Source of the DNA: Thermoanaerobaculia bacterium
Lineage (GTDB): Bacteria > Acidobacteriota > Thermoanaerobaculia > Multivoradales > JAGPDF01
DNA length: 64,000 nucleotides
Direction: 5' to 3'
Assembly (NCBI GenBank): GCA_018057705.1
Contig: JAGPDF010000014.1
Coordinates: 1-64,000 of the forward strand
Part shown: piece by piece, positions 1 through 64,000 of the stretch
Layout of the letters: each line of letters begins with the position of its first letter
Position numbering within the stretch: position 1 is the first letter of the stretch
Made by a program: the position numbers and the translations under genes
The notes under the pieces: generated by a model
Database searches by the model: none
Told to the model about the DNA's origin: nothing
Seen by the model: the letters and a program-made list of their open reading frames with translations, nothing else

Positions 1-2
1 CG

Positions 3-1388
3 CGCGCCCAGCGCGACTCTGCCCTGACCAAGCTCGAGCAGGCCCAGCTTCCCAACGGCGGCTTCCCCTGGTTCGCCGGCGGACCGGCCTCGCCCTACAT
101 GACGCTCTATCTCATGGGCGGCATGGCTCGCGCGGCGGAGTTTGCGGTTCCGGTGCCGAAAGAGATGGTGCAGCGCGGATGGCAGTATCTCGCCCGCGAG
201 GCGAAGGAGGATTGGCTGCCGAGGGCGATCGCCGACGACTGCTGCTGGGAGCTGCTCACCTATCTCAACTACGTTGCGTCGTCCTATCCCGATCCCTCCT
301 GGACGGGCGATTTCCTCTCGGCGGACGACCGCCGGACGATCCTCGACTTCTCGTTCAAGCACTGGCGCGAGCACCAGCCGCTGCTCAAGCTGCAGCTCGC
401 CTCGACGCTCGAACGGATGGACCGGCACCAGGATGCGGTTCTGGTCCTCGCGAGCGTCATGGACTCGGCGCAGACGACGCGCGACGAGGGGACGTTCTGG
501 CAGCCCGAGGACCGCGCCTGGCTCTGGTACAACGACCGCATCGAGAGCCACGCCTGGGCGCTGCGTACCCTCATGGAAGTGACCCCCGCCGACCCGCGCC
601 GCGACGGGCTCGTGCAGTGGCTCTTCCTCAACAAGAAGCTCAATCACTGGAAGTCGACGCGCGCTACCGCCGAGGTCCTCTATTCGCTGGCGGCCTATCT
701 CAAGGCCACCGGCACGCTCGCGGTGCGCGAGGAGGCGACCGTGAAGGTCGCCAACCAGACGACGACCTTCGTCTTCGAGCCCGACAGCTTCACCGGCAAG
801 AAGAACCAGATCGTGGTTCCTGGAGGGAAGCTCGACGCCGAGCGGCGTCCGAAGGACGCTTCGGTCATCGTCGAGAAACAGACTCCGGGCCTCATGTTCG
901 CCTCGGCCACCTGGCACTTTTCGACCGAGGAGCTGCCGGCCGAATCGCGCAGCGACCTCTTCGGCGTCGAGCGCCGCTACTTCAAGCGCGTCAAAACCGG
1001 GAGCGAAGTGACGCTGCTGCCGATCGGCGGGGGAACCACCCTCGCCGTCGGCGATGAGGTCGAAGTTCAGCTGTCACTACGCGCCAAGGCGGCAGCGGAA
1101 TACGTACATCTGCGCGATCCCCGCCCGGCAGGGCTCGAGCCCGACCGGCCGGAGTCCGGCTGGAAGTGGGATCTCGGCATCTCGCGTTACGAAGAGACGC
1201 GCGACAGCGGTGCGAATTTCTTCTTCGAGAACCTGCCGGCCGGCGAGTACACCTTCAAGTACCGCCTGCGCGCCAACCTCGCCGGCGAGTTCCGGAGCGG
1301 CCCGGCCCAGGTGCAGTCGATCTACGCCCCGGAGTTCGTCGCCTACTCGGCGGGCGAACGGCTCGAGATCGAGGCCGCGCCGCGCTGA
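3..1388 (+). CDS. alpha-2-macroglobulin family protein, C-terminal part (5' truncated by window edge)
   Basis: The open frame runs in from the left edge, so only the last 461 residues are visible. Its opening stretch, with a PNGGFPWFAGG-type motif followed by an SPYMT helix, is typical of the alpha-alpha-toroid (thioester/complement-like) domain of bacterial alpha-2-macroglobulins. The rest matches the C-terminal receptor-binding-like beta domains, including the LRDPRPAG and NFFFENLPAGEYTFKYRLR stretches seen in that family. Such proteins are usually periplasmic or outer-membrane protease traps, often paired with PBP1C. The CXEQ thioester and signal peptide, if present, lie outside the window. 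It converges on the M14 carboxypeptidase with 9 bases between the stops. Confidence 0.8.
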   Translation, partial: RAQRDSALTKLEQAQLPNGGFPWFAGGPASPYMTLYLMGGMARAAEFAVPVPKEMVQRGWQYLAREAKEDWLPRAIADDCCWELLTYLNYVASSYPDPSWTGDFLSADDRRTILDFSFKHWREHQPLLKLQLASTLERMDRHQDAVLVLASVMDSAQTTRDEGTFWQPEDRAWLWYNDRIESHAWALRTLMEVTPADPRRDGLVQWLFLNKKLNHWKSTRATAEVLYSLAAYLKATGTLAVREEATVKVANQTTTFVFEPDSFTGKKNQIVVPGGKLDAERRPKDASVIVEKQTPGLMFASATWHFSTEELPAESRSDLFGVERRYFKRVKTGSEVTLLPIGGGTTLAVGDEVEVQLSLRAKAAAEYVHLRDPRPAGLEPDRPESGWKWDLGISRYEETRDSGANFFFENLPAGEYTFKYRLRANLAGEFRSGPAQVQSIYAPEFVAYSAGERLEIEAAPR

Positions 1389-1397
1389 CGCCGCCGG

Positions 1398-3881
1398 TCA
1401 AGGTGCCGAGGCGGACCACTGTCCGACGCCGCCGCTCTCGAAGCCGTCGGCAAAGAGCGCGGTCGGCGGCGGGAGGACCGCGCTGAGCACGATGTCGTCG
1501 AGATGCCAGCCGTCGAAGGTGGCCGAGACATCGGAGGTCAGCCGGAAACGCAGGCGGGCCTGACTGCTGCCGGCGAGAGCGGGGAGCGCGAGGTGGTTCG
1601 CCTCCCAGGTGACGTCGTGGTCCTCGCCGGCGGCCCGCGCGACCTCGGTCCAGCTCGTGCCGCCGTTGGTGGAGATCTCGACGCGGCCGTAGTCGTAGCC
1701 GTCCTCGAGGTCGTAGAGCTGCTTCCAGTCGAGAGCGACGTCGGTCGCCAGCGAGAGATCGAGCAGCGGCGAGGTGAGCGAGGTGTCGGCGAAGTTGCCG
1801 TAGGTCCCGCCGGGGCTGTCGGTCCACGAGTGCGTGGGGCTCGCGGCGCTCTCGGTCGTGCGGGCCCAGGGGCTCTGGGTGGTCCAGCCGGGGTTCGCGA
1901 CCTCGGCGTCGTCGGCGAGCACGCTGGTGATTGCGGGCAGCGCGAAGTCCTGCGTCACGGTGGCAAACGGTGCCGCGACGACTCCCGCAACTGTGCGCGG
2001 CGCATGTCCGGCGGCGCTCGCCCGGATGTCGTAGGTGCCCGGCGGCACCTGCAGCGAGTAGGCGCCGGTCCCCGGCGTCGTGGCGACGGCGAACGGGCCG
2101 ACGGTCACGGTCGCGGCGAGCGCCGCCGTCGTGCCGGCCTCGCGCACCACGCCTTCGACGAACGGCGCCGAACCCGGGTCGAGGACATCGAGGAAGTGCG
2201 CCGACACGGGGCCCCAGTCGCCGCCGGCATCCTGGCCGCGCACGTAGACGAGATGGCGGCCCGCAGCGAGAGCCGTGGTGTCGAGGGTCGCGCCCGCCAC
2301 CTCGATCGAGCTGTTGAAGAGGCCGTCGTCGGCCGAAAGCGCCACCGCAGCGGCACCGGGTTGCCAGGGGGCGAGGTCGAGGTAGGCCTCGGCGGCGCTC
2401 ACCGCCTGCACCGGCTCGCTGCCGTTGGCGTTCGAGAAGCGCGTGTCGTCGAGGGTGACGTGGAGCCCGGCCGGTTCGCCGGAAGCGACCACGGCTGGGG
2501 CCAGCGTCAGGTCGCGAGCCTCGGGCCCGCCGGGCGTCAGATAGGGTGTGCGCACGACTTTCGCGGCGTAACGCAGCGCCTGGAGATTCGCCGGCAGGAT
2601 GGTGTTCTCGAACGCGGAGCAGGCCTCGAAGAAGTTGCTGCCGAGCTCGAAGGTGAAGCCGGCGACGCCGAGGTCGCCGTAGGCGAAGTCGTCGGTGGTG
2701 CCGTCGGTGGGATAGAGGCCGATCGATTGTTCCGGCCAATGTCCGTTGAGGAAGGCGAAGCGGCGACCGAGGGTGGTGAGCGCAGCGGAGTTGTCGCTGG
2801 GTGTCGAGGTCGCTCCCCACGGCCAGAGCACGAGCTCGCCGAAGCTGTGGAGGTCGATGTAGACGCCGGTCGCGTCGTCGGGAGCGGCGCCGCCGGGATA
2901 ACTGTCGCCGCGCTGGTCTGGGAAATGGGCGCGCAGATAGTTCTGCACCGCCTGCACTTCGGGTTCCGAGGCCGGCTGAGGTCCGTGGTAGTCGAGAGCA
3001 CAGGGGCTCGAGCTCGAGCCGCCGCAGCAGTTCCACTGGAAAGCGAAGTTGCGGTTGAGGTCGGCGCCGCGGCTGGTGGAGTTGGCGCAGTAGTTGTTGT
3101 CGACGTTCTTGCGCCACGAGACTCCGGCCTCGGCCTGCTTGCGCCCGTCCGGGTTGGTCTGCAGCAGGAGATGGATCTCGTGCTGGTCGAGGAGCCAGGT
3201 GGCGTCGGCGTCGACACCATGGCCGCCGACCAACTGCTCGGCGAAGCGCAGCGCGAGCTCCGCCGTGGCGTACTCGCGGGCATGGATCGCCGCCGTTACG
3301 AAGAGCCGTGGCTTCGGGCCGGGAACCGCCGAGTTGGTGAGCGCCAGGACCATCATGTCGTAGCCGGCGGGGCCGCCCGCGGCCGCTTTGTCCCAGCTGT
3401 CGCCGGCATCGCTCCAGGTGGCGAGAGCCGGGTGGGCCGCGACCATCGTCTGCGCCGCAGCGAAGGTCTCCTCGACCGTGCGGTAGCAGGGAAAGCTCGG
3501 AATGCCGGCTTCGGGCGCCTCGCCCCGGGCGCGGGCCTCGGCGGCACGCCGGCCGCCCTCTTCGGCCTGGCGCAGGAGCGCCGTCCCCGCGGCATCGACC
3601 TCGACGTAGAAGCCGAGGCCGCGCAGACGATCGACGGTTTCGGGGTCGGCGAACAGGCGCAGGAGGTTCTGTTTGCGGTCGTAGCCGAAATGGTCGCCCC
3701 ACGAGGCGACCTCGCGCCGGGCTTCCTCGGTGCCGAACCAGGCGCGCACCATCCAGGGTCCGGAGCCGGTGAACGGATCGTCGGGAAGGCCGAGGCCGAA
3801 GGCGAGCGCGGCCTGGGCCGCGAGGAGGAAGAGGGCGATCAGCGGCAGGCGGCGGGAGAGATTCCGGACTTGGGTTTCCAC
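1398..3881 (-). CDS. secreted M14 zinc carboxypeptidase with C-terminal jelly-roll domain and DGFESG tag
   Basis: The protein has 827 residues from a GTG start, chosen because it puts a signal peptide (hydrophobic core about residues 12-28) at the N-terminus. The frame stays open further upstream but is low-complexity there. The M14 zinc ligands are visible: H200 and E203 (HAREY), H345 (DLHSF) and catalytic E412 (FTFELG). Residues about 560-620 look like a carboxypeptidase-regulatory-like beta domain (VEGVV... GTYDIRASAAGH). Residues about 650-800 resemble a MAM/choice-of-anchor jelly roll as in immune-inhibitor-A-type secreted peptidases (DGWHLDDI). The chain ends in FADGFESGxxxxWS, the tag shared with five other proteins here. 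It probably digests extracellular peptides. It lies 43 bases behind the sensor-domain gene, possibly in one transcript. Confidence 0.9.
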   Translation of the reverse strand: METQVRNLSRRLPLIALFLLAAQAALAFGLGLPDDPFTGSGPWMVRAWFGTEEARREVASWGDHFGYDRKQNLLRLFADPETVDRLRGLGFYVEVDAAGTALLRQAEEGGRRAAEARARGEAPEAGIPSFPCYRTVEETFAAAQTMVAAHPALATWSDAGDSWDKAAAGGPAGYDMMVLALTNSAVPGPKPRLFVTAAIHAREYATAELALRFAEQLVGGHGVDADATWLLDQHEIHLLLQTNPDGRKQAEAGVSWRKNVDNNYCANSTSRGADLNRNFAFQWNCCGGSSSSPCALDYHGPQPASEPEVQAVQNYLRAHFPDQRGDSYPGGAAPDDATGVYIDLHSFGELVLWPWGATSTPSDNSAALTTLGRRFAFLNGHWPEQSIGLYPTDGTTDDFAYGDLGVAGFTFELGSNFFEACSAFENTILPANLQALRYAAKVVRTPYLTPGGPEARDLTLAPAVVASGEPAGLHVTLDDTRFSNANGSEPVQAVSAAEAYLDLAPWQPGAAAVALSADDGLFNSSIEVAGATLDTTALAAGRHLVYVRGQDAGGDWGPVSAHFLDVLDPGSAPFVEGVVREAGTTAALAATVTVGPFAVATTPGTGAYSLQVPPGTYDIRASAAGHAPRTVAGVVAAPFATVTQDFALPAITSVLADDAEVANPGWTTQSPWARTTESAASPTHSWTDSPGGTYGNFADTSLTSPLLDLSLATDVALDWKQLYDLEDGYDYGRVEISTNGGTSWTEVARAAGEDHDVTWEANHLALPALAGSSQARLRFRLTSDVSATFDGWHLDDIVLSAVLPPPTALFADGFESGGVGQWSASAP

Positions 3882-3924
3882 AAAGGGAAGTATGAACCCC
3901 GCCCGCCGCGAGCGCCAGAACCGC

Positions 3925-4650
3925 TCAGGCGGCCGGCGTCGGCACCCCTGCCGGCTGCTGGACCGGCACCTCCAGGACCTCGCCCCCGGGCGCTCCGAGC
4001 GCGCTCGGCGCGCTCGGAGCGCCCGACCCGAGCATCCACTCCGCGAGGCGGGCCCAGAACCAGCCCATGCCGTTCTGCAGATGGAGGGCGACGAGGAGGC
4101 CAAGCACCCCGGCAATGCCGAACGGCAGGGTGCCGAGGAAGCTCTCCGGCTGCCAGAGGCCGATCCCGATATGGATCTCCTCCGGGTTCACCAGCCAGGC
4201 TACGGGCACGAGCACGAACGCCAGCGGCACGACGAGTGACACCAGCGAGACGACCCAGGTGGCGAGCGCGATGGGGAACTTGAAAAACAGGAAGGCCATC
4301 CCCTTCCAGAGCGCCGCAGAAGAGAGCAGAGCGCCGAGCCGGGGGAGCAGCCGGTCCGAGGCCGGGTGGGTCACCCGCTCCGGTACGTGGGCGCCGAGCA
4401 GGTGGATCGCGAGCTGCCGCTCGAGGCCAGCGGCACCCCAGGCGGCCAGGAAGGTGACGAGAAGCACCAAGAGACCGATCCAGATGATCGTGAGCGGCAC
4501 CCCGGCCGAGATTCCGACCGTCAACCCGACGAAATAGGCGAGGCCGAGCGGGAACCCGAGCCAGAGGTAGAGGAGGCTGCCGTAAGTCCGCGGCCGCACC
4601 GCGACGGTGAAGAAATCGGTCCAGGAGAGCTGCCGGGTCGCGCTGTTCAT
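3925..4650 (-). CDS. membrane protein with sensor domain (PF13796-like)
   Basis: A 241-residue integral membrane protein. ATG at 4650 is preferred over GTG at 4659 because a GAGGTGA ribosome site sits about 8 bases upstream. The pattern (RTYGSLLYLWLGFPLGLAYF, then GLERQLAIHLLG, then a second hydrophobic pair near PIALATWVV and LVPVAWL) matches the four-helix Sensor domain that usually precedes actinobacterial-type histidine kinases. Here it stands alone with no kinase domain. A fifth hydrophobic stretch (TLPFGIAGVLGLLVALHL) follows, then a low-complexity Ala/Pro/Gly tail whose DNA holds a large inverted repeat. What it senses is unknown. The M14 peptidase gene follows on the same strand. Confidence 0.75.
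   Translation of the reverse strand: MNSATRQLSWTDFFTVAVRPRTYGSLLYLWLGFPLGLAYFVGLTVGISAGVPLTIIWIGLLVLLVTFLAAWGAAGLERQLAIHLLGAHVPERVTHPASDRLLPRLGALLSSAALWKGMAFLFFKFPIALATWVVSLVSLVVPLAFVLVPVAWLVNPEEIHIGIGLWQPESFLGTLPFGIAGVLGLLVALHLQNGMGWFWARLAEWMLGSGAPSAPSALGAPGGEVLEVPVQQPAGVPTPAA
3988..4024. repeat. 15-bp perfect inverted repeat inside the sensor gene's 3' end
   Basis: Arms 3988-4002 and 4010-4024 are perfect reverse complements (GGGCGCTCCGAGCGC) with a 7-base loop. The repeat encodes the low-complexity GAPSAPSALGAPG segment near the end of the sensor-domain protein. There is no T-run, so it is not an obvious terminator. It could reduce read-through into the M14 gene or stabilise mRNA, or be a chance product of the high-GC repeat. 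Confidence 0.6.
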
Positions 4651-4877
4651 GACGATCACCTCAGACCGTCCTACGACGGACGCGTCTGGCGGTTTCGCTT
4701 GCCGCGCGGCCGGCAGGTCGCCGTCAGCCTGTAATAGGCCGCGATCGGCTTACCCTGGAGGGCGTGGGCTGGAAGCGCCAGTCTCGGACACCCTCCAAGG
4801 CAGACCCGCCTCGCTTGGGGGCCCGGCCGAACGGGTAGCACGGACGATCTTTCCTTTCCCGTAGAATCCCGGATGCC

Positions 4878-5858
4878 ATGAAAAAAGCCCAACATGTAGC
4901 CGTCACCGGCGCCGCCGGGAACATCGGATACGCGCTCCTCTTCCGCATCGCCGCGGGCGATCTCTTCGGACCGGACCAGCCGGTCGTCCTGCACCTCATC
5001 GAGATCGCGCCGGCCCTGCCGGCGCTCGAGGGGGTGGCGATGGAGCTCCGCGACTGCGCCTTCCCGTTGCTCGACGGGATCGTCGCCACGGCGGACATCG
5101 AAGAGGGCTTCAGCGACGTCGACGCCGCTTTCCTGGTCGGCGCGCGGCCGCGCGGTCCGGGGATGGAGAGGAAGGACCTGCTCTCCGCCAACGGCGCCAT
5201 CTTCGGGCCGCAGGGCAAGGCCATCGCCGCACGCGCCGCGCGCGATGTGCGCGTGCTGGTGGTCGGGAATCCGGCCAACACGAACTGCCTGATCGCGGCC
5301 TCGAACGCCCACGGTCTCGATCGCCGGCAGTTCCATGCCATGACGCGCCTCGACCACAACCGGGCGCTGTCGCAGCTCGGCGAGAAGTGCGGCGCGCATG
5401 TCAACGACATCCGCCGGATGACGATCTGGGGCAACCACTCCTCGACCCAGTACCCCGACCTCGCAAATTGCACCGTGGGCGGGAAGCCGGCGCTCGGGCT
5501 GGTCGAAGAGAGCTGGTATCGCGAGACCTTCATCCCGACCGTGCAGCAGCGCGGGGCCGCGATCATCAAGGCGCGCGGCGCCTCCTCGGCGGCCTCCGCC
5601 GCCTCGTCGGCGCTCGACCACATGCGCGACTGGGTGCGCGGCAGCGCGGCCGGCGACTGGGTGTCGATGGCGGTGCCGTCGGACGGCAGCTACGGCATCC
5701 CGGAAGGAGTCGTCTACTCCTACCCCTGCGTCTGTAAGGGCGGCGACTACGAGATCGTGCAGGGCCTGGCGATCGACGAGTGGAGTCGCGGCAAAATGGA
5801 CGCCAGCGATCGCGAGCTGCGCGAGGAGCGCCAGGCGGTCGAGGAGCTGCTCGGCTGA
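4878..5858 (+). CDS. mdh: malate dehydrogenase, cytosolic-type (NAD(P)-dependent)
   Basis: This 326-residue enzyme interconverts malate and oxaloacetate in the TCA cycle. The nucleotide-binding loop GAAGNIG is at residues 11-17. The substrate-binding arginines lie in [20 protein letters not shown] follows, then the RLDHNRA segment, and the catalytic histidine is in IWGNHS near residue 188. These are the hallmarks of the TIGR01759-type (group 2) malate dehydrogenases rather than lactate-dehydrogenase-like ones. Length matches the family. A TAGAAT -10-like hexamer (4862-4867) lies only ten bases before the ATG and there is no clear ribosome site, so the message may be leaderless. An intrinsic terminator follows the stop. 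Confidence 0.95.
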
Positions 5859-5863
5859 GCCTG

Positions 5864-5885
5864 CCGGCCTGCGGGCCGCGTTTTT
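5864..5885 (+). terminator. intrinsic terminator after mdh
   Basis: A GC stem CGGCC (5865-5869) / GGCCG (5874-5878) with a 4-base loop is followed two bases later by five T residues (5881-5885). It starts six bases after the mdh stop. The stem is short, but this is the only hairpin plus T-run noticed in the window. The T-run overlaps the -35 of the next promoter. Confidence 0.5.
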
Positions 5886-5912
5886 GTCAAAACAGCATTT
5901 TTCCGCTAGACT
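5884..5912 (+). promoter_or_regulatory. sigma-70-type promoter for the IPTL-CTERM gene
   Basis: TTGTCA (5884-5889), a 17-base spacer and TAGACT (5907-5912) match the housekeeping consensus at 5/6 and 4/6 positions. The predicted transcription start falls at about 5919, exactly on the GTG start of the next gene, which would make a leaderless message. Confidence 0.5.
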
Positions 5913-5918
5913 CGCGAC

Positions 5919-6488
5919 GTGCGCGGGCGACTCGGGACTTCTTCCGGCAGGGCTTCGGCGGGCGCGGTCGCGCTCGCCGGCTGCTGCCTGCTGAGTCTCC
6001 TGCACGCTCCTGCAGCGGCGGAAGCGACGGCAGCGCCCGGTTCGCCGGCCTCCCTGAACGGGCCCGGCAGCCTGCTCGAGATGCGGCTGGCGCTCGGCGA
6101 TCTGACCCTCGGCGCGTCCACCGGCTGCTCGGTCGCCTACACGCTCCAGGTGCTCACCGAGGTGGCTCCGGGGAGCGACGACTTCGAGCTCCAGGTCTTC
6201 GATGATGGCGCCCTGACGCAGATCGTGGCGCTCAGCGCACCCTCGGACGGCCTCCTCCACAACCTCTCGGGGACGATCGTGCTCGGCCAGCCGGTCTCGC
6301 AGGCGAGCCCCGGGATCGGCGTCTATCTGGTCGACTCCGGGACGATTCTCGATTTCGTCGATCCGGTGCCGGTGACCTGCGGCGCCGTTGAGATCCCCAC
6401 GCTGGGGTCGGTCGGCGCCTGGATCCTGGGCGGACTGCTCATGGCCAGCGCCTTCGCGGTCCTGCGCCGGCCGCGCCGCACCTTCTAG
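5919..6488 (+). CDS. IPTL-CTERM sorting-domain surface protein
   Basis: A 189-residue exported protein from a GTG start. The N-terminal hydrophobic stretch (GAVALAGCCLLSLLHAPAAA) is a signal peptide, possibly a lipobox. The middle is a small beta-rich domain with two cysteines (GCSVAYT and VTCGAVE). The C-terminus is a textbook IPTL-CTERM signal (TIGR04174): IPTLGSVGAW, a transmembrane helix (ILGGLLMASAFAVL) and a basic tail RRPRRTF. Such tails are thought to direct processing at the cell envelope by a dedicated protease. No exosortase-like gene lies in this window. Its function is unknown. Confidence 0.85.
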   Translation: MRGRLGTSSGRASAGAVALAGCCLLSLLHAPAAAEATAAPGSPASLNGPGSLLEMRLALGDLTLGASTGCSVAYTLQVLTEVAPGSDDFELQVFDDGALTQIVALSAPSDGLLHNLSGTIVLGQPVSQASPGIGVYLVDSGTILDFVDPVPVTCGAVEIPTLGSVGAWILGGLLMASAFAVLRRPRRTF

Positions 6489-6530
6489 CTTCAGCCCAGC
6501 TTCAGGCCGAGCCGTTTTGCTCGCCAGATT

Positions 6531-9017
6531 TCAGATGCCCGCGCGCTCGCAGGCGGCCTCGATCCGCCGCGGCCGGTAGCCGATCGCGCGCAAGCGCTCG
6601 ATGATCGCGCGGGCCTCCCCGGCGCGCCGGTCGGCGAGGAGGAGCATCGCGTACGCTGCCTGGAACCCCGGATTGGAGTCCGGGCCGGAGAACTCGACGA
6701 GCAGCGTTGCGGCGCGCCGACGCAACACTGCCGCCTCGGCGCTGCGCCCGTCGAGCTCGGCGATCGCGGCCGCACCGGTGAGGGACTCGCCGAGCCGCGC
6801 GACGATCGTCTCGTCGTCCGGCCTCTCGCGAGCCAGCTCATCGAGCAGGGCGAGAGAGCGCTCGTTCTCCCGTCGCGCCCGGCCGATCTCTCCTGCGGTG
6901 AGCGCGACGACGCCCAGGCGGAAGTGCGTGACCGCGAGCATCCGGTTCCACGTGCGGTGCGCGGGGTCGAGACGGCGGAGCTCTTCGAGACCGAGGCGAC
7001 CCTGTTCGAGCTCGGCGATCGCGCCGGTCGGGTCGCCGACGTCGGCCAGGATCCAGCCGAGATTGAGGTGAGCCACGGCGGCGCTGCGGGCCCAGTCGCT
7101 GTTCTGCGGGTCGAGCCCGGCCAGTCGAACGAAGGTCTGCAATGCGAGCCGCTGCTGCACGGCGGCCTCCTCCGGTTGGCCCATCGAGAGCAGAAGGCGG
7201 GCCAGGAAGTCGCGCGCCGTGGCAAGGTCGTTGTGGGCCACGGGATCGTCGTTCTCTCGCGCCAGCCGCTCGAGCAGGAGGAGATTCTCGCGCCGCGCCG
7301 CGGTCGCTTCCGACAGCCGCCCCGACTCCTCGAGCGCCGAGCTCAACCAGGCGAGCGTCGTCGCGAGCTCCGAGACCGTCGCCGACTCGGCGGCGGTGTC
7401 GGCCGCAGCCGCGTGTGCCGCGAGCAGGCGCCGCAGATGGCTCTCGCCCTCGACGAAGCGCGCGATCGCTTCGTCCGGTCGGCCCAGCGCTTTGAGTCCG
7501 ACGCCGGTGTCGCTCAGAGTGGCAGCGAGGAGACGCTCGAACTGCGGCTCGTCGGGAGCGAGCTCCACCGCGAGCCGCGCTGCGGACAGGGCCTCCGCGA
7601 AGGACTCGTAGGCCCTTTCCGGGGAGTCGAGATCGTTCCAGATGGCTGCGACCATCGTCGCTGCGAGCGCCCGCGCCTTTTCGTGCGCGGCCTGCGGGTG
7701 GTCGCTGGCGAGAATCCTCGCGAGCGCGAGGGCGCGCCCGGCGACCTGGCGGGCCGGCTCGAGCGCACCCTGGGCGAAGCGCACTTCGGCGACCTGCCGC
7801 AGCGCTTCGATGCGTCGCTCGAGCTCGAGGGGCGAGAGCTCACTCTCGGGCACGGCCTCGAAATGCTCCAGGGCTCGATCCCCGACGGCATCGAGGAGGT
7901 CGAGTCTTCCGACCTTCTCCAGTTTCGGACGGAGATCTTCGAGCATGAATCCGATGAGATCCTCGGCCTGCCCCTGACGGCGCTCGGCTTCGCGCCTCGC
8001 CCGGCGCGCCTCGAAGGCGAGAAAAGAGACCACCACCAGCCCGACGATCAGGCTCGCGACGCCCGTGGCGCCGGCTGCGATCCACCGCCGCCGGCGCGCC
8101 AGACGTGCCGGCTTGTCGATCAGCCCGGCGAGGCGCTGGGCGGCCTCTGCGGCGGTGGGGCGGGCGCTGGGCTCGAAGCTCTTGGCCTCTTCGATCAGCC
8201 GCGCCAACTCGGGGTCGAGTCCGGTCACGAGCTCCGTACGCCCGCGCTGCACGGCCTTCAGGAGATCGGCGAGGGGGGCGTCTGCATAGGCGGGTCGGCC
8301 GGTGAAGAGCTCCTGGAGCAGGATGCCGAACGAGAACAGGTCGCTCGCCGTGGAGACCGACCGTCCCAGCGCCTGCTCGGGGCTCATGTACTGCAGCGTT
8401 CCGACGATGGTGCCGAAGCGGGTCTGAAACTCGGGCAGGGCGAGCGTCGCGTCGTCGCGCTGGGCTTCGGCATTGCGGAGATAGGCGGCCGACGGGTCGT
8501 CCGCGTCGGTCTCTCCCGGCGAGCTCCGGTGGAGGAAGTCGGACTCGGCCACCCGGGCGATGCCGAAGTCGAGAATCCGGACCCGGTCGCCCTGGGCCAC
8601 CATGACGTTCTCGGCCTTGAGGTCGCGATGGATCACCTTCGCGTGATGCGCCGCCTGAAGGCCATCGGCAATCTGTCGGGAGATGGCCAGCAGACGCTCG
8701 AAGGAGGGTCGCTGACGCATCAGTTGGCGAAGGGTCTGGCCCTCCACGTATTCGAGAACGAGGTAGTCCGCGCCCTCCTCTTCGATCAGGTCGTGGATCT
8801 GGCAGATCGACGGATGACCGAGCTTCGAGAGCAGGCGGGCCTCGCGCAGGAACCGGGCCTTGCCTTCGCGATCGAGAAGCTGGCTCGAGCGCAGCGTCTT
8901 GACGGCGACGCGGCGCTGGAGCTTCTCGTCGTAGCCGAGATAGACCTCGCCCATGCCGCCCTCTCCGATCGGGCGCTCGATCCGGATGCTGCCGATCTGG
9001 CGACCGACGAACGACAT
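6531..9017 (-). CDS. transmembrane serine/threonine protein kinase with C-terminal TPR repeats
   Basis: An 828-residue receptor-like kinase. The ATG at 9017 starts exactly ahead of the kinase fold (residues about 10-270): glycine loop GEGGMGEVY at 18-26, ATP-binding lysine K40 in VAVK, catalytic HRDLKAEN, DFGIA and the MSPEQ activation-segment end. All active-site residues are present. One transmembrane helix (WIAAGATGVASLIVGLVVVSFLAF) follows the kinase domain, and the remaining 500 residues are helical TPR-like repeats on the other side of the membrane. This architecture (Hanks kinase, one helix, periplasmic TPRs) is common in Acidobacteriota. The gene starts 20 bases after the lipocalin stop, so it may be read from the export operon. 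Confidence 0.9.
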   Translation of the reverse strand: MSFVGRQIGSIRIERPIGEGGMGEVYLGYDEKLQRRVAVKTLRSSQLLDREGKARFLREARLLSKLGHPSICQIHDLIEEEGADYLVLEYVEGQTLRQLMRQRPSFERLLAISRQIADGLQAAHHAKVIHRDLKAENVMVAQGDRVRILDFGIARVAESDFLHRSSPGETDADDPSAAYLRNAEAQRDDATLALPEFQTRFGTIVGTLQYMSPEQALGRSVSTASDLFSFGILLQELFTGRPAYADAPLADLLKAVQRGRTELVTGLDPELARLIEEAKSFEPSARPTAAEAAQRLAGLIDKPARLARRRRWIAAGATGVASLIVGLVVVSFLAFEARRARREAERRQGQAEDLIGFMLEDLRPKLEKVGRLDLLDAVGDRALEHFEAVPESELSPLELERRIEALRQVAEVRFAQGALEPARQVAGRALALARILASDHPQAAHEKARALAATMVAAIWNDLDSPERAYESFAEALSAARLAVELAPDEPQFERLLAATLSDTGVGLKALGRPDEAIARFVEGESHLRRLLAAHAAAADTAAESATVSELATTLAWLSSALEESGRLSEATAARRENLLLLERLARENDDPVAHNDLATARDFLARLLLSMGQPEEAAVQQRLALQTFVRLAGLDPQNSDWARSAAVAHLNLGWILADVGDPTGAIAELEQGRLGLEELRRLDPAHRTWNRMLAVTHFRLGVVALTAGEIGRARRENERSLALLDELARERPDDETIVARLGESLTGAAAIAELDGRSAEAAVLRRRAATLLVEFSGPDSNPGFQAAYAMLLLADRRAGEARAIIERLRAIGYRPRRIEAACERAGI

Positions 9018-9037
9018 GGTTGCGCGGCAGTCTAGCC

Positions 9038-10276
9038 TCAGCGCGGAGGATTCGGGCTGTACCCGGTCATCTCCACGAAGCCGTGGCCGGCGAGGGGGTT
9101 CCCGCGACTCGTTCCTTTCACCGCGACCGCTCCTTCCCAGTAGCGGACGGTGACGGCGAGCTCCTGGCCGGCAACCCTTGGGGTGAGCACGAGGTCGAGG
9201 GCCTCGCCGGGGACGGTCAGGCGCCAGTTCGCGGGGTAGGTGGCGCCGGTCGGGCTGCGCCAGGTCGAGAGGACTTCGAGCCCGACCTCGGTCGCGGCGA
9301 GACTGCGCGACGTGCCGTCGGCGGCGACGAGGCTGCCGCGGCTCCACGGATCGGCGGCGCCGTCCTTCCTTCGCAGGCGGTAGAACATCAGCTCGCGGCC
9401 GTCGCCGAGCTGCAGGGCGAACCAGTCCCAGCCGGCGAGGTCGGGTCCGAGGGCGCTGGTCGACCACTCGCGGTCGAGCCAGGCTTCGCCGGTCACCGCG
9501 ATCGTCTCGCCGTCGACGCTCACCGTGCCGCGCGTCGGCAGCCGGGTCATCGAGTAGTAGTAGGAGGCGTTGCCGGGTTCCGGACCTTTCTGCGAGAGGC
9601 CCCGTTCGCCCTGGAGGACCGGCGGCTTGCCGGCTTCGAGCGCCAGGTCGACCGCGAAGCCGTCCTCCCTCGCCCGCAGGCGCAAGGGCGAGAAATCGGC
9701 TGCGGAGGGGGCGGTCGAACCGATCGACCAGTCCTCGAGGGCGACGCGAAAGGACCCGTACGGGGGGGCGGTGCCGCCGGCGAGGCCGATGGCTTCGCGC
9801 GCGAAGCGTTCAGCGTACCGGAAGGTGCCCGCCGCGGAATCGGAGAGCGCGAAGTGCGCCATCCAGACGTGGGCACTCCGCCAGCGCGACGGGCTCGCTG
9901 CGGGAATCGCGGCTTCGGCGACCTCTGCGACGTCCGGGACTTCTGGGATCAGCGCGTTGCGGAAGAAGGTCAGCTGGACGCCGAAGGCCCGGCCGTCGGC
10001 GGCGAAGAGGTTGCCGGTGACGTACCACCACTCGGTGCGAAAGCCGTCGTGGGCACCGTGATCGGCGGGGAAGACGAACTCGCGCGGTGCGGTGGCGCGC
10101 GCGAAGCGCTCGTCGTCCTTGCCGAGTCCGCCGCCCAACGCCTCGGCGACGTCGAGCTCGGCGGAGATCTTCGCCGGCCGGCGGGCGCGGCGCTCGAGCG
10201 CGACCGCCAGGGCCGTCACTGCGATGACGCAGAGCAGCAGGGCGACAATGAGACGGCGCGGGGTGCGCATCTTCAC
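9038..10276 (-). CDS. AttH/CrtC lipocalin-like domain protein
   Basis: A 412-residue exported protein with an N-terminal membrane anchor or signal (RLIVALLLCVIAVTALAVAL). The EWWYVTGNL motif near residue 80, the SAHVWMAHFALSD stretch and the DREWSTSALGPDLAGWDWFALQL region are the signature of the CrtC/AttH double-lipocalin family (PF07143). Members near transporters are thought to bind lipids or hydrophobic molecules in the periplasm; the name CrtC comes from the carotenoid hydratase in the same fold. Its GTG overlaps the permease stop by four bases (GTGA), showing translational coupling. An in-frame ATG at 10270 is an alternative start. With the permease and ATPase it forms an AttEFGH-like module; the substrate is unknown. 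Confidence 0.85.
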   Translation of the reverse strand: MKMRTPRRLIVALLLCVIAVTALAVALERRARRPAKISAELDVAEALGGGLGKDDERFARATAPREFVFPADHGAHDGFRTEWWYVTGNLFAADGRAFGVQLTFFRNALIPEVPDVAEVAEAAIPAASPSRWRSAHVWMAHFALSDSAAGTFRYAERFAREAIGLAGGTAPPYGSFRVALEDWSIGSTAPSAADFSPLRLRAREDGFAVDLALEAGKPPVLQGERGLSQKGPEPGNASYYYSMTRLPTRGTVSVDGETIAVTGEAWLDREWSTSALGPDLAGWDWFALQLGDGRELMFYRLRRKDGAADPWSRGSLVAADGTSRSLAATEVGLEVLSTWRSPTGATYPANWRLTVPGEALDLVLTPRVAGQELAVTVRYWEGAVAVKGTSRGNPLAGHGFVEMTGYSPNPPR

Positions 10277-12903
10277 TCCTGCTTCAGGGCGAGAGCCGGA
10301 TCGGTCCGCCCGAGGCGCCAGGCGGGAATGAGCCCGGCGAGGAGCGCCGCACCGAGCGCGAGGACCATCGCCTCGACGAACGGCCGCGCCGTCCAGGCGA
10401 TCTCCATCGACCAGCCGAACGAGCGCCGGTTGATGACGTGCACCATGAGGGCGGCGAGGAGCGCGCCGAGCGGCAGCGAAAAGAGCCCGGCAGCGAGCCC
10501 CATCCAGCCGGTCTCGGCGGCGACGAGCCGGAGGAGCTGCCGGCGCGTCAGGCCCTGGGCGCGCATCACGGCGAATTCCCGGCCGCGTTCGAGCTCGAGG
10601 GCCGCGAGCGCCGCCAGGATGCCGAGAAAGGCGACTGCGATCGCCAGCAAGCGCAGCACACCGGTAATACGGAAGGTGCGGTCGAAGATCTCGACCGACA
10701 TCTGCTTGAGCAGGCGGCTCGACTGCGCGGCGAGCTCCCCTTCGGGTGCGGCCCCTTCGACCGCGGTCTTGAGCTGCTCGAGGTCGGCTCCGGCCTCGGC
10801 GAAGACCGCCAGCACCGCCACCCCGGGCTCATCGAAATGGGCGCGGAAAGTGTCCACCCCGAGCATCACGACGCCCTGGTCCGAGCCGTAGTCGTAGTCG
10901 ATCCCGGCGACCCGGAACGACTGGCGGCCGTTCGCGGTCTCGAGCTCGAAGCGGTCGCCCAAGTGGAGGTTGCGGCGATAGGCGAACGGCTCGGCGAGGA
11001 TCGCTGCGTCGGGAGTCGTCGTGAGCTCGCGCCAGACGCTCTCGAGGTCGCCCTCCTTCCAGTGCATGGCGGCGAGGCTCTTGCGGTCGAGGTCGATGCC
11101 GACCACCCGCGCCGGGAGCTCTCCGGGGCTCTCGACCTGGGTGATGCGCAGGGTGTTGATCCGTTCGACGCCGGGCAGGGCGCGAATGCGCTCGACCGCC
11201 TCGGGCGAGATGCGCAGGTGGGCGCGGCTCGGTACCTGCGTCGGCGTGCTGACGTAGAGGTCGCCGATGAGCGCCCCTTCGAGCCAGATCTGGACGGTGG
11301 TGCGGAAGCTCCCGATCATCACCGCGATGCTGATCGAGACGGCGACCGCGAGGGTCAGGGCGGCGACCGCGACCCCCGTGCGCGAGATCGACGCCGCCAC
11401 CGCCCGCGCGCCCATCCGGCCGAAGAGGCCGATCGCGGCGTAGAGGCGCCGCCACCTCCGCGGCACGGCGGCGACGGCGCGCAGGCTGACGGCGAGGGCG
11501 CGCGGCACCAGCAGTGAAAAGCCGACCAGGACGAGAAAGAAACCGCCGAGCGAGAGGGGAAGGGAAGCGGTCGCCAGAGCGAGGAGGAGGCCGCCGGCAA
11601 GGCCGAAGAGAAGTCCGAGTCCGACCGCGCGCCCGGAGAGCCTCCCGGCCCGGCTCTCGAGCTCGGAGCGCAGGAGCGTCGCCCGCGGCGGGGCGTTGGC
11701 GGCCTCGAGCGCCGGCGGCAGCGCGGCGGCGAGCGACGCGCCGAGGCCGAGCAGGCCGCCCTTCAGGAGTGAAAGCGGCGAGAGCGCGAAATTGCCGGCG
11801 GCGAGCGTGAAGTAGAGGTCGCGGATCGTCTGCAGGACGAGCCCCATGAGTCCCCGGCCGAGCACGATGCCGACGAGCAGCCCGAGCGCGCTGCCGACGA
11901 TGCCGAGGACGGCCGCCTCGGTGAGGACGAGGGTCAGGATCTCGCCGCGCCGGACGCCCAGGGCGCGCAGGCGCCCGAAGAGCTCGCGGCGCTGCACGAC
12001 CGAGAAGGTCATCGTGTTGTAGATCAGGAAGGTGCCGCACAGCAGGGCGAGGAGCGACAGGGCGCGCAGGTTGAAACGGAACGCCCGCGTCATCTGCTCG
12101 AGCGCTTCGGGTCGCGCGCTCGCGCGCGCCAGATGGACGCCCGGCGGCAGCAGTGTCGCGATCTCCCGGCGGGCCCGCTCGCCCGCTTCGCCTTCGGGCA
12201 GGGCGAGGTCGATGCGGGTGAGCCGCCCTGGCAGATCGAGGATCTCCTGTGCGGTCGCGATATCGACGAGAGCGAGGTTCGCGAGCGCCTCGCGGGCGGC
12301 GGCGTCGGTCGGCTTCAGGATTCCGACCAGCAGAAGCCGTTCCTCTCGCGCCCCGACGCGGACGGGGAGCGTGTCGCCGATCTCGAGCCCCAGCCGCTCG
12401 GCGGTCGCGCTCTCGAGGAGTGCCGCGCCGGGGGTGGTGAGGAATCGGGTGAGGTCCTTGCCGGCGGCGAGCGCTCCGCCGAGATAGCCGCGGAACGGCG
12501 CCTCGCTCCACGGATCGAGGCCGAGGAGCCGCAGGACAGGGGCGGAGCGGGAGATCGACCCGCCGTTGGCGGGCGCTGCCGCTGCGGATTCCTGCGTTGG
12601 CGCGAGGACGACGAAGTCCTCGACCACCGGCGCCGCGGCGCGCAAGCCCGGGATCTCGTCGGTGCCGGAACGGAGGCGGGCGAAGAGCGTTTCGTCGAAG
12701 CCGTTCGAATCGCCGGTGATCTGATCGGTCGCAGCGCCGGCGGTCGCGTCGGTCGCCACCACGAAGGCACGCCGGGCGCTCTCGTTGGCGAGGTCGATCG
12801 CCACGACGACGGCGACGCCCAGCGCCACGCCGGCGAGCGCCAGCCCGAACTGCGCCGGATGGCGCAGGTGATAGCGGCGGCTGGCGCGCCCGAGAAGGCT
12901 CAA
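10273..12903 (-). CDS. FtsX-like ABC transporter permease (AttF/AttG or YbbP type)
   Basis: An 876-residue permease. A first helix (FGLALAGVALGVAVVVAIDLA) is followed by a large periplasmic domain (about 50-250), then a helix group around 270-480 (LSLLALLCGTFLIYNTMTF, VVQRRELFGRLRALGVRRGEI). A second half follows with its own periplasmic domain and three final helices carrying FAVMRAQGLTRRQLLRLV. The two FtsX halves in one chain are typical of YbbP-like exporters rather than the separate LolC/LolE subunits. It should form the membrane channel or mechanotransmission unit driven by the ATPase encoded 25 bases upstream. Confidence 0.9.
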   Translation of the reverse strand: MSLLGRASRRYHLRHPAQFGLALAGVALGVAVVVAIDLANESARRAFVVATDATAGAATDQITGDSNGFDETLFARLRSGTDEIPGLRAAAPVVEDFVVLAPTQESAAAAPANGGSISRSAPVLRLLGLDPWSEAPFRGYLGGALAAGKDLTRFLTTPGAALLESATAERLGLEIGDTLPVRVGAREERLLLVGILKPTDAAAREALANLALVDIATAQEILDLPGRLTRIDLALPEGEAGERARREIATLLPPGVHLARASARPEALEQMTRAFRFNLRALSLLALLCGTFLIYNTMTFSVVQRRELFGRLRALGVRRGEILTLVLTEAAVLGIVGSALGLLVGIVLGRGLMGLVLQTIRDLYFTLAAGNFALSPLSLLKGGLLGLGASLAAALPPALEAANAPPRATLLRSELESRAGRLSGRAVGLGLLFGLAGGLLLALATASLPLSLGGFFLVLVGFSLLVPRALAVSLRAVAAVPRRWRRLYAAIGLFGRMGARAVAASISRTGVAVAALTLAVAVSISIAVMIGSFRTTVQIWLEGALIGDLYVSTPTQVPSRAHLRISPEAVERIRALPGVERINTLRITQVESPGELPARVVGIDLDRKSLAAMHWKEGDLESVWRELTTTPDAAILAEPFAYRRNLHLGDRFELETANGRQSFRVAGIDYDYGSDQGVVMLGVDTFRAHFDEPGVAVLAVFAEAGADLEQLKTAVEGAAPEGELAAQSSRLLKQMSVEIFDRTFRITGVLRLLAIAVAFLGILAALAALELERGREFAVMRAQGLTRRQLLRLVAAETGWMGLAAGLFSLPLGALLAALMVHVINRRSFGWSMEIAWTARPFVEAMVLALGAALLAGLIPAWRLGRTDPALALKQE

Positions 12904-12928
12904 GCCGGACTCTCCACGGCGTCGGGCT

Positions 12929-13666
12929 TCAGTCCGCCGGTGCCGCCGCCGGTACCGGTGTCGGTGTCGGTGATGGCGAGCGCTCGACCAGCCGGCCGTG
13001 ATCGAGGGTGAGCACGCGGTCGGCGATCCCCATGACCTCGGGGCTGTGGGTCACCATGAGCATGGTCTTCCCGGCCCTCCGCGTGAGCCGGTCGAGGAGC
13101 TCGAGCACCTCGAGCCCGGTCTCGATATCGAGATTTCCGGTCGGCTCGTCGGCGAGGACGAGCGCCGGATCGGCGGCCAGAGCGCGCGCCACGGCGACCC
13201 GCTGCTGCTCGCCACCCGAGAGCCGGTCGGGAAACTGCCCGCCACGGTCGGCGAGACCGACCTCCTCGAGCAGCGCCAGCGCCCGCTCGCGGTTCGCGCC
13301 GCTCGCCCGCCCGGCAAGCTCGAGCGGCAACAGGAGGTTCTCTTCGACGGTGAGGGTCGGGACGAGATTGAAGAACTGGAAGACGAAGCCGATCCGGTCC
13401 CGCCGCGCCACCGTCCGCTCGTCCTCGGTGAGCCGCCCGAACTCCCGCCCCTCGAGCAGCACCTCGCCCGAGGTCGGCAGGTCGATGCCGGCGATGAGAT
13501 TCAGCAGCGTCGACTTCCCCGACCCGCTCCTGCCGAGAAGAACGACCAGCTCCCCCGGCGCAATCGCGCACGAAACCCCGTCCAGCACGACGCGCGGCCT
13601 CCCCGCCTCGACAAAACTCCGCCGCACCTCGCGCAGCTCGATGACGGGAACCGGATCGGACACCAC
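12929..13666 (-). CDS. ABC transporter ATP-binding protein (LolD/MacB/YbbA type)
   Basis: A 245-residue ATPase: Walker [10 protein letters not shown] near residue 45, the Q-loop in [22 protein letters not shown] (characteristic of the LolD/MacB clade), signature [15 protein letters not shown], Walker [14 protein letters not shown] and the switch histidine in VTHSPEV. It powers the neighbouring FtsX-type permease. These are mechanotransmission-type exporters that move lipoproteins, lipids or peptides from the inner membrane. GTG start; an in-frame GTG lies directly after it. The C-terminal tail is a short Pro/Thr low-complexity segment ([10 protein letters not shown]) encoded by GGTGTC-like repeats. 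Confidence 0.93.
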
Positions 13667-13706
13667 TCCACTCTACGGCAGCGCTCGAAATTCCGATGAA
13701 CCGGTC

Positions 13707-13970
13707 TCAGCGCTCGCGATAGGCCTCACGCCGATGCGCGACGCGGACCACGAGGACGACGAGTCGGCGGTCTTCTATCTCGTAGAGGACGCGGTAGTCG
13801 CCGACGCGGATGCGGTAGGCGTTCTCCGTCGCGGAGAGCTTCTTGCACCCGCTCGGCCGTGGCGTCTCGCCGAGAGCGTCGATCGCGAGACGGATCCTCC
13901 GCCGCGCTGCGGCCTCGAGCTTCTCGAGTTGACGCGCCGCCGCGGGGACGATGAAGACGTTGTGAGCCAC
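13707..13970 (-). CDS. RelE/ParE-family toxin
   Basis: An 87-residue basic protein with the RelE/ParE fold: an N-terminal strand and helix ([22 protein letters not shown]), then the core strand motif [14 protein letters not shown] and the C-terminal [14 protein letters not shown]. RelE-like members cleave mRNA on the ribosome; ParE-like members poison gyrase. The C-terminal R/Y residues and the Phd/YefM-type partner favour RelE. It starts six bases after the antitoxin stop, forming an antitoxin-first operon. Confidence 0.88.
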
Positions 13971-13976
13971 CGCTCT

Positions 13977-14249
13977 CTACTTGGCGCGCAGCTTCGCCTG
14001 CACCTGGCGCCAGGGAATGGCAGCTTCGCCGCTCGCCTCGAACTCCAGCTTCGCGGCGCGGAAGGCCTCGAGATCCGCGGCGTCCTCGAGGCTCTCCAGG
14101 AGCGCCGCATCCTCGACCGAAACGACGTAGGCGATCGGCTTGCCATGCCGATGAATCGCCACCCGCTCCTTCGCGAACGCCGCGCGATTCAAGACCTCGG
14201 AAAAATTCTCCCGCGCGGATCGGGATGTCAGAAGTGCGTTGTCGGACAT
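13977..14249 (-). CDS. Phd/YefM-family antitoxin
   Basis: A 90-residue partner of the RelE-type toxin. Its N-terminal half ([40 protein letters not shown]) is the Phd/YefM DNA-binding fold, and the acidic helical C-terminus would wrap the toxin. ATG at 14249 is preferred over the in-frame ATG at 14264: a GGGAGA ribosome site sits just upstream of 14249, and the predicted promoter would start transcription at about position 14263. Phd/YefM proteins repress their own promoter, and the palindromic spacer of that promoter fits this. Confidence 0.85.
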
Positions 14250-14269
14250 GGCGTCGTCTCCCATGGGGA

Positions 14270-14298
14270 AGGATACGCTAGGTACCTTGTGTACGCAA
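14270..14298 (-). promoter_or_regulatory. promoter/operator of the toxin-antitoxin operon
   Basis: On the minus strand TTGCGT (14293-14298), a 17-base spacer and TATCCT (14270-14275) form a sigma-70-like promoter. The spacer contains the 8-bp palindrome AGGTACCT (14280-14287) and a second GTAC box. It is a plausible operator for autorepression by the Phd/YefM protein. Confidence 0.4.
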
Positions 14299-14447
14299 GC
14301 GCCGGAATGTCCGACTCGTCGGAGGACGATGAGGAGTGATCCGGAGTCGGGCCGTAAGGAAGAGTGCGCGTGGGTGCCGAGAGATGCTCCAGGGTGCGCA
14401 GGCATCCCCTCCGAGGGCGAGTTCGGAATTGGCGATAAACTTCGCCG

Positions 14448-15332
14448 GTGTCGTCGGAAGCAGTCGCCTTTCCCCGCCCGAGAGACTGGGTCGAGCTCAC
14501 CAAGCCCCGGATTACGCTCCTCGTTACGTTGACGACGGCGGCGGGGTTCGCGCTGGCGAGTGAGCGGCCGCTCGATTGGCCGCGTTTTGTTGCGACGCTG
14601 ATCGGGACGGCGCTGGTCGCGGCGGGGTCGGCGGCGTGGAACCAGTTCGTCGAGCGTGAGACCGACAAGCTGATGCGGCGCACGGCGACGCGGCCGTTGC
14701 CTGGCGGGCGGATGCACCCCGGGCAGGCGCTCGCCTTCGGCGGGCTATTGTCGGTCACCGGCCTCCTCGTGCTCTCCCTGCTGGTGAATCCGCTCACCGC
14801 GGCGATCGGCTTCGCGACGCTCGCGGCCTACGTCCTGGTCTATACCCCGATGAAGCGCCGGAGCTCGCTCGCGACCCTGGTCGGCGCGATCCCCGGCGCC
14901 GCGCCGCCGGTCATGGGCTGGACCGGCGCCTCGGGCGAGCTCGATCTCGGCGGCTGGCTCCTTTTCGCCATTCTCTTTCTCTGGCAGCTGCCGCACTTCC
15001 TCTCGATCGCCTGGCTCTATCGCGACGACTACCGGCGGGCGGGGATGCCGCTCCTCACGGTGAACGATCCCGACGGCCGGGCGACCGGCCAGCAGGCGGT
15101 GCTCTATGCGGTGGCGCTGGTGCCGGTGTCGCTCATGACCTCGGCCGTAGGCATCACCGGCGCGGTGCATCTCGCCGGCGCGCTGCTCTTCGGCCTCGCC
15201 TTCCTGACCAGCGCGGTGCTCTTCGCGCGCGAGCAATCCGTGACCACAGCGCGGCGGCTCCTGCTCACCTCCGTCTTCTATCTGCCGGCGGTCTTCGGGG
15301 TCGCCGTCGCCGACCATCTGTTCCTGCGATGA
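14448..15332 (+). CDS. ctaB: protoheme IX farnesyltransferase (heme O synthase)
   Basis: A 294-residue polytopic UbiA-family prenyltransferase that adds farnesyl to heme B to make heme O for terminal oxidases. The prenyl-diphosphate-binding motif NQFVERETDKLMRRTATRPL (about residues 65-84) carries the expected N, D, R and K residues. The heme-enzyme signature YTPMKRRSSLATLVGAIPGA follows, and LWQLPHFLSIAWLYRDDY carries the second D-rich motif. Length matches CtaB/CyoE. GTG start at 14448. It is coupled to the next gene by an ATGA overlap. Confidence 0.95.
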   Translation: MSSEAVAFPRPRDWVELTKPRITLLVTLTTAAGFALASERPLDWPRFVATLIGTALVAAGSAAWNQFVERETDKLMRRTATRPLPGGRMHPGQALAFGGLLSVTGLLVLSLLVNPLTAAIGFATLAAYVLVYTPMKRRSSLATLVGAIPGAAPPVMGWTGASGELDLGGWLLFAILFLWQLPHFLSIAWLYRDDYRRAGMPLLTVNDPDGRATGQQAVLYAVALVPVSLMTSAVGITGAVHLAGALLFGLAFLTSAVLFAREQSVTTARRLLLTSVFYLPAVFGVAVADHLFLR

Positions 15333-15952
15333 ACGTCCGGATGCGCAGCGCGGCTGTTCGCCGGAGTGGTGGCGGCTGGCTCACCGGCTTCGCCGGGCTG
15401 GCGCTTCTTGCCGTCGTCGCCTGTCGTGCCCCAGAGCCGCTGCCGGTGCTCTCCGAGTTGCCGGAGTTCGCGCTCGTCGAACGCAGCGGGGCGACCCTCG
15501 ACAAGGCAGCCCTGGCCGGCCGGCCGGCGATCGTCGACTTCATCTTCACGCGCTGTCCGGCCTCCTGTCCCATGCTCACCGCGCGGATGAAGGAGCTCGA
15601 GAAGCGCATCCCGGAAGGCTCGACCGTACGGCTGCTGTCGATCTCGGTCGACCCCGAGCACGACCGGCCGGAGGTGCTGACCCGCTACGCCGAAGGCTGG
15701 CAAGTGGGACCGCGCTGGCTCTTTGCGACCGGCGAGCGGGCGGCGATCTGGGAGCTCGTGCGCAAGGGGTTCCTTCTGGCGGTCGAGGCGACACCCGAAG
15801 ACACCAGCTCGCCGATTCTGCACAGCAACCGGTTCGCTCTGATCGACGGCGAAGGCCGCATGCGCGGCACCTACCAGGCGCTCGAAGAGGATGCGCTCGA
15901 CCGCATCCTGGAGGATCTCGCGGCGCTGGAAGCCAGCGCAGCAGGCGGCTGA
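15329..15952 (+). CDS. SCO1/SenC-type copper chaperone lipoprotein
   Basis: A 207-residue protein with an N-terminal lipoprotein-like signal (GLALLAVVAC), so probably anchored in the periplasm. The thioredoxin-like SCO fold carries the copper-binding CxxxC pair in RCPASCPM near residue 76 and the third ligand histidine in ILHSNRF. SVDPEHD is also characteristic. SCO proteins deliver copper to, or reduce, the CuA site of cytochrome c oxidase subunit II. Its start overlaps the ctaB stop and DUF420 follows, which places it in an oxidase assembly operon. The coxBAC structural genes are not in the window. Confidence 0.93.
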   Translation: MNVRMRSAAVRRSGGGWLTGFAGLALLAVVACRAPEPLPVLSELPEFALVERSGATLDKAALAGRPAIVDFIFTRCPASCPMLTARMKELEKRIPEGSTVRLLSISVDPEHDRPEVLTRYAEGWQVGPRWLFATGERAAIWELVRKGFLLAVEATPEDTSSPILHSNRFALIDGEGRMRGTYQALEEDALDRILEDLAALEASAAGG

Positions 15953-16010
15953 AGCCTCGACAGGGCCGGATGCCGAAGCGACCGATGAGCCAGCAGCGGA
16001 GGACCCAGCG

Positions 16011-16439
16011 ATGGAACTGACCGTACGCGACCTGCCGACCCTCAACGCGGCGCTGAACGCGACCTCGGGTGTACTCCTGGTGCTCGGCTGGCTGCTGATC
16101 CGGCTCCGGAAGATCGAAGCCCATCGGCGCGCCATGATTTCGGCGTTCGGCTGCTCGATCGTCTTCCTGGTGTCCTACCTCGTCTACCACTTCCAGGTCG
16201 GCTCGGTGAAGTTCCAGGGCACCGGCACGGTGCGGACCGTCTACCTCGCGATCCTCCTCACCCACACCGTACTCGCCGCCGCCGTGCCGTTTCTCGCGGT
16301 GATGACCCTCTCCCGCGCCCTCGCGCGGCGCTTCGACCGCCACAAGAAGATCGCCCGCTGGACCCTGCCCATCTGGCTCTACGTTTCGGTCACCGGTGTG
16401 GTGGTTTACTGGATGCTCTACCAGATGCGCTTTGGCTGA
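16011..16439 (+). CDS. DUF420 membrane protein (oxidase assembly neighbourhood)
   Basis: A 142-residue protein with four membrane helices. The conserved histidines of the DUF420/YozB family are visible: in EAHRRAM, LVYHF, LLTHTV and DRHKKIARW. The ATG at 16011 has a GGAGG site about eight bases upstream; the frame is open upstream but overlaps the SCO gene. DUF420 proteins commonly accompany ctaB and SCO genes and are thought to bind heme or assist heme-copper oxidase assembly, though the function is unproven. Confidence 0.88.
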   Translation: MELTVRDLPTLNAALNATSGVLLVLGWLLIRLRKIEAHRRAMISAFGCSIVFLVSYLVYHFQVGSVKFQGTGTVRTVYLAILLTHTVLAAAVPFLAVMTLSRALARRFDRHKKIARWTLPIWLYVSVTGVVVYWMLYQMRFG

Positions 16440-16465
16440 GTCGCGAGCTGGGGCCGGGAGCCTGG

Positions 16466-16648
16466 CTAGCCCGACCTTCTCACCAGCGTTAGCCGCGAGA
16501 CGCCGCAGATGCCCATGGCTGCAAGGCGTCGCGACCGAGGCCCGCGCAGACGTACTTGCAGTACGTCGAGCAGGCCGACCGAGCGCAACGCAGCAGACGT
16601 GGGCGTATGTGGCGTCGTAGCCGAAGGTTGGTGAGAAGGTCGGGCTAG
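16466..16648. repeat. 183-bp near-perfect palindromic intergenic element
   Basis: The outer arms are 20-bp perfect inverted repeats: CTAGCCCGACCTTCTCACCA (16466-16485) and its complement (16629-16648). Between them the left and right halves continue to pair imperfectly: GACGCC, CGACCGAGG/CTCGGTCGG and GCAGAYG-type blocks align on the two strands. The centre is a tight hairpin GACGTAC-TTGCA-GTACGTC (16549-16567). The whole gap could fold into one long cruciform. No coding frame is evident. It resembles a REP/MITE-like mobile palindrome and separates the DUF420 operon from the convergent SspB-like gene. Confidence 0.8.
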
Positions 16649-16707
16649 AGCCCCGGTGCGGTCGCCGTGTCCTCTGCCATGAGCGGAGGTGCCTAATCTG
16701 CTTCTCC

Positions 16708-17082
16708 CTAGACGAGGCGCATACCGCCTGGGCGGGGGCGGCTGGGAGGTGGGGAGGGCGTGGACGGGGCCGCCGGCGTCGCTCCTGGCACGTAGCCGCC
16801 CGGGAACTGAACGGCGACAATCCGGGTCCAGGGGATGCGCAGCTGGCGAAAGCCGCCCAGAAGACGGACGAAGGCGAGCTCTGCGGTGACGCCGAAGTCG
16901 TCCACGGTCGCGCCGGACTTGAGCTTCTCCGGGTCGAGGGCACAGACCAGCTCTTTGGGAAACTGCGCCAGGAGGTCCGGCGGGATCTCGTCCGGCGGCG
17001 CATCGACGGTCGAAACGACCAGCACAACCGGCCAGCCGGCTTCGATCAGTCCGGCGAGCGCGTCGCGCAGAGCGGCGTACAT
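16708..17082 (-). CDS. SspB-like protein (ClpXP adaptor family candidate)
   Basis: A 124-residue protein. The order of segments recalls stringent starvation protein B: an N-terminal helix with a WPVVLVVST strand, an IPPDLLAQFPKELVCALDP segment in the place of the family's LNIS motif, then GGFRQLRIPWTRIVAV in the place of ARFGG...VPxxAVLAI. SspB tethers ssrA-tagged proteins to ClpX. The C-terminus is Pro-rich and ends near basic residues, again as in SspB, whose tail binds ClpX. The match is by eye and weak at the N-terminus. It starts three bases after the exoribonuclease stop, so the two genes are co-transcribed. Confidence 0.5.
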   Translation of the reverse strand: MYAALRDALAGLIEAGWPVVLVVSTVDAPPDEIPPDLLAQFPKELVCALDPEKLKSGATVDDFGVTAELAFVRLLGGFRQLRIPWTRIVAVQFPGGYVPGATPAAPSTPSPPPSRPRPGGMRLV

Positions 17083-17085
17083 CGT

Positions 17086-18138
17086 CTAGAAGATGGTCCG
17101 CTGATCGCTGTTGGCCGGCGCATCGTCGAGCGGCGCAGCGCTCGCTCCGCGGTTCTCCCCCTCTTCGCCGGCCGCGGGCGCCGCCGCCTCGCCCAGCCAG
17201 ACGAAGCGTTCGAGGCTCCTTGCCCAGACGAAGCCCTGGCCGCTCTCTTTCATGCCGCGCAGCACGGCGAGCTTCGAGTCGATGTCGTCGATGGCGTGGA
17301 GGACGAACGCTTCGGCGGTCATCGGTTCGACCGGGGAGGAGAACTCCTTGCGCCCCTGATGCGAGAGAACGAGGTGCTCGAGCTGCAATCTCAGGTCGGG
17401 CGGAAAACCGGGGATCGCGGCGGTGCGCTCACGGACGAGGTCGCGGCCGATGACGATGTGGCCGACGAGACGCCCGACCGGGGTGTACTCGTTGTCGGGC
17501 ATCGCGCCCAATTCCTGGAGCTTGCCGAGGTCGTGGAAGAGGACACCCAGGACCAGCAGGTCGCGGTCGAGCTCGGGGTAGTTGTCGGCGAAGCGCACCG
17601 CGAGCTCCATCATCGAGACCACATGCTCGAGCAGGCCGCCGCGGAAGGCGTGGTGGATCGCCTTCGCCGCCGGATGCACCCGCAGGGCCGCGCCGTAGAC
17701 CGCCATCGTCTCGGACGCCAGGCGGCGCATCTCCGGCCGCTTCACTTCGCGGTCGAGTGTCCCCTCCAGGCGACGCATGAGGTCGTCGATGTCGAACTTC
17801 GTGGTCGGGACGAGCAGGCTCTCGTCGAAGCCCTCCCGGGCGTCGTCGGGGACGATCGCCCGGCACTGGTCGACCTTGATCTGCAGCTGGTCGCGGTAGC
17901 TCTGCACCTGGCCGCGGAACTTGACGAAGCCGCGGGCCGCGAAATCGTTGGCGAGGGCCGAGCTGTCCGACCAGGCGCGGCCGGTGATCGCGCCCGAAGC
18001 GTCGGCGAGCTCGAGGTCGAGATAGTCCTTGCCGCTCTTGTCCTGACGCAGCTCCTTGCGCTTCAGAAAAGCGAAGCCCTGCACGGAGTCGCCGGCGTTC
18101 CAGGTGGCGATCGGCTGATTCTTGACGATTGGAGACAT
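17086..18138 (-). CDS. yhaM: YhaM-family 3'-5' exoribonuclease (OB fold + HD domain)
   Basis: A 350-residue protein. Residues about 10-95 form an OB-fold nucleic-acid-binding domain (AFLKRKELRQDKSGKDYLDLELADASG). Residues 155-300 form an HD phosphohydrolase-type domain with AIHHAFRGGLLEHVVSM, the HD pair in LGVLFHDLGKLQELG, and a later LSHQGRKEF. This is the architecture of YhaM/CBF1, which degrades RNA or single-stranded DNA 3'-5' using Mn. The start is the ATG at 18138, where similarity begins; the open frame upstream is an antisense artefact. The SspB-like gene follows after three bases. Confidence 0.88.
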   Translation of the reverse strand: MSPIVKNQPIATWNAGDSVQGFAFLKRKELRQDKSGKDYLDLELADASGAITGRAWSDSSALANDFAARGFVKFRGQVQSYRDQLQIKVDQCRAIVPDDAREGFDESLLVPTTKFDIDDLMRRLEGTLDREVKRPEMRRLASETMAVYGAALRVHPAAKAIHHAFRGGLLEHVVSMMELAVRFADNYPELDRDLLVLGVLFHDLGKLQELGAMPDNEYTPVGRLVGHIVIGRDLVRERTAAIPGFPPDLRLQLEHLVLSHQGRKEFSSPVEPMTAEAFVLHAIDDIDSKLAVLRGMKESGQGFVWARSLERFVWLGEAAAPAAGEEGENRGASAAPLDDAPANSDQRTIF

Positions 18139-18250
18139 AGTCTGGGGCACCCGCCGTTGAGAAGAGGGCCGAGTATAGTCGCCGGGCGCCGGGCTGGTAC
18201 ACGGCTTGCTGCTGGTCGTTCCGAAGATGGTCGAAGCCCGAGGACTGCTC

Positions 18251-20896
18251 ATGCGCCCGAACGTCGTCTGCTGCACCCTGATGCTGGCCTTCGGCGGCGC
18301 CCTGGCGGGCCCGGCGGGCGCCGCCCCAACTCCCGATCCGGCCCCCGTGGCCGCGGCGATCCCTTCGACTTCGCCGGCTCCGGCGCCCTCGCCGGCTCCG
18401 GTTCCAGCGGCCCCCGCGCCGCCAGCGCCGCCGACAGCCAGCGAAACCGAAGAGGCGGAGCGCGAGCTGCTGCGCAAGTTCCTGGAGGAGGGCCCGGCGC
18501 TGCTGCTGCCGGCCGAGGAGCGCGCGCGCATTGCGGCGCTGCCGCTCGCCGGGGCGCTCGCCGAGGCGCGCGAGTTCCTGGCGCGGGACCCCCTGCCCGA
18601 CACGCCCGAGAACGAGCTCGCGATCGGCCTCGATCGCCGGCAGCGCCTCGTCTGGAGCGAGAGTCTGTCGCTGCGCGATGCCCGCGGCCGGATGCTCTTC
18701 CTGCTCGGCGCACCTCGCGAGAGGCAGAAGATCGACTGCGGCGACACCTTCCATCCGCTCGAGATCTGGAGCTACGGCACGGTGGAGGCGCCGCGGCACG
18801 CCGTCCTCTATCGTCCGCGCGCCGACGGCTACTTCCTGCTCTGGCGGCCGACCGAGTCCAAACGGGCGCTCTACATGCCCGAGATGGAGTACTACCTCGA
18901 GCAGTGGGAAGAGCTCAAGGGCTTCGTTTCGGGCAAGCGCCCGGACCGGGTGATGTGCAAGTCGAGCGAGACCGTGGACGAGGTCACCGGCGTCACGGGA
19001 CTTTTCGGCTTCAAACAGAATCGGCCGACCGACGCCATGATGGACGCCCTGGTCGCCCCGCCGGCCGAGCTCGCCCCGTGGGCGCGCGTGGCGGCGGCCA
19101 CGAAGCTCGACCAGCTCGCCCCGGAGTTGGCGATCGAGTCGGCGCGCGTGACCTTTCCGGAGCGCCGCGACCAGCGCCTGCTCGCGCGGCTGCGCATCGT
19201 GCTGCCGGCCGGCGTCGGGCTGGCGGTCGCCGGCGACGAAAAGGCACCCGAGTCCCGACTCACCGTGGCCGGCCGGCTCGAGGTCGCGGGGGCGCCGTTC
19301 GAAGAGTTCCGCAACCGCTTCGTGCTGCCGCCGCCCGCGGCGACGACGCCGGTCGTGCTGGTCGCCGAGCGCCTGCTGCGCCCCGGCGGGCCCTACGTCG
19401 TGCAGCTCGAGCTGCGGGACGAAGTCTCCGGGCGGACCAGTTGGCTCTCGCTCGGCTTCACGGTTCCGAAGCAGGCCGTGCCCGAGCCCGAGTCGATTCC
19501 CGCTGGGGCCCAGGTGGTCGTCGGCAAGGAGACCGGAATCACCCGGATGGGCGGGCGCGACGCCCTCGTCCTCATGCCGCCGCTCGCCGATGTCGTCTTC
19601 GGGCTCTGGCGCGCCGAGGCGATCGTGGTCGGCGAGCGCATCCGCAAGGTCGCCTTCTACGTCAACGGCCAGCGCCAGCTGGTGCGCGCCGCCGCCCCCT
19701 GGACGGCCGAGCTCCGCCTGCCGAACATTCCGGCGGAGCTCGTCGTGCGGGCGGAGGGTCTGGACGAGAACGACGCCGTCGTCGTCGCCGACGAGGTCTT
19801 CCTCAACGAACCGCAGGGCGAGGCCAAGGTTCGCCTCCTCTCGCCGCCGCGCGGCAAGCGGGTCGTCGGCCCCACCGTGGCGCGCGCCGCGGTCATGGTG
19901 CCCGAGGGCAAGCGGGTCGAGTCGGTCGAGTTCCGCTTGAACGAGGAGGTGCTCGCGACCCTCACCCAGCCACCGTGGGAAACCTCGTTCGTCGCGCCGT
20001 CGGGCAGTGAGCCGGTCTATCTCACGGTCTCGGCGATCTACGTCGATGGCACGCGCGTCGAGGACTTCCGCGTCCTGAACGGCGGTTCGACGTTTCTCGA
20101 GCAGCTCGAGGTCGACCTGGTCGAGATCTTCGCCACCGCCTACGACAGGAACGGGGCGCTCAGCGAAAACCTGACCGAGAGCGATTTCGAGCTCTTCGAC
20201 CGCGGCAAGCGGCAGAAGATCGAACGGTTCGAGCTCGTGAAGGACCTGCCGCTCGCCGTCGGTCTCGTGCTCGACACCTCCGGGTCGATGCGCGAGTCGA
20301 TCGGCGAGGCGAAGCACGCCGCGAGCGACTTCCTGGCCGAAGTCGTGCGTCCGACCGACCGCTGTTTCGCGGTCGGTTTCTCGGATCGGCCGCGGCTGCT
20401 CATGCAGCTCACTCCCGACGTCCAGGCGGTGCAGATCGCCTTCCGCGAGCTGCCGGCGGTCGGCAACACGGCGCTCCACGACGCGATGGTCTTCGCGCTC
20501 TACCAGCTGCGGGGCGTCCGCGGCAGGAAGGCGATCGTCCTGCTCTCCGACGGCGACGACACTTCGAGCCTGGTCTCCTACGATGACGCTCTGGAGTTCG
20601 CCCGGCGCAGCGGCGCGGCGGTCTACGCCATCGGCCTCGATGTCGGCTCGACGAAGATGTCGATCCGCAACAAGCTCGAGAAGCTCGCCTCGGAAACCGG
20701 CGGGCGCTCCTACTTCGTCTCGAAGGCCGACGAGCTCGACGGCGTCTACAGCGAGATCTCGCGCGAGCTGCGCAGTCAGTACCTGCTCGCCTTCGCGCCG
20801 GACCCGCCGGGAACCGAGGGCGTCTTCTCGACGGTCGAAGTCAAGGCGAAGGGGGGCAAGCTGAAGACACGAGCCCCCCGGGGGTACTATCCATGA
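18251..20896 (+). CDS. secreted GWxTD-type / VWFA-related acidobacterial domain protein
   Basis: An 881-residue exported protein. The ATG at 18251 gives a clean signal peptide and has GAGG nearby; in-frame starts at 18206 and 18227 exist. After a Pro/Ala-rich linker (about 30-65), residues about 120-200 match the GWxTD domain end (GRMLFLLGAPRERQKI... LEIWSYG). The middle is Ig-like beta structure. The C-terminal 270 residues are a VWFA domain of the acidobacterial type (TIGR03436), with a MIDAS site DTSGSMRES, a conserved threonine (NTALHDAMV) and LLSDGDDTS. VWFA domains bind metal and protein ligands, so an adhesion or envelope-assembly role is likely. A -10-like TATAGT lies at 18174-18179. 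A secreted unknown follows after four bases. Confidence 0.88.
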   Translation: MRPNVVCCTLMLAFGGALAGPAGAAPTPDPAPVAAAIPSTSPAPAPSPAPVPAAPAPPAPPTASETEEAERELLRKFLEEGPALLLPAEERARIAALPLAGALAEAREFLARDPLPDTPENELAIGLDRRQRLVWSESLSLRDARGRMLFLLGAPRERQKIDCGDTFHPLEIWSYGTVEAPRHAVLYRPRADGYFLLWRPTESKRALYMPEMEYYLEQWEELKGFVSGKRPDRVMCKSSETVDEVTGVTGLFGFKQNRPTDAMMDALVAPPAELAPWARVAAATKLDQLAPELAIESARVTFPERRDQRLLARLRIVLPAGVGLAVAGDEKAPESRLTVAGRLEVAGAPFEEFRNRFVLPPPAATTPVVLVAERLLRPGGPYVVQLELRDEVSGRTSWLSLGFTVPKQAVPEPESIPAGAQVVVGKETGITRMGGRDALVLMPPLADVVFGLWRAEAIVVGERIRKVAFYVNGQRQLVRAAAPWTAELRLPNIPAELVVRAEGLDENDAVVVADEVFLNEPQGEAKVRLLSPPRGKRVVGPTVARAAVMVPEGKRVESVEFRLNEEVLATLTQPPWETSFVAPSGSEPVYLTVSAIYVDGTRVEDFRVLNGGSTFLEQLEVDLVEIFATAYDRNGALSENLTESDFELFDRGKRQKIERFELVKDLPLAVGLVLDTSGSMRESIGEAKHAASDFLAEVVRPTDRCFAVGFSDRPRLLMQLTPDVQAVQIAFRELPAVGNTALHDAMVFALYQLRGVRGRKAIVLLSDGDDTSSLVSYDDALEFARRSGAAVYAIGLDVGSTKMSIRNKLEKLASETGGRSYFVSKADELDGVYSEISRELRSQYLLAFAPDPPGTEGVFSTVEVKAKGGKLKTRAPRGYYP

Positions 20897-20900
20897 CACC

Positions 20901-21614
20901 ATGGCGGACGTGAAGAACCTCGTGCCCCCATCCGGATCCCACTCGGTGATCGCTGCCGCCCTGGCTCTTGCGGTGTTCCTCAGCCTGCCGGCCGGTCTCG
21001 CCGCCGCTGGAGCGCCCGAGGCGTTTCGCTTCGAGAAGCTCAACCGCGCCTACAGCGATTTCGTGGAGGAGTTGGCGCCGATCGGCGAGGAGGGGATGTC
21101 GATCCAACTGACCTCGCCGTCGCAAACGATGATCCTGCGCGATCACCGGATCCGGCTGAGCCCCCTCGGTCCCGCGAAGGACGGCGCCTTCTCCGGCGAG
21201 GTCGAGCTCGACATCCAGGGCAAGGGGGCGCTGATCGCCGATGTGGTCATGGGCCCGATCGTGCGCCAGTTGACCGACGAGATCGTCGTGCCGCCGCAGA
21301 CCCTGCGGCTGGCCGGCAAGGTCCGCATTCGACGGGTCGCCGACGGCTACGAGATCACGCCCGATCAGCTGCCGTCGCGAATCGAAGTCGCGGTGCAGTC
21401 GCGCACCATCAACCAGATCCTGGCGCTCTGCGACCAGGCGGCCACGCTGTCGCTCGGTGCCGTCGACTGTTCGGGCCTCGATCGCGCCCTGACGAAGCCG
21501 GCGGTGCCGATTCCGGGCGGCGGCGCAGCGATCTTCCTCGGCGACGAGAACCTGAGCGGCGACGACCGCGTCCGGCTCGACGCTCTGCTTCCCCCGCCCG
21601 CCGCCGCGCCCTGA
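20901..21614 (+). CDS. secreted protein of unknown function
   Basis: A 237-residue protein that I do not recognise. The N-terminus has a signal peptide (VIAAALALAVFLSLPAGLAAAG). The mature part is predicted mixed alpha/beta without cysteines except a pair near residue 180 (LCDQAATLSLGAVDC) that may form a disulphide. It begins four bases after the VWFA protein stop, so the two are almost certainly co-expressed and may act together at the envelope. Confidence 0.75.
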   Translation: MADVKNLVPPSGSHSVIAAALALAVFLSLPAGLAAAGAPEAFRFEKLNRAYSDFVEELAPIGEEGMSIQLTSPSQTMILRDHRIRLSPLGPAKDGAFSGEVELDIQGKGALIADVVMGPIVRQLTDEIVVPPQTLRLAGKVRIRRVADGYEITPDQLPSRIEVAVQSRTINQILALCDQAATLSLGAVDCSGLDRALTKPAVPIPGGGAAIFLGDENLSGDDRVRLDALLPPPAAAP

Positions 21615-21617
21615 AGG

Positions 21618-24599
21618 TCAGGTCGTCGGCAGCGAGAGGCCGTGACGTGTCGCGGCCTCGACGATCGCCGAATGGAGCGGCACCTGGAAGAGGAACCGCT
21701 GGCGCATCGCCGGCGCGAGAAACCCGGTCTGGCGCATGAGCTCGCTGTAGCTGCGCTGCAGGGGAACGAGCGGTTCGCATCTGCGGGCTTTGCGCTCCTC
21801 GAGCCACAGGCCGCCCAGGTAGAGATGGTAGTCCGACAGTTCGCGCAGCGGTGCCGTGTCGAGCAGCGGACGCTCCGCGGCGAGGGTCTCGTAGGCGGTG
21901 AGAACGGTGTCGGCGCGGCCGCGCGCGATCTCCACCTCGATGCGATAGGCCAGGTCGGCGAGCAGGCTCGCGCCCTTACCGAGCTCGCGATGCAGGCGCG
22001 CCGCATCTTCGAGGTTGGCGAGCGCGGCGTCGTGGCGGCGCAGGCGAAGCTGAATGCGGCCCATCAACTGCTCGGCGTCGGCGCGCGCCTCCCCGGGCGG
22101 GACCAGACTGAGCGCGAAATGAGCCTTGCGGGCTTCGATCAGCGCCTGGTCGGGTTGGTCGAGCTGCAGGAGATTCTCGGCCACCGACAGGCGCGCGATC
22201 GCTTCGCCCACGGTGTCGTCGCGGCCTTCGCGCAGCGCGAGCGCCCGGCGCAGCATCGGCGCGGCGCCGGCAAAGTCTCCCAGCCGGCTCATTGCCTTGC
22301 CGACGCCGACCAGCGCGTAGGCCTCTTCGGCTTCGGACTTGTCCCGGGCGAGGATCTCGCGTGCCTCTTCGAAATAAGCGAGGCTGACGGGGAAGTTGCC
22401 CTGCGCCAGCGCCACGGCGCCCAACGCCGAGAGCGACGTCGTGACCTGGGTGCCCTTCTCGCGACGCACCGCCAGGGCTTGCAGATGCAGTGCCGTCGCG
22501 TCGTCGAGCCGGAACTCGTGAAAGGCGATGTTGCCGAGGAAGTAGCGGCAGTTCGCGGCCAGGCCTCTCCTGCCCTGGTGCTCGGCCACGGTGAGCGTCC
22601 TCGAGAAGAGCTCGCCGGCCTCGGTGGTCTTGCCCTGGCGGACGAGGACGCGCCCGAGCTCGAGCAGGAGCATCTCCTTGCGGCGCGGGTCGCCGCCCTT
22701 CTGACCCGCCAACGCCTGGCGGAGAACCCACTCCGCTTCGGTGTGGCGCCCGGCCATCTGGGCGAGCTCGGCGCGCAGGGCGGCGATGGCGAGGAAGCGC
22801 TGCGGGTTCTCCCGCGAGAGCTCGAAGCCGCGTTCGAGCGCCCCCGAGAGCTCGTTCAGCCGCCCCATCCGCCGGGCGAGCGGCAGCAGGATCCAGAGCA
22901 GGTCGATCTCGAGCTGCGTGTTGGCGGAGCCGTCCGCGGCATCGGAGCGATCGGAGGGTTCGGCGCGCTCGCGCAGCGCGGCGAGCTCATGGCGCAGCGC
23001 CGTGAAGAGCTGCTCGCGCGGGATCTTCGCTGCGGTCGCTGCGGCGCCGAGCAGCGCGCGGGCGCCGGGCTCGGTGCCGCGCAGCAGTTCGTAGGAGGCC
23101 CAGAGCTCGTCCACCGAGCTCGAACGCGCCGCCAGGAGCTCGCCCAGCACGCTGCGCAGAGTCGCCGCCGCATCGGGGCGCAGCGTGTCGGAGAAGGCCG
23201 TGCGTAGCGCCAGGGAAGCGAAGGTGAGTCCTTCGCCCCAGGGGCCGTCGGCGTCGACGATGAGGCCGGCTTCGCGAAAAGGCTCCTCCCACTGGCGCGG
23301 CGGACTCTCGCCGCCCAGGGCGAGCGCCGCCGACCGCAACTCTCCAGCCGGCACCGGGGCCTCGATCTGCGCCAGGAGGCGCAGCGGCAGCGCCGTTCCG
23401 AGTCGCATCGCCTCGGACTCGGCGTGGGCGAGAAAGCGCCGGCTCGGTTGAAAGCGGGTCTCGGTTCCTTCGCTGCCGCTGAAGAAGAACGAACCAAAGA
23501 CCTGCCTCAGTCTCCGGTCGCGGACCAGGAAGTGCAGGGCCTCTTCGAGCGCGAACGGGTTCCCGCCGGCGCCGGTGGCGAGCGTCTCGGCGACCGCCTC
23601 GGGGAGCGAGAGCCCGCGGAAGAGCTGCGAAGCGCAGCGGCTCCAGGCTTCGCCGGCGAGCGCGTCCACCTCGATCTGCGGCGTGGTCGAGAGCTCCTCG
23701 GGCCAGGGCGTCGCCGGCCGGGCGAGCAGCAGCAGACGGATCTCGTCGCCGAGGCGCGGGTGCTTCTGCAGCTCTTCGATCTCCGACCAGATCTGCGGCG
23801 GAGCGGCATCCAGATGGTCGTAGACGATCCAGACCGGTCGCGCCGGCTCGGCGGCCAGTTCGCCGACCAGCGGCGCCAGCATCGAGCCGTTCTGCAGCCG
23901 GGCGAGCGCCGCGTTCCGCCAGACTGCCGGCTCGCCGCTGGCGCGCATGACCTCCCAGGCGAGGCGCGTCTTGCCGACGCCCAGGGGGCCCGTCAACCGG
24001 ACGACCGGCTCGGCGAGCCGTTCCGAGAGCCGATCCTCGAGCTCCGGCCTGGGAACCCACTTCGCAGACCGCGAGAGGACCTCAGGGTTGCGCCAGGTGG
24101 GCATGGCGACGGCGCGCGGCTGCACGGCCGCGAGGGGGATCAGCCGCCCGCCGCCGAAGGAGAGATTGCCGGCCGGCTCAACCGTCCAGAAGGCCTCCAG
24201 GTGGTGCACGGCATGGGTCGTGAGCAGCACCCTGCCGGCTTCGATCGTCGGCCGCCGTTGGGCGATCTCCTCGAGGAGCGGCTCCTCGAGCAGGGTGACC
24301 AACTCGCCCACCGCCGCTGCGGCGGGCGTGATCAACACGCAGGCGGCGCTCGCGGGGCGGCCCTTGGGCGTGGCGTCGAGCACCGCTCGACCCAGCGCGA
24401 CGGCGCGGTCGAAGATCGCGGCGTCGCCGGCGAGTGGCAGGACGAGCCACCGGTTCGGACCTGCCGGAAAGATGCCTTCGGCCCGGGCTGCGGCGGCTTC
24501 GAGGCGCGCCGTCGCCGCCGGGTCCTTCTCCGCCCAGAGATGCAGGAGCGCGGCCGGTAGCACTCGTTCGATCGGCTCTGGAGGCGGAAACGGGCGCAT
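21618..24599 (-). CDS. large AAA/STAND-like ATPase with TPR repeats
   Basis: A 993-residue protein from ATG 24599. Residues about 1-190 form a domain of unknown type (possibly a degenerate cyclase or regulatory domain: RPASAACVLITPAAAAVGELV). The NTPase follows with Walker A GPLGVGKTRLAWEV near residue 215, Walker B-like PVWIVYDHLD, and GGNPFALEEALHFLVRDRRL, which is characteristic of STAND ATPases of the LuxR/MalT/adenylyl-cyclase-associated group. About 450 C-terminal residues are TPR repeats. No DNA-binding domain is seen at the C-terminus. It is probably a signalling switch that oligomerises on ligand binding. It converges on the VWFA operon with three bases between stops. Confidence 0.8.
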   Translation of the reverse strand: MRPFPPPEPIERVLPAALLHLWAEKDPAATARLEAAAARAEGIFPAGPNRWLVLPLAGDAAIFDRAVALGRAVLDATPKGRPASAACVLITPAAAAVGELVTLLEEPLLEEIAQRRPTIEAGRVLLTTHAVHHLEAFWTVEPAGNLSFGGGRLIPLAAVQPRAVAMPTWRNPEVLSRSAKWVPRPELEDRLSERLAEPVVRLTGPLGVGKTRLAWEVMRASGEPAVWRNAALARLQNGSMLAPLVGELAAEPARPVWIVYDHLDAAPPQIWSEIEELQKHPRLGDEIRLLLLARPATPWPEELSTTPQIEVDALAGEAWSRCASQLFRGLSLPEAVAETLATGAGGNPFALEEALHFLVRDRRLRQVFGSFFFSGSEGTETRFQPSRRFLAHAESEAMRLGTALPLRLLAQIEAPVPAGELRSAALALGGESPPRQWEEPFREAGLIVDADGPWGEGLTFASLALRTAFSDTLRPDAAATLRSVLGELLAARSSSVDELWASYELLRGTEPGARALLGAAATAAKIPREQLFTALRHELAALRERAEPSDRSDAADGSANTQLEIDLLWILLPLARRMGRLNELSGALERGFELSRENPQRFLAIAALRAELAQMAGRHTEAEWVLRQALAGQKGGDPRRKEMLLLELGRVLVRQGKTTEAGELFSRTLTVAEHQGRRGLAANCRYFLGNIAFHEFRLDDATALHLQALAVRREKGTQVTTSLSALGAVALAQGNFPVSLAYFEEAREILARDKSEAEEAYALVGVGKAMSRLGDFAGAAPMLRRALALREGRDDTVGEAIARLSVAENLLQLDQPDQALIEARKAHFALSLVPPGEARADAEQLMGRIQLRLRRHDAALANLEDAARLHRELGKGASLLADLAYRIEVEIARGRADTVLTAYETLAAERPLLDTAPLRELSDYHLYLGGLWLEERKARRCEPLVPLQRSYSELMRQTGFLAPAMRQRFLFQVPLHSAIVEAATRHGLSLPTT

Positions 24600-24644
24600 G
24601 GAGGGGGGCGGGTGCGGGATGGGAAGGTGCAAACGGGGGTCGGC

Positions 24645-24690
24645 GCTGCCTATGGTGTTGAATCTACTACTTCGCGGGCGAGGAGTGGGC
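24645..24690 (+). repeat. degenerate partial duplicate of the 5' end of the next gene
   Basis: The stretch GCTGCCT...GTTGAAT-CTACTACTTC-GCGGGCGAGGAGTGGGCA lines up with the first 50 bases of the gene at 24785 (GCCGCCTGTTGAAT-CGGAT-CTACTACTTC-ACGGTCGAGGATGAGGGCA). It shares GTTGAAT, CTACTACTTC, CGAGGA and GGGCA in order. It is probably a decayed copy; no open gene is associated. Confidence 0.35.
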
Positions 24691-24784
24691 ACTTGCAGGT
24701 CGTCCCGGGGCGCCCTGAGACGGGGTGGCAGGGGGGAAACGGCCCCGATTTTGATATAAGGGTCCGTTCGGAGGGACGAAAACC

Positions 24785-25330
24785 ATGGCATCACGCCGCC
24801 TGTTGAATCGGATCTACTACTTCACGGTCGAGGATGAGGGCATCCTCGGCGAGGCCTTTCCCAAGTTCGAGCAGCAGAGCTTCTGCCTCGCCTACAAGGT
24901 CCTGGGCACGGACGACGTCTTCGTGACCTCGTCCGAGACCAAGGAGGCGATGGACCGCCACGACGTGCCGTACAACCTCCTGGCGGAGGAGGAGGCGGGG
25001 AAGATCGCCCTGCTGCACACGCCCCAGTCGAAAGAAGAGCTGGCCGACCACGAGGACGCGCTGAAGGCGCTGATCCTCGCCCATCGGTCGATCGCCGCGG
25101 CCTGTGTCGGCGTCAACGGGGACCTCGACCTCGGGTTCAACCTCTCGACCGGCGCCCAGGACTTCACCTACTTCACGGCTCCAGCCGGGCACACCTTCAT
25201 CTTCAGGCTCTTCGGCGACCGCAAGGAGGCCGTGCAGTTCATGAAGAAGCGCGGTGCCGACAAGAAGAGCGTGGAATGGGCGGAGACCCTCCCGCTCGCC
25301 TCCGCCAAGGAGTTGCAGAGCTATCACTGA
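24785..25330 (+). CDS. conserved-looking protein of unknown function
   Basis: A 181-residue soluble protein (no signal peptide or membrane segment) that I do not recognise. A strong GGAGGG ribosome site lies at 24770-24775, eleven bases before the ATG. The composition is balanced, with clear alpha/beta alternation (SIAAACVGVNGDLDLGFNL, FTYFTAPAGHTFIFRLFGD), so it is a real protein. Its 3' end overlaps the exonuclease VII large-subunit gene and carries that gene's likely ribosome site, so the two are probably co-expressed. Confidence 0.8.
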   Translation: MASRRLLNRIYYFTVEDEGILGEAFPKFEQQSFCLAYKVLGTDDVFVTSSETKEAMDRHDVPYNLLAEEEAGKIALLHTPQSKEELADHEDALKALILAHRSIAAACVGVNGDLDLGFNLSTGAQDFTYFTAPAGHTFIFRLFGDRKEAVQFMKKRGADKKSVEWAETLPLASAKELQSYH

Positions 25331-26597
25331 GCCGACCTACTCCGTCTCCCAGCTGGGCAGGGAGATCAAGGATCTTCTGGCCGAGGCCTTCGCGTCGGTG
25401 TGGGTGGTCGGCGAGATCCAGCGCCTCCGGCCGAGCGCCGCCGGGCACCAGTACTTCGATCTCGTCGAGAAGGGCGAGGGCGGGGCGCGCGACCAGGTGG
25501 TCGGCGTAATCTCGGCGGTGATCTGGAAGGGCGAGTTTCTGCGCCTTCGCCCCGTGCTCGAGCGCGCCGGCGAGTGCCTCGCGGACGGGCTGCGCATCCG
25601 TTGCCGGGTGAGCGTCGACTTCTACCCCCCGGGAGGCCGTCTGCAGGTCCAGATCCGGGAGATCGACCCGACGTTCACGCTGGGCGACCTGGCGTTGCGC
25701 CGGCAGGAGACCCTGCAGGCCCTCGCCGCGGCCGGTCTGCTCGAGCGCAACCGGTCCCTCCCGCTGCCTGCCCTGCCGCTCGCGATCGCCCTTGTGACCT
25801 CGGCCGGAAGCGCCGCCTACCACGACTTCCTCGCCACCCTGAAGGAGAGCGGCTACGCTTTCCGGGTCTTCGCCGTGCACTCCGCCGTGCAGGGGGCGGA
25901 GGCCGAGCGTTCGTTGCCGACGGCGCTGGCGCTCGCCGCCGCCACCGACTGCGACTGCATCGTGCTCATTCGCGGCGGCGGGTCGAAGAGCGATCTCGCC
26001 GTTTTCGACAGCCAGGCCGTGGCCGAAGCGGTGGCGCGCGCGGCGAAGCCGGTCTGGACCGGCCTCGGCCACGAGATCGACGAATCGGTCGCCGACCTGG
26101 TGGCGCATCAGTCCTTCAAGACGCCGACCAAGGTCGCCGAAGAGCTCGTCGCCCGGATCGCCAATTCCGAAATCGCCGTCGCCCGGCTGCGCGAACAGCT
26201 GACGCGTCAGGCGCGGCTCGCCATCGCCGAGGCCGGCGGCCGTCTGGCGCGTGCCGAGCGCCGCGCGGTGGCCGCCCGGGTGCGGCTGGCCCAGGTTTCC
26301 CTGCGACTCGCCGCGCTCGCTGAAGGCCTGCGGCGCGTCGCAGTGCATCGCCTGCGCTCCGCCGACCAGCAGCTGGCGGGCTGGGCGCGGCTGGTGGGCG
26401 AGCTCGCGCCCGCGCGCACGCTGCGCCGCGGTTTCAGTATCACGCGCGATCCGGCCGGCGTGGTGCTCCGCGACCCGGCCGCCGTCGCGCCCGGGACGGC
26501 GATCGAGACCGAGCTCGCCGGGGGTCCGCTGTGCAGCAGGGTCGAGACCGCAAGCCGCCCGCCATCCGGCGCGCTGCCGGTCGGGGAGAAGCGATGA
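25254..26597 (+). CDS. xseA: exodeoxyribonuclease VII large subunit
   Basis: The large subunit degrades single-stranded DNA in repair and recombination. The N-terminal OB fold begins at TYSVSQLGREIKDLL and carries VWVVGEI and HQYFDL. The catalytic core follows (LALVTSAGSAAYHDFL, VLIRGGGSKSDLAVFDS, ARAAKPVWTGLGHEIDESVADLVAHQSFKTPT), then a coiled coil and a C-terminal LRRGFSITRD strand. The only canonical in-frame start upstream of the fold is GTG 25254, giving 447 residues but overlapping the previous gene by 77 bases with a weak ribosome site. An ATC at 25323, ten bases after a perfect AAGGAG, falls where the family's Met-Thr-Glu-Pro start would be. The xseB start overlaps its stop. Confidence 0.93.
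   Translation: MPTRRAWNGRRPSRSPPPRSCRAITEPTYSVSQLGREIKDLLAEAFASVWVVGEIQRLRPSAAGHQYFDLVEKGEGGARDQVVGVISAVIWKGEFLRLRPVLERAGECLADGLRIRCRVSVDFYPPGGRLQVQIREIDPTFTLGDLALRRQETLQALAAAGLLERNRSLPLPALPLAIALVTSAGSAAYHDFLATLKESGYAFRVFAVHSAVQGAEAERSLPTALALAAATDCDCIVLIRGGGSKSDLAVFDSQAVAEAVARAAKPVWTGLGHEIDESVADLVAHQSFKTPTKVAEELVARIANSEIAVARLREQLTRQARLAIAEAGGRLARAERRAVAARVRLAQVSLRLAALAEGLRRVAVHRLRSADQQLAGWARLVGELAPARTLRRGFSITRDPAGVVLRDPAAVAPGTAIETELAGGPLCSRVETASRPPSGALPVGEKR
25307..25312 (+). promoter_or_regulatory. ribosome binding site deciding the xseA start
   Basis: AAGGAG is a perfect Shine-Dalgarno hexamer inside the previous gene. It is 10 bases upstream of an in-frame ATC codon (25323-25325), and no ATG, GTG or TTG occurs at that distance. 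It suggests initiation at a rare AUC codon. Confidence 0.45.
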
Positions 26598-26839
26598 GCC
26601 AGAAGAAGACGGAGCGTGAGAGCGGCCCGGAAGTCGGGGCGGAGGCCGAGCCGGGATTCACGGTCGCGATGCGTGAGCTCGAGACGATCCTGCACCGAAT
26701 CGAAGGAGACGAGCTCGACATCGACCGGCTTGCCGAGGAGCTGAAGCGCGCCACAACGCTGCTCGAGCTCTGCCGCGGCAAGATCCGCCGCGCCGAGCTC
26801 GAAGTCACCGAGATCGTGCAGAAACTCGAACAGACCTGA
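26594..26839 (+). CDS. xseB: exodeoxyribonuclease VII small subunit
   Basis: An 81-residue helical protein. FTVAMRELETILHRIEGDELDIDRLAEELKRATTLLELCRGKIRRAELEV is the two-helix XseB core that wraps the large subunit's coiled coil. The start is the ATG of the ATGA overlap with xseA, preceded by GGGGAGA; an in-frame start upstream at 26531 lies inside xseA. About 25 extra charged N-terminal residues precede the conserved core. Length fits the family. Confidence 0.92.
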   Translation: MSQKKTERESGPEVGAEAEPGFTVAMRELETILHRIEGDELDIDRLAEELKRATTLLELCRGKIRRAELEVTEIVQKLEQT

Positions 26840-26853
26840 GGGCAGGCGGCGCC

Positions 26854-27501
26854 TCAGCCGTGAACGGTCGGGGCGACGCCGGCGTGTGCGGCGAGCTCGC
26901 GGTCGAGCTCGAGCCAGGCGGCGAAACGCTCGACGAGTGCGGCTTCGTCGACGTCCCGGCCGGCGAGGCGATAGAACAGCTCCCAGTGGCGCTTCTCGGC
27001 CGGCCCCAGATCGGCGAGCAGGCGCGCGACTTCCGGGTCGCTCTCGTGCACGATCTCGAGCAACCGGGTGAATCGTTCGCAGCTGCGGGCCTCGACGATC
27101 GCCCCGAAGAGGAGTCGATCGACCTTGGTCCAGGGCCCCTGTCGGGGCTCGATCCGGGCGCGCAGAGCCTGCACCCAGCGGTTGGTGCGCCGGCCGCCGG
27201 TCGGCAGCTGGCGACGGTTCAGAATGGCCACGACGCGCCGGAAGTGCTGGATCTCCTCGGCGGCGAGGTTGGCCGCCGCCTCGACGAGCTCGAAGTCGTC
27301 CGGATACCAGCCGGCGAGCGCCAGGGCGTACTGCGCCACCTGCTGTTCGCAGACGGCGTGGTCGGCGAGGAAGACCGGGAGGTTGGCGGCGGCGAGGCGG
27401 GCCCAGTCCGGAGAGGTCGCCACCAGCAGCGGGAGGTCGCGCGCCACCTCGTCGTAGCTGACCCTCGGAACGGGGCGCAAATCAGTTCTTTCTGGCCGCA
27501 T
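26854..27501 (-). CDS. miaE: tRNA-(ms2io6A)-hydroxylase-like diiron protein
   Basis: A 215-residue helical protein of the MiaE family, a ferritin-like diiron enzyme that hydroxylates the isopentenyl group of 2-methylthio-isopentenyladenosine at tRNA position 37. The iron-ligand motifs are visible: FLADHAVCEQQ (E and H), NLAAEEIQHFRRV (ExxH) and the second half GAIVEARSCERF (E) with GPAEKRHWELF (ExxxHxxLF). NRWVQALRARIEP and VDRLLFGAIVEAR are close to family consensus. Its start overlaps the upstream small membrane protein by 20 bases. Confidence 0.85.
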   Translation of the reverse strand: MRPERTDLRPVPRVSYDEVARDLPLLVATSPDWARLAAANLPVFLADHAVCEQQVAQYALALAGWYPDDFELVEAAANLAAEEIQHFRRVVAILNRRQLPTGGRRTNRWVQALRARIEPRQGPWTKVDRLLFGAIVEARSCERFTRLLEIVHESDPEVARLLADLGPAEKRHWELFYRLAGRDVDEAALVERFAAWLELDRELAAHAGVAPTVHG

Positions 27502-27781
27502 CGACTTCGAAGGCGACCGGCCTCATCGGCTTGGCGTCCGGGCGCGCGACGCCATCCTCACGCAGGTCCTCGCGGATCAGGAGCTCGAGGAAGAGCTCCC
27601 GCACACCGGTCCGGCCGCGCTGTTTGAAGACCCGGCGAATCTCGCGCGGCGTCACCGCGATGCCGGTCATGGCACGCAGGTACTGGCTGAACACCCGGGG
27701 CCGCGAAGCGAAGCTCACCACGAGCAGAAGCAGCAGGACCACGGCGCAGCCGAGCAGGATGAAGGTCGGATTCCAGAGCAT
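27482..27781 (-). CDS. small single-pass membrane protein of unknown function
   Basis: A 99-residue protein: one N-terminal helix (FILLGCAVVLLLLLVVSFA) and a basic cytoplasmic segment with TPREIRRVFKQRGRTGVRELFLELLIREDL. I do not recognise the family. The last 20 bases overlap the miaE start, so the two are translated together; whether they are functionally linked is unknown. Confidence 0.65.
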   Translation of the reverse strand: MLWNPTFILLGCAVVLLLLLVVSFASRPRVFSQYLRAMTGIAVTPREIRRVFKQRGRTGVRELFLELLIREDLREDGVARPDAKPMRPVAFEVDAARKN

Positions 27782-27955
27782 GAGTCATTGCATCCTAACG
27801 CTTTCCCGCGCCCGCGAAGGGACGCCCCCCTGGCCCACGCGGGATCGACCGGGGCAGCCGGTGGCGGCGCTGGCAGCGGTGCCAGGTGCGGCCGCGGGGC
27901 GTGCCGTGGCTTCGGTGCCTGCGAGCGAACGCCTCGACGGGGTAGCATCGCGCCG

Positions 27956-29107
27956 ATGAACGGCCTCTCGACCGAGCAGCTGCGCCGCTACGCCCGGCAT
28001 CTTTCGCTCCCCGAGGTCGGCGTCGCCGGCCAGGAGAGGTTGGCGGCGGGGAGCGTCCTCATCGTCGGGATGGGAGGCCTGGGCTCTCCGGCTGCGCTCT
28101 ACCTCGCGGCGGCGGGAGTCGGGCGGCTGGGCCTGGTCGATTTCGACGTCGTCGACCGTTCGAACCTGCAGCGCCAGATTCTCTACTCGGAGTCCGATGT
28201 CGGGCGGGGCAAGCTCGAGGCTGCGGCCGAGAGGTTGCAGGCTGCCAATCCCGGAGTCGTGCTCGACCTGCACGGCACCCGCCTCGACCGGACGAACGCC
28301 AGCGGGTTGGTGGCCGGCTACGACGTGGTGGTCGACGGTACCGACAACTTTCCGACGCGCTATCTGGTGCACGACGCCTGCTATTTCGGCGGCCGGCCCT
28401 ACGTCTACGGCTCGATCTTCCGCTTCGAGGGTCAGGCTTCGGTCTTCGCGCGCGGCCGCGGACCCTGCTACCGCTGTCTGTTCCCGGAGCCGCCGCCGCC
28501 CGGCTCCGTGCCGTCGTGCGCCGAGGCCGGGGTTTTGGGCGTGCTGCCCGGCATCATCGGATCGATCCAGGCCAACGAAGCCCTCAAACTGCTGCTCGGC
28601 GCCGGCGAGCCGCTGCTCGGCCGCCTGCTGCTGTTCGACGCCTTGGGCATGCGCTTCCGCGAGCTCGCGCTCCGCCGCGATGCCCGCTGCCCGCTGTGCG
28701 GCGACCAGCCGACGCAGCACGAGCTGGTCGAGTACGACGACGCCTGCGCGCTGCCGGCGGCGGACCCGCCAGCTGGCGGCAGCGAGAGCGCTTTCGAGAT
28801 CGCAGCGACCGAAGTCGCGCGGCGGCGCGCCGCGGGCGAGAGGTTCACCCTGCTCGACGTGCGGCTCGAACACGAGCTGCGTCTGGCGCGGCTTCCCGAC
28901 ATTCTCTGGATCCCGCTGCACGAGCTGCCGCAGCGTCTGGGCGAGGTCCCGCGTGACCGCCCGGTCTACGCCCTCTGTCACAGCGGAATCCGCTCGGCCG
29001 CGGCCACGACACTGTTGCGCGAGCAGGGTTTCGCCGCGGCCCGCAACCTCGCCGGCGGTATCGACGCCTGGAGCCGCGAGGTCGACTCCAGCCTGCCGCG
29101 CTACTGA
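27956..29107 (+). CDS. MoeB/ThiF-family adenylyltransferase with C-terminal rhodanese domain
   Basis: A 383-residue E1-like enzyme. The nucleotide loop GMGGLGSPAALYLAAAGVG (residues about 39-57), LVDFDVVDRSNLQRQILY with the catalytic arginine, the DGTDNFPTRYL motif, and the two zinc CxxC pairs (CYRCLF and CPLCGD) are all present. The last 110 residues are a rhodanese domain with active-site cysteine in ALCHSGIRSAAA. Fusions of this type adenylate and sulphurate the C-terminal GlyGly of sulfur carriers (MoaD, ThiS). A MoaD/MoaE pair is encoded 11.5 kb downstream, so molybdopterin synthesis is a reasonable role. The ATG at 27956 begins the conserved domain. Confidence 0.9.
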   Translation: MNGLSTEQLRRYARHLSLPEVGVAGQERLAAGSVLIVGMGGLGSPAALYLAAAGVGRLGLVDFDVVDRSNLQRQILYSESDVGRGKLEAAAERLQAANPGVVLDLHGTRLDRTNASGLVAGYDVVVDGTDNFPTRYLVHDACYFGGRPYVYGSIFRFEGQASVFARGRGPCYRCLFPEPPPPGSVPSCAEAGVLGVLPGIIGSIQANEALKLLLGAGEPLLGRLLLFDALGMRFRELALRRDARCPLCGDQPTQHELVEYDDACALPAADPPAGGSESAFEIAATEVARRRAAGERFTLLDVRLEHELRLARLPDILWIPLHELPQRLGEVPRDRPVYALCHSGIRSAAATTLLREQGFAAARNLAGGIDAWSREVDSSLPRY

Positions 29108-29154
29108 GCGGGGCTTTTCCACCACCGGCTCCTGCTTCGTCCAGACCCCGGACG

Positions 29155-29167
29155 GACTCCAGGAGTC
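29155..29167. promoter_or_regulatory. palindrome with flanking direct repeats, candidate enhancer (UAS) for the sigma-54 promoter
   Basis: GACTCC-A-GGAGTC is a perfect 6-1-6 palindrome. It is flanked by a near-direct repeat, CAGACCCCGGACG before and CAGACCCGGACG after (about 29142-29179). It lies about 95-105 bases upstream of the sigma-54 -24/-12 element, the distance at which NtrC-type activators usually bind. Confidence 0.4.
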
Positions 29168-29260
29168 AGACCCGGACGAGCGCGCAACCGCGCCGCCGCG
29201 GAATGACCTAAGTCAAGCAGCTACAGTTCTTTAGGCCGCTCCTCCTGGATCGGGATGGAT

Positions 29261-29275
29261 TGGCAGCGGGCTTGC
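29261..29275 (+). promoter_or_regulatory. sigma-54 (RpoN) -24/-12 promoter
   Basis: TTGGCAG-N5-TTGC: GG at 29262-29263 and GC at 29274-29275 with the exact spacing required by RpoN (consensus TGGCAC-N5-TTGC; only the last C of the first box differs). The transcription start would be at about 29287, two bases before the ATG at 29289, so the receiver-protein message would be leaderless. Confidence 0.6.
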
Positions 29276-29288
29276 GATAGTGCCTGGC

Positions 29289-29708
29289 ATGACCCAGGCA
29301 ACCGCCCTTCACGCAGCCGCCGCTCCGCTACCGAACGTTCTGGTCGTCGACGACGATCAGGCGACCCGGGAGCTTCTGGCGACGGTACTCTCCCGTAGCG
29401 GTTGCCGGGTCACTTGTGCCGAAGAGCTCGAGGAGGCGGCCGCCATCCTCGAGTACCGCGACTACGACGCACTCTGTGTCGACCTCGACCTGCGCGGCCT
29501 CTCCGGCCTCGAAGGACTCGAGCTGGTCGGGCAGGCGCACCACCGCTGGCCCCAGCTCAACATCGTGGTCCAGACCGGCAACGGCGACCCCGAGGTTCAT
29601 CGCGCCTGCTTCCGCTTCGGCGCGCGTTCCGTCTTCGTCAAGGGCCGCCCGATCGTCGAGTTCCTGCACCTGATCCAACCACAGAAGGAGGAGGTCGCGT
29701 CATGTTGA
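29289..29708 (+). CDS. stand-alone response regulator receiver protein
   Basis: A 139-residue CheY-like protein. Acidic pocket residues are in LVVDDDQATR, the phosphoacceptor aspartate in ALCVDLDLRGLSG, the switch threonine in VQTGNGD and the lysine in SVFVKGRPI. There is no output domain. ATG 29289 is preferred over GTG 29280 because the sigma-54 promoter ends between them. The next gene, an EAL-domain protein, starts inside its stop region (7-base overlap with a strong AGGAGGAGG site). Receiver and EAL are thus made together and may act as the split form of a receiver-EAL phosphodiesterase. Confidence 0.88.
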   Translation: MTQATALHAAAAPLPNVLVVDDDQATRELLATVLSRSGCRVTCAEELEEAAAILEYRDYDALCVDLDLRGLSGLEGLELVGQAHHRWPQLNIVVQTGNGDPEVHRACFRFGARSVFVKGRPIVEFLHLIQPQKEEVASC

Positions 29709-30553
29709 AGTCGCTGATGGAGCGTGTCATCGAGCCCGGAGCGATCACGGCGTTGTTCCAGCCGATCGTACGCATCCTCGAGGGCGACTCGAAGATCGTC
29801 GCCGTCGAGGGCCTGGCGCGCGGACCGAGGGGTTCGACGCTCGAGGCGCCCGACATTCTCTTCGAGTTCGCCCGGCGCAAGAACGAAGAGTCGGTCGTCG
29901 ATCGGGCCGCGATCTCGTCCATCCTGCGCGAGGCGCGAAAGCTCCCCTCCGACCTCGCCCTGCACCTGAACGTCCACGCTTCGACGCTCGGTCGCGACGG
30001 GCGTTTCGTCGATTTCCTGATCAAGACCAGCTCGAGCCTCGGGATCGAGCTCAAGCGCCTCACGCTCGAGATCGTCGAGCACTCGAACTTCGTGGAGGAG
30101 GACAACTTCCTCGCCGCGCTCGCCGAGCTGCGCGCCGCCGGATGCAGTGTCGCCCTCGACGACGTCGGAATCGGTACCTCGAACTTCCGCATGATGCTGA
30201 TCACGCGTCCGACGATGCTGAAGATCGACCGCTATCTGGTCACCGGCATCGCGAACGACACCTACCAGCAGGCGACGATGCGCGCCATTCGCCTGCTCGC
30301 CGATCAGGTGCACGCCGACCTGGTGGCCGAGGGTGTCGAGACCGAAGAGGACCTCAAGGCACTGCGCACCCTCGGCATCGAGTTCGCCCAGGGCTACCTG
30401 TTCTCGCGCCCGCGCGCCGCCGAAGACCTGATGGCGACCCTTCTGCGACCGCTCCAGGCGGTGGCCCCTGCGGCCGCGATCCCGGCGAGCGCTCCGCGCG
30501 CCGCGGCGTGGTCCAGCCATGGCGGCCTCTCTCTGGTGGCGCAGGCGAGCTGA
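29702..30553 (+). CDS. EAL-domain cyclic-di-GMP phosphodiesterase
   Basis: A 283-residue protein consisting of one EAL domain plus an Ala/Pro-rich tail. Motifs in order: FQPIVRI, VEGLARGP (EGL in place of EAL), HLNVHAST, LEIVEHSN, LDDVGIG (DDFGTG in most), MLKIDRYLV, VAEGVETEED and FAQGYLFSRP. The metal and substrate ligands E, N, E, D-D, K, E and Q are kept, so activity is likely despite the altered signature. It would hydrolyse c-di-GMP to pGpG. It is translationally coupled to the receiver protein and followed by the PAS/HPt-like gene, all downstream of the sigma-54 promoter. Confidence 0.88.
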   Translation: MLKSLMERVIEPGAITALFQPIVRILEGDSKIVAVEGLARGPRGSTLEAPDILFEFARRKNEESVVDRAAISSILREARKLPSDLALHLNVHASTLGRDGRFVDFLIKTSSSLGIELKRLTLEIVEHSNFVEEDNFLAALAELRAAGCSVALDDVGIGTSNFRMMLITRPTMLKIDRYLVTGIANDTYQQATMRAIRLLADQVHADLVAEGVETEEDLKALRTLGIEFAQGYLFSRPRAAEDLMATLLRPLQAVAPAAAIPASAPRAAAWSSHGGLSLVAQAS

Positions 30554-30601
30554 GCCCGATCTCGAATTCCTCATGAAAGACCGCACCGACGGGAGCCGAC
30601 A

Positions 30602-31618
30602 ATGATCGAAAGTCTCTGGGCGCGCCGCAGCAAGACCTCCGAATCCTCCAGCGAGAGTCGACAACGAAGATCTGGCGCGGCGCAGAAAGTCCGGCCCGGA
30701 CAGGGCCGCAAGGAGCCGGCGGACCCGACGGCCTGCCTCCAGGCGATGTTCGCCTCCCGCAACCTCCTGGTCGCGATCAAGGATCTCGACGGGCGCTACC
30801 TCGAGGTCAACGAAGCCTACGCCGGCGCCCTGGGGCTCGACCCGGTGGCGGTACGTGGCCGGCTCGATCGCGACCTGCTCACTCCGGACGTCGCCGGCGA
30901 GATGGCCCAGCGCGAGCGTCTGGCGATGCGCGGCGTGGCGCTCAAGCCCGGTCTCGAGGCGTTTGCCGCCGACGCTCCCGTCTACCTGGTCGAGCGTCTG
31001 CCGATTCTCGACAGCCGGGGCGGGCTGGCTGCCGTCTGCCTGATCGCGATGGCATCTCCGGTGGTGATCGGGGATGCCGCAGTGGTGGAGAGGATGCCTG
31101 CCGTGGAGGCAGAAGCCCCATCCGGGCCGCTTCCCGGCAACCCGCCGTCACCCGAAGGCTGCGCAGCGGAGACGCCGCCGCCCGGCGGCTGGCTAAGGGT
31201 CTCCTCGGCTTCGAACCAGCTGGAGTGGGATGCTGCCCTCTACCGGTCGCTCCTGTCCCTGTTCTGCCAGCGCTACGAAGGCTTCGGCGTGCGGCTCGCC
31301 GAGCGCCTCGCCGCGGGCGAGATCGGAGATCTGGCGAAGGACCTCGGCCGGCTCGCCTCGGGAGCGCGCAACCTCGGCGCGATTCCTCTCGCCGGACTCG
31401 CGGCCGGGCTGCTGGCGATCGTCGAACGGGGCGAGATCGAAACCCTCGCCGGGCAACTCGGCCAGTTTCGCCGCGCTCTCGACGCGACGATCCTCGTCAT
31501 CGAGTGCCGGATCCGCTCGACCGCCGAGCCTTTCGAGTGGCCGGCGGCCAGGGAGGCCGCCAGCGGAAACGGGGCGTTCAGCGCGACGACCCTGGTGTCC
31601 GCGCTCGCGGTCGCCTGA
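30602..31618 (+). CDS. PAS-domain protein with degenerate HPt-like C-terminus
   Basis: A 338-residue cytosolic protein. Residues about 45-150 are a PAS domain (FASRNLLVAIKDLDGRYLEVNEAYAGALGL... RLPILDSRGGLAAVCLIAM). A Pro-rich linker follows to about residue 195. Residues about 205-310 have the four-helix pattern of an HPt domain, including GRLASGARNLGAIPLAGLA, which aligns with the HPt signature AHxLKGSAxxLGAxxLAxLA. The phosphoacceptor histidine is replaced by G249 and the lysine by alanine, so it cannot relay phosphate in the usual way. It may be a docking partner for the hybrid kinase or receiver encoded alongside. GGGAG ribosome site present. Confidence 0.75.
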   Translation: MIESLWARRSKTSESSSESRQRRSGAAQKVRPGQGRKEPADPTACLQAMFASRNLLVAIKDLDGRYLEVNEAYAGALGLDPVAVRGRLDRDLLTPDVAGEMAQRERLAMRGVALKPGLEAFAADAPVYLVERLPILDSRGGLAAVCLIAMASPVVIGDAAVVERMPAVEAEAPSGPLPGNPPSPEGCAAETPPPGGWLRVSSASNQLEWDAALYRSLLSLFCQRYEGFGVRLAERLAAGEIGDLAKDLGRLASGARNLGAIPLAGLAAGLLAIVERGEIETLAGQLGQFRRALDATILVIECRIRSTAEPFEWPAAREAASGNGAFSATTLVSALAVA

Positions 31619-31624
31619 CGGCGC

Positions 31625-32776
31625 TCAGGCGGGAGCGGCCGCCGACTCTGGGGTCGGCAGCTCGATCCAGAAGGTCGAACCGCCGGCGCCCGAGTCGAAG
31701 CCGATCGTGCCACCGTGAGCCTCCACCGCCAGACGGCAGAAGGGAAGGCCCAGGCCGACCGCGCGCCGATGCGGGCCGCGGTCGCCGGCGCGGGTGGCGT
31801 ACTTCTCGAACACCCGCGGTCGAAAGTCGTCGGGAATGGCCGAGCCGGTGTCGTGTACCTCGAGTCGCGCGCGGGCGCCATGCGTCGAAGCGACGATGCG
31901 CACCTTGGCGTCGTCCTCGGAGTTGCGCAGCGCGTTGGCAACCAGGTTGGCGATGACGCGGCGCAGAACCTCGCTGTCGGCATGCACGACGATGCGTCCT
32001 GGCGTTGCCGTTTCGAGGACCAGCCGGCGGACGCTCGCCGGGCCGAGTGAAGCGAGCGCCAGGTCGAGGATGGCACGCAGGTCCCGGTCGGCGAGCTGAA
32101 GCGGGAGCTTGCCCGACTCCAGGCGATCGGTGTCGAGCATCGCGTCGACCAGGCGAACCAGGCTGCGGGCGCCGTCGAGCGCCTGTGCCACGTAGTCGCG
32201 ATGGTCCTCGCCGAGCCGGTCGCCGTCGAGATCGAGAAGTTCGAGGTAGCCGCTCACGGCCATGAGAGGCGACCGCATGTCGTGGGCCACCATGTGCACG
32301 AGGTCGTGCCGGAAGTGCTCGACCTCGTGCAGTCGCGCGAGGTTCGCGTCGAGCTCGCGCAGGTGCAGCTCGGCCGCCCGGCGCAGGCGCTCGATCTCGA
32401 GGTGGGTTGCGACACGCACCCGAACCTCCTCGAGGAAGAACGGCTTGGTCACGTAGTCGACGCCGCCGGCGGCGAAGGCCTTCATCTTGCCTTCGATGTC
32501 GCCGAGGCCGGACAGGAAAATGACCGGGGTGGAGGCGAACCGCTCTTGCTCCTTCAGCCGGCGGCAGGTCTCGTAGCCGTCGATGCCCGGCATGTCGATG
32601 TCGAGGAGCACCAGGTCGGGAGGACGCAGGTTCGCCGCGGCAATCGCCTCGAGGCCGCCCGCCGCCTCCTCGACCTCGAAGCCCGCTTCCTGCAGCGCGC
32701 GGGCGAGCATCTTCCGGTGGGCGGGCTCGTCGTCGACGACGAGCAGGCGGTTACCGGCCGCGGGGGGTTCGTTCAC
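31625..32776 (-). CDS. response regulator-histidine kinase hybrid (REC-HisKA-HATPase)
   Basis: A 383-residue soluble kinase with the receiver domain first. The receiver spans residues 10-125 with phosphoacceptor D59 and lysine in YVTKPF. HisKA has H165 in MVAHDMRSPL. The HATPase domain has N-box NLVANALRNSE, G1-like HDTGSAIP and G2 VGLGLPFCRLAVEAHGG. No membrane segment is seen. This order is typical of kinases that respond to phosphorylation by another kinase. The GTG start overlaps the NtrC-type activator's stop by four bases, so the activator and kinase are one operon, convergent with the receiver/EAL/PAS operon. Confidence 0.92.
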   Translation of the reverse strand: MNEPPAAGNRLLVVDDEPAHRKMLARALQEAGFEVEEAAGGLEAIAAANLRPPDLVLLDIDMPGIDGYETCRRLKEQERFASTPVIFLSGLGDIEGKMKAFAAGGVDYVTKPFFLEEVRVRVATHLEIERLRRAAELHLRELDANLARLHEVEHFRHDLVHMVAHDMRSPLMAVSGYLELLDLDGDRLGEDHRDYVAQALDGARSLVRLVDAMLDTDRLESGKLPLQLADRDLRAILDLALASLGPASVRRLVLETATPGRIVVHADSEVLRRVIANLVANALRNSEDDAKVRIVASTHGARARLEVHDTGSAIPDDFRPRVFEKYATRAGDRGPHRRAVGLGLPFCRLAVEAHGGTIGFDSGAGGSTFWIELPTPESAAAPA

Positions 32777-34170
32777 AGGGGCTCCGAAGCGGACTCTTCG
32801 CGCTCGCTGCGGTAGTCCGTAGGTCGCAACCCCCAGGATTTCAGGCGCTGGTAGAGCGTGCTGCGCGGAATCCCGAGCCGGTCCGCGGCGCGATCGACCT
32901 GGCCGTTCTCGAGCCGCAGGATCTGCTCGACGTAGCGCCGCTCGACCTCATCGAGCGATCCCTGGTAGATCTCTCCCGCGGATCGTGCCTCCGGTCGGGT
33001 GCCGGACCGGCGCTCGAGGGTCAGCTGGCCGGCCTCGATCTTCCCGGTGCGGGCGAGGAGCAGCGCCCGTTCGAGAACGTTGTGGAGCTCCCGGATGTTC
33101 CCCGGCCAATCGTAGCGGCGCAACTCATCGACGGCGCCTGGGGCGAGCTTGAGGTGCTTTCCGGTCTCGAAGCCGAGACGGTCGAGAATCGACTCGGCAA
33201 GCGCGGGAATGTCCTCCGGACGCTGGCGCAGCGGGGGCAGGTGGAGCGTGAGCGTATTGATCCGGTAGTAGAGGTCGGCGCGAAAGCGCTTGTCGGCGAC
33301 CGCCTCGGCGAGATTCATGTTGCTGGCCGCCACCAGACGGATGTCGACGCGCCGCTCGACGACCTCGCCGAGGCGGCGAAAACGCTTCTCCTCGACGACC
33401 TTGAGGATCTTCGGTTGCAGGGTGACTTCCGTATCGCCGATCTCGTCGAGAAAGAACGTTCCGCGGTCGGCGGTCTCGAAGAGGCCGGGCTTGGCGGCGA
33501 GCGCGCCGGTGAAGGCGCCTTTGGCGTGGCCGAAGAGCTCGCTGTCCAGGAGCTCGCGCGACAGGCCGGCGCAGTTCAGGTCGACGAAGGCCTGTTTGGC
33601 CCGGGGGCTGTTGGCGTGCAGCCATCGCGCCAGGAGGCCTTTTCCCGTTCCGGTCTCGCCCTGCAGCAGCACCGGACTCTCGGCGCCGGCGACGGTCTTC
33701 GCCTCGCGCTCGAGGTTGCGAATCAAGGCCGACTCGCCGAGGAAGGGCTCCGGTTCGTAGCGTGCGCGACGCACTTCGCCGGCGCGATCCCGGCGCACGA
33801 AGAGCCGCTGCTCGATGAGCCGCCGCACCATCGTGCGCAACGCCGCGAGCTCGATCGGCTTGGTCAGGAACTGCTCGGCACCGGCCTTGATCGAGGCCAC
33901 CGCGACGTCGATCTCGCGATGCCCCGTCAGCACGAGGACGGGAACATCGGGCGCCCCCTCCTTGAGGTAGGGAAGCAGGTCGAGAGCGGTGCCGTCGGGG
34001 AGCTCGTAATCGAGGAGAACGATCTCGGGCCGGAAGTCGACGAAAACAGCTCGCGCGGCGGCCAGGCTCGAGGCGTCCTGGACTTCGCAATGGTCCGCCT
34101 CGAGCAGATGCCGCAACTGCGAGCGGATCATCGGATCGTCATCGACGACGAGAATGCGGGAACCTTCCAT
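32773..34170 (-). CDS. NtrC-family sigma-54-dependent response regulator
   Basis: A 465-residue activator. The receiver domain has phosphoacceptor D54 in VLLDYELPDG and TKPIEL. The AAA+ domain has Walker A GETGTGKG, the sigma-54-contacting GAFTGA loop (HAKGAFTGALAAKPG), FFLDEIGD and YRINTLTLHLPPLRQRPEDI, and LRRYDWPGNIRELHNVLERA. A Fis-type helix-turn-helix (AADRLGIPRSTLYQRLKSWGL) ends the protein. All elements needed to activate RpoN promoters are present. The ATG at 34170 begins the receiver. Its likely partner kinase follows directly. Its best candidate target here is the -24/-12 promoter at 29261. Confidence 0.93.
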   Translation of the reverse strand: MEGSRILVVDDDPMIRSQLRHLLEADHCEVQDASSLAAARAVFVDFRPEIVLLDYELPDGTALDLLPYLKEGAPDVPVLVLTGHREIDVAVASIKAGAEQFLTKPIELAALRTMVRRLIEQRLFVRRDRAGEVRRARYEPEPFLGESALIRNLEREAKTVAGAESPVLLQGETGTGKGLLARWLHANSPRAKQAFVDLNCAGLSRELLDSELFGHAKGAFTGALAAKPGLFETADRGTFFLDEIGDTEVTLQPKILKVVEEKRFRRLGEVVERRVDIRLVAASNMNLAEAVADKRFRADLYYRINTLTLHLPPLRQRPEDIPALAESILDRLGFETGKHLKLAPGAVDELRRYDWPGNIRELHNVLERALLLARTGKIEAGQLTLERRSGTRPEARSAGEIYQGSLDEVERRYVEQILRLENGQVDRAADRLGIPRSTLYQRLKSWGLRPTDYRSEREESASEPL

Positions 34171-34231
34171 GCGCCGGCCAGTGTAGCGCAGCCCGGACCG
34201 CATCCCTCGCCGCGCCCTCGCGGGCGCCGCT

Positions 34232-34247
34232 CCGGGAACTTTCCCGG
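34232..34247. repeat. 7-bp perfect inverted repeat between divergent genes
   Basis: CCGGGAA-CT-TTCCCGG lies midway between the divergently transcribed NtrC-type gene and the M16 peptidase operon. A second weaker stem, GCGCCC-TCGC-GGGCGC, lies just to its left. It is a plausible operator, for example for autoregulation, but no factor can be assigned. Confidence 0.35.
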
Positions 34248-34327
34248 GCTTCCCGTCGTATCCTTGGCAGATCGGGCGCCGGAGCACCTCTCATCCGGAC
34301 GCTTTCTCTTCGAGGATGGTGCAGATC

Positions 34328-36139
34328 ATGAAGCAACGAAGCAACCCGCCGCGACCCGCCGGACGCCCAAGCTCCATCGCGATTCTGACGCTGTTTCTGC
34401 TGGTGATCGGCGTGCCGGTTCTGGGCGCCTCCGGGCAGAAGGCCGAGGTGCCGGTAGCCGAGTTCACCCTCGCCAATGGCATGAAGTTCCTGGTCGTCAC
34501 CCGGCCGGCGCAGGCCACCGTCATGGGCGGCTGGGTGGCGCACGTCGGCTCGGCCAACGAGCGCCCGGGCATCACCGGCGTCGCCCACTTCTTCGAGCAC
34601 ATGATGTTCAAGGGCAGCCGCGTCATCGGGACCCGGGACGCAATGCGCGATCAGGAGATCATCGCGGACCAGGAGAGGCTCCAGGAGCAGATCCGCACCG
34701 AGTACTCCCGCCAGCGGGAGCGCTACCGCAAGGGCGAGATCGACGATCCGTTCTCCCCCGCGAACCGGACGCCCGAGCTCGAGAAGCTCGAGGCCGAGTT
34801 CCAGAAGCTGGTCGAAGAGCAGCGTGGCCTGATGGTGAAGGACGAGTTCGACAAGATCTACACCGAGGCCGGGGCGTCGGGCATGAATGCGACCACCAAC
34901 TCGGATTCGACGATCTACTTCATCACCGTGCCGGCCAACAAGATCGAGCTCTGGTTCTGGATGGAGTCCGAACGCCTCCTGCAGCCGGTCTTCCGCGAGT
35001 TCTACTCCGAGCGCGACGTCGTCCAGGAGGAGCGCCGGATGCGCGTCGAGTCCACCCCGACCGGGCGCTTCGACGAGCAGCTGAACGCGATGTTCTGGAC
35101 CGCGCATCCCTACAAGTGGGATGCGATCGGCTGGATGTCCGACCTGAAGACGCTGTCGATGGCCGACGCGCAGGACTTCTTCAGCACCTACTACGCCCCC
35201 GGCAACCTCACCGCGGCGCTGGTCGGCAACATCACGGTGGACGAGGCGAAGGCGCTGGCCGAGAAGTACTTCGGCCGGATTCCGCCTTCGGCGAGACCGG
35301 TGCCCGACATCGTGACGCTCGAAGAGCGGCAGCTCGCCGAAAAGCGCATGAACGCCGAGTGCGACTGCCAGCCGCAGGTCTCGGTGCAGTTCCACACCGT
35401 GCCCTTCGAGCACAAGGACCAGTACGCGCTCGACGTCGTGCAGAGCCTGCTCAACGGCCAGACCGGGCGCCTGCGCAAGAGCCTCGTGCTCGACCGTCAG
35501 ATCGCGTCGTCGGCCTCCGCCGGGCAGCAGTCCCTGCGCTGGAACGGTTCGTTCTACCTCCAGGCGGAGACCAAGGGGGAGTCGACGCCGGCCATCCTCG
35601 AGGCGGCGCTCTCGGCGGAGCTCGCGAGGCTCCAGAACGAGCCGGTGCCTGCCGACGAGCTCGCCAAGGTCAAGAACCAGATCGTCGCCGAGTCGTACCG
35701 CAACCTGGAGAGTCCGTTCTATCTCCTGTTGCAGCTGCTCTTCTACGACGGCTGGGGAAACTGGAAGTATCTGAACCAGTGGTCCGAGAAGACGCTCGCG
35801 GTGACCGCCGAGGATGTGCAGCGGGTCGCGAAGCAGTACTTCACCACCGAGAACCGCACGGTCGCCTCCTACCAGCGCAAGGCCGGCACCGCGGCCGAGG
35901 AGATCCCCGCGGAGCTCGCCGGACTGCCGCCCGAGATGCAGCAGCAGGTGCTCTCGCAGCTCCGCCAGATCCGCCAGATCGAGGATCCGGCGATGCTCGA
36001 GCAGCTTCTCGCCGGCGTCGAGCAGCAGGCGGGGCAGGTCCCGCCCGAGGTCAAGCCGGCGCTCGACGCGATCGTCGAAGCGGCGCGGGAACAGCTCGAA
36101 AAACTGAAGAGCCGCGCCAGCGCGGGAGGTGGACGATGA
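34328..36139 (+). CDS. M16 family zinc metallopeptidase, catalytic subunit
   Basis: A 603-residue exported peptidase (ATG 34328; an alternative ATG lies at 34316). The signal peptide is IAILTLFLLVIGVPVLGASG. The inverted zinc motif HxxEH is intact at H87-F-F-E90-H91 (GVAHFFEHMMFKG), with the distal glutamate in ERDVVQEERRM. A 60-residue charged coiled insertion (EEIIADQERLQEQIRTEY-type, about 108-160) is unusual, and a helical Gln-rich C-terminal extension follows residue 520. Together with the next gene, whose zinc site is lost, it should form a mitochondrial-processing-peptidase-like alpha/beta pair in the periplasm that degrades or processes peptides. Coupled by ATGA overlap. Confidence 0.9.
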   Translation: MKQRSNPPRPAGRPSSIAILTLFLLVIGVPVLGASGQKAEVPVAEFTLANGMKFLVVTRPAQATVMGGWVAHVGSANERPGITGVAHFFEHMMFKGSRVIGTRDAMRDQEIIADQERLQEQIRTEYSRQRERYRKGEIDDPFSPANRTPELEKLEAEFQKLVEEQRGLMVKDEFDKIYTEAGASGMNATTNSDSTIYFITVPANKIELWFWMESERLLQPVFREFYSERDVVQEERRMRVESTPTGRFDEQLNAMFWTAHPYKWDAIGWMSDLKTLSMADAQDFFSTYYAPGNLTAALVGNITVDEAKALAEKYFGRIPPSARPVPDIVTLEERQLAEKRMNAECDCQPQVSVQFHTVPFEHKDQYALDVVQSLLNGQTGRLRKSLVLDRQIASSASAGQQSLRWNGSFYLQAETKGESTPAILEAALSAELARLQNEPVPADELAKVKNQIVAESYRNLESPFYLLLQLLFYDGWGNWKYLNQWSEKTLAVTAEDVQRVAKQYFTTENRTVASYQRKAGTAAEEIPAELAGLPPEMQQQVLSQLRQIRQIEDPAMLEQLLAGVEQQAGQVPPEVKPALDAIVEAAREQLEKLKSRASAGGGR

Positions 36140-37653
36140 GAATCATGCACCCGATCGCAGGGGTCGCAGGCGCGGCCGCACTCACCGTGGCGTTCGCCCT
36201 TCCCTTTCCGGCCCTGGCTGAGGCCAGCGGGATTCCGGCGCGTCCCGAGCAGCTCTCCTACAAGCCGTTCGTTTTCGACGCGCCCGACGGCGACAAGTAC
36301 CGGCACGAGCTGCCGGGAGGCGTCGTGGCCTACGTGGTCGAGGACCACGCCCTGCCGCTGGTCAAGCTCCAGGCCACCTTCCGCACCGGCGCCTTCCGTG
36401 AAGGAGCGAACGAGACCGGTTTGGCTGCGATGACCGCCGCGATGATGCGTCAGGGCGGCACCGCGAAGCTCACCCCCGAGGAGTTCGACCAGAAGGCCGA
36501 CTTCCTCGCCGCGATGGTCTCGAGCTCCGCCGGGCCGACTTCGGCGACGGCGGCGCTCGACGTCATCACGCCGGCCCTGGGCGAGGGACTCGACCTCTTC
36601 TTCGACATGCTGCGCAATCCGCGCTTCGACGCCGCGCGGCTCGACGTCCAGAAGAGCACCGCGCTCGAGGAGATGAAGCAGAGAAACGACGACGCCGAGG
36701 ACATCGCAGGCCGCGAGTGGAGCTTCCTCACCCGCGGCGAGACGCATTACTCGTCGCGCCGCATGACGCAAAGCAGTCTCGAGGCGATCTCGCGCGAGAA
36801 GCTGATCGAGTTCCATCGCCGGACCTGGGGGCCGGAGCACCTCGTTCTCGCTGTTTCCGGCGACGTCGACACGGCGAAGATTCTCGGCGAGCTCCGCAAA
36901 CGGCTTGCCGGCTGGAAGTCCGGAGACCCGAACGCCCCCTGGCCGCCTGCCGGACCGGGGGTCACCCCGCCGTCCGGGCTGTTCCATGTCGAGAAGGATA
37001 TTCCGCAGGGCAAGGTGACGATCGGCGAGCTCGGCATCCAGTGGAAGAGCTACTCCGATCCGGAGCCCTATGCCCTCATGGTGATGAACGACATCCTCGG
37101 CGGCGGCGGCTTCACCGCCCGGCTCATGAAGCGGGTGCGCTCGGACGAAGGGCTGGCCTACGGCGTCTATTCGCAGTTCGGCATCGGTACCTTCTGGCCC
37201 GGGCTGTTCGAGATCGGCTTCGCTTCGAAGAACCCCACCGTCGCCCTGGCGACCCGGATCGTGCTCGAGGAGGTGGACAAGATCCGCACCGGAACGGTGT
37301 CGGAAGAGGAGCTCAGGGTCTCGAAGAGCTCGTTCATCGACACCTTCCCCCGCACCTTCGAGTCGCCGGCGGCCACCGCCCGGACGTTCGCCAACGACGA
37401 GGTGATCGGCCGCCCACACAGCTACTGGACCGACTACCGTCGGCAGATCGAAGCGGTGACGGCCGGCAATGTGCGCGCGGCGGCGGCGAAGCACCTGGAT
37501 CCCGCGCAGCTCGCCATGCTGGTGGTCGGAAAGTGGAGCGAGATCGAGCCGGGCGACGCCGATGGGCGGGCGAAGATGGCGGAGCTCTTCGACGGCAAGG
37601 TGACGCACCTGCCACTGCGCGACCCGCTGACGCTGGTGCCACTCGCCAAGTGA
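36136..37653 (+). CDS. M16 family peptidase-like subunit lacking the zinc site
   Basis: A 505-residue exported protein with signal peptide (GAAALTVAFALPFPALAEA). It has the full M16 two-lobe fold, but the position of HxxEH reads TGLAAMTAAMMRQGG, so zinc binding is lost. The R/Y substrate-binding pair expected of the non-catalytic partner is kept (RLMKRVRSDEGLAYGVYSQF). This is the standard division of labour in heterodimeric M16B peptidases. GGGAGG ribosome site; the ATG overlaps the stop of the catalytic subunit gene. The open frame extends far upstream antisense to other genes and should be ignored. Confidence 0.9.
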   Translation: MRIMHPIAGVAGAAALTVAFALPFPALAEASGIPARPEQLSYKPFVFDAPDGDKYRHELPGGVVAYVVEDHALPLVKLQATFRTGAFREGANETGLAAMTAAMMRQGGTAKLTPEEFDQKADFLAAMVSSSAGPTSATAALDVITPALGEGLDLFFDMLRNPRFDAARLDVQKSTALEEMKQRNDDAEDIAGREWSFLTRGETHYSSRRMTQSSLEAISREKLIEFHRRTWGPEHLVLAVSGDVDTAKILGELRKRLAGWKSGDPNAPWPPAGPGVTPPSGLFHVEKDIPQGKVTIGELGIQWKSYSDPEPYALMVMNDILGGGGFTARLMKRVRSDEGLAYGVYSQFGIGTFWPGLFEIGFASKNPTVALATRIVLEEVDKIRTGTVSEEELRVSKSSFIDTFPRTFESPAATARTFANDEVIGRPHSYWTDYRRQIEAVTAGNVRAAAAKHLDPAQLAMLVVGKWSEIEPGDADGRAKMAELFDGKVTHLPLRDPLTLVPLAK

Positions 37654-37657
37654 GGCC

Positions 37658-38815
37658 GTGTCGCTGCCGGCGCCCGCCCGAAGGCGTCCTGCCGCCCGCG
37701 TCCTGGCGTTTCTGACGGCGCTGGCCGCAGGTGCGCCGGCTGGGGGCGCGCCCGACCGCCTCGCGGCCTCCTGGTTCTCCGGGGCTTCGGCGGCGTCGGC
37801 GGCGTCGGCGGAGGGCCCGGAGGTCACCCAGAACGACCCGCCGCTCGGCCGGGCCGTCGTGCCTCCGGTACCGCTGCTGGCGCGGTCTCCCGATCCACTC
37901 CGCCTCGCAGAGGCGCGGGCGATTCTCGCCGGCTCGTCCGCAGCGGGCGGAGTGGCCGGGGGGAGCGCCGGGGGCGTCGGGCGCAGCGTTGGCGATCCCT
38001 ATCTGGGCGGATATCTCTTTCTGAGCGATCTCGAGGAGCCCGCGCTGGTCGAGCGCGCCGGGCGACTCGTGGAGGCCCTCGAAGCGCTCTACTTCGAACG
38101 CTTCGGCCGCCGTCCCGTCGGGGTACCCGGCGAGGCGATCGTGATCTTCTCCGCCGAGGCGGACTACCGGGAGTTTCAGGCCGGAGATTCCCGGCTGGCC
38201 GGGCTGGCCGGTTCGACAGGGTTGGCGGCGCGGGGGATCGTGGCGACCTACCGCGGCGGGCGCTCCGATGACGAGCTCCTCGGCACCCTGGTGCACGAGC
38301 TCGCTCACCTGCTCAACCGGCGGGCCCTTGGACCGTCTCTGCCTTCCTGGCTGGACGAGGGGATCTGCGACGACCTGGGAGCGAGCCGGATCACCCTCGA
38401 CGGCCGTCTTCTGCCGGGAACCTGGTCGCGCAACCTCGACCCGCGCCCCGGGGAGGTCCGCATCTCCGGCGGCGAGGCGGCGCTGCGCAACCTCGCCGCC
38501 GTTTACGGGCCCGATGGCAGCGCACGGGGGCGTCTCGACCTGGGCGCGATCCTGGCCCTGGAGTGGGAGGAGTTCGTCGCTCCACAGGGAGCCGAGATCC
38601 ACTATGCCGCAGCGGCGGCCTTCATTCGCATGCTGCTCGCCGCGCCGGCGAGGAGTGCGGTGTTTCGCGGCTGGCTCGCTCAGGTTTCCGAGGGCGGCTC
38701 GCCGGCCGCGGAGGCGCTTCGCGCGGCGCTCGACCGGCCCTGGGAGGAGCTCGACCACGACCTTGCGCTCTGGACGCGCGGCGAGCTCGCCCGCCTGCCG
38801 CCGCTCGGCCCCTGA
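37658..38815 (+). CDS. exported gluzincin-type metalloprotease-like protein
   Basis: A 385-residue protein starting four bases after the M16 stop (GTG). The N-terminus is basic then hydrophobic (VLAFLTALAAGAPAGGAP), fitting a signal peptide. The HExxH motif is at 213-217 (LVHELAHLLN) with the third ligand E234 in SWLDEGICDDLG, the arrangement of the M1/MA-clan superfamily proteins often annotated as DUF1570 or peptidase MA family. The preceding DELLGT and following AAAAFIRMLL segments also fit. It likely belongs to the same operon as the M16 pair, giving a three-gene periplasmic proteolysis unit. Confidence 0.8.
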   Translation: MSLPAPARRRPAARVLAFLTALAAGAPAGGAPDRLAASWFSGASAASAASAEGPEVTQNDPPLGRAVVPPVPLLARSPDPLRLAEARAILAGSSAAGGVAGGSAGGVGRSVGDPYLGGYLFLSDLEEPALVERAGRLVEALEALYFERFGRRPVGVPGEAIVIFSAEADYREFQAGDSRLAGLAGSTGLAARGIVATYRGGRSDDELLGTLVHELAHLLNRRALGPSLPSWLDEGICDDLGASRITLDGRLLPGTWSRNLDPRPGEVRISGGEAALRNLAAVYGPDGSARGRLDLGAILALEWEEFVAPQGAEIHYAAAAAFIRMLLAAPARSAVFRGWLAQVSEGGSPAAEALRAALDRPWEELDHDLALWTRGELARLPPLGP

Positions 38816-38951
38816 ACCTCGCCGATCCGAGCGGGCGACGCCTGCGTGGCCTTCGAGGGCCGACCGCCGGGTCAACGGGTGACATTTTTCGGCAGAGACC
38901 GAAGGGGACGGCGGTCGCAAGAAGGAGAATTTTTGCCAGTCGCGGAGTGCC

Positions 38952-40046
38952 GTGGGCAGGCACCGGCTGTGTGCGACGCGCGTCCCGAGCCCCTCGGCCG
39001 TGTGGCGCGAAAGGTGCAAGAGTCTCAGGCGCGTGATTCCGCGGTCCTCTCCTCCGTCTTCCCTGGAGCTCTTCGACGTTCTGGGCGACCTGCTGATCGC
39101 CGTGCAGGAGCCCGGCCTCTGGCCGGTGGCGCTGTCGCGCATCGCCGGCATCCTGGGCTGCCAGCAGGTGATGATCCTGCGCGGAGACGGTCCGCGCCGG
39201 GCCGTCCTCGCCACCAACAGCCTCGATCCGGTGGCGATCCGCCGCCTCGCCGGGCGGCGCAGCGACCTCGATGCCACCTGGCCGGCCTGTCCGCCCGAGT
39301 ATCGCGAGTTCGCGCTGCCGGGGGAGGGGCGCCTGTCCCTGCTGCTCGATCGCTCGGACCTCGACAGCGAAACGATGCCGATCGTCGAGAAGATCGCTCC
39401 CCTCCTCGGCCGCGCCTGGCGCCTCACCGACGCGCTGGCGGCCTCCGAGCGCCAGCAGGCCTGGAGCTCGCGGGTGCTCGAGCCGCTCGCCACCGGCACG
39501 CTCATCCTCGGGCGCGACGGCACGGTCCTGCAGACGAACGCCGCCGCGCGTGCCAAGCTCGCGGCGCAGAGTGAGCTCAAGATCGACGCCGGCCGGCTGC
39601 GCGGCGCGAGCCAGGCGCTGGATCGCATGCTCGCGGCCTTGCTCGCTGCAGGCAACCCGTTGGACGAACGCCGTGTGGCGACGGAGTCGATCCTGATCTC
39701 CCGCGGCGGAGACGGCGCGCTCGAAGCGCTGGTCATCGCTTCGCCGCGTTTCGCCGACTCCATGCCGACGGCGGTCGCGGTGATCCTGCTGTTCGATCCC
39801 CATGCCGACGGCGAAGATCCGGCGGTGGCTCTCGCGGCGCGCTACGATCTGTCGTTCGAGCAGACCCAGGTCGTCGGGCACCTGCTGCGCGGGCGGAGCA
39901 TCCCGGAGGTTGCGACCGAGCTGGGGGTGCCCACGGCGGTGATCTCCTCCTGTCTCGGCGGGATCTACCAGCAGGTCGGCACCACCCGCCAGGTCGAGCT
40001 CGTCAAGCTCCTGCTCGCCGGTCCAACCCGGCTGCCTGCGGCCTGA
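38952..40046 (+). CDS. LuxR-family transcriptional regulator
   Basis: A 364-residue protein. The C-terminal 65 residues are a LuxR/GerE helix-turn-helix (ARYDLSFEQTQVVGHLLRGRSIPEVATELGVPTAVISSCLGGIYQQVG). The order of helices is normal, but the usual recognition-helix SxxTVKxHL is changed to AVISSCL. Residues about 50-170 resemble a GAF-like sensor and 170-290 a PAS-like domain (TGTLILGRDGTVLQTNAAARAKL). The start is uncertain: GTG 38952 gives the full frame, GTG 39033 removes 27 basic residues without similarity. The ligand and targets are unknown. The 136-base gap before it holds a GAAGGAG box that is not in register with the start. Confidence 0.8.
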   Translation: MGRHRLCATRVPSPSAVWRERCKSLRRVIPRSSPPSSLELFDVLGDLLIAVQEPGLWPVALSRIAGILGCQQVMILRGDGPRRAVLATNSLDPVAIRRLAGRRSDLDATWPACPPEYREFALPGEGRLSLLLDRSDLDSETMPIVEKIAPLLGRAWRLTDALAASERQQAWSSRVLEPLATGTLILGRDGTVLQTNAAARAKLAAQSELKIDAGRLRGASQALDRMLAALLAAGNPLDERRVATESILISRGGDGALEALVIASPRFADSMPTAVAVILLFDPHADGEDPAVALAARYDLSFEQTQVVGHLLRGRSIPEVATELGVPTAVISSCLGGIYQQVGTTRQVELVKLLLAGPTRLPAA

Positions 40047-40057
40047 GCTCTTGCGGT

Positions 40058-40561
40058 TCAGCCCGCGCCGGGCTCCGGCGGGCGCGGCGCGAGCGGCTCG
40101 ATCTCCCGCCAGCCCGTAGTGCCATCGGCGTAGATCTCGCGCTTCCAGATCGGGGCTTCGGATTTCACCCGCTCGAGCGCCGCACGGATCGCGCCGAGCG
40201 CGCCGTCGCGTCGCGGCGACGCCGCGACGATGGCGATCGCTGCCTCGCCGACCGCGAGCTCGCCAAGCCGGTGGCGGAGGACGACGCGGAGGTCCGGCGT
40301 CGCCCTCTCGAGCTCGTGCACGATCCGCTGCAGCACGCGCTCGGCCATGGTGGGGTAGGCGCTGTAGTCGATTGCGACCACTTGCCGGCCGTCGTTGTGG
40401 TTGCGCACCGTGCCGAGAAAGACCGCCTGCGCGCCACAGGCCGGATCGGCGACCGCGGCGAGGAGCGGCGCGAGGTCGAGCGGCGCGCGGGTGAGGAAGC
40501 GTCCTTCAGGCGGTGCCGCAGGCACACCGGGTGACGCGGGGAGCTCGGGAATCGCCGGCAT
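40058..40561 (-). CDS. moaE: molybdopterin synthase catalytic subunit MoaE
   Basis: A 167-residue protein. The MoaE core starts at residue 20 (RFLTRAPLDLAPLLAAV) and shows GAQAVFLGTVRNHNDGR, DYSAYPTMAERVL, VLRHRLGELAVGEAAIAIVAASPRR and the active-site lysine region PIWKREIYADGTTGW. It transfers sulfur from MoaD thiocarboxylate to precursor Z. A Pro-rich 18-residue N-terminal extension is unusual. It lies 11 bases downstream of moaD; no other moa or mog genes are in the window except the MoeB-like activator at 27956. Confidence 0.93.
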   Translation of the reverse strand: MPAIPELPASPGVPAAPPEGRFLTRAPLDLAPLLAAVADPACGAQAVFLGTVRNHNDGRQVVAIDYSAYPTMAERVLQRIVHELERATPDLRVVLRHRLGELAVGEAAIAIVAASPRRDGALGAIRAALERVKSEAPIWKREIYADGTTGWREIEPLAPRPPEPGAG

Positions 40562-40572
40562 CTCGGGCTGCC

Positions 40573-40827
40573 TCAGCCACCGGAGACCGGCGGCAGCAGG
40601 GCGATCTCGGCGCCGGGGGTGAGCTCGCGGTCGCCCGCGACGATCTCCCCGTCGACGGCGATGGCGAGCCGCGGCAGGAGCGCTGCGAGCCCCGCGTGGC
40701 GCGCCAGAAGCGCGCGGCGCAGATCGCCCAAGCGGGCGCCCGGAGGGAGATCGAGAAAGCTCTCGGCGGCGCCCAGAGCGTCGCTGGCCGAGGCGAAGGC
40801 GAGGATCCGGAGGCGCATCGAAATCAT
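40573..40827 (-). CDS. moaD: molybdopterin synthase sulfur carrier subunit MoaD
   Basis: An 84-residue ubiquitin-like protein ending in the diagnostic Gly-Gly (LLPPVSGG). ALLPRLAIAVDGEIVAGDRELTPGAEIALLPPVSGG is the MoaD C-terminal half. The C-terminal glycine is adenylated and thiocarboxylated, probably by the MoeB/ThiF-like protein encoded at 27956. Start codons at 40827 and 40818 are both possible; neither has a clear ribosome site. It is divergent from the carboxylase gene, with a 76-base gap. Confidence 0.9.
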   Translation of the reverse strand: MISMRLRILAFASASDALGAAESFLDLPPGARLGDLRRALLARHAGLAALLPRLAIAVDGEIVAGDRELTPGAEIALLPPVSGG

Positions 40828-40903
40828 GGTAGCACCCGGGCCCGGAGGGCGCCGCATCGGATAGATTCCGGAGGCAATTTCGCTACGCCCCAAGGAGGCC
40901 TCG

Positions 40904-42568
40904 TTGACGGTTCTGGAATCGGAGCTCAAGCAGGACGATCTGTTCGCGAGCCGGCGTGCTCACTGGCTCACCGAGCTCGAGAGACTCGCCGCTGACGAGG
41001 CGGCGCTGCGCAACGGCGGCGGTCCGAAGGCGCAGGCCCGCCAGCGCGAGCAGAACAAGTACACGGCCCGGGAGCGGGTCGCAGCACTCTGTGATCCGCA
41101 GAGCCCCTTCCTCGAGATCGGCCTCTGGGCGGCCTACGGCATGTATGCGGAGTGGGGTGGGGCGCCCGGCGGCGGCGTCGTTGCCGGGGTCGGCCGGATT
41201 CACGGTCGCGATGTCCTGGTCGTCGCCGATGACGCCACGGTGAAGGCCGGCGCGAAGTTCCCGCTCGGCATCAAGAAGGTGTTGCGCGCGCAGGAGATCG
41301 CGCTCGAGAACCGCCTCCCCGTGATCTACCTCGTCGACTCCGCCGGAGTCTTCCTGCCGATGCAGGACGAGATCTTCCCTGACCGCGAGCACTACGGGCG
41401 GATCTTCTACAACAACGCCCGGCTCTCGGCGGCCGGCGTCTTCCAGATGGCGGCGATCGTCGGCTCCTGTGTCGCCGGGGGCGCCTATCTGCCGATCATG
41501 AGCGACGAGACCCATATCGTCGAGGGCACCGGCTCGATCTTCCTCGCCGGCTCGCATCTGGTGGCCGCGGCGATCGGCGAACGCATCGAGAACGAGGCCC
41601 TGGGCGGCGCTGTCGTGCAGGCCGACATCTCGGGGGTCGTCGACCATCGTCACCCCGACGAGGCCGCCTGCTTCGCGAAGCTCCGTTCGCAGTTCGAACA
41701 GTTGGCCAGGGGCGAGCGGGCGCCGTTCGCGCGGCGGGCGCTGCGGGCGCCGCTCCACGACCCGGAGGAGCTCCTCGGCATCCTGCCGGTCGAGCGCACG
41801 CGGCCGTACGACGCCCACGAGCTCCTCGCCCGGCTCCTCGACGGCTCGGAGTTCGACGAGTTCAAGGAGACCTACGGCCGGACGCTGGTCTGCGGCACCG
41901 GCTGGATCGGCGGGCACGCGGTCGGCATCGTCGCCAACCAGCGTTCGGTGGTGGACCGGCGGACCGGCCTCGAGCCGCGCGACAAGGAGCTCCAGATCGG
42001 CGGCGTGATCTACAGCGACTCGGCCGACAAGGGGGCGCGTTTCGTCGAGTTGTGCAACCAGAAGAAGATCCCGCTGCTGTTCCTGCAGGACGTCACCGGG
42101 TTCATGGTCGGCTCGCGCTCGGAGCGCGGCGGCATCATCAAGGACGGCGCCAAGATGGTGAACGCGGTGGCGAACTCCGTGGTGCCGAAGATCACGATCT
42201 TCGTCGGCAACAGCTACGGCGCCGGCAACTACGCGATGTGCGGCAAGGCCTACGGCGCGCGTTTCCTCTTTGCCTGGCCGTCGGCGTCGATCGCTGTGAT
42301 GGGCGGCGAACAGGCGTCGAAGACCCTGCTTTCGATCCAGCTCAAAAATCGCGGCGAAGAGGTCTCGGAAGAGGAGAAAAAAGAGCGTCTCGCCGACATC
42401 CAGAAGCGCTACGCCGACGCCATGAACCCGCGCTACGCCGCGGCCCGCCTCTGGGTGGACGGCATCATCGATCCCCGCCAGACCCGCGAGGTCGTCGCCC
42501 ACGCCCTCGAAGCCTGCGCCAACAACCCGGAGGTTCCCGAGTTCAAGACCGGCGTCCTGCAGACCTGA
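40904..42568 (+). CDS. acyl-CoA carboxylase carboxyltransferase subunit (methylcrotonyl-CoA carboxylase beta-like)
   Basis: A 554-residue carboxyltransferase starting at TTG, supported by a perfect AAGGAGG five bases upstream. Conserved stretches include NKYTARERVAALCDP, EIFPDREHYGRIFYNNARLSA, GSCVAGGAYLPIMSDETHIVEGTGSIFLAG, LQDVTGFMVGSRSERGGIIKDGAKM and VGNSYGAGNYAMCGKAYGARFLFAWPSASIAVMGGEQA. They fit the methylcrotonyl/geranyl-CoA carboxylase beta branch better than propionyl-CoA carboxylase. It transfers CO2 from biotin to an acyl-CoA, in leucine or isoprenoid breakdown. No biotin carboxylase subunit is encoded nearby, so the partner must be elsewhere. Confidence 0.92.
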   Translation: MTVLESELKQDDLFASRRAHWLTELERLAADEAALRNGGGPKAQARQREQNKYTARERVAALCDPQSPFLEIGLWAAYGMYAEWGGAPGGGVVAGVGRIHGRDVLVVADDATVKAGAKFPLGIKKVLRAQEIALENRLPVIYLVDSAGVFLPMQDEIFPDREHYGRIFYNNARLSAAGVFQMAAIVGSCVAGGAYLPIMSDETHIVEGTGSIFLAGSHLVAAAIGERIENEALGGAVVQADISGVVDHRHPDEAACFAKLRSQFEQLARGERAPFARRALRAPLHDPEELLGILPVERTRPYDAHELLARLLDGSEFDEFKETYGRTLVCGTGWIGGHAVGIVANQRSVVDRRTGLEPRDKELQIGGVIYSDSADKGARFVELCNQKKIPLLFLQDVTGFMVGSRSERGGIIKDGAKMVNAVANSVVPKITIFVGNSYGAGNYAMCGKAYGARFLFAWPSASIAVMGGEQASKTLLSIQLKNRGEEVSEEEKKERLADIQKRYADAMNPRYAAARLWVDGIIDPRQTREVVAHALEACANNPEVPEFKTGVLQT

Positions 42569-42693
42569 GGGTCGTCGACGTCGGCTGGGCCGGTCTCCGG
42601 CCGTGGCGCCCTTGCGAGCTCAAATCCGTTCTCCCATGGGAAGTGTCCCCGCTCCGTCGCCGGTGCGGGGGTCCACGACTGCCGGGGAGAGTG

Positions 42694-44766
42694 ATGAGCG
42701 ACCCGCTTCCGACCCTTCTCACGCCTGGGCGCCGGCTCGCCGGCGGCGCGCTGTTGCTCCTGCTCGTCGCCCTGGGCGTGTTGCGGTCGGCGGTGGGCAC
42801 GAAACTCGACAGTCTCACTGCCGACGAACCCTGGCACATCGTCGCCGGCACGGAGTACGCGCGGGCGGGAGAGTTCCAGCTCAACCCCGAGCATCCCCCA
42901 TTGGTGAAGCTCTGGGTCGGCGCGGCGATGCCGGCCGATTTCCGGATCCAGCCGGCAGCGGCGCTGCGTGAAAAGGCGCAGGAACGCAAGTGGGCCGAAG
43001 AGACGCTGTTCAAGGAGAACGATCCACAGAGGGCGCAGACGAGGGCGCGCAGGGCGATGTGGGTCTTGAACGGGCTTCTCCTGTGGCTGCTGGGACTGGT
43101 CGTCTGGCGTGCCTGCGGGTGGGCGTGGGCGGCGGGTACGCTCGCCTTCCTGGCGATCGAGCCGACCGTGGGTGCGCATATGCCAGTGGTCATGACCGAC
43201 CTGCCCCTGGCTCTCACCCTGATGATCGCCCTCGTCACATCGGGTCTGCTCGCAGCGACCTGGAGCTGGGGCTGGGTCGTGGGCGCCGGCGTCGCGATCG
43301 GGCTCGCCCTCGCGGCCAAGCACTCGGCGCTGCCGGGCCTCGTCGGTCTCGCCGCAGTCCTGTTCCTCGCCGCCGCGCTCGGCTGGCGCGAGGGGCGTTG
43401 GCGCGGCTTACTCGGTCGTTTCGGCAAGCTGAGCGTCGCCGCGGTCCTGGCGCTCGTCGTGCTCTGGTCGCTCTACGGCTTGCGCTTCCATGCCGGGCGG
43501 GAAGGCGGCGATGCCTTCAATCGCCCGATGGCCGACAAGATCGCGGAGCTCAAACTCGGTCCCTGGCGCGAAGGCATCGCTTTCGCGGACCGTTGGCACC
43601 TCCTGCCACGGGCCTACCTCTGGGGCCTCGCCGACACGGTGCGCACCGGCGTCGAAGGCCGCGGAATCAGCCAGCACTTCATCTGGGGGGAGACGTACTT
43701 CGGCAGGGCGCCGTGGTTTGCCTGGCCCGCGATCGTCCTGTCCAAGTTGCCGCTGGCCCTGATGGGGCTCGCGGCGCTCGGGCTGGCGCTGCTCTGGCGC
43801 TCGCGCCTGCCGGCAGGCGCGAGTTGGACGCTTCGGATGCTCCTCGGCGTGGGCGCCTGCCATCTCCTGGCGCTCGCGGGTTCGGGGGGCGTGTGGGGTG
43901 GCGTACGACATGCCACTCCGTTGCTGACGGCGGCGGCGATCCTCGCCGGCCTCGCCGTCAGCCAGGGCTGGCAGCGACGATCCCGTGTCGCGCTCGCCGG
44001 CGTCACCGCGCTCCTCGTCGCAGCGCTCGCGATGACCGTCCGTGAGCCGCGGCTCTGGGAGTACCACAACGAGCTCGTCGGCGGCAGCGAGGGTGCCTAT
44101 CGCTACTTCGCCAACGAGGGCCTCGACCTGGGTCAGCGCTTCGCCGAGATCCGCGCCTTCCATGACCGCGAGATCGCGCCCAGCGGACTGCCTCTCTTTG
44201 CGTCGTACTGGATGATCGAGGAGCAGGTGCGCGGGGCGCGGCTCAACTACCGCCGGCGCGTCGAGAGTCTCGACGACGCCAACGTCGAAGGGCGCTTCGA
44301 CGGCTACTTCGTCTACACCATGTCCGACACCCTGCCCTGGCCGAGCTGGGACTGGGATCCCGAGGAGGTCTTTCGCGAGCTCGAGCTCGTGGCGCGCTTC
44401 GGCTATATCGGTATCTGGAAGGGCGTGCAGGTGCGACCGCAGACCCGCGCCAGCAGCCTTTCCGCGAAAGTCATGGACTACATCTACGAAGAGGGCGGCA
44501 GCGATTGGGCGCTCGTGGCCCGGAGGCTGGAAGAGGTCGCCGCGTTGCTGCCGCAGAAAGTCGATACGGGTGTCGAGCTGGGCAACGCCTACCTGCGCCT
44601 AGGAGAGGGTGGACGAGCGGTCGCGGCCTATCGCCGGTTGCTCGAGCAGGACAAAGTGCCGCTCGACGCTCTGATTCGCCAACAGGTCGAGACGCAGATC
44701 GAGAGCATCGAGACGGCCACCCATCTCGCGGCGGTCGAGCCCATGCGCAATCCGTGGCTGGAGTAG
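42694..44766 (+). CDS. polytopic GT-C glycosyltransferase (PMT/ArnT-like) with C-terminal TPR-like segment
   Basis: A 690-residue membrane protein (ATG 42694 with GGGGAGA ribosome site). The first extracytoplasmic loop carries the acidic GT-C motif LTADEPWHI and the downstream NPEHPPLVKL, as in dolichyl/undecaprenyl-phosphate-mannose-dependent transferases (PF13231/PMT_2). About ten to twelve hydrophobic helices follow to residue 460. The rest is periplasmic, with a short TPR-like stretch near the end (GVELGNAYLRLGEGGRAVAAYRRLL). It probably transfers a sugar from a lipid carrier to protein or glycan in the periplasm. The frame is open upstream within the carboxylase gene, but no similarity starts before 42694. 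Confidence 0.82.
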   Translation: MSDPLPTLLTPGRRLAGGALLLLLVALGVLRSAVGTKLDSLTADEPWHIVAGTEYARAGEFQLNPEHPPLVKLWVGAAMPADFRIQPAAALREKAQERKWAEETLFKENDPQRAQTRARRAMWVLNGLLLWLLGLVVWRACGWAWAAGTLAFLAIEPTVGAHMPVVMTDLPLALTLMIALVTSGLLAATWSWGWVVGAGVAIGLALAAKHSALPGLVGLAAVLFLAAALGWREGRWRGLLGRFGKLSVAAVLALVVLWSLYGLRFHAGREGGDAFNRPMADKIAELKLGPWREGIAFADRWHLLPRAYLWGLADTVRTGVEGRGISQHFIWGETYFGRAPWFAWPAIVLSKLPLALMGLAALGLALLWRSRLPAGASWTLRMLLGVGACHLLALAGSGGVWGGVRHATPLLTAAAILAGLAVSQGWQRRSRVALAGVTALLVAALAMTVREPRLWEYHNELVGGSEGAYRYFANEGLDLGQRFAEIRAFHDREIAPSGLPLFASYWMIEEQVRGARLNYRRRVESLDDANVEGRFDGYFVYTMSDTLPWPSWDWDPEEVFRELELVARFGYIGIWKGVQVRPQTRASSLSAKVMDYIYEEGGSDWALVARRLEEVAALLPQKVDTGVELGNAYLRLGEGGRAVAAYRRLLEQDKVPLDALIRQQVETQIESIETATHLAAVEPMRNPWLE

Positions 44767-44801
44767 CCCGCGCTGCCGGCTGCCTGCAGGAGCTTGCGCT
44801 T

Positions 44802-45404
44802 CTACGCTTCGGTCGAGGCGAGCTCGAGGTGGAGGAGGGCGCGGGCGGCGCGCCAGTCGCGCTGCACGGTGCGGCGGGAGACATCGGTCGCGTCGGCGAT
44901 CTCGGCGAAGGTGAGGCCGCCGAAGAAGTGCCATTCGACGGTCTGGGCGAGTCGGGGCGCCTCGCTCTCGAGGCGCGAAAGCGCGTCGTCCAGAGCGAGC
45001 AGGTCCTCGACGGGCGCTGATGCCGCCGGCGCCGCTACCTGAATGGCCTCGAAGTCGACATCGGCCTGGCCGCCGCCGCGCTTCGAGGCCTTCCGACCGC
45101 GGGCGTCGTCGATCACGATCTGGCGCATGGCGCGCGAGGCGACCGCGAAGAAGTGGGTGCGGTCGTGGTACGGCAGGTCGCCGCGCTTGGCGATGCGCAG
45201 GAACGCCTCGTGCACCAGCGAGGTCGCCGACGGCCCGGAGTTGCGCGCTCCTCGCACGTGGCGCCCGGCCAGCGCGCGCAGATCGTCGTAGACGATCTCG
45301 AAGAGTTTCCCCGGGGCGGCGCTGTCGCCGCCGCGTGCCGCGGCCAGCAGGCGCGTGACGGCGCCGGCGGCGGGCGCCTCGTCGGACGGGTCGAAAGCGG
45401 ACAT
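44802..45404 (-). CDS. ECF RNA polymerase sigma factor (Sig-70_X6 / TIGR02999 type)
   Basis: A 200-residue sigma factor. The sigma-2 region is LFEIVYDDLRALAGRHVRG... TSLVHEAFLRIAKR with HFFAVASRAMRQIVIDDARGRKASKRGGG, hallmark of the acidobacterial/planctomycete ECF group TIGR02999. The sigma-4 region is VEWHFFGGLTFAEIADATDVSRRTVQRDWRAARALL. ATG 45404 is preferred over 45416, because a TACAAT -10 box overlaps the latter. No anti-sigma gene is adjacent; instead the divergent neighbour is a kinase-TPR receptor, and in this group activity is thought to be controlled by such kinases. It is the only ECF sigma in the window. Confidence 0.92.
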   Translation of the reverse strand: MSAFDPSDEAPAAGAVTRLLAAARGGDSAAPGKLFEIVYDDLRALAGRHVRGARNSGPSATSLVHEAFLRIAKRGDLPYHDRTHFFAVASRAMRQIVIDDARGRKASKRGGGQADVDFEAIQVAAPAASAPVEDLLALDDALSRLESEAPRLAQTVEWHFFGGLTFAEIADATDVSRRTVQRDWRAARALLHLELASTEA

Positions 45405-45414
45405 TTCCTTGCAC

Positions 45415-45420
45415 ATTGTA
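45415..45420 (-). promoter_or_regulatory. -10 box of the ECF sigma gene
   Basis: TACAAT on the minus strand (5/6 match to TATAAT) sits 10 bases upstream of the ATG at 45404, implying a leaderless or near-leaderless message. No convincing -35 is visible. The divergent kinase gene starts only 53 bases away, so the two promoters overlap. Confidence 0.4.
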
Positions 45421-45457
45421 GCGCCCGTTCGGAAAGCCGGGCACCCGGGAGAGCGGC

Positions 45458-48253
45458 GTGGCAGAATCGCGCCTCGCGATGAGAGCGCCCGAGACTCCGG
45501 TCGAACGCCGCGCCCGCCTCTTCACCGAGCTCTGCGAGCTGGGCGAGCCGGAGCGGCGCGCGGCGCTCGCGCGTCTCGCCTCCGAGGACCCCGCGCTCGC
45601 CGCCGACGTCGAGCGCATGCTGGCGCTGGATCGCGAGTCGCAGGGACCGATCGAAGGGTTGCGCGGCGAGGTGGCGGAGGCGGCCGGCAGGCAGCTCCTC
45701 GCCAGCGAGATCGCCGAGCCCCCGCCGCCCGAACGGCTCGGCGCCTGGCGGCTGGGCGAGAAGCTGGGCGCGGGAGGGATGGGCGAGGTCTGGGCCGCCG
45801 AGCGTGTCGAGGGCGGTTTCACCCAGCGCGCGGCGGTGAAGCTGGTGCGCTCCGGCATGGCGAGCCGCGAGGTCGTCGCGCGCTTCGCCGTCGAGCGCCA
45901 GCTCCTCGCCCGCCTCGAGCACCCCGCCATCGCTCGCCTCCTCGACGGCGGCATCGCGCCCGACGGTCGCCCCTGGTTCGCGATGGAGCGCGTCGACGGG
46001 CGGTCGGTGACGCGCTTCGCCGAGGATCGTGGCCTCGACGTCGACGCCCGACTGCGCCTGTTCCTCGCGATCTGCGAGGCCGTCGACTTCGCGCACCGCT
46101 CGCTGGTCGTCCATCGCGATCTCAAGCCGTCGAACATCCTGGTGACCGGGGAAGGGAAACCGAAACTGCTCGATTTCGGTCTCGCCAAGCTACTCGAGCC
46201 AGCGCTCGAAGACGGCGCGGATGGCGGCGCCACGCGCACCGAGCTGCGCGCGCTGACCCCTGCCTACGCCGCGCCCGAGCAGATTCTCGGCGAACCGGTC
46301 ACCACGACGACCGACGTGTATTCTCTGGGAGTCATCCTCTTCGAGCTGCTGACCGGCGTTCTGCCCCACCGCCGGCGGTCGAGCAGCTCGGCCAGCACGC
46401 TCGCAGCCGATGTGGCGCACGAAACGATCGAGCGCCCGTCGCTGCGCCTGCGCCGGCTCGCCTCGGGGAGGCCGGGCGAGACTCGCCTGCGCCAACGGCT
46501 CGAGGGCGATCTCGACACCGTCGTTCTCAAGGCGCTTTCGCGCGAGCCTGAGCGGCGCTACGTCTCGGTGGCGGCCCTGTCGGCGGATCTCCTCGCGCAT
46601 CTCGCCGGTCGGCCGATCGCCGCCCGCCCGGATACGGCCGGCTACCGCCTTTCGAAGTTCGTCCGCCGGCATCGACTTGCCGTCGCGGCAGCAGGACTCG
46701 TGGTGGCGTCCCTCGTCGGCGGCCTGACGGTTTCGCTCGTCCAGACGAAGCGGGCGAACGCCGCGGCGGCGAAGGCCGAGCTCGAAGCCCGGCGCGCCGG
46801 GCGCGTCAAGGACTTCCTCATCTCGGTCTTCGAACAGGCGGATCCGAACCAGTCGAGGGGAGCCGAGATGCCCGCCCGCCAGATCCTCACCGAAGGAGTG
46901 GAGCGGCTGACGACTGACCTGCGCGACGAGCCCGAGGTTCGCGCCGAGCTCTACGATGCGGTGGCGCACATCCAGGGAGGCCTGGGACTGCTCGACGAGG
47001 GGCTGGCGAGTGCGGAGCTCGCCGCAGCGGAGCGTGCGCGGCTCTTCGGCCCGCGCTCGCGCGAGCATGCGCTGAGCCTGGTGACGATGGGAAGAGCGCT
47101 GCTCGCCCTGGGGCGCGTCGAGGAGGCAGGCAAGCGCTTCGAGGAGGCGGTAGCGCATTTCGAGAGCGCGGGCGAAGCGCGCTCCATCGATTGCGCCGCC
47201 GCCCTTTCGGGCCGCGCCGAGGTGCACATGTTGACGGAGAACCTCCCGGGTGCAATCGCCGACGAGCGCCTCGCTTTCGAGATCACAGCTGCGACGCTGG
47301 GCGAGACCGATCCCGAGACCCTCGAGCATCTCTCCAACATCGCCGTGCTGCAGACCGAGTCCGGAACCTTTGCCGAAGCGGTGAGGACCTTTCGGGAGAT
47401 CCTCGCCGTACTCGAGCCCGCCGAAGGCGCCGATTCTCCGAAAGTCCTGAACGTCGTGCTCAATCTCGCCACGGCGCTCGACTCGGCGGGCGAGACCACG
47501 GAGGCGCTGCCCTACTTCGAGCGCGTGGTCGATGGGCGTCGGCGGATCTACGGCACGCGGCATCCGGCGCTCGGCGAGGCCCTGGTCATCACGAGCTTGC
47601 GCCTTTCGCGCGCCGGACGCAGCGACCAGGCGCTCGCCGCGCTCGCCGAGGCGCGGGCCATCTACCAGCCGCTCGACCATCCGGAGCTCGGATCGGTCGA
47701 CAACTACACCGGTCTCGCGCTCACCGACCTGGGCCGTTTCGTCGAGGCCGAGCGCGCCTTCGAGCACGCTGCGGCGCGCTTCGCGAAGAACCTGGGCGCC
47801 GACAGCATCCTGGCTGTGAATGCGCTGGCGAACGAGGCCTTCACGGTGAGCGAGCAGGGGCGCATCGTGGAGGCGCAGGCAATGTTCGAGCGCGCCATTG
47901 CCGCTACGCGCACGCTGGGAGAGTTCGACAACCCGCGCCTCCTGCGAAGCCGCCTCTCCTGGGGCGCGAACCTGCGCAAGCTCGGCCGCTTCACCGCTGC
48001 GCGCACGGTGCTCGAAGAGGCCTGGGAGCTCGCCCGCGCCAAGCTCGACGCCGGTCACCTGCGCATCGCCGAAGCGGAGGTCGAGCTCGCGCGCCTCGAG
48101 CTCGCCGAAGGTGGCTCCGGCGCCGCCGGCCGCGCTCGTGAGCGGCTCGCCGCCGCCGAAGCGATCGCTGCGAAGAAGGCCCCCAGCCCCGTCTTCGCCC
48201 GCAATCTCGCCGCTGCGCGGGCCGAGCTCGCGGCCCGAGCGGGGACCGGATGA
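45458..48253 (+). CDS. serine/threonine protein kinase with transmembrane helix and TPR repeats, partner of the ECF sigma
   Basis: A 931-residue receptor kinase (GTG 45458 with GGGAG about six bases upstream; ATG 45479 is an alternative). An N-terminal helical region of about 90 residues is followed by a complete kinase domain: GAGGMGEVW, AVKLV lysine, VHRDLKPSNIL, DFGLAK and PAYAAPEQ. The transmembrane helix is LAVAAAGLVVASLVGGLTVSLV. A KDFLISVFEQADPNQSRG segment follows, then about 400 residues of TPR repeats, an arrangement repeatedly seen next to TIGR02999 sigma factors. It probably phosphorylates the divergent sigma factor in response to envelope signals; this is inference from synteny. 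Confidence 0.92.
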   Translation: MAESRLAMRAPETPVERRARLFTELCELGEPERRAALARLASEDPALAADVERMLALDRESQGPIEGLRGEVAEAAGRQLLASEIAEPPPPERLGAWRLGEKLGAGGMGEVWAAERVEGGFTQRAAVKLVRSGMASREVVARFAVERQLLARLEHPAIARLLDGGIAPDGRPWFAMERVDGRSVTRFAEDRGLDVDARLRLFLAICEAVDFAHRSLVVHRDLKPSNILVTGEGKPKLLDFGLAKLLEPALEDGADGGATRTELRALTPAYAAPEQILGEPVTTTTDVYSLGVILFELLTGVLPHRRRSSSSASTLAADVAHETIERPSLRLRRLASGRPGETRLRQRLEGDLDTVVLKALSREPERRYVSVAALSADLLAHLAGRPIAARPDTAGYRLSKFVRRHRLAVAAAGLVVASLVGGLTVSLVQTKRANAAAAKAELEARRAGRVKDFLISVFEQADPNQSRGAEMPARQILTEGVERLTTDLRDEPEVRAELYDAVAHIQGGLGLLDEGLASAELAAAERARLFGPRSREHALSLVTMGRALLALGRVEEAGKRFEEAVAHFESAGEARSIDCAAALSGRAEVHMLTENLPGAIADERLAFEITAATLGETDPETLEHLSNIAVLQTESGTFAEAVRTFREILAVLEPAEGADSPKVLNVVLNLATALDSAGETTEALPYFERVVDGRRRIYGTRHPALGEALVITSLRLSRAGRSDQALAALAEARAIYQPLDHPELGSVDNYTGLALTDLGRFVEAERAFEHAAARFAKNLGADSILAVNALANEAFTVSEQGRIVEAQAMFERAIAATRTLGEFDNPRLLRSRLSWGANLRKLGRFTAARTVLEEAWELARAKLDAGHLRIAEAEVELARLELAEGGSGAAGRARERLAAAEAIAAKKAPSPVFARNLAAARAELAARAGTG

Positions 48254-48278
48254 AGCTTCCCGGAGGAAGACAAACACG

Positions 48279-48758
48279 ATGACGGTCGAGGCGCCTGCAG
48301 CTCCGATTCTTCTGCATCCGATTGGCGTCGTGCATTCGCCCTACCGGACGAAGGACGATGTGCCCAAGGGGCTTGGCGCGAAGCACGCGGCTCCCGGCGC
48401 GATCGAGATCTTCCCCGAGTTCGCCGCCGGGCTCGCCGACATCGAGGGTTTCTCCCACCTCTACGTGCTGTGGATCTTCGACCGCGCCGGCGACTACGAG
48501 CTCCTGGGCACCAACCCGACCGACGGCCGCGAGCACGGCGTCTTCGCCACACGCTCGCCGCGGCGGCCGAATCCGCTGGCGCTGTCCGTGCTGGAGCTCC
48601 TGGGCCGCGACGGAGCGACGCTATCGGTGCGCGGCGTCGACATGCTCGACGGTTCGCCGGTCGTCGATCTCAAGCCCTACCTCTCGAGCATCCCGCCGGA
48701 GAAGCTCCGCCGCGGCTGGCTCGACGCCGCTGAGGCGGCCGCGAAGACTCCAGACTAG
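48279..48758 (+). CDS. trmO: tRNA (N6-threonylcarbamoyladenosine37-N6)-methyltransferase TrmO
   Basis: A 159-residue member of the TrmO/YaeB/VirR (UPF0066) family: LHPIGVVHSPYRTKDDVPKG, DIEGFSHLYVLWIFDRA, the core motif TRSPRRPNPLALSVLELL and DMLDGSPVVDLKPYL. It methylates t6A37 in tRNA-Thr using SAM. The ATG at 48279 follows a GGAGGA box by about ten bases; the open frame continues upstream antisense-like inside the kinase gene. It lies 25 bases after the kinase. Its stop codon shares the bases CTAG with the stop of the convergent propeller gene. The C-terminal domain of the longer E. coli enzyme is absent. Confidence 0.92.
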   Translation: MTVEAPAAPILLHPIGVVHSPYRTKDDVPKGLGAKHAAPGAIEIFPEFAAGLADIEGFSHLYVLWIFDRAGDYELLGTNPTDGREHGVFATRSPRRPNPLALSVLELLGRDGATLSVRGVDMLDGSPVVDLKPYLSSIPPEKLRRGWLDAAEAAAKTPD

Positions 48759-50137
48759 AGCGTGCTCGCCGACCAGAGCAGGGTGTGCCCAGCCTCGAAG
48801 CCGTCGGCGAAGATGTAGGAGTTCTGGATCCGCAGGAGCGCCATATCGCGCTCGTCGTTGCCATCGACGGCAAAGCCGGCCCCGACCGGCTTGCCCCCCG
48901 AAAGCGTCAACGCCAGGGCGTGATCGTCGCCGTTCGTCGCGCGGTCGAATTCGTAGCGCGCGACACCGTTGCCGTCGAAGGAGGCGTCGGGAAGTCCCTC
49001 CCCATCGAGCCGGGCGAGGAAGAAGCCGCCCGCCTGCGCGCCCGTGGCGTTCATCTTGCCGGCGACGATGAGCTTGCCGTCGCCCTGCAGGAGGGCGTCC
49101 TCGAGCTCGATCCCCTCCTCGAGAATGAAGCTCGCGATGCCCTCCACGCCGTAGCTTCCGTCCTCGGTGCCGAAGGTCGAAATTCGCATGACGTAGGCGA
49201 GCTCGAGGGTGGAGAAGGTGCCGGAGAAGACGACATGGATCTTGCGCGTCGCCGGGTCGATCGCGAGCGCCGTGATGTCGTAGAGGCCCAACTCGGTGAC
49301 GAGATCGACGAAGCCGTCGCCGCCGAAGGCGCTGTCCAGACCGCCCATCGCATTGAGCCGCGCCAGCCGGACGTTGTCATCGGCGTTGAAGGCGATCACG
49401 ATCCTGCCCTGACTGTCCGGCGCGAACGCAGTCAGCGAGTCGTTGGTGGTGCCACCGTCGCTCACGACCGCCCAGCCGTCGAACGACCAGCTCGCATCCG
49501 GTGAGCCGTTCTCGAGGAGCCGGAGCACGAAGGGGTTGTAGTGCGTCGTGTTCGATGGGCAGCGCAGGCAGTGTCCGGCGAGCAGGAGCCTGCCGTCGAG
49601 CTGGCGCTCGGCGGCGACGAACTGGAGCTGCGGATCGGTCCAGGGGGTGCCGAGGTAGAGATGGCCGACGTCGCCGAACGCCGGATCGCCGTCGCCGCTG
49701 GGCAGCAGGCGCACGACTGCCGGTACCTGCGTCGCACCGTCGTAGGTCGAGCCGATGGCGAAGATCGACCCGTCCGGGTCGGCGAAGACGCCGTAGAGAA
49801 CATCTCCTCCTCCTTCCACCAGATCGAAAGCGATCCGTTTGCGGCCGCTTTCGCCCCACGATGTATCGAGAATGCCGGTCCGGGTGAGTTTGGCCAGCAC
49901 CCAATCGAACGTGAACGGCGCAGCCGGGGGGGTCCAGATCATCGTCCCGCCGACCACGAGCGAGCCGTCCGCGAGCGCCGCGACGGCGCTCGCTTCGGCC
50001 TGGGTCGTCCCCGACTCCTGCCAAAGCACCGTCGCCCTGCCGTCGGCGGAGAAGGTCGGGTCGAGGTCGCCGTCGGCGGCGAGAAGCGGCGCTGCAAGCA
50101 GGCAGGCGCAGACGGCGGGAAGCCCGAGCGGTCTCAT
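48755..50137 (-). CDS. secreted delta-60 repeat (beta-propeller) protein with DGFEAG C-terminal tag
   Basis: A 460-residue exported protein (ATG 50137; signal peptide LPAVCACLLAAPLLAA). Its body consists of delta-60 repeats (DUF5122-like, TIGR02608): GDLDPTFSADGRA, GILDTSWGESG, GDPAFGDVGH, GSPDASWSFDG, GGLDSAFGGDGF and GLPDASFDGNGV recur every 50-60 residues, each followed by a strand triplet with an LVVGG or LIVAG core. The chain ends IFADGFEAGxxxxWSASTL. The function is unknown; repeats of this type form extracellular propellers. Its own upstream gap holds the TGTC-N19-CGTTCT element seven bases before the ATG. Confidence 0.85.
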   Translation of the reverse strand: MRPLGLPAVCACLLAAPLLAADGDLDPTFSADGRATVLWQESGTTQAEASAVAALADGSLVVGGTMIWTPPAAPFTFDWVLAKLTRTGILDTSWGESGRKRIAFDLVEGGGDVLYGVFADPDGSIFAIGSTYDGATQVPAVVRLLPSGDGDPAFGDVGHLYLGTPWTDPQLQFVAAERQLDGRLLLAGHCLRCPSNTTHYNPFVLRLLENGSPDASWSFDGWAVVSDGGTTNDSLTAFAPDSQGRIVIAFNADDNVRLARLNAMGGLDSAFGGDGFVDLVTELGLYDITALAIDPATRKIHVVFSGTFSTLELAYVMRISTFGTEDGSYGVEGIASFILEEGIELEDALLQGDGKLIVAGKMNATGAQAGGFFLARLDGEGLPDASFDGNGVARYEFDRATNGDDHALALTLSGGKPVGAGFAVDGNDERDMALLRIQNSYIFADGFEAGHTLLWSASTL

Positions 50138-50144
50138 GACCCTA

Positions 50145-50173
50145 AGAACGGCAAGCACCGCCGAAAGTCGACA
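50145..50173 (-). promoter_or_regulatory. ECF-like promoter element, copy 1
   Basis: Minus strand: TGTC (complement of 50170-50173), 19 bases, CGTTCT (50145-50150), then 7 bases to the ATG at 50137. Spacing and both boxes are identical to the copy at 51903. The short distance to the ATG suggests a leaderless transcript. Confidence 0.55.
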
Positions 50174-50185
50174 GGCGGTCGGCGG

Positions 50186-51895
50186 CTACGGCGCGTCGGG
50201 CCAGGCGGCGGTCGTGCCCTCCTCGAAGCCGTCGCCGAAGATCCGGCTGTCGACGGTGAACAGGTGCCAGCGCTCATCGATGAGCTCGTCGGAGAAGTAG
50301 ATCGTGCCGGCGCTGTCGGGGAAAACCGCGAAGGAGAAGATCCGCCCCCCGGCGACCGGGTCGCCGTTCAGCTGCGCATCCTGGATATAGCGCGGCGACA
50401 GGCGCTGCTCGCCCAGGCCGCGCGAGTCGCCCGGAGCGCTTTCGTCGAAGATGTAGGCGACGCGCGCGCCGTCGGGATGGAGGCGCCAGGAAGAACCCAC
50501 GGCACGGATCGGGCCCGGAACCGAGCTGTCGTTGGTGATCTGATCCTGGAATGCCGAACCGTCGGCGGGAACCGAGTAGAGGTCGAACCGCTCGTCCTCG
50601 GCGAAGTCGGCGCGGAAGACGACGGTGGCGGAGTCGGGCGTGAACTCGAGACTGGTCACGTCGCGGTTCAGGGGGAGGATGCCGCTCACCAGCGAAGTTG
50701 CGGAGCCTGATGGGCCGGAGATCGGTACCGACCAGGCGCGAAAGGTCTCGTCCGTAGTCTGGTCGGCGACGTAAGCGACGCGCGACGAGTCGGGCGAGAT
50801 TGTGTAGCGTGAGGTAACGTCGCCACTTCCGACGAGCAACGGGTTCAGGCGGACGAGCTCGGCCAGCGGCCCGGCGAGCGGGACGCTCCAGAGGTCGAAC
50901 TGGTCGTCGACCGACTTGTCGGCGCGGAAGACGAAGAACTCGCCGTCGGAAGAGAACGCCGCCGACGCGATCGCGCCGCCGGCGACGAAGCTCCCGGCGA
51001 GCGAGACAGCGGCGGCCGCCGGTCCGGCGAGCGGCACGCTCCAGGCCTGGTTGATGCGGTTCCCCGAAGGCGTGTCGCAGCTGAGGAGATAGAAGAAGCG
51101 GCTGGATCCGGACGGTACCGCGCCGCCGGTGGCGAAACAGCTGGTCGAGCTCTCGTCGAAGAGAAAGAGTCCCGATCCGATCGGTCCGTCGATGGGTGCG
51201 CTCCAGATGCGCGAGGTCTGGCCGGCGATGTCGCCGAGGACGAGGAAGGCGCGCGCGCCTTCCGGGCTGATCGCCGTGCCGACGAAGCTCTCGCCCGGAG
51301 TGAGACCCGGGTCCAGGCGCACGCTCGCGGCGGCAGGTCCGGCGAGCGGCACGCTCCAGAAGCCGTATTCCTCGACGCCTTCCGCGGCGTAGACGAGACG
51401 TTCTCCGGACGCCGGCACGGACCAGTGCTCGACGCCTTGGCCCTGGACGGCGACGTTGAGCTTGACCGCACTTGCCGGAGTTCCCGGGATCGGAGCGCTC
51501 CAGAGCTCGTTCCGGCCGTCGGTCTCGAGGTCGCCGAGGTAGAAGACGCGGCGCCCGTCGCCGCTCAGCAGCAGCTCCGCGATCGATCCCGGCGCCCCGT
51601 AGGCCGAAAGGCGATGGAGGGCCGCTCCGTTCCGGCGCATGGCATAGACCGCCTCGGCGCCGGCGTTCTCGACGTCGCCCACGAAGACCACCCATTCGCC
51701 GCGTGGATCGATCTTCCAGAGGGAGCGCACCGAAGAGCCCACTTCGCCGGGCGGCGAGAGCTGCCGCCAGGCGTAGTCCGGCGGCAGGGAGAGTTGGGCG
51801 CGGGCGGCTCCGACAGTGAGGAGAAGCAGCATCGCGAGCGCCAGAGGCGCACCTGCAGCGCAAGGCTTCGATCCCGGGGAGTAGGGGGTGCTCAT
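50186..51895 (-). CDS. secreted TolB-like beta-propeller protein with DGFEEG C-terminal tag
   Basis: A 569-residue exported protein (ATG 51895; signal peptide LALAMLLLLTVGAARA). Repeating units of about 50-60 residues carry LWSVPLAGP-type strands followed by SPDSSRVAYVADQ, SSDGEFFVFRADK and TPDSATVVFRADF, the pattern of TolB/WD40-like PD40 propellers. The chain ends RIFGDGFEEGTTAAWPDAP. It is 42% or so repeat by eye and closely resembles the next gene, with the same final layout (NGDPVAGGRIFSFAVFPD). The role is unknown; a secreted scaffold or ligand-binding propeller is possible. Confidence 0.82.
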   Translation of the reverse strand: MSTPYSPGSKPCAAGAPLALAMLLLLTVGAARAQLSLPPDYAWRQLSPPGEVGSSVRSLWKIDPRGEWVVFVGDVENAGAEAVYAMRRNGAALHRLSAYGAPGSIAELLLSGDGRRVFYLGDLETDGRNELWSAPIPGTPASAVKLNVAVQGQGVEHWSVPASGERLVYAAEGVEEYGFWSVPLAGPAAASVRLDPGLTPGESFVGTAISPEGARAFLVLGDIAGQTSRIWSAPIDGPIGSGLFLFDESSTSCFATGGAVPSGSSRFFYLLSCDTPSGNRINQAWSVPLAGPAAAAVSLAGSFVAGGAIASAAFSSDGEFFVFRADKSVDDQFDLWSVPLAGPLAELVRLNPLLVGSGDVTSRYTISPDSSRVAYVADQTTDETFRAWSVPISGPSGSATSLVSGILPLNRDVTSLEFTPDSATVVFRADFAEDERFDLYSVPADGSAFQDQITNDSSVPGPIRAVGSSWRLHPDGARVAYIFDESAPGDSRGLGEQRLSPRYIQDAQLNGDPVAGGRIFSFAVFPDSAGTIYFSDELIDERWHLFTVDSRIFGDGFEEGTTAAWPDAP

Positions 51896-51902
51896 GCCCA
51901 AG

Positions 51903-51931
51903 AGAACGCAAAGGCGCGGCGAGGGGTGACA
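51903..51931 (-). promoter_or_regulatory. ECF-like promoter element, copy 2
   Basis: Minus strand: TGTC (51928-51931), 19 bases, CGTTCT (51903-51908), 7 bases to the ATG at 51895. The first box reads TGTCACC, close to the TGTCACA known for ECF41-type promoters. Confidence 0.55.
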
Positions 51932-51947
51932 GCCGACAGCGGTTGTG

Positions 51948-53144
51948 TCAGGGAAGATCGGGCCAGGCGGCGGTTGAACCCTCTTCGAAACCGTCGCCGA
52001 AACGGCGCAGGTCGGCGGTGAACAGCTCGAACTTCTCGTCCACGATCTCGTCGGCGCGGTAGACGAGTCCGGCGCCGTCCGGGAAGAGCTCGAAGAAGGT
52101 CACTTTGCCGCCGGCGACCGGGACACCGTTCAGGCGTGCATCCGCAATGTACGGTCCGACGAGGCGCTGCTCGCCGATGCCGCGCTCGTCGAGCGCTGCA
52201 AACTCGTCGAACTGGTAGAGCACGCGCTCGCCGTCGGGGTGAACGTACCAACGGAAGGCGACCGAACGTTCCGGCGCCGGGTTCGAGCCGCGATTGGTGA
52301 TGCGCGACTGCGCGGCCGATCCGTCGGCGGGGGCCCAGTAGAGGTCGAAGCGTTGGTCGACGGCCAAGTCCATGCGAAAGACGACGCGCGCGCTGTCGGG
52401 CGTGAAGGCGAGGTCGAGGGCGTCGCCGCCGGTCATGAGGATGCCCTGGTAGAGCGTCACCGCCTCGGTGGACGGGCCTGCGATCGGCACGGAGTAGGGG
52501 AAGAAGCGTTCGTCGGAGATCTGGTCGGCGATGTAGGCGACCCGCGTCGAATCGGGCGAGATCCTGAAGCTGTTCTTGACGTCGCCGTTCGTGACCAGCG
52601 ACGGATGGAGCTGCACGAGCGCCGCCGCCGGACCCAGGATCGGTACGCTCCACAGATCGATGCGCTCATCCACGAGCCGATCGGCGCTGAACACCACCCG
52701 CTGGCTGTCAGGAGAGATCGCCAGTCCCTGAACCGTTCCGCCGGTGGTGAAGCTGCCGGCGAGCGACACCGCGGCGGTGGCGGGACCGGTCGCCGGCACG
52801 CTCCAGAGCTGGGTGAACACCGATCCGGGCGGGCAGAATCCGGCATAGAGAAGGCGGGTCGAATCGGGAGTGAGATCGGCGGCGAATGCCGTGCAGCCGC
52901 CGGGTGTCTCGTCGGCGAGCAGGATGGCCGCGGTCGCCGGGCCCGCGACAGGTACCGTGAAGGCCCGGGCGGTAGTCGCGACCTGGTCGAGGAACTGGAT
53001 GAGGAGGTGCTCACCGTCCGGCCTGAGGAAGGCGTTCAGGATCGTCTCGTCTCCTGCCGCGGGCGGATCGAGCCGCACGCCGAGCGGGCTGGGACCGGCG
53101 ACGACCAGAACCACGGCGCCACCGACGGTGCGGAAGATTCGCAT
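51948..53144 (-). CDS. secreted TolB-like beta-propeller protein with DGFEEG C-terminal tag (paralogue)
   Basis: A 398-residue exported protein (ATG 53144; signal peptide TVGGAVVLVVAGPSPLG). It is a shorter paralogue of the neighbour at 50186: LWSVPATGPATAAVSLAGSF, LWSVPILGPAAALVQLHPSLV, SPDSTRVAYIADQISDE, TPDSARVVFRMDLAVDQRFDLYWAP, LNGVPVAGGKVTFFELFPD. It ends RRFGDGFEEGSTAAWPDLP, almost identical to the paralogue's tail. A tandem duplication with loss of N-terminal blades explains the pair. Its upstream gap holds the CGGTAG version of the shared promoter element. Confidence 0.82.
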   Translation of the reverse strand: MRIFRTVGGAVVLVVAGPSPLGVRLDPPAAGDETILNAFLRPDGEHLLIQFLDQVATTARAFTVPVAGPATAAILLADETPGGCTAFAADLTPDSTRLLYAGFCPPGSVFTQLWSVPATGPATAAVSLAGSFTTGGTVQGLAISPDSQRVVFSADRLVDERIDLWSVPILGPAAALVQLHPSLVTNGDVKNSFRISPDSTRVAYIADQISDERFFPYSVPIAGPSTEAVTLYQGILMTGGDALDLAFTPDSARVVFRMDLAVDQRFDLYWAPADGSAAQSRITNRGSNPAPERSVAFRWYVHPDGERVLYQFDEFAALDERGIGEQRLVGPYIADARLNGVPVAGGKVTFFELFPDGAGLVYRADEIVDEKFELFTADLRRFGDGFEEGSTAAWPDLP

Positions 53145-53162
53145 GACTTCCCCCTCACCCTT

Positions 53163-53191
53163 CTACCGGCTTTTCCGGACTCCGGGGGACA
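53163..53191 (-). promoter_or_regulatory. ECF-like promoter element, copy 3 (CGGTAG variant)
   Basis: Minus strand: CCTGTCCCC with TGTC at 53188-53191, 19 bases, CGGTAG (53163-53168), then AAGGGTGAGG and 18 bases in all to the ATG at 53144. The same words occur at copy 6 before an unrelated gene type. Confidence 0.5.
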
Positions 53192-53221
53192 GGCGAAGCC
53201 GTGCACGAAGCTCGACCTTCC

Positions 53222-53836
53222 CTACCGCGCACCTTTGTACAGCAGGTATTCGATCAGGGCGGCGTTCTCTCTGCGACGGGCGGCTTCGAGGACGCTCACC
53301 TCGCCGAAGCGGTTGCCGCCCGGTTGCGACCAGCCGTTGACGTCGGCGCCTGCTTCGATGAGGAGGCGCGCCATCGGCTCGTCGTCTTCTGCGATGGCGT
53401 AGACCAGGGCGTTGGTCACCCCCTGGCTCCGCAGGTCGAGTCCGGCGTCGATCAGCACCTTCAAAGCTTCGACGCTGCGCTGTCGAGCGACATGCTCGGC
53501 CGTTGTGGGGGCGTAGCAGGGGGTGCGCCGGCAGTTGAGGGAGAAGGTCTGATGCAGGAAGGCGGGGCGGTCCGGCGCGGCGGCGACGAGCAGCCGGAGG
53601 ATCTCGACCGACTCCGGCGACGAGGCGCTGACGTGCACGATCGCCAGCTTCCCAGGCGGCAGGAGCTCGGACCAGGAGCTTCCGAGAGAGACCCCAGCCG
53701 CCAGCAGCCGCTCGACCGCTGCGGCATCGTGGGCCTTGATGGATCTCTGCAACTCCGTCTCGAAGAGGGCGCCACAGGCGGGGAGCGTCGCCGCCGAAAA
53801 CGCCAGGAGGAGAGCGCGCAGAGAGGCCGGTCTCAT
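53222..53836 (-). CDS. ankyrin-repeat lipoprotein
   Basis: A 204-residue protein (ATG 53836) with a lipoprotein signal (LRALLLAFSAATLPAC). The body has about four ankyrin repeats: LQRSIKAHDAAAVERLLAAGVSL, a degenerate second, SVEALKVLIDAGLDLRSQGVTNALVYAIAEDDEPMARLLIEAGADVN, then SVLEAARRRENAALIEYLLYKGA. It is likely anchored to a membrane facing the periplasm and mediates protein contacts. The open frame extends upstream antisense to the TlpA-like gene; the true start is set by the lipobox signal. A weaker copy of the shared promoter element lies eight bases before the ATG. Confidence 0.85.
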   Translation of the reverse strand: MRPASLRALLLAFSAATLPACGALFETELQRSIKAHDAAAVERLLAAGVSLGSSWSELLPPGKLAIVHVSASSPESVEILRLLVAAAPDRPAFLHQTFSLNCRRTPCYAPTTAEHVARQRSVEALKVLIDAGLDLRSQGVTNALVYAIAEDDEPMARLLIEAGADVNGWSQPGGNRFGEVSVLEAARRRENAALIEYLLYKGAR

Positions 53837-53844
53837 ACCCTGGA

Positions 53845-53873
53845 AGAACGCTAAGCGGCGCTGCGGAGCGCCA
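53845..53873 (-). promoter_or_regulatory. ECF-like promoter element, copy 4 (imperfect)
   Basis: Minus strand: TGGC in place of TGTC (53870-53873), 19 bases, CGTTCT (53845-53850), 8 bases to the ATG at 53836. The -10 box and its distance to the start match copies 1 and 2; the -35 box has one mismatch. Confidence 0.35.
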
Positions 53874-54015
53874 GAGGAGCACTGCGGCACGAAGCTCCGA
53901 TCCCGGGAACGGGGCGCACTCTGCCCCCGAGAGCACCCGGGGGCGATGAGAGGCGACAGCCCTGACTGGCGAGGCGTGCGGGAGCCGGGCGCGGGCTGAC
54001 ATATTCTGCGGCGCG

Positions 54016-56184
54016 ATGAGAAACGGCCTGAGAGAGCTCCGAGCTGCACCCGCATTGGTCGTCCTGATCCTCCTCGCCGGCTGCGGTGGCAAACCGATCC
54101 GGAATCTGGGCTGCGAAGGCCCCCCTGCGGTCGAAGAGGGCCTGCGAGCCGCAGAGGGGCTGCGGGATCGGTGCTTTCTGGACGAGGCCTGCTGGGAGAG
54201 GGGGCTCGCCGAGGCGCGAGCCCTGCGGGATCGCTTCCCGGAGGAGCTCGCCGCGCACCGCGCCTATGTGCTCTCGCGCTTTCGCGGGCCGCGCGGTGAA
54301 TACGGAGTCTCGGGGCAGGCGGTGGCGGAAGAGTATCGGCATCGCCTCGAGCGCCAGCCCGACGACGCCGGCCTGCTCTATCTGAACGCCCTGCTGACCG
54401 AGAATCGGATCGAGCGCCGCGACCTCCTCCGGCAGTCGATCGCGCGCGCGGACGCGTTTCCCTGGTCGCGCTACGCCCTGGCGCTCGAGTACGGGTGGAA
54501 TCCGGACGTGGAGGATAGAGCGGTGGCGCGGGCGGAGGGCGCCCGATTCGTTGCCGCCTGTTCGGATCGGCTCGGGGAGATCCAGCGCCTGGCGGGCGCG
54601 CTCGACGACGCCGCGCTCTTCGACCGCTACCGCGATCGCTTCGTCGAGGGCTTCGAGCCGGTTCGCGAGCGCTTCTCCGAGCTCGCAACGCTCTGGCACC
54701 AGATGTTCCAGTTCGCGAAGCCCGACCGGCACCCGGAGATCCGCGCCGAGGTCGCGGCGGCGGTGGCGAGGACGGCGGCGCTCGAGCGCGGCACGGATCG
54801 CGCCTGGCTGCGCGCCCTCGAGGTCGGCTACCGCATGACGGGGGATAGCGCCGGCAGTTCTCGCGTCGAGGAGCTCGTCCTGGCTGCCTTCCCCTGCGAG
54901 ACGCAAGCGATGTCGATCCACGAACGGCGCTTCCGTATGTCGCGTCCGAAGCCGAAGCGCGACGAGGCGGCCTTCGACGATTGGCGCCGGGCACAGATCG
55001 CTTCGATCGACGCGCTGCTCGCATCCTGTCCCGCGAGCGGGTTGCTCCGGATGCGGGAAATGAGCGCGCTCGCGGAGCTCGACGTGCTGCCGGCGGCGCG
55101 GTTCATCGAGGCCGGAAGAGTCCTCGCCGCGGCGCGGGACATCTATGCCCCACCGTCGAATCCGGCGGCGGTCGCGAAGCGCTTTCTCGAACAGAAAGTG
55201 GGCCTCGAGGAGGTTGCCGCGCTCGTCGAGCAGGATCGCGAAGAGATGGAGCTCACGCACGCGCGTGCCCTCCTGTTCGTCCTCGACGACGAGGACCGGC
55301 AGCGTGTCCGGGTCGAACGGCTCCTGCGGAGTGCGAGCCATCTGGCTCTGCAAAGCGAGCTCGCGCTCCGCGAGCTCCGGATCGAGGAGGCCGGGCGGCT
55401 GCTGGGGGAGAGCCACGCCCAGATCGCGGCCGTCGCCGGTGCCGGCGAGGTACGCGACGACGTGCAGAGGCAGAACGTGGCCGCGGTGCGCGCCGATGCC
55501 TGGCGGCTCTCCGCGGAGCTCGCGGAGGCGAATGAGGATTCCGCCGCCGCGCTCGCCGCGTACGGACAGGCGATTGCCAGCGCGCCGCCCAGCGAAGCTC
55601 TCAGGAAGGCGGCCGCGGCGGCCTATCTGCGGTTCTACGGCAACGAGCTCGAGTTCCCGGCCTGGATCGCCGGCGCGGAACGGGCCCGCGAGGCGGCGCT
55701 CGCGGCCGCTGCCGCGCAGGCGACGGGCGCGGTGCAGGCGAGCGGTGGCCTGCCGGACTTTCGCTGGACCGATCTCTCCGGCCGCGAGTGGACGCCTTCC
55801 GACCTCGCGGGCAAAGCTGTCCTGTTGAACTTCTGGGCGACCTGGTGCGGCCCGTGCGTCGCCGAGATGCCCTACCTGACGAAGCTCGCGCGGCGCTTCC
55901 GCGACGATCCGCGTATCCTGATCCTCGGCGTGAGCGTCGACGAGAGCCCGGGGCCCGTGCAGCCGTTCGTCGAAAGGCTCGGCTGCGACTACCCGATTCT
56001 CCTGGGCGGCGCCGCGGTCTGGACGCAGTGGCGGCTCGCCGCCATCCCCAAGAACCTGATCCTCGACCCGTCGGGGAGCATCGTCACGAGCGAGGTCGCC
56101 TTCAGCGCGGACGGCGACCGCTGGATGGAGACGATGGCCGCGCGCCTCCTCGAGGCGGCGGGTCCGGCGCCGACGAACCGCTAG
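54016..56184 (+). CDS. lipoprotein with large helical region and C-terminal TlpA-like thioredoxin domain
   Basis: A 722-residue protein with lipoprotein signal (LVVLILLAGCGGK). About 530 residues of mostly helical, TPR-like sequence follow (ALRDRFPEELAAHRAYVLSR, DDAGLLYLNALLTENRIERRDLL). Residues about 580-715 are a TlpA/ResA-like thioredoxin domain: LPDFRWTDLSGREWTPSDLAGKAVLLNFWATWCGPCVAEMPYL with redox CGPC, then GVSVDESPGPVQPF, AIPKNLILDPSGSIV. It probably reduces disulphides in the periplasm, for instance in cytochrome maturation or oxidative stress. It is divergent from the ankyrin lipoprotein. AT-rich ATATTCT just upstream may be a -10. Confidence 0.88.
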   Translation: MRNGLRELRAAPALVVLILLAGCGGKPIRNLGCEGPPAVEEGLRAAEGLRDRCFLDEACWERGLAEARALRDRFPEELAAHRAYVLSRFRGPRGEYGVSGQAVAEEYRHRLERQPDDAGLLYLNALLTENRIERRDLLRQSIARADAFPWSRYALALEYGWNPDVEDRAVARAEGARFVAACSDRLGEIQRLAGALDDAALFDRYRDRFVEGFEPVRERFSELATLWHQMFQFAKPDRHPEIRAEVAAAVARTAALERGTDRAWLRALEVGYRMTGDSAGSSRVEELVLAAFPCETQAMSIHERRFRMSRPKPKRDEAAFDDWRRAQIASIDALLASCPASGLLRMREMSALAELDVLPAARFIEAGRVLAAARDIYAPPSNPAAVAKRFLEQKVGLEEVAALVEQDREEMELTHARALLFVLDDEDRQRVRVERLLRSASHLALQSELALRELRIEEAGRLLGESHAQIAAVAGAGEVRDDVQRQNVAAVRADAWRLSAELAEANEDSAAALAAYGQAIASAPPSEALRKAAAAAYLRFYGNELEFPAWIAGAERAREAALAAAAAQATGAVQASGGLPDFRWTDLSGREWTPSDLAGKAVLLNFWATWCGPCVAEMPYLTKLARRFRDDPRILILGVSVDESPGPVQPFVERLGCDYPILLGGAAVWTQWRLAAIPKNLILDPSGSIVTSEVAFSADGDRWMETMAARLLEAAGPAPTNR

Positions 56185-56285
56185 CGCGACGGGAGGTGGG
56201 GCGGGTCTCGCGCCGCGGGCGAAGGTGAAGCGCGCTCCGTCCGTGACCGCGGCGCTCCCCGGGCGACTCGGGCGGCGGGAGTCTT

Positions 56286-57023
56286 CTAGCCGACGAGGCC
56301 GCCGTCGACCGGGACCGCCGCGCCGGTGACGAAGGCGGCGTCGTCGGAGGCGAGGAAGAGGCAGACGCGAGCGACGTCGTCGGCCGTCCCCAGGCGGCGG
56401 AGCGCCGTCCGCGCGACGATCGCCTTCCGGAACTCGACCGCGGCGGCGCTGTTCATCGCCGTGTCGATGTAGCCCGGAACGACGGCGTTGACGGTGATGC
56501 CGGCCGGCCCCAACTCGCGCGCCCAGACCCGGGTGAGACCGAGGAGCCCGGCCTTGGCGGCGGCGTAGGCGGTCTGGCCGGGGAAGCCGGCGACGGCGAG
56601 GATCGAGGAGAAGTTGACGATCCGTCCGCCGCCGCGCCGGCGCAGGAGGGGCAGGAGGGACTGGGTGCAGTGCAGCGCGCCGGAGAGATTGACGTCGAGC
56701 ACGCGGCGCCACTCCTCGGCTGTCACGTCCCCGACCGCCGGCGAACGGGCGAGATTGATCCCCGCGTTGTTGATCAGGATGTCGACGCCCGGCAGTCGCT
56801 CTCCGAGCGCCGCCGCTGCTGCCGCGACGGCGAGCGCGTCGGCGACATCGACACGTTCGATGCAATTTGCGCCATCGGCCGGATTCTCCGCCGATCCGGC
56901 ATCGAGGTCCCAGACGACGACCTCGGCCCCTTCGGCGCGAAAGCGTTCGACCGTCGCGCGACCGATACCGCGCGCGCCGCCGGTGACGACGGCGATCTTG
57001 CCGGCGAGCCGTCCGTCACTCAT
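56286..57023 (-). CDS. short-chain dehydrogenase/reductase (FabG-like)
   Basis: A 245-residue SDR. Cofactor loop TGGARGIG (residues about 14-21), VVWDLDAG where an acidic residue after beta-2 suggests NAD(H) preference, NNAGIN, the catalytic Ser in VNFSSILAVAG, and YAAAK (Tyr/Lys). The C-terminus VTGAAVPVDGGLVG is typical of classical SDRs of the FabG group. The substrate is not predictable. The ATG overlaps the upstream SDR gene's stop by four bases (ATGA), so the two are an operon. Confidence 0.9.
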   Translation of the reverse strand: MSDGRLAGKIAVVTGGARGIGRATVERFRAEGAEVVVWDLDAGSAENPADGANCIERVDVADALAVAAAAAALGERLPGVDILINNAGINLARSPAVGDVTAEEWRRVLDVNLSGALHCTQSLLPLLRRRGGGRIVNFSSILAVAGFPGQTAYAAAKAGLLGLTRVWARELGPAGITVNAVVPGYIDTAMNSAAAVEFRKAIVARTALRRLGTADDVARVCLFLASDDAAFVTGAAVPVDGGLVG

Positions 57024-57775
57024 CCGTTCGCTCCCGGAGGAGTCGCCTGAGCCGGTCGCTTCGCCGGAAGCAGGTCGAGCTCGGCGAGGTCGGCTCCTGG
57101 CGGCAGCTCGAGCGCGAAACGGACCGTCGCCGCCACTTCCTCGGCCTCGAGCATCGCTTCGCGCCCCGAGAGCGCGACGCCGGAGGCGGCGAAGAAGCCG
57201 GTGGCGGTGAGATCGGGGCAGACCAGAACGACGCGCACGCCGCTCTCGCGCATCTCCTGGCGCAGGCATTCTGTGAAGCCGCGCAGGGCGAACTTCGACG
57301 CGACGTAGGGCGTCCCCTGTGCCCAGCCGCGTTTCGAGGAGACCGAGCCGATGTTGACGATGGCACCGTGCCCCTGGCCGGCGAGGATCGGCACGACGTG
57401 CTTCGCCATGAGGATCGCGCCGCGCACGTTGACCGCCCACACCCGGTCGAGGAGCGCCGCGTCGAGCTTGTGTACCAGCCCGAAACCGCCGATGCCGGCG
57501 GCGTTGACCAGAATGTCGAGCCGGCCGAAGGCGCCGATGGCGCGAGCGACGAGCCGCTCGATCGCCCTTTCGTCGGCGACATCGGTGGGCACCGCGATGG
57601 CGCTGCCCGGGCGATCCGCGAGCTCCGCTGTCGCGGCCTCGAGCTCCGCGGGGCGCCGGGCCGCGAGCACGACGTGCGCTCCGGCGCCGACGAGCTCGCG
57701 GGCGACCGCCCGTCCGATCCCGGAGCTCGCGCCGGTGACGATCGCGACCTGGCCCGCGAGGGAAGCGGTTCGCAT
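57020..57775 (-). CDS. short-chain dehydrogenase/reductase (classical)
   Basis: A 251-residue SDR, first gene of the two-SDR operon. TGASSGIG cofactor loop, VVLAARRPAEL (basic after beta-2, suggesting NADPH preference), NAAGIGG, VNIGSVSSKRG with the catalytic serine and YVASKFALRGFTE with Tyr/Lys. The start is ATG 57775, where the family begins; the frame stays open a little upstream. Its preference for NADP against the neighbour's likely NAD would allow a paired oxidation-reduction. Physiological substrate unknown. Confidence 0.9.
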   Translation of the reverse strand: MRTASLAGQVAIVTGASSGIGRAVARELVGAGAHVVLAARRPAELEAATAELADRPGSAIAVPTDVADERAIERLVARAIGAFGRLDILVNAAGIGGFGLVHKLDAALLDRVWAVNVRGAILMAKHVVPILAGQGHGAIVNIGSVSSKRGWAQGTPYVASKFALRGFTECLRQEMRESGVRVVLVCPDLTATGFFAASGVALSGREAMLEAEEVAATVRFALELPPGADLAELDLLPAKRPAQATPPGANG

Positions 57776-57850
57776 TCGGCGCAGTCTATGCGAGGGAACC
57801 TCTCCGGGTATGCATAAGATGACCATCGTTGTTCGAGGAGGTCGATCCAG

Positions 57851-58858
57851 ATGAGGATTCGGGAAAGTCGTAACCGTCTCGCGTGGGTGGGGTGTGCGTT
57901 CCTCGTCGTGGCGTCAGCCTGGCAAGCCGCAAACGTGCCGCCCGCTTTCGCTGAGCCGCCTCGCCCGTCGACCTTCTCGATCGTCGCCGCCGATCCGGCG
58001 ACAGGCGAGGTCGGCGTTGCCGTGGCGAGCCGGTTCTTCGCCGTCGGTTCGGTGGTGCCGTACGCGCGCGCCGGCGTCGGCGCCGTGGCGACCCAGGCCT
58101 CGGCCAACACCGCCTATGGCCCGGGAGCGCTCGAGCTCCTGGCGCGCGGCGCTTCGCCTTCCGAGGCGCTCGCCATCCTCACCCGCGCCGATTCCGGCCA
58201 GGGTCAGCGCCAGGCCGGCGTCGTCGCCGCCGACGGCAGCGCGGCGACGTTCACCGGCCCGGGCTGCAACGCCTGGGCCGGCGGACGCAGCGGTCCGGGT
58301 TACGCCGTGCAGGGCAACATCCTCACCGGCGAACCGGTCGTGGCCGCGATGGAGCAGGCTTTCCTCGCGAGCGCCGGGAAGCCGCTCGCCGAGCGCCTGT
58401 ACGCCGCGCTCGCGGCCGGCGACGCCGCGGGCGGCGACAGCCGCGGCAAGCAGTCGGCGGTGCTCCTCGTCTCGCGCGCCGGCGGCGGCTACGGCGCATT
58501 CGACGACCGGGCGATCGACATCCGGGTGGACGACCACAAGGAGCCGATCGTCGAGCTCGGCCGGCTGGTCGGCCTCGCCCTGGTCAACGATCTCTGGAAC
58601 CGCGGTTGGGCGGCGTTCCGCAATGGCCAGCGCGGCGAGGATCTGAAATGGCAGGAGATGACCCTCGCCCGGGCCGAGGCGACCCGGGCCGAGATCCTCC
58701 CCGAGGTCCTCTACGACACCGCCGTCATCCGCCTCGCGAACGGCGACCTGCCGGGCGCCCTCGCCGCCCTCGCCCGCGCCCTCTCCCTGAACCCCAAACT
58801 CGCCCAGCAGGCCGCGGCCGACACCGATCTCGCCGGGTTGCGGGAAGCGAAGCCGTAG
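57851..58858 (+). CDS. secreted DUF1028 Ntn-hydrolase-like protein with C-terminal TPR-like segment
   Basis: A 335-residue protein with a strong GAGGAGG ribosome site. The signal peptide is LAWVGCAFLVVASAWQAAN. The DUF1028 domain begins TFSIVAADPATGEVGVAVASRFFAVGSVVPYARAGVGAVATQA and contains QGNILTGEPVVAAME and SAVLLVSRAGGGYGAFDDRAIDIRVDDH, as in the family that contains a putative peptidoglycan-binding or amidase member. The last 90 residues are helical (AVIRLANGDLPGALAALARALSLNPKLAQQA), a TPR unit. Its role is unknown, but family members are often annotated as Ntn-hydrolases. Confidence 0.88.
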   Translation: MRIRESRNRLAWVGCAFLVVASAWQAANVPPAFAEPPRPSTFSIVAADPATGEVGVAVASRFFAVGSVVPYARAGVGAVATQASANTAYGPGALELLARGASPSEALAILTRADSGQGQRQAGVVAADGSAATFTGPGCNAWAGGRSGPGYAVQGNILTGEPVVAAMEQAFLASAGKPLAERLYAALAAGDAAGGDSRGKQSAVLLVSRAGGGYGAFDDRAIDIRVDDHKEPIVELGRLVGLALVNDLWNRGWAAFRNGQRGEDLKWQEMTLARAEATRAEILPEVLYDTAVIRLANGDLPGALAALARALSLNPKLAQQAAADTDLAGLREAKP

Positions 58859-58914
58859 ATTCCTCGTCCGAATCCCATTCGGCGCGCGGGAAGCACACCG
58901 GCGCTCGCCCGCGC

Positions 58915-58980
58915 GAAGGGAGGTTGCCCCGCCAAAAGGGAGGTTGACCCGCCCGAAGGGCGGTTGAAAAACCCGCAAGG
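58915..58980 (+). repeat. 20-bp tandem repeat, three to four copies
   Basis: GAAGGG/AAAGGG/GAAGGG begin at exactly 58915, 58935 and 58955, each followed by (A/C)GGTTG and (in the first two) CCCGC. A degenerate fourth copy starts at 58975. Copies carry hairpins CCGCCC-GAA-GGGCGG (58949-58963) and GGTT-GAAA-AACC. The array ends just before the small zinc-protein gene and could be a structured leader. Confidence 0.6.
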
Positions 58981-59002
58981 GCCGGCCACGATGCGAAGCA
59001 CC

Positions 59003-59188
59003 ATGACCCCGACCTGTCTCGCCTGTGGCCGCAGCGACCAAGAAACTCCGCTCGTGCGACTCCTCCATCGCGGCGTCGAGCGCTACATTTGCCCGCAACA
59101 CCTGCCGATCCTGATCCACAACCCGGCCGAGCTCGTGGGCAAGCTCGAAGGGGCCGAACAGTTGCGACCCGCCGATCATCACGACTGA
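59003..59188 (+). CDS. small cysteine-rich zinc-ribbon-like protein
   Basis: A 61-residue protein (ATG 59003; 58991 is in frame). CLACGRSD gives one CxxC knuckle, and YICPQHLPILIHNP supplies a further Cys and His pair. The C-terminus ELVGKLEGAEQLRPADHHD is acidic and His-rich. Small proteins with this CxxCGxSD...CPQHLPxLIH pattern recur in diverse bacteria as conserved hypotheticals, so I take it as real. It is too short for most annotation cut-offs. A likely metal-binding or nucleic-acid-related role is inference. Confidence 0.65.
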   Translation: MTPTCLACGRSDQETPLVRLLHRGVERYICPQHLPILIHNPAELVGKLEGAEQLRPADHHD

Positions 59189-59374
59189 CGGCAAGGGCGC
59201 GGTGGTGGCGGTCGACTCGACTCGCCCGCCTCCTGCGGCATCTCGGAGTCGCGCCGGAAAGAGCTCCGACCTCCGTTGGGCCTCGTCGTCGCCTCCGGCG
59301 CAGGCTCGACCCGGAGTTGGTCGAAGGCACGGTAGCGGGCCGTGCGTGCGACAATCTCTCCCGGAGGCAAGACC

Positions 59375-59689
59375 GTGAGCCCCAAGATCGCTATCGACCA
59401 GCCTCGGATCGCCGCCTTTTGCCGCGAGTGGAGAATCGCCAAGCTCGAGCTTTTCGGCTCGGTGCTGCGGGACGACTTCGGGCCCGAAAGCGATGTCGAT
59501 GTCCTGGTCAGCTTCGAGCGTGGATCGACATGGTCCTACCTGGATCTCGTCCGCATGGAAAACGAGCTGTCGGAGAAGCTGGGTCGCCGGGTGGACCTCG
59601 TAGAACGCGCGGCAGTCGAAGCGAGCGACAACTACATTCGACGCAGAGAGATCCTGCGATCTGCGGAGGCGCTCTATGCGGCGGGATGA
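59375..59689 (+). CDS. mntA: MntA-type nucleotidyltransferase antitoxin
   Basis: A 104-residue minimal nucleotidyltransferase. The signature GSx10DxD is exact (GSVLRDDFGPESDVDVLV), and the third acidic residue lies in RRVDLVERAAV. Members of this group are antitoxins that inactivate HepT by adenylylating its active-site tyrosine. GTG start with GGAGG eight bases upstream; an in-frame start at 59342 lacks similarity. The last 14 bases overlap the hepT start. Confidence 0.88.
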   Translation: MSPKIAIDQPRIAAFCREWRIAKLELFGSVLRDDFGPESDVDVLVSFERGSTWSYLDLVRMENELSEKLGRRVDLVERAAVEASDNYIRRREILRSAEALYAAG

Positions 59690-60020
59690 ATCCTACCTGC
59701 TCGACATGCTCCTGCGATCGCGGGATGCGCTTCGGTTTGCGAAGGAAGCCGAGCCGCTCGGGCTCGGTGAGAACACCATGGCGCAGTTCGCTGTGCTGCA
59801 CGCGCTTCAGATTGTCGGCGAGGCAGCTGGAGGCGTCTCCGAAGAGGCCCGGAGTGCCAACCCCGGTATTCCCTGGGTGGAGATCGTCGGCATGCGCCAT
59901 CGCATCGTCCACGACTACGGTCGGGTCAACATGGAAGTCGTGCGACAGGTCCTCGAACGCGATCTTCCGGCCCTGATCCTGCAGCTCGAGGACCTCGTCC
60001 CGCCGGACGACGAAGCCTAG
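59676..60020 (+). CDS. hepT: HepT-like RNase toxin (DUF86)
   Basis: A 114-residue helical HEPN protein. The RNase motif Rx4HxY is intact (RHRIVHDYG), and FAVLHALQIVGEAAGG is the conserved dimer helix. HepT degrades RNA until modified by MntA. It is coupled to mntA by a 14-base overlap and to tag by a one-base overlap (TAGTG), so all three may be co-translated. An adenine glycosylase beside a toxin-antitoxin pair may be coincidence. Confidence 0.9.
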   Translation: MRRDESYLLDMLLRSRDALRFAKEAEPLGLGENTMAQFAVLHALQIVGEAAGGVSEEARSANPGIPWVEIVGMRHRIVHDYGRVNMEVVRQVLERDLPALILQLEDLVPPDDEA

Positions 60021-60625
60021 TGCCAGCTGAGCTCGAAGGCGTCATCCGCTGCGCCTGGGCGGGGAGTGATCCGCTCTATCAGGCGTACCACGACACCGAG
60101 TGGGGCGTCCCCTCGTTCGACGAGCGCCACCTCTTCGAGATGCTGAACCTCGAGGGGGCACAGGCGGGGCTGTCCTGGATCACGATCCTGAAGAAGCGTG
60201 AGAACTACCGCGCGGCGTTCGATGGCTTCGATCCGGAGAGAGTGGCGCGCTACGACGAGGCGAAGGTCGCCTCCCTGCTCGCGGATGCCGGCATCGTGCG
60301 CAACCGGTTGAAGGTCGCGGCGACGATCGGCAACGCCAAGGCTTATCTGGCGTTGCGCGAGAGCGGCCGGACCCTCGCCGACGTCGTCTGGAAGCCCTAC
60401 GGCGGCAAGCCGCGGCAGAACCGGATTGCGTCGATGGGCAAGGTGCCGGTGAAGACGGCGGAGTCCGACCGGTTGTCGAAGGAGCTCGCGAAACTGGGCT
60501 TCAAGTTCGTCGGCTCGACGATCGTCTACGCCTACCTACAGGCGGTCGGCTGCGTGAACGACCATCTGATGACCTGCTTCCGGCACGACGAGGTCGCCCG
60601 TCTCGCCTTGCGGCCGGCGCGCTGA
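60020..60625 (+). CDS. tag: DNA-3-methyladenine glycosylase I
   Basis: A 201-residue base-excision enzyme that removes 3-methyladenine from DNA. RCAWAGSDPLYQAYHDTEWGVP carries the zinc cysteine and histidine at its start. The substrate-binding ILKKRENYRAAFDGFDPERVA, GLSWITIL, the helix-hairpin-helix-like region and SKELAKLGFKFVGSTIVYAYLQAVGCVNDHLMTC with the second zinc pair (H and C) are all present. GTG start overlapping the hepT stop. Length is normal. Confidence 0.94.
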   Translation: MPAELEGVIRCAWAGSDPLYQAYHDTEWGVPSFDERHLFEMLNLEGAQAGLSWITILKKRENYRAAFDGFDPERVARYDEAKVASLLADAGIVRNRLKVAATIGNAKAYLALRESGRTLADVVWKPYGGKPRQNRIASMGKVPVKTAESDRLSKELAKLGFKFVGSTIVYAYLQAVGCVNDHLMTCFRHDEVARLALRPAR

Positions 60626-60627
60626 GC

Positions 60628-60648
60628 GGGCGCCCTGAATGGGCGCCC
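60628..60648. terminator. hairpin between convergent tag and propeller genes
   Basis: GGGCGCCC-TGAAT-GGGCGCCC forms a perfect 8-bp stem. It occupies the whole gap between the tag stop (60625) and the stop of the minus-strand propeller gene (60648). There is no T-run, so it may be a bidirectional, T-less terminator or a transcript-end stabiliser. Confidence 0.4.
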
Positions 60649-62336
60649 TACGGCACGCTGGACGACCAGGCCGAGCGGTCGCCCGACCCGAAACCGTCGA
60701 CGAAGAGCGCCTCGTCGACGAGGTGGACCTCCCGCCGGTCACCGGCCGCAAGTACCGCGTCGCCCACGAGGCCCCGCGAGTCGGACGCATAGCTCAGGAA
60801 GTAGTCCCCCTCGTCCGCGCCGGCGACCTCGAGCAAGGTCTCGGCCGTCGTCAGCGGATCGAGGAGCCGCTGCTCCATGGCAACGCCGTCCCAATTGGCG
60901 TCCGGTGTGACGATGAAGGCGACCCGCTGAGAGTCCGGAGAGACGACGTAGGCGCGGACGCTGTAAGGGTTCGGCGCCAGGATATTCCGGTTGGTCAGCT
61001 GGACGTGGCTGGTGAGGCCGAATGTGGTGGTCGTGTGAAGGTCGTAGCGGTCCACGGGTCCGAGGTTGGCGCGATAGACGAGGCGGCTCCCAGAGGGGGT
61101 GAACCGGAAGCTCGTCACGTCCCGGCCGGCGGGAACGGTGTCGGATCGCCGGGTCGGCGCCGCGTGCCCGTCGGCCGGCACGCTCCACAGCTCGTCCCGG
61201 GCATCGACCGCCGCGTCGGCGATGTAGGCGGCCCAGTCGCCGGCGACGCGGAGACCCCGGACGTCGCCGCCGGAAACGAGCGTTCCGGAGAGCTTGACCG
61301 GTTCCGCGCTGTCATCGATCGGGGCGCTCCAGAGCTCGAAGCGCTCGTCGACCTGGGCGTCGGCCAGAAAGACGGCGCGGCCGTCGCTCGAGAGCTCGAA
61401 ATCCACCACGTTGCCGCCGCCGACCAGCGCCTGGTTGAGCTTGTGGAAGCTGTTGGCGCTGTCGGTTCGAATCGACCAGAGCTCGTCGACCTCGTCGGCC
61501 TGAATGTCGGCCTCGAGCACGACCGTGTCGCCGTCGGGCGCGAACGTGAGCGAGCCGATGTTCGTCCAGGTCGGGAGCTCTCCGGCCCAGAGCGGAAAGG
61601 GGAGTGTCGACGAGAGGTAGATCGTCAGGGTCTCCAGCTGATCGTCGCCGTCGGTGTCGATGAAATAGAGCAGGCGCGGATTGCCGCTCGCCGCCGGAAA
61701 GAGATAGGGCCGAATCGAGTCGCCCTCGTCGAGATTCGAGACGCCGCCGACGCCGTCGATCGCGACCCGCAGCAAGACGTCGGCACCTGGACGGGTGAGC
61801 TCGATGACGACCTGCTGGCCATCGTCGGTGACCAGGTAGTCGTTGATCGATTCGTTGGTCAGAAGGGCCGGGTTGAGGCGCACCGGTGCGGACGAACCAT
61901 CGATCGCCACCGACCAGAGGTCGTTCGGGGCATCGGGCTCGGTCGACGCCTCGTAGACCACGCGCCGGCTGTCGCCGGTGATCTCGAAGTCGATGCCGGC
62001 TCCGAGGAAACTGAAGCCGTGTACCGGACCGGCGAGCTCGAGAGGCGGATCGCCGGGCTCGCCGAACCGGCGGCTGCTGGCCAGCCAACACTCGTCGGAA
62101 CTCTCGCAGGCGACGAAGACGATCCACCGGCCATCGGGAGAGACCTCGGGCCCGGATTCGTCCGAGACGCTGCCGGCCGAGAGGAAGTCCGCCGAGATCA
62201 CTTTCGCGCGGTGCTCTGCAACGGCCGGCGAAGCGCCGGCGAGGAGGGTCAGCAGGGCGAGGCTCGCCGCGCTCCGCGGGCAAGAGCCAGGGAATGGAAC
62301 CACGCACGGAGCTCTCAGGGTGAAGTGTCTGGCCAT
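60648..62336 (-). CDS. secreted TolB-like beta-propeller protein with DGFGSG C-terminal tag
   Basis: A 562-residue exported protein (ATG 62336; signal SAASLALLTLLAGASPAVA). Blades repeat with SPDGRWIVFVACESSDECWL, TGDSRRVVYEASTEPDAPNDLWSVAIDG, APDGDTVVLEADIQADEVDELWSI, SSDGRAVFLADAQVDERFELWSAPI and TPSGSRLVYRANLGP. It is the same PD40/TolB-like family as the pair at 50-53 kb but a more distant paralogue. It ends ALFVDGFGSGDRSAWSSSVP, where E of the tag is changed to G. The upstream gap holds the shared promoter element. Confidence 0.82.
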   Translation of the reverse strand: MARHFTLRAPCVVPFPGSCPRSAASLALLTLLAGASPAVAEHRAKVISADFLSAGSVSDESGPEVSPDGRWIVFVACESSDECWLASSRRFGEPGDPPLELAGPVHGFSFLGAGIDFEITGDSRRVVYEASTEPDAPNDLWSVAIDGSSAPVRLNPALLTNESINDYLVTDDGQQVVIELTRPGADVLLRVAIDGVGGVSNLDEGDSIRPYLFPAASGNPRLLYFIDTDGDDQLETLTIYLSSTLPFPLWAGELPTWTNIGSLTFAPDGDTVVLEADIQADEVDELWSIRTDSANSFHKLNQALVGGGNVVDFELSSDGRAVFLADAQVDERFELWSAPIDDSAEPVKLSGTLVSGGDVRGLRVAGDWAAYIADAAVDARDELWSVPADGHAAPTRRSDTVPAGRDVTSFRFTPSGSRLVYRANLGPVDRYDLHTTTTFGLTSHVQLTNRNILAPNPYSVRAYVVSPDSQRVAFIVTPDANWDGVAMEQRLLDPLTTAETLLEVAGADEGDYFLSYASDSRGLVGDAVLAAGDRREVHLVDEALFVDGFGSGDRSAWSSSVP

Positions 62337-62359
62337 CGTCGATCTCCCTCTGCTACAGG

Positions 62360-62388
62360 AGAACGACGCAACCGATCCGGTGGCGACA
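62360..62388 (-). promoter_or_regulatory. ECF-like promoter element, copy 5
   Basis: Minus strand: TGTC (62385-62388), 19 bases, CGTTCT (62360-62365), 23 bases to the ATG at 62336. Box sequences and spacing are identical to copies 1 and 2 although it lies 10 kb away; here an untranslated leader is present. Confidence 0.5.
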
Positions 62389-62394
62389 TCCGCC

Positions 62395-63798
62395 TCAGAA
62401 TCCCGACCAGCGCGCGCGATTGCCGCCCTCGAAGCCGTCGGCGAAGAGGTAGGCGTTCTCGGTGCGCATGAGGAAACCCGAGGCGTCGCCACCGCTGTCG
62501 AAGGCGTGGCCGACGAGGACCGGCCGGCCGCCCCAAAGGACGAGATCGGCGACCTGCTGGCCCGTGCCACCGCCGAGGTCGATGTCGTAGGCCTCGCCGC
62601 CGCCGGTTTCGGAGCCGAAGGTAGGGTCGCTGTTGTAGCTGCCGGGAAACAGAGCGTACCGGCGCATGCGCAGGGTGTCGAACGACAGACCCTCGCGGGC
62701 AGAGAGGAAGCGCTCGTCCCCCTGAAAGACCAGTTGGCCGACGCTCTCGGGGGGCGAGGCCGAGGTCGAGAAGACGCCGTCGTCGTCGAAGTGGATCAGC
62801 AGCCAGTCGCTGCCTCTCTGGACGGAGGCGAGGGATGTCCCCGTACCCGGGAGCGTCAGCAGGTCGCCCGCGATGGTATCGGTCGCGTCATCGATGCCGG
62901 AGTCCTGGATCGTCATGAGGCCATTCGCGCCGAAGGCGGCGTCGAGCGCGCCGGCGGCCGTGTAGCGGAGCGCCATCACGTCGAGATCGCTCGTCGTGCC
63001 GGCCTCGCGCCGGGTCATCAGGAGGAGAATCCGGCCCTGGTCGTCGACCGTCATCGTGGCGCCGGACTGGAGCGTTCCCAGAGCCGCCGACGTGACCTCG
63101 CGAATTCCGGTGCCCGGCGCGCCGAAGTTGGGGTCGAGGGAGCCCGCGGCCGTCAGTCCGAGGAGGAAGTAGCGATAGTTCGAGATCGCCACCGTGGCGC
63201 GCAGGAGGGCGACGATCCGGGGAGCGCCGACGGCTCCGGTTTCGGGCCGGATCTCGGCCAGCGCGGCGATGAGACAGCTCTCCGGATTGCAGTAGGCCTG
63301 TGTGTCGAAGAGTTGGAAGCCGTCGGTGGAGAAGTCCTCGTCGAGCGTGCAGCCGGGCTGGTCGATCTCGTAGCGCGCCACCAGGGCGTGCAGGCGCGAA
63401 GCGGCGCCCTGGAAGTTCACCCAGCCGCCAACGAGGAGGTTCCCGGAGGAATCGACGATCGCGGCCTCTCCGCCGGATTCGTCGGTGAAGGCGCCGTAGG
63501 CGCTCGTCGAGTCCAGGCAGACGCGATCGCTGCGGAGCTCGCCGTCCCCGTCCACGGCCTGGAAGTGGAGGCTCCGCGTGCCGGCCGGAAAGTCGTAGTC
63601 GCCGACGCCGTAGAGCAGGTCGCTGGTCGCGACGGCGGTCTCCAGGAAGACCCGGCCCGACCCCTGCCAGGTGGCGAAGCCATCGCCTTCGCCCCAGGCG
63701 GTGGCGAGCGCGCCGTCGTATTGGGCGGCAATCGGGCTCGCGCCCGAGGCTGCCAGTAGAGCGATCGTCCACAGCGGGAGTGACTTCGCGAGCGGCAT
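62395..63798 (-). CDS. secreted delta-60 repeat protein with DGFEGG C-terminal tag
   Basis: A 467-residue exported protein (ATG 63798; signal LPLWTIALLAASGASPIAAQ). Delta-60-like repeats are present but fewer and more diverged: AGSLDPNFGAPGTGI, AGALDAAFGANGLMTI and NSDPTFGSETGGG, each with strand-rich spacers (GRILLLMTRREAG). Cysteine pairs (QPGCTLDED, AYCNPESCLI) suggest disulphides. The chain ends YLFADGFEGGNRARWSGF. It is a distant homologue of the gene at 48755. The CGGTAG version of the promoter element lies upstream. Confidence 0.82.
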   Translation of the reverse strand: MPLAKSLPLWTIALLAASGASPIAAQYDGALATAWGEGDGFATWQGSGRVFLETAVATSDLLYGVGDYDFPAGTRSLHFQAVDGDGELRSDRVCLDSTSAYGAFTDESGGEAAIVDSSGNLLVGGWVNFQGAASRLHALVARYEIDQPGCTLDEDFSTDGFQLFDTQAYCNPESCLIAALAEIRPETGAVGAPRIVALLRATVAISNYRYFLLGLTAAGSLDPNFGAPGTGIREVTSAALGTLQSGATMTVDDQGRILLLMTRREAGTTSDLDVMALRYTAAGALDAAFGANGLMTIQDSGIDDATDTIAGDLLTLPGTGTSLASVQRGSDWLLIHFDDDGVFSTSASPPESVGQLVFQGDERFLSAREGLSFDTLRMRRYALFPGSYNSDPTFGSETGGGEAYDIDLGGGTGQQVADLVLWGGRPVLVGHAFDSGGDASGFLMRTENAYLFADGFEGGNRARWSGF

Positions 63799-63817
63799 AG
63801 GGTTGGACCTCACCCTG

Positions 63818-63846
63818 CTACCGCGATTCGACCGCCGCAGGGGACA
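63818..63846 (-). promoter_or_regulatory. ECF-like promoter element, copy 6 (CGGTAG variant)
   Basis: Minus strand: CCTGTCCCC with TGTC at 63843-63846, 19 bases, CGGTAG (63818-63823), CAGGGTGAGG and 19 bases in all to the ATG at 63798. It shares both boxes and the following AGGGTGAGG with copy 3. Confidence 0.5.
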
Positions 63847-63918
63847 GGCCGCAAAGGACAAGCAAGTCCGGGAGGGCGCTCCCTCGCCCGGGCGCCTCGC
63901 CGGTGAGCCGTCGCCGGG

Positions 63919-64000
63919 TCAGTCTTGTGCGAGTGCCCGCCTCGCCGCAGCAAGGTCGGCAGGGACGAGAACCGGCTTCGGCCAGGCGAGGTCGAGGCCT
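63919..64000 (-). CDS. C-terminal fragment of an unidentified protein (truncated by window edge)
   Basis: Reading in from the right edge on the minus strand, an open frame ends at TGA 63919-63921 after the residues LDLAWPKPVLVPADLAAARRALAQD. Composition and the lack of an alternative frame suggest real coding sequence, but 26 residues are too few to name a family. The 72 bases between it and the delta-60 gene's promoter element hold nothing else recognised. Confidence 0.35.
   Translation of the reverse strand, partial: GLDLAWPKPVLVPADLAAARRALAQD

Follow-up and report, generated by a model that had tools for sequence, protein, structure and literature searches.

A predicted sigma-54-dependent receiver/EAL operon with a start-codon-proximal promoter in a Thermoanaerobaculia bacterium

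Sigma-54 promoters are usually followed by leaders that bear a Shine–Dalgarno (SD) sequence. The promoters of the sigma-54/NtrC family carry GG and GC boxes at a rigid spacing, are served by an activator site about 100–120 bp upstream and by an activator with a GAFTGA motif, and occur in genomes with one rpoN gene. All of these characteristics recur at the locus described here, where, unlike in that family, the −12 box lies 13 nt from the start codon and almost no leader is left. Surveys of leaderless genes have so far relied on the sigma-70 −10 box. One survey identified Pribnow-like leaderless promoters only (Zheng et al., 2011; PMC3160421), and the leaderless genes of Campylobacter all have sigma-70 promoters (PMC3847290). 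Pribnow-box leaderless genes (PMC3160421; the −10 pattern of Deinococcus-Thermus, PMC12340547) resemble the present case in a predicted start at or near the AUG, the lack of an SD and an ATG start codon, and the sigma-70 pattern is also found in the genome studied here. The difference is that sigma-54 takes the place of sigma-70, so that the gene would be leaderless and at the same time dependent on an activator and on ATP. The RocR-type REC-EAL phosphodiesterases likewise combine a receiver with an EAL domain that has its catalytic residues, and the PDB matches include RocR (3sy8); in contrast to RocR, REC and EAL are here split into two overlapping genes instead of forming one polypeptide, EGL replaces EAL, and a gene for a PAS protein is next in line. 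Sigma-54-driven leaderless genes were not found described as a class in the open-access papers searched, an absence that is weak evidence when only open-access literature is covered; papers on both leaderless genes and sigma-54 handle the two topics separately.

The window analysed is the whole stretch of 64 kb, and its relevant features are collected in Table 1. The sequence-only reading had proposed an operon of a receiver and an EAL gene, together with a convergent NtrC-type activator that contains GAFTGA, and the domain assignments bear out both. The receiver residues D22, D23, D65, T96 and K118 are likewise present in the orthologue of G005, a genome of the same family. In the EAL protein, E36, N90, E123, D153, D154, K174, E210 and Q230 are invariant across three loci and align with solved EAL structures; we take these eight to be the metal- and c-di-GMP-binding residues of EAL domains, and a protein in which they are intact is a predicted phosphodiesterase. 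The SD of the EAL gene is located inside the receiver gene. The PAS gene is probably the third gene of the operon; by eye, the C-terminal part of its product looks like a histidine-phosphotransfer domain without the histidine. A scan of the genome contigs for the receiver returned only two distant relatives.

Table 1. Features of the locus (positions in the window; a point in the strand column marks a feature without strand).
Feature	Position	Strand	Remarks
Probable enhancer (activator site) GTCCAGACCCCGGAC, consensus GTCYAGANNNSGGAC	29139..29153	+	Conserved in G005 and G016
Palindrome GACTCC-A-GGAGTC	29155..29167	.	Not conserved as a palindrome
CAGACCCGGACG, second, shortened repeat copy	29167..29178	+	Possible second activator contact
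12-mer CAGTTCTTTAGG	29224..29235	+	Common to the G005 subtilase promoter
Sigma-54 −24/−12 promoter TGGCAGCGGGCTTGC	29261..29275	+	One mismatch; site of the G005 orthologue perfect
Predicted leader, about 2 nt	29287..29288	+	From promoter geometry; 0–4 nt by the usual range of start sites
Stand-alone receiver (response regulator) gene	29289..29708	+	PF00072, E = 1.2e-17; no SD
EAL phosphodiesterase gene	29702..30553	+	PF00563, E = 7.7e-43; strong SD AGGAGGAGG
PAS-domain protein gene	30602..31618	+	PF08448; 48-nt gap after the EAL gene
Receiver-HisKA-HATPase hybrid kinase gene	31625..32776	-	Overlaps the end of the activator gene
NtrC-type activator gene	32773..34170	-	Receiver PF00072, AAA+ PF00158 with GAFTGA, Fis-type HTH PF02954

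The motif TTGGCAG-N5-TTGC, previously noted for its RpoN spacing, begins at 29260, and its 15-mer TGGCAG-N5-TTGC, with the −24 GG and the −12 GC at the fixed distance, ends just short of the receiver ATG (29289–29291). The window contains 38 matches to TGGCAC-N5-TTGC with at most two mismatches, against a chance mean of 41.2, so the site required independent support; it is one of only two in the window with a single mismatch. That mismatch (TGGCAG) and the absence of a T after the TTGC count against it. In G005, whose receiver is 56% identical to that of the window, a perfect TGGCAC-N5-TTGC (TGGCACGGGGGTTGC) ends 14 nt 5′ of the orthologous ATG, and this perfect consensus at the same place raises the promoter above chance. 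The window genome has one rpoN gene (PF04552, E = 2.5e-66), which is single-copy in 11 of the 11 genomes tested. The comparison supports a genuine sigma-54 promoter, which would be RpoN-dependent. A second sigma-54-like site, TGGTACACGGCTTGC, with one mismatch, is found at 18195–18209 (+). The ORF that follows has 889 codons and begins like a signal peptide; its first ATG is 17 nt 3′ of the site, and another in-frame ATG lies at 41 nt.

The palindrome GACTCC-A-GGAGTC, flanked by direct repeats, had been put forward as an enhancer candidate. Both repeats (CAGACCCCGGACG at 29142–29154 and the shortened copy CAGACCCGGACG) and the palindrome itself are present, but the palindrome does not keep this role: it is not conserved, whereas GTCYAGANNNSGGAC alongside it is, and perfect 6-N1-6 palindromes are so common in the window (50 over its 64 kb, or 0.16 per 200 bp) that a single one is insignificant. 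CGTCC-N7-GGACG was also rejected as a genome-wide signature, its 24 copies being fewer than the 56 of the reversed control, and the motif was therefore narrowed to GTCYAGANNNSGGAC. This is the core of a 34-nt block common to the window and G005, in which 26 of 34 positions are identical (maximum 22 in 60 dinucleotide shuffles), and it occurs once in the whole window genome. The distance from its centre to the −24 GG is 116 bp, inside the range of about 80–200 bp taken for an upstream site. Twenty loci with the motif were read across nine genomes. A sigma-54 site with no more than one mismatch lies within 300 bp at only four of them, namely the three REC/EAL loci and the gene of a secreted subtilisin-like protease in G005, and the motif-to-site distance is 96–116 bp at all four. 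Since GTCYAGANNNSGGAC was defined from the three REC/EAL loci, only the subtilase promoter is an independent case. The conserved GTCYAGANNNSGGAC is thus probably the enhancer, to which the activator is predicted to bind; it is overlapped by the repeat that has CAGACCCGGACG as its shortened copy. The 12-mer CAGTTCTTTAGG begins 37 nt before the −24 box in the window and 38 nt before it at the G005 subtilase, and no further copy of the full 12-mer was found in 2.27 Mb of strand sequence. At the subtilase gene (contig C169, locus L286), GTCYAGANNNSGGAC and CAGTTCTTTAGG accompany a sigma-54 site that is perfect. Its TTGC is followed at 14 nt by a GTG, but the likelier start is an ATG at 50 nt behind AGGGGGAA.

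The G005 activator is 60% identical to that of the window, with a similar recognition helix, and an EAL gene, a kinase and the NtrC-type regulator are all near the operon, the regulator in the opposite orientation. Directly 5′ of the G005 ATGATG is GGAAGGG, which could be a weak SD and counts against a leaderless message. In G016, a member of another family, a REC-EAL pair (EAL 43% identical to that of the window) lies about 3 kb from an orthologue of the activator (50% identical). The sigma-54 site of this pair, TGGCACACGATGTGC, has one mismatch and stands 64 nt 5′ of the ATG, with an intervening GGAG; the leader of the operon is thus about 50 nt long and includes an SD. As the different leader makes a three-way MAFFT alignment of the DNA misplace G016, motif positions were used instead. 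Because the same operon is leadered in G016, leaderlessness appears to be a variant that the sigma-54 circuit does not need, and sigma-54 control is probably older than the leaderless layout of the window genome and G005. Upstream of a related REC/EAL pair in G012, neither a sigma-54 site nor the motif was found.

Counted by position, a start at 29287 leaves two bases (GC) before the ATG at 29289, as the sequence-only reading had it. Its leaderless or nearly leaderless layout holds as a start-codon-proximal arrangement that is predicted from promoter geometry and kept in G005. Measured sigma-54 starts in Campylobacter lie 8–13 nt past the −12 motif (PMC3847290). The 15 nt 5′ of 29289 contain no purine-rich stretch that could act as an SD, and no usable in-frame start exists downstream ahead of the receiver domain; the sole in-frame start upstream, GTG 29280, precedes any sigma-54 start site. 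The receiver message is accordingly modelled as beginning 0–4 nt 5′ of the AUG. Among predicted genes in 484 kb of the window genome, TANNNT is enriched 6–8 nt 5′ of first ATGs, with 27 occurrences at these three positions for 228 genes and about one per position elsewhere. This peak matches the known sigma-70 leaderless signature (PMC3160421). By the same peak, leaderless genes of the sigma-70 kind are frequent in this genome and leaderless initiation looks ordinary in the lineage; sigma-54 promoters may be able to exploit it, and the layout is hence perhaps tolerated.

The window genome has 29 TGGCA-N6-TTGC sites; where such a site precedes a gene, the leader is in most cases SD-led. The start-proximal ones are the receiver promoter and a site on contig C56, which precedes the gene of a 71-aa proline-rich protein and is likewise at 13 nt in G001, a genome of the same genus. 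Across 58 genomes of the order, the pattern TGGCAC-N5-TTGC-N{9,20}-ATG was matched 173 times, compared with 47 times for the reversed control and 31 times with the spacer one base short. The distances peak at 13–17 nt, with a mode of 14 (99 of 153 ATGs at 13–17), and after ORF checks this range holds 36 of the 46 gene-start-like cases (p = 5e-7). Among these are proteins with signal peptides, response regulators and several pseudopilin-like proteins. Within ortholog groups the distance is held though the spacer diverges, and a family of about 124 aa has 14 nt in each of four genomes. Pseudopilin-like genes of several families have sigma-54 sites 13–18 nt 5′ of the ATG (L090, L188, L195, L216, L253, L258). 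Coding phase was rejected as the cause of the 14-nt peak: it contributes, but it accounts neither for 37 cases at 14 nt vs 8 at 11 in the order nor for the wrong-spacer result. The statement that leaderless sigma-54 messages are unusual agrees with the literature searched but not with this order, in which many conserved genes share the layout; with dozens of such genes among related bacteria, it seems to be real and little described. A second sample was drawn from the phylum to which a record labelled uncultured proteobacterium belongs. Its peak is at 14 nt too, but distances of 11, 14 and 17 are all raised and coding phase contributes, so that its assignment to the same class beyond the order is only suggestive. 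One genome of this sample, G083 (3.3 Mb), has 20 matches (L260–L278), far above its other genomes, and most of the gene-start-like ones are at 13–16 nt.

That the promoter match and its closeness to the ATG are a coincidence is very improbable. The chance-level number of matches with up to two mismatches in the window would fit a coincidence, but the orthologous site of G005 with its perfect consensus, the upstream motif at a fixed distance, and the peak across the order, which is lost with a wrong spacer, would not. If the sigma-54 promoter is real, a further promoter upstream might still provide a leadered transcript, so that the receiver is not mainly translated without a leader. The intergenic region, about 180 bp long and with an AT content above that of the genome, could fit another promoter, and the orthologous G016 operon is leadered; however, no sigma-70-type promoter was found at 29050–29320, and a leadered message would have no SD to use, so we hold this arrangement to be quite unlikely.

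The regulator might also be another NtrC-type protein of the genome in place of the linked one. With 95 candidate activator relatives in the window genome (28 of them scored), other such proteins are likely, and the linked gene is convergent in the window, not divergent. Against this, three genomes with differing gene orders all have an orthologous activator close to REC/EAL, and the enhancer motif is common to the same three. Regulation by some other protein is thus unlikely, and the linked activator probably regulates the promoter.

We consider it likely that the locus as a whole is a sigma-54 operon with an enhancer for the linked activator and a leaderless receiver, as one case of a conserved class. 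The convergent kinase and the NtrC-type regulator would form a two-component pair that senses a signal. The activator would bind GTCYAGANNNSGGAC some 116 bp 5′ of the −24 box, contact RNA polymerase–sigma-54 on TGGCAG-N5-TTGC and open it, and transcription would begin within 4 nt of the AUG. With such a start, the receiver would be made from a message that has neither leader nor SD, whereas the EAL protein would rely on coupled initiation at the SD of its own gene. The receiver/EAL pair would then bring c-di-GMP down, and the operon, of receiver, EAL and probably PAS genes, would be one member of a start-codon-proximal sigma-54 class in the order. We lean towards the view, with less assurance, that such promoters constitute a conserved leaderless class (receivers, secreted proteins and pseudopilins) in the order and probably in other phyla, in which enhancer-dependent transcription is joined directly to SD-independent translation, and which was overlooked because surveys of leaderless genes sought Pribnow boxes only.

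The locus offers a three-part arrangement of activator site, promoter and start codon, and it gives one two-component system a short list of genes that are probably its targets. If the class is real, −24/−12 sites 13–17 nt 5′ of an ATG would be a simple aid to the annotation of start codons and regulons, and SD-independent initiation would be open to genes under tight, ATP-dependent activator control.
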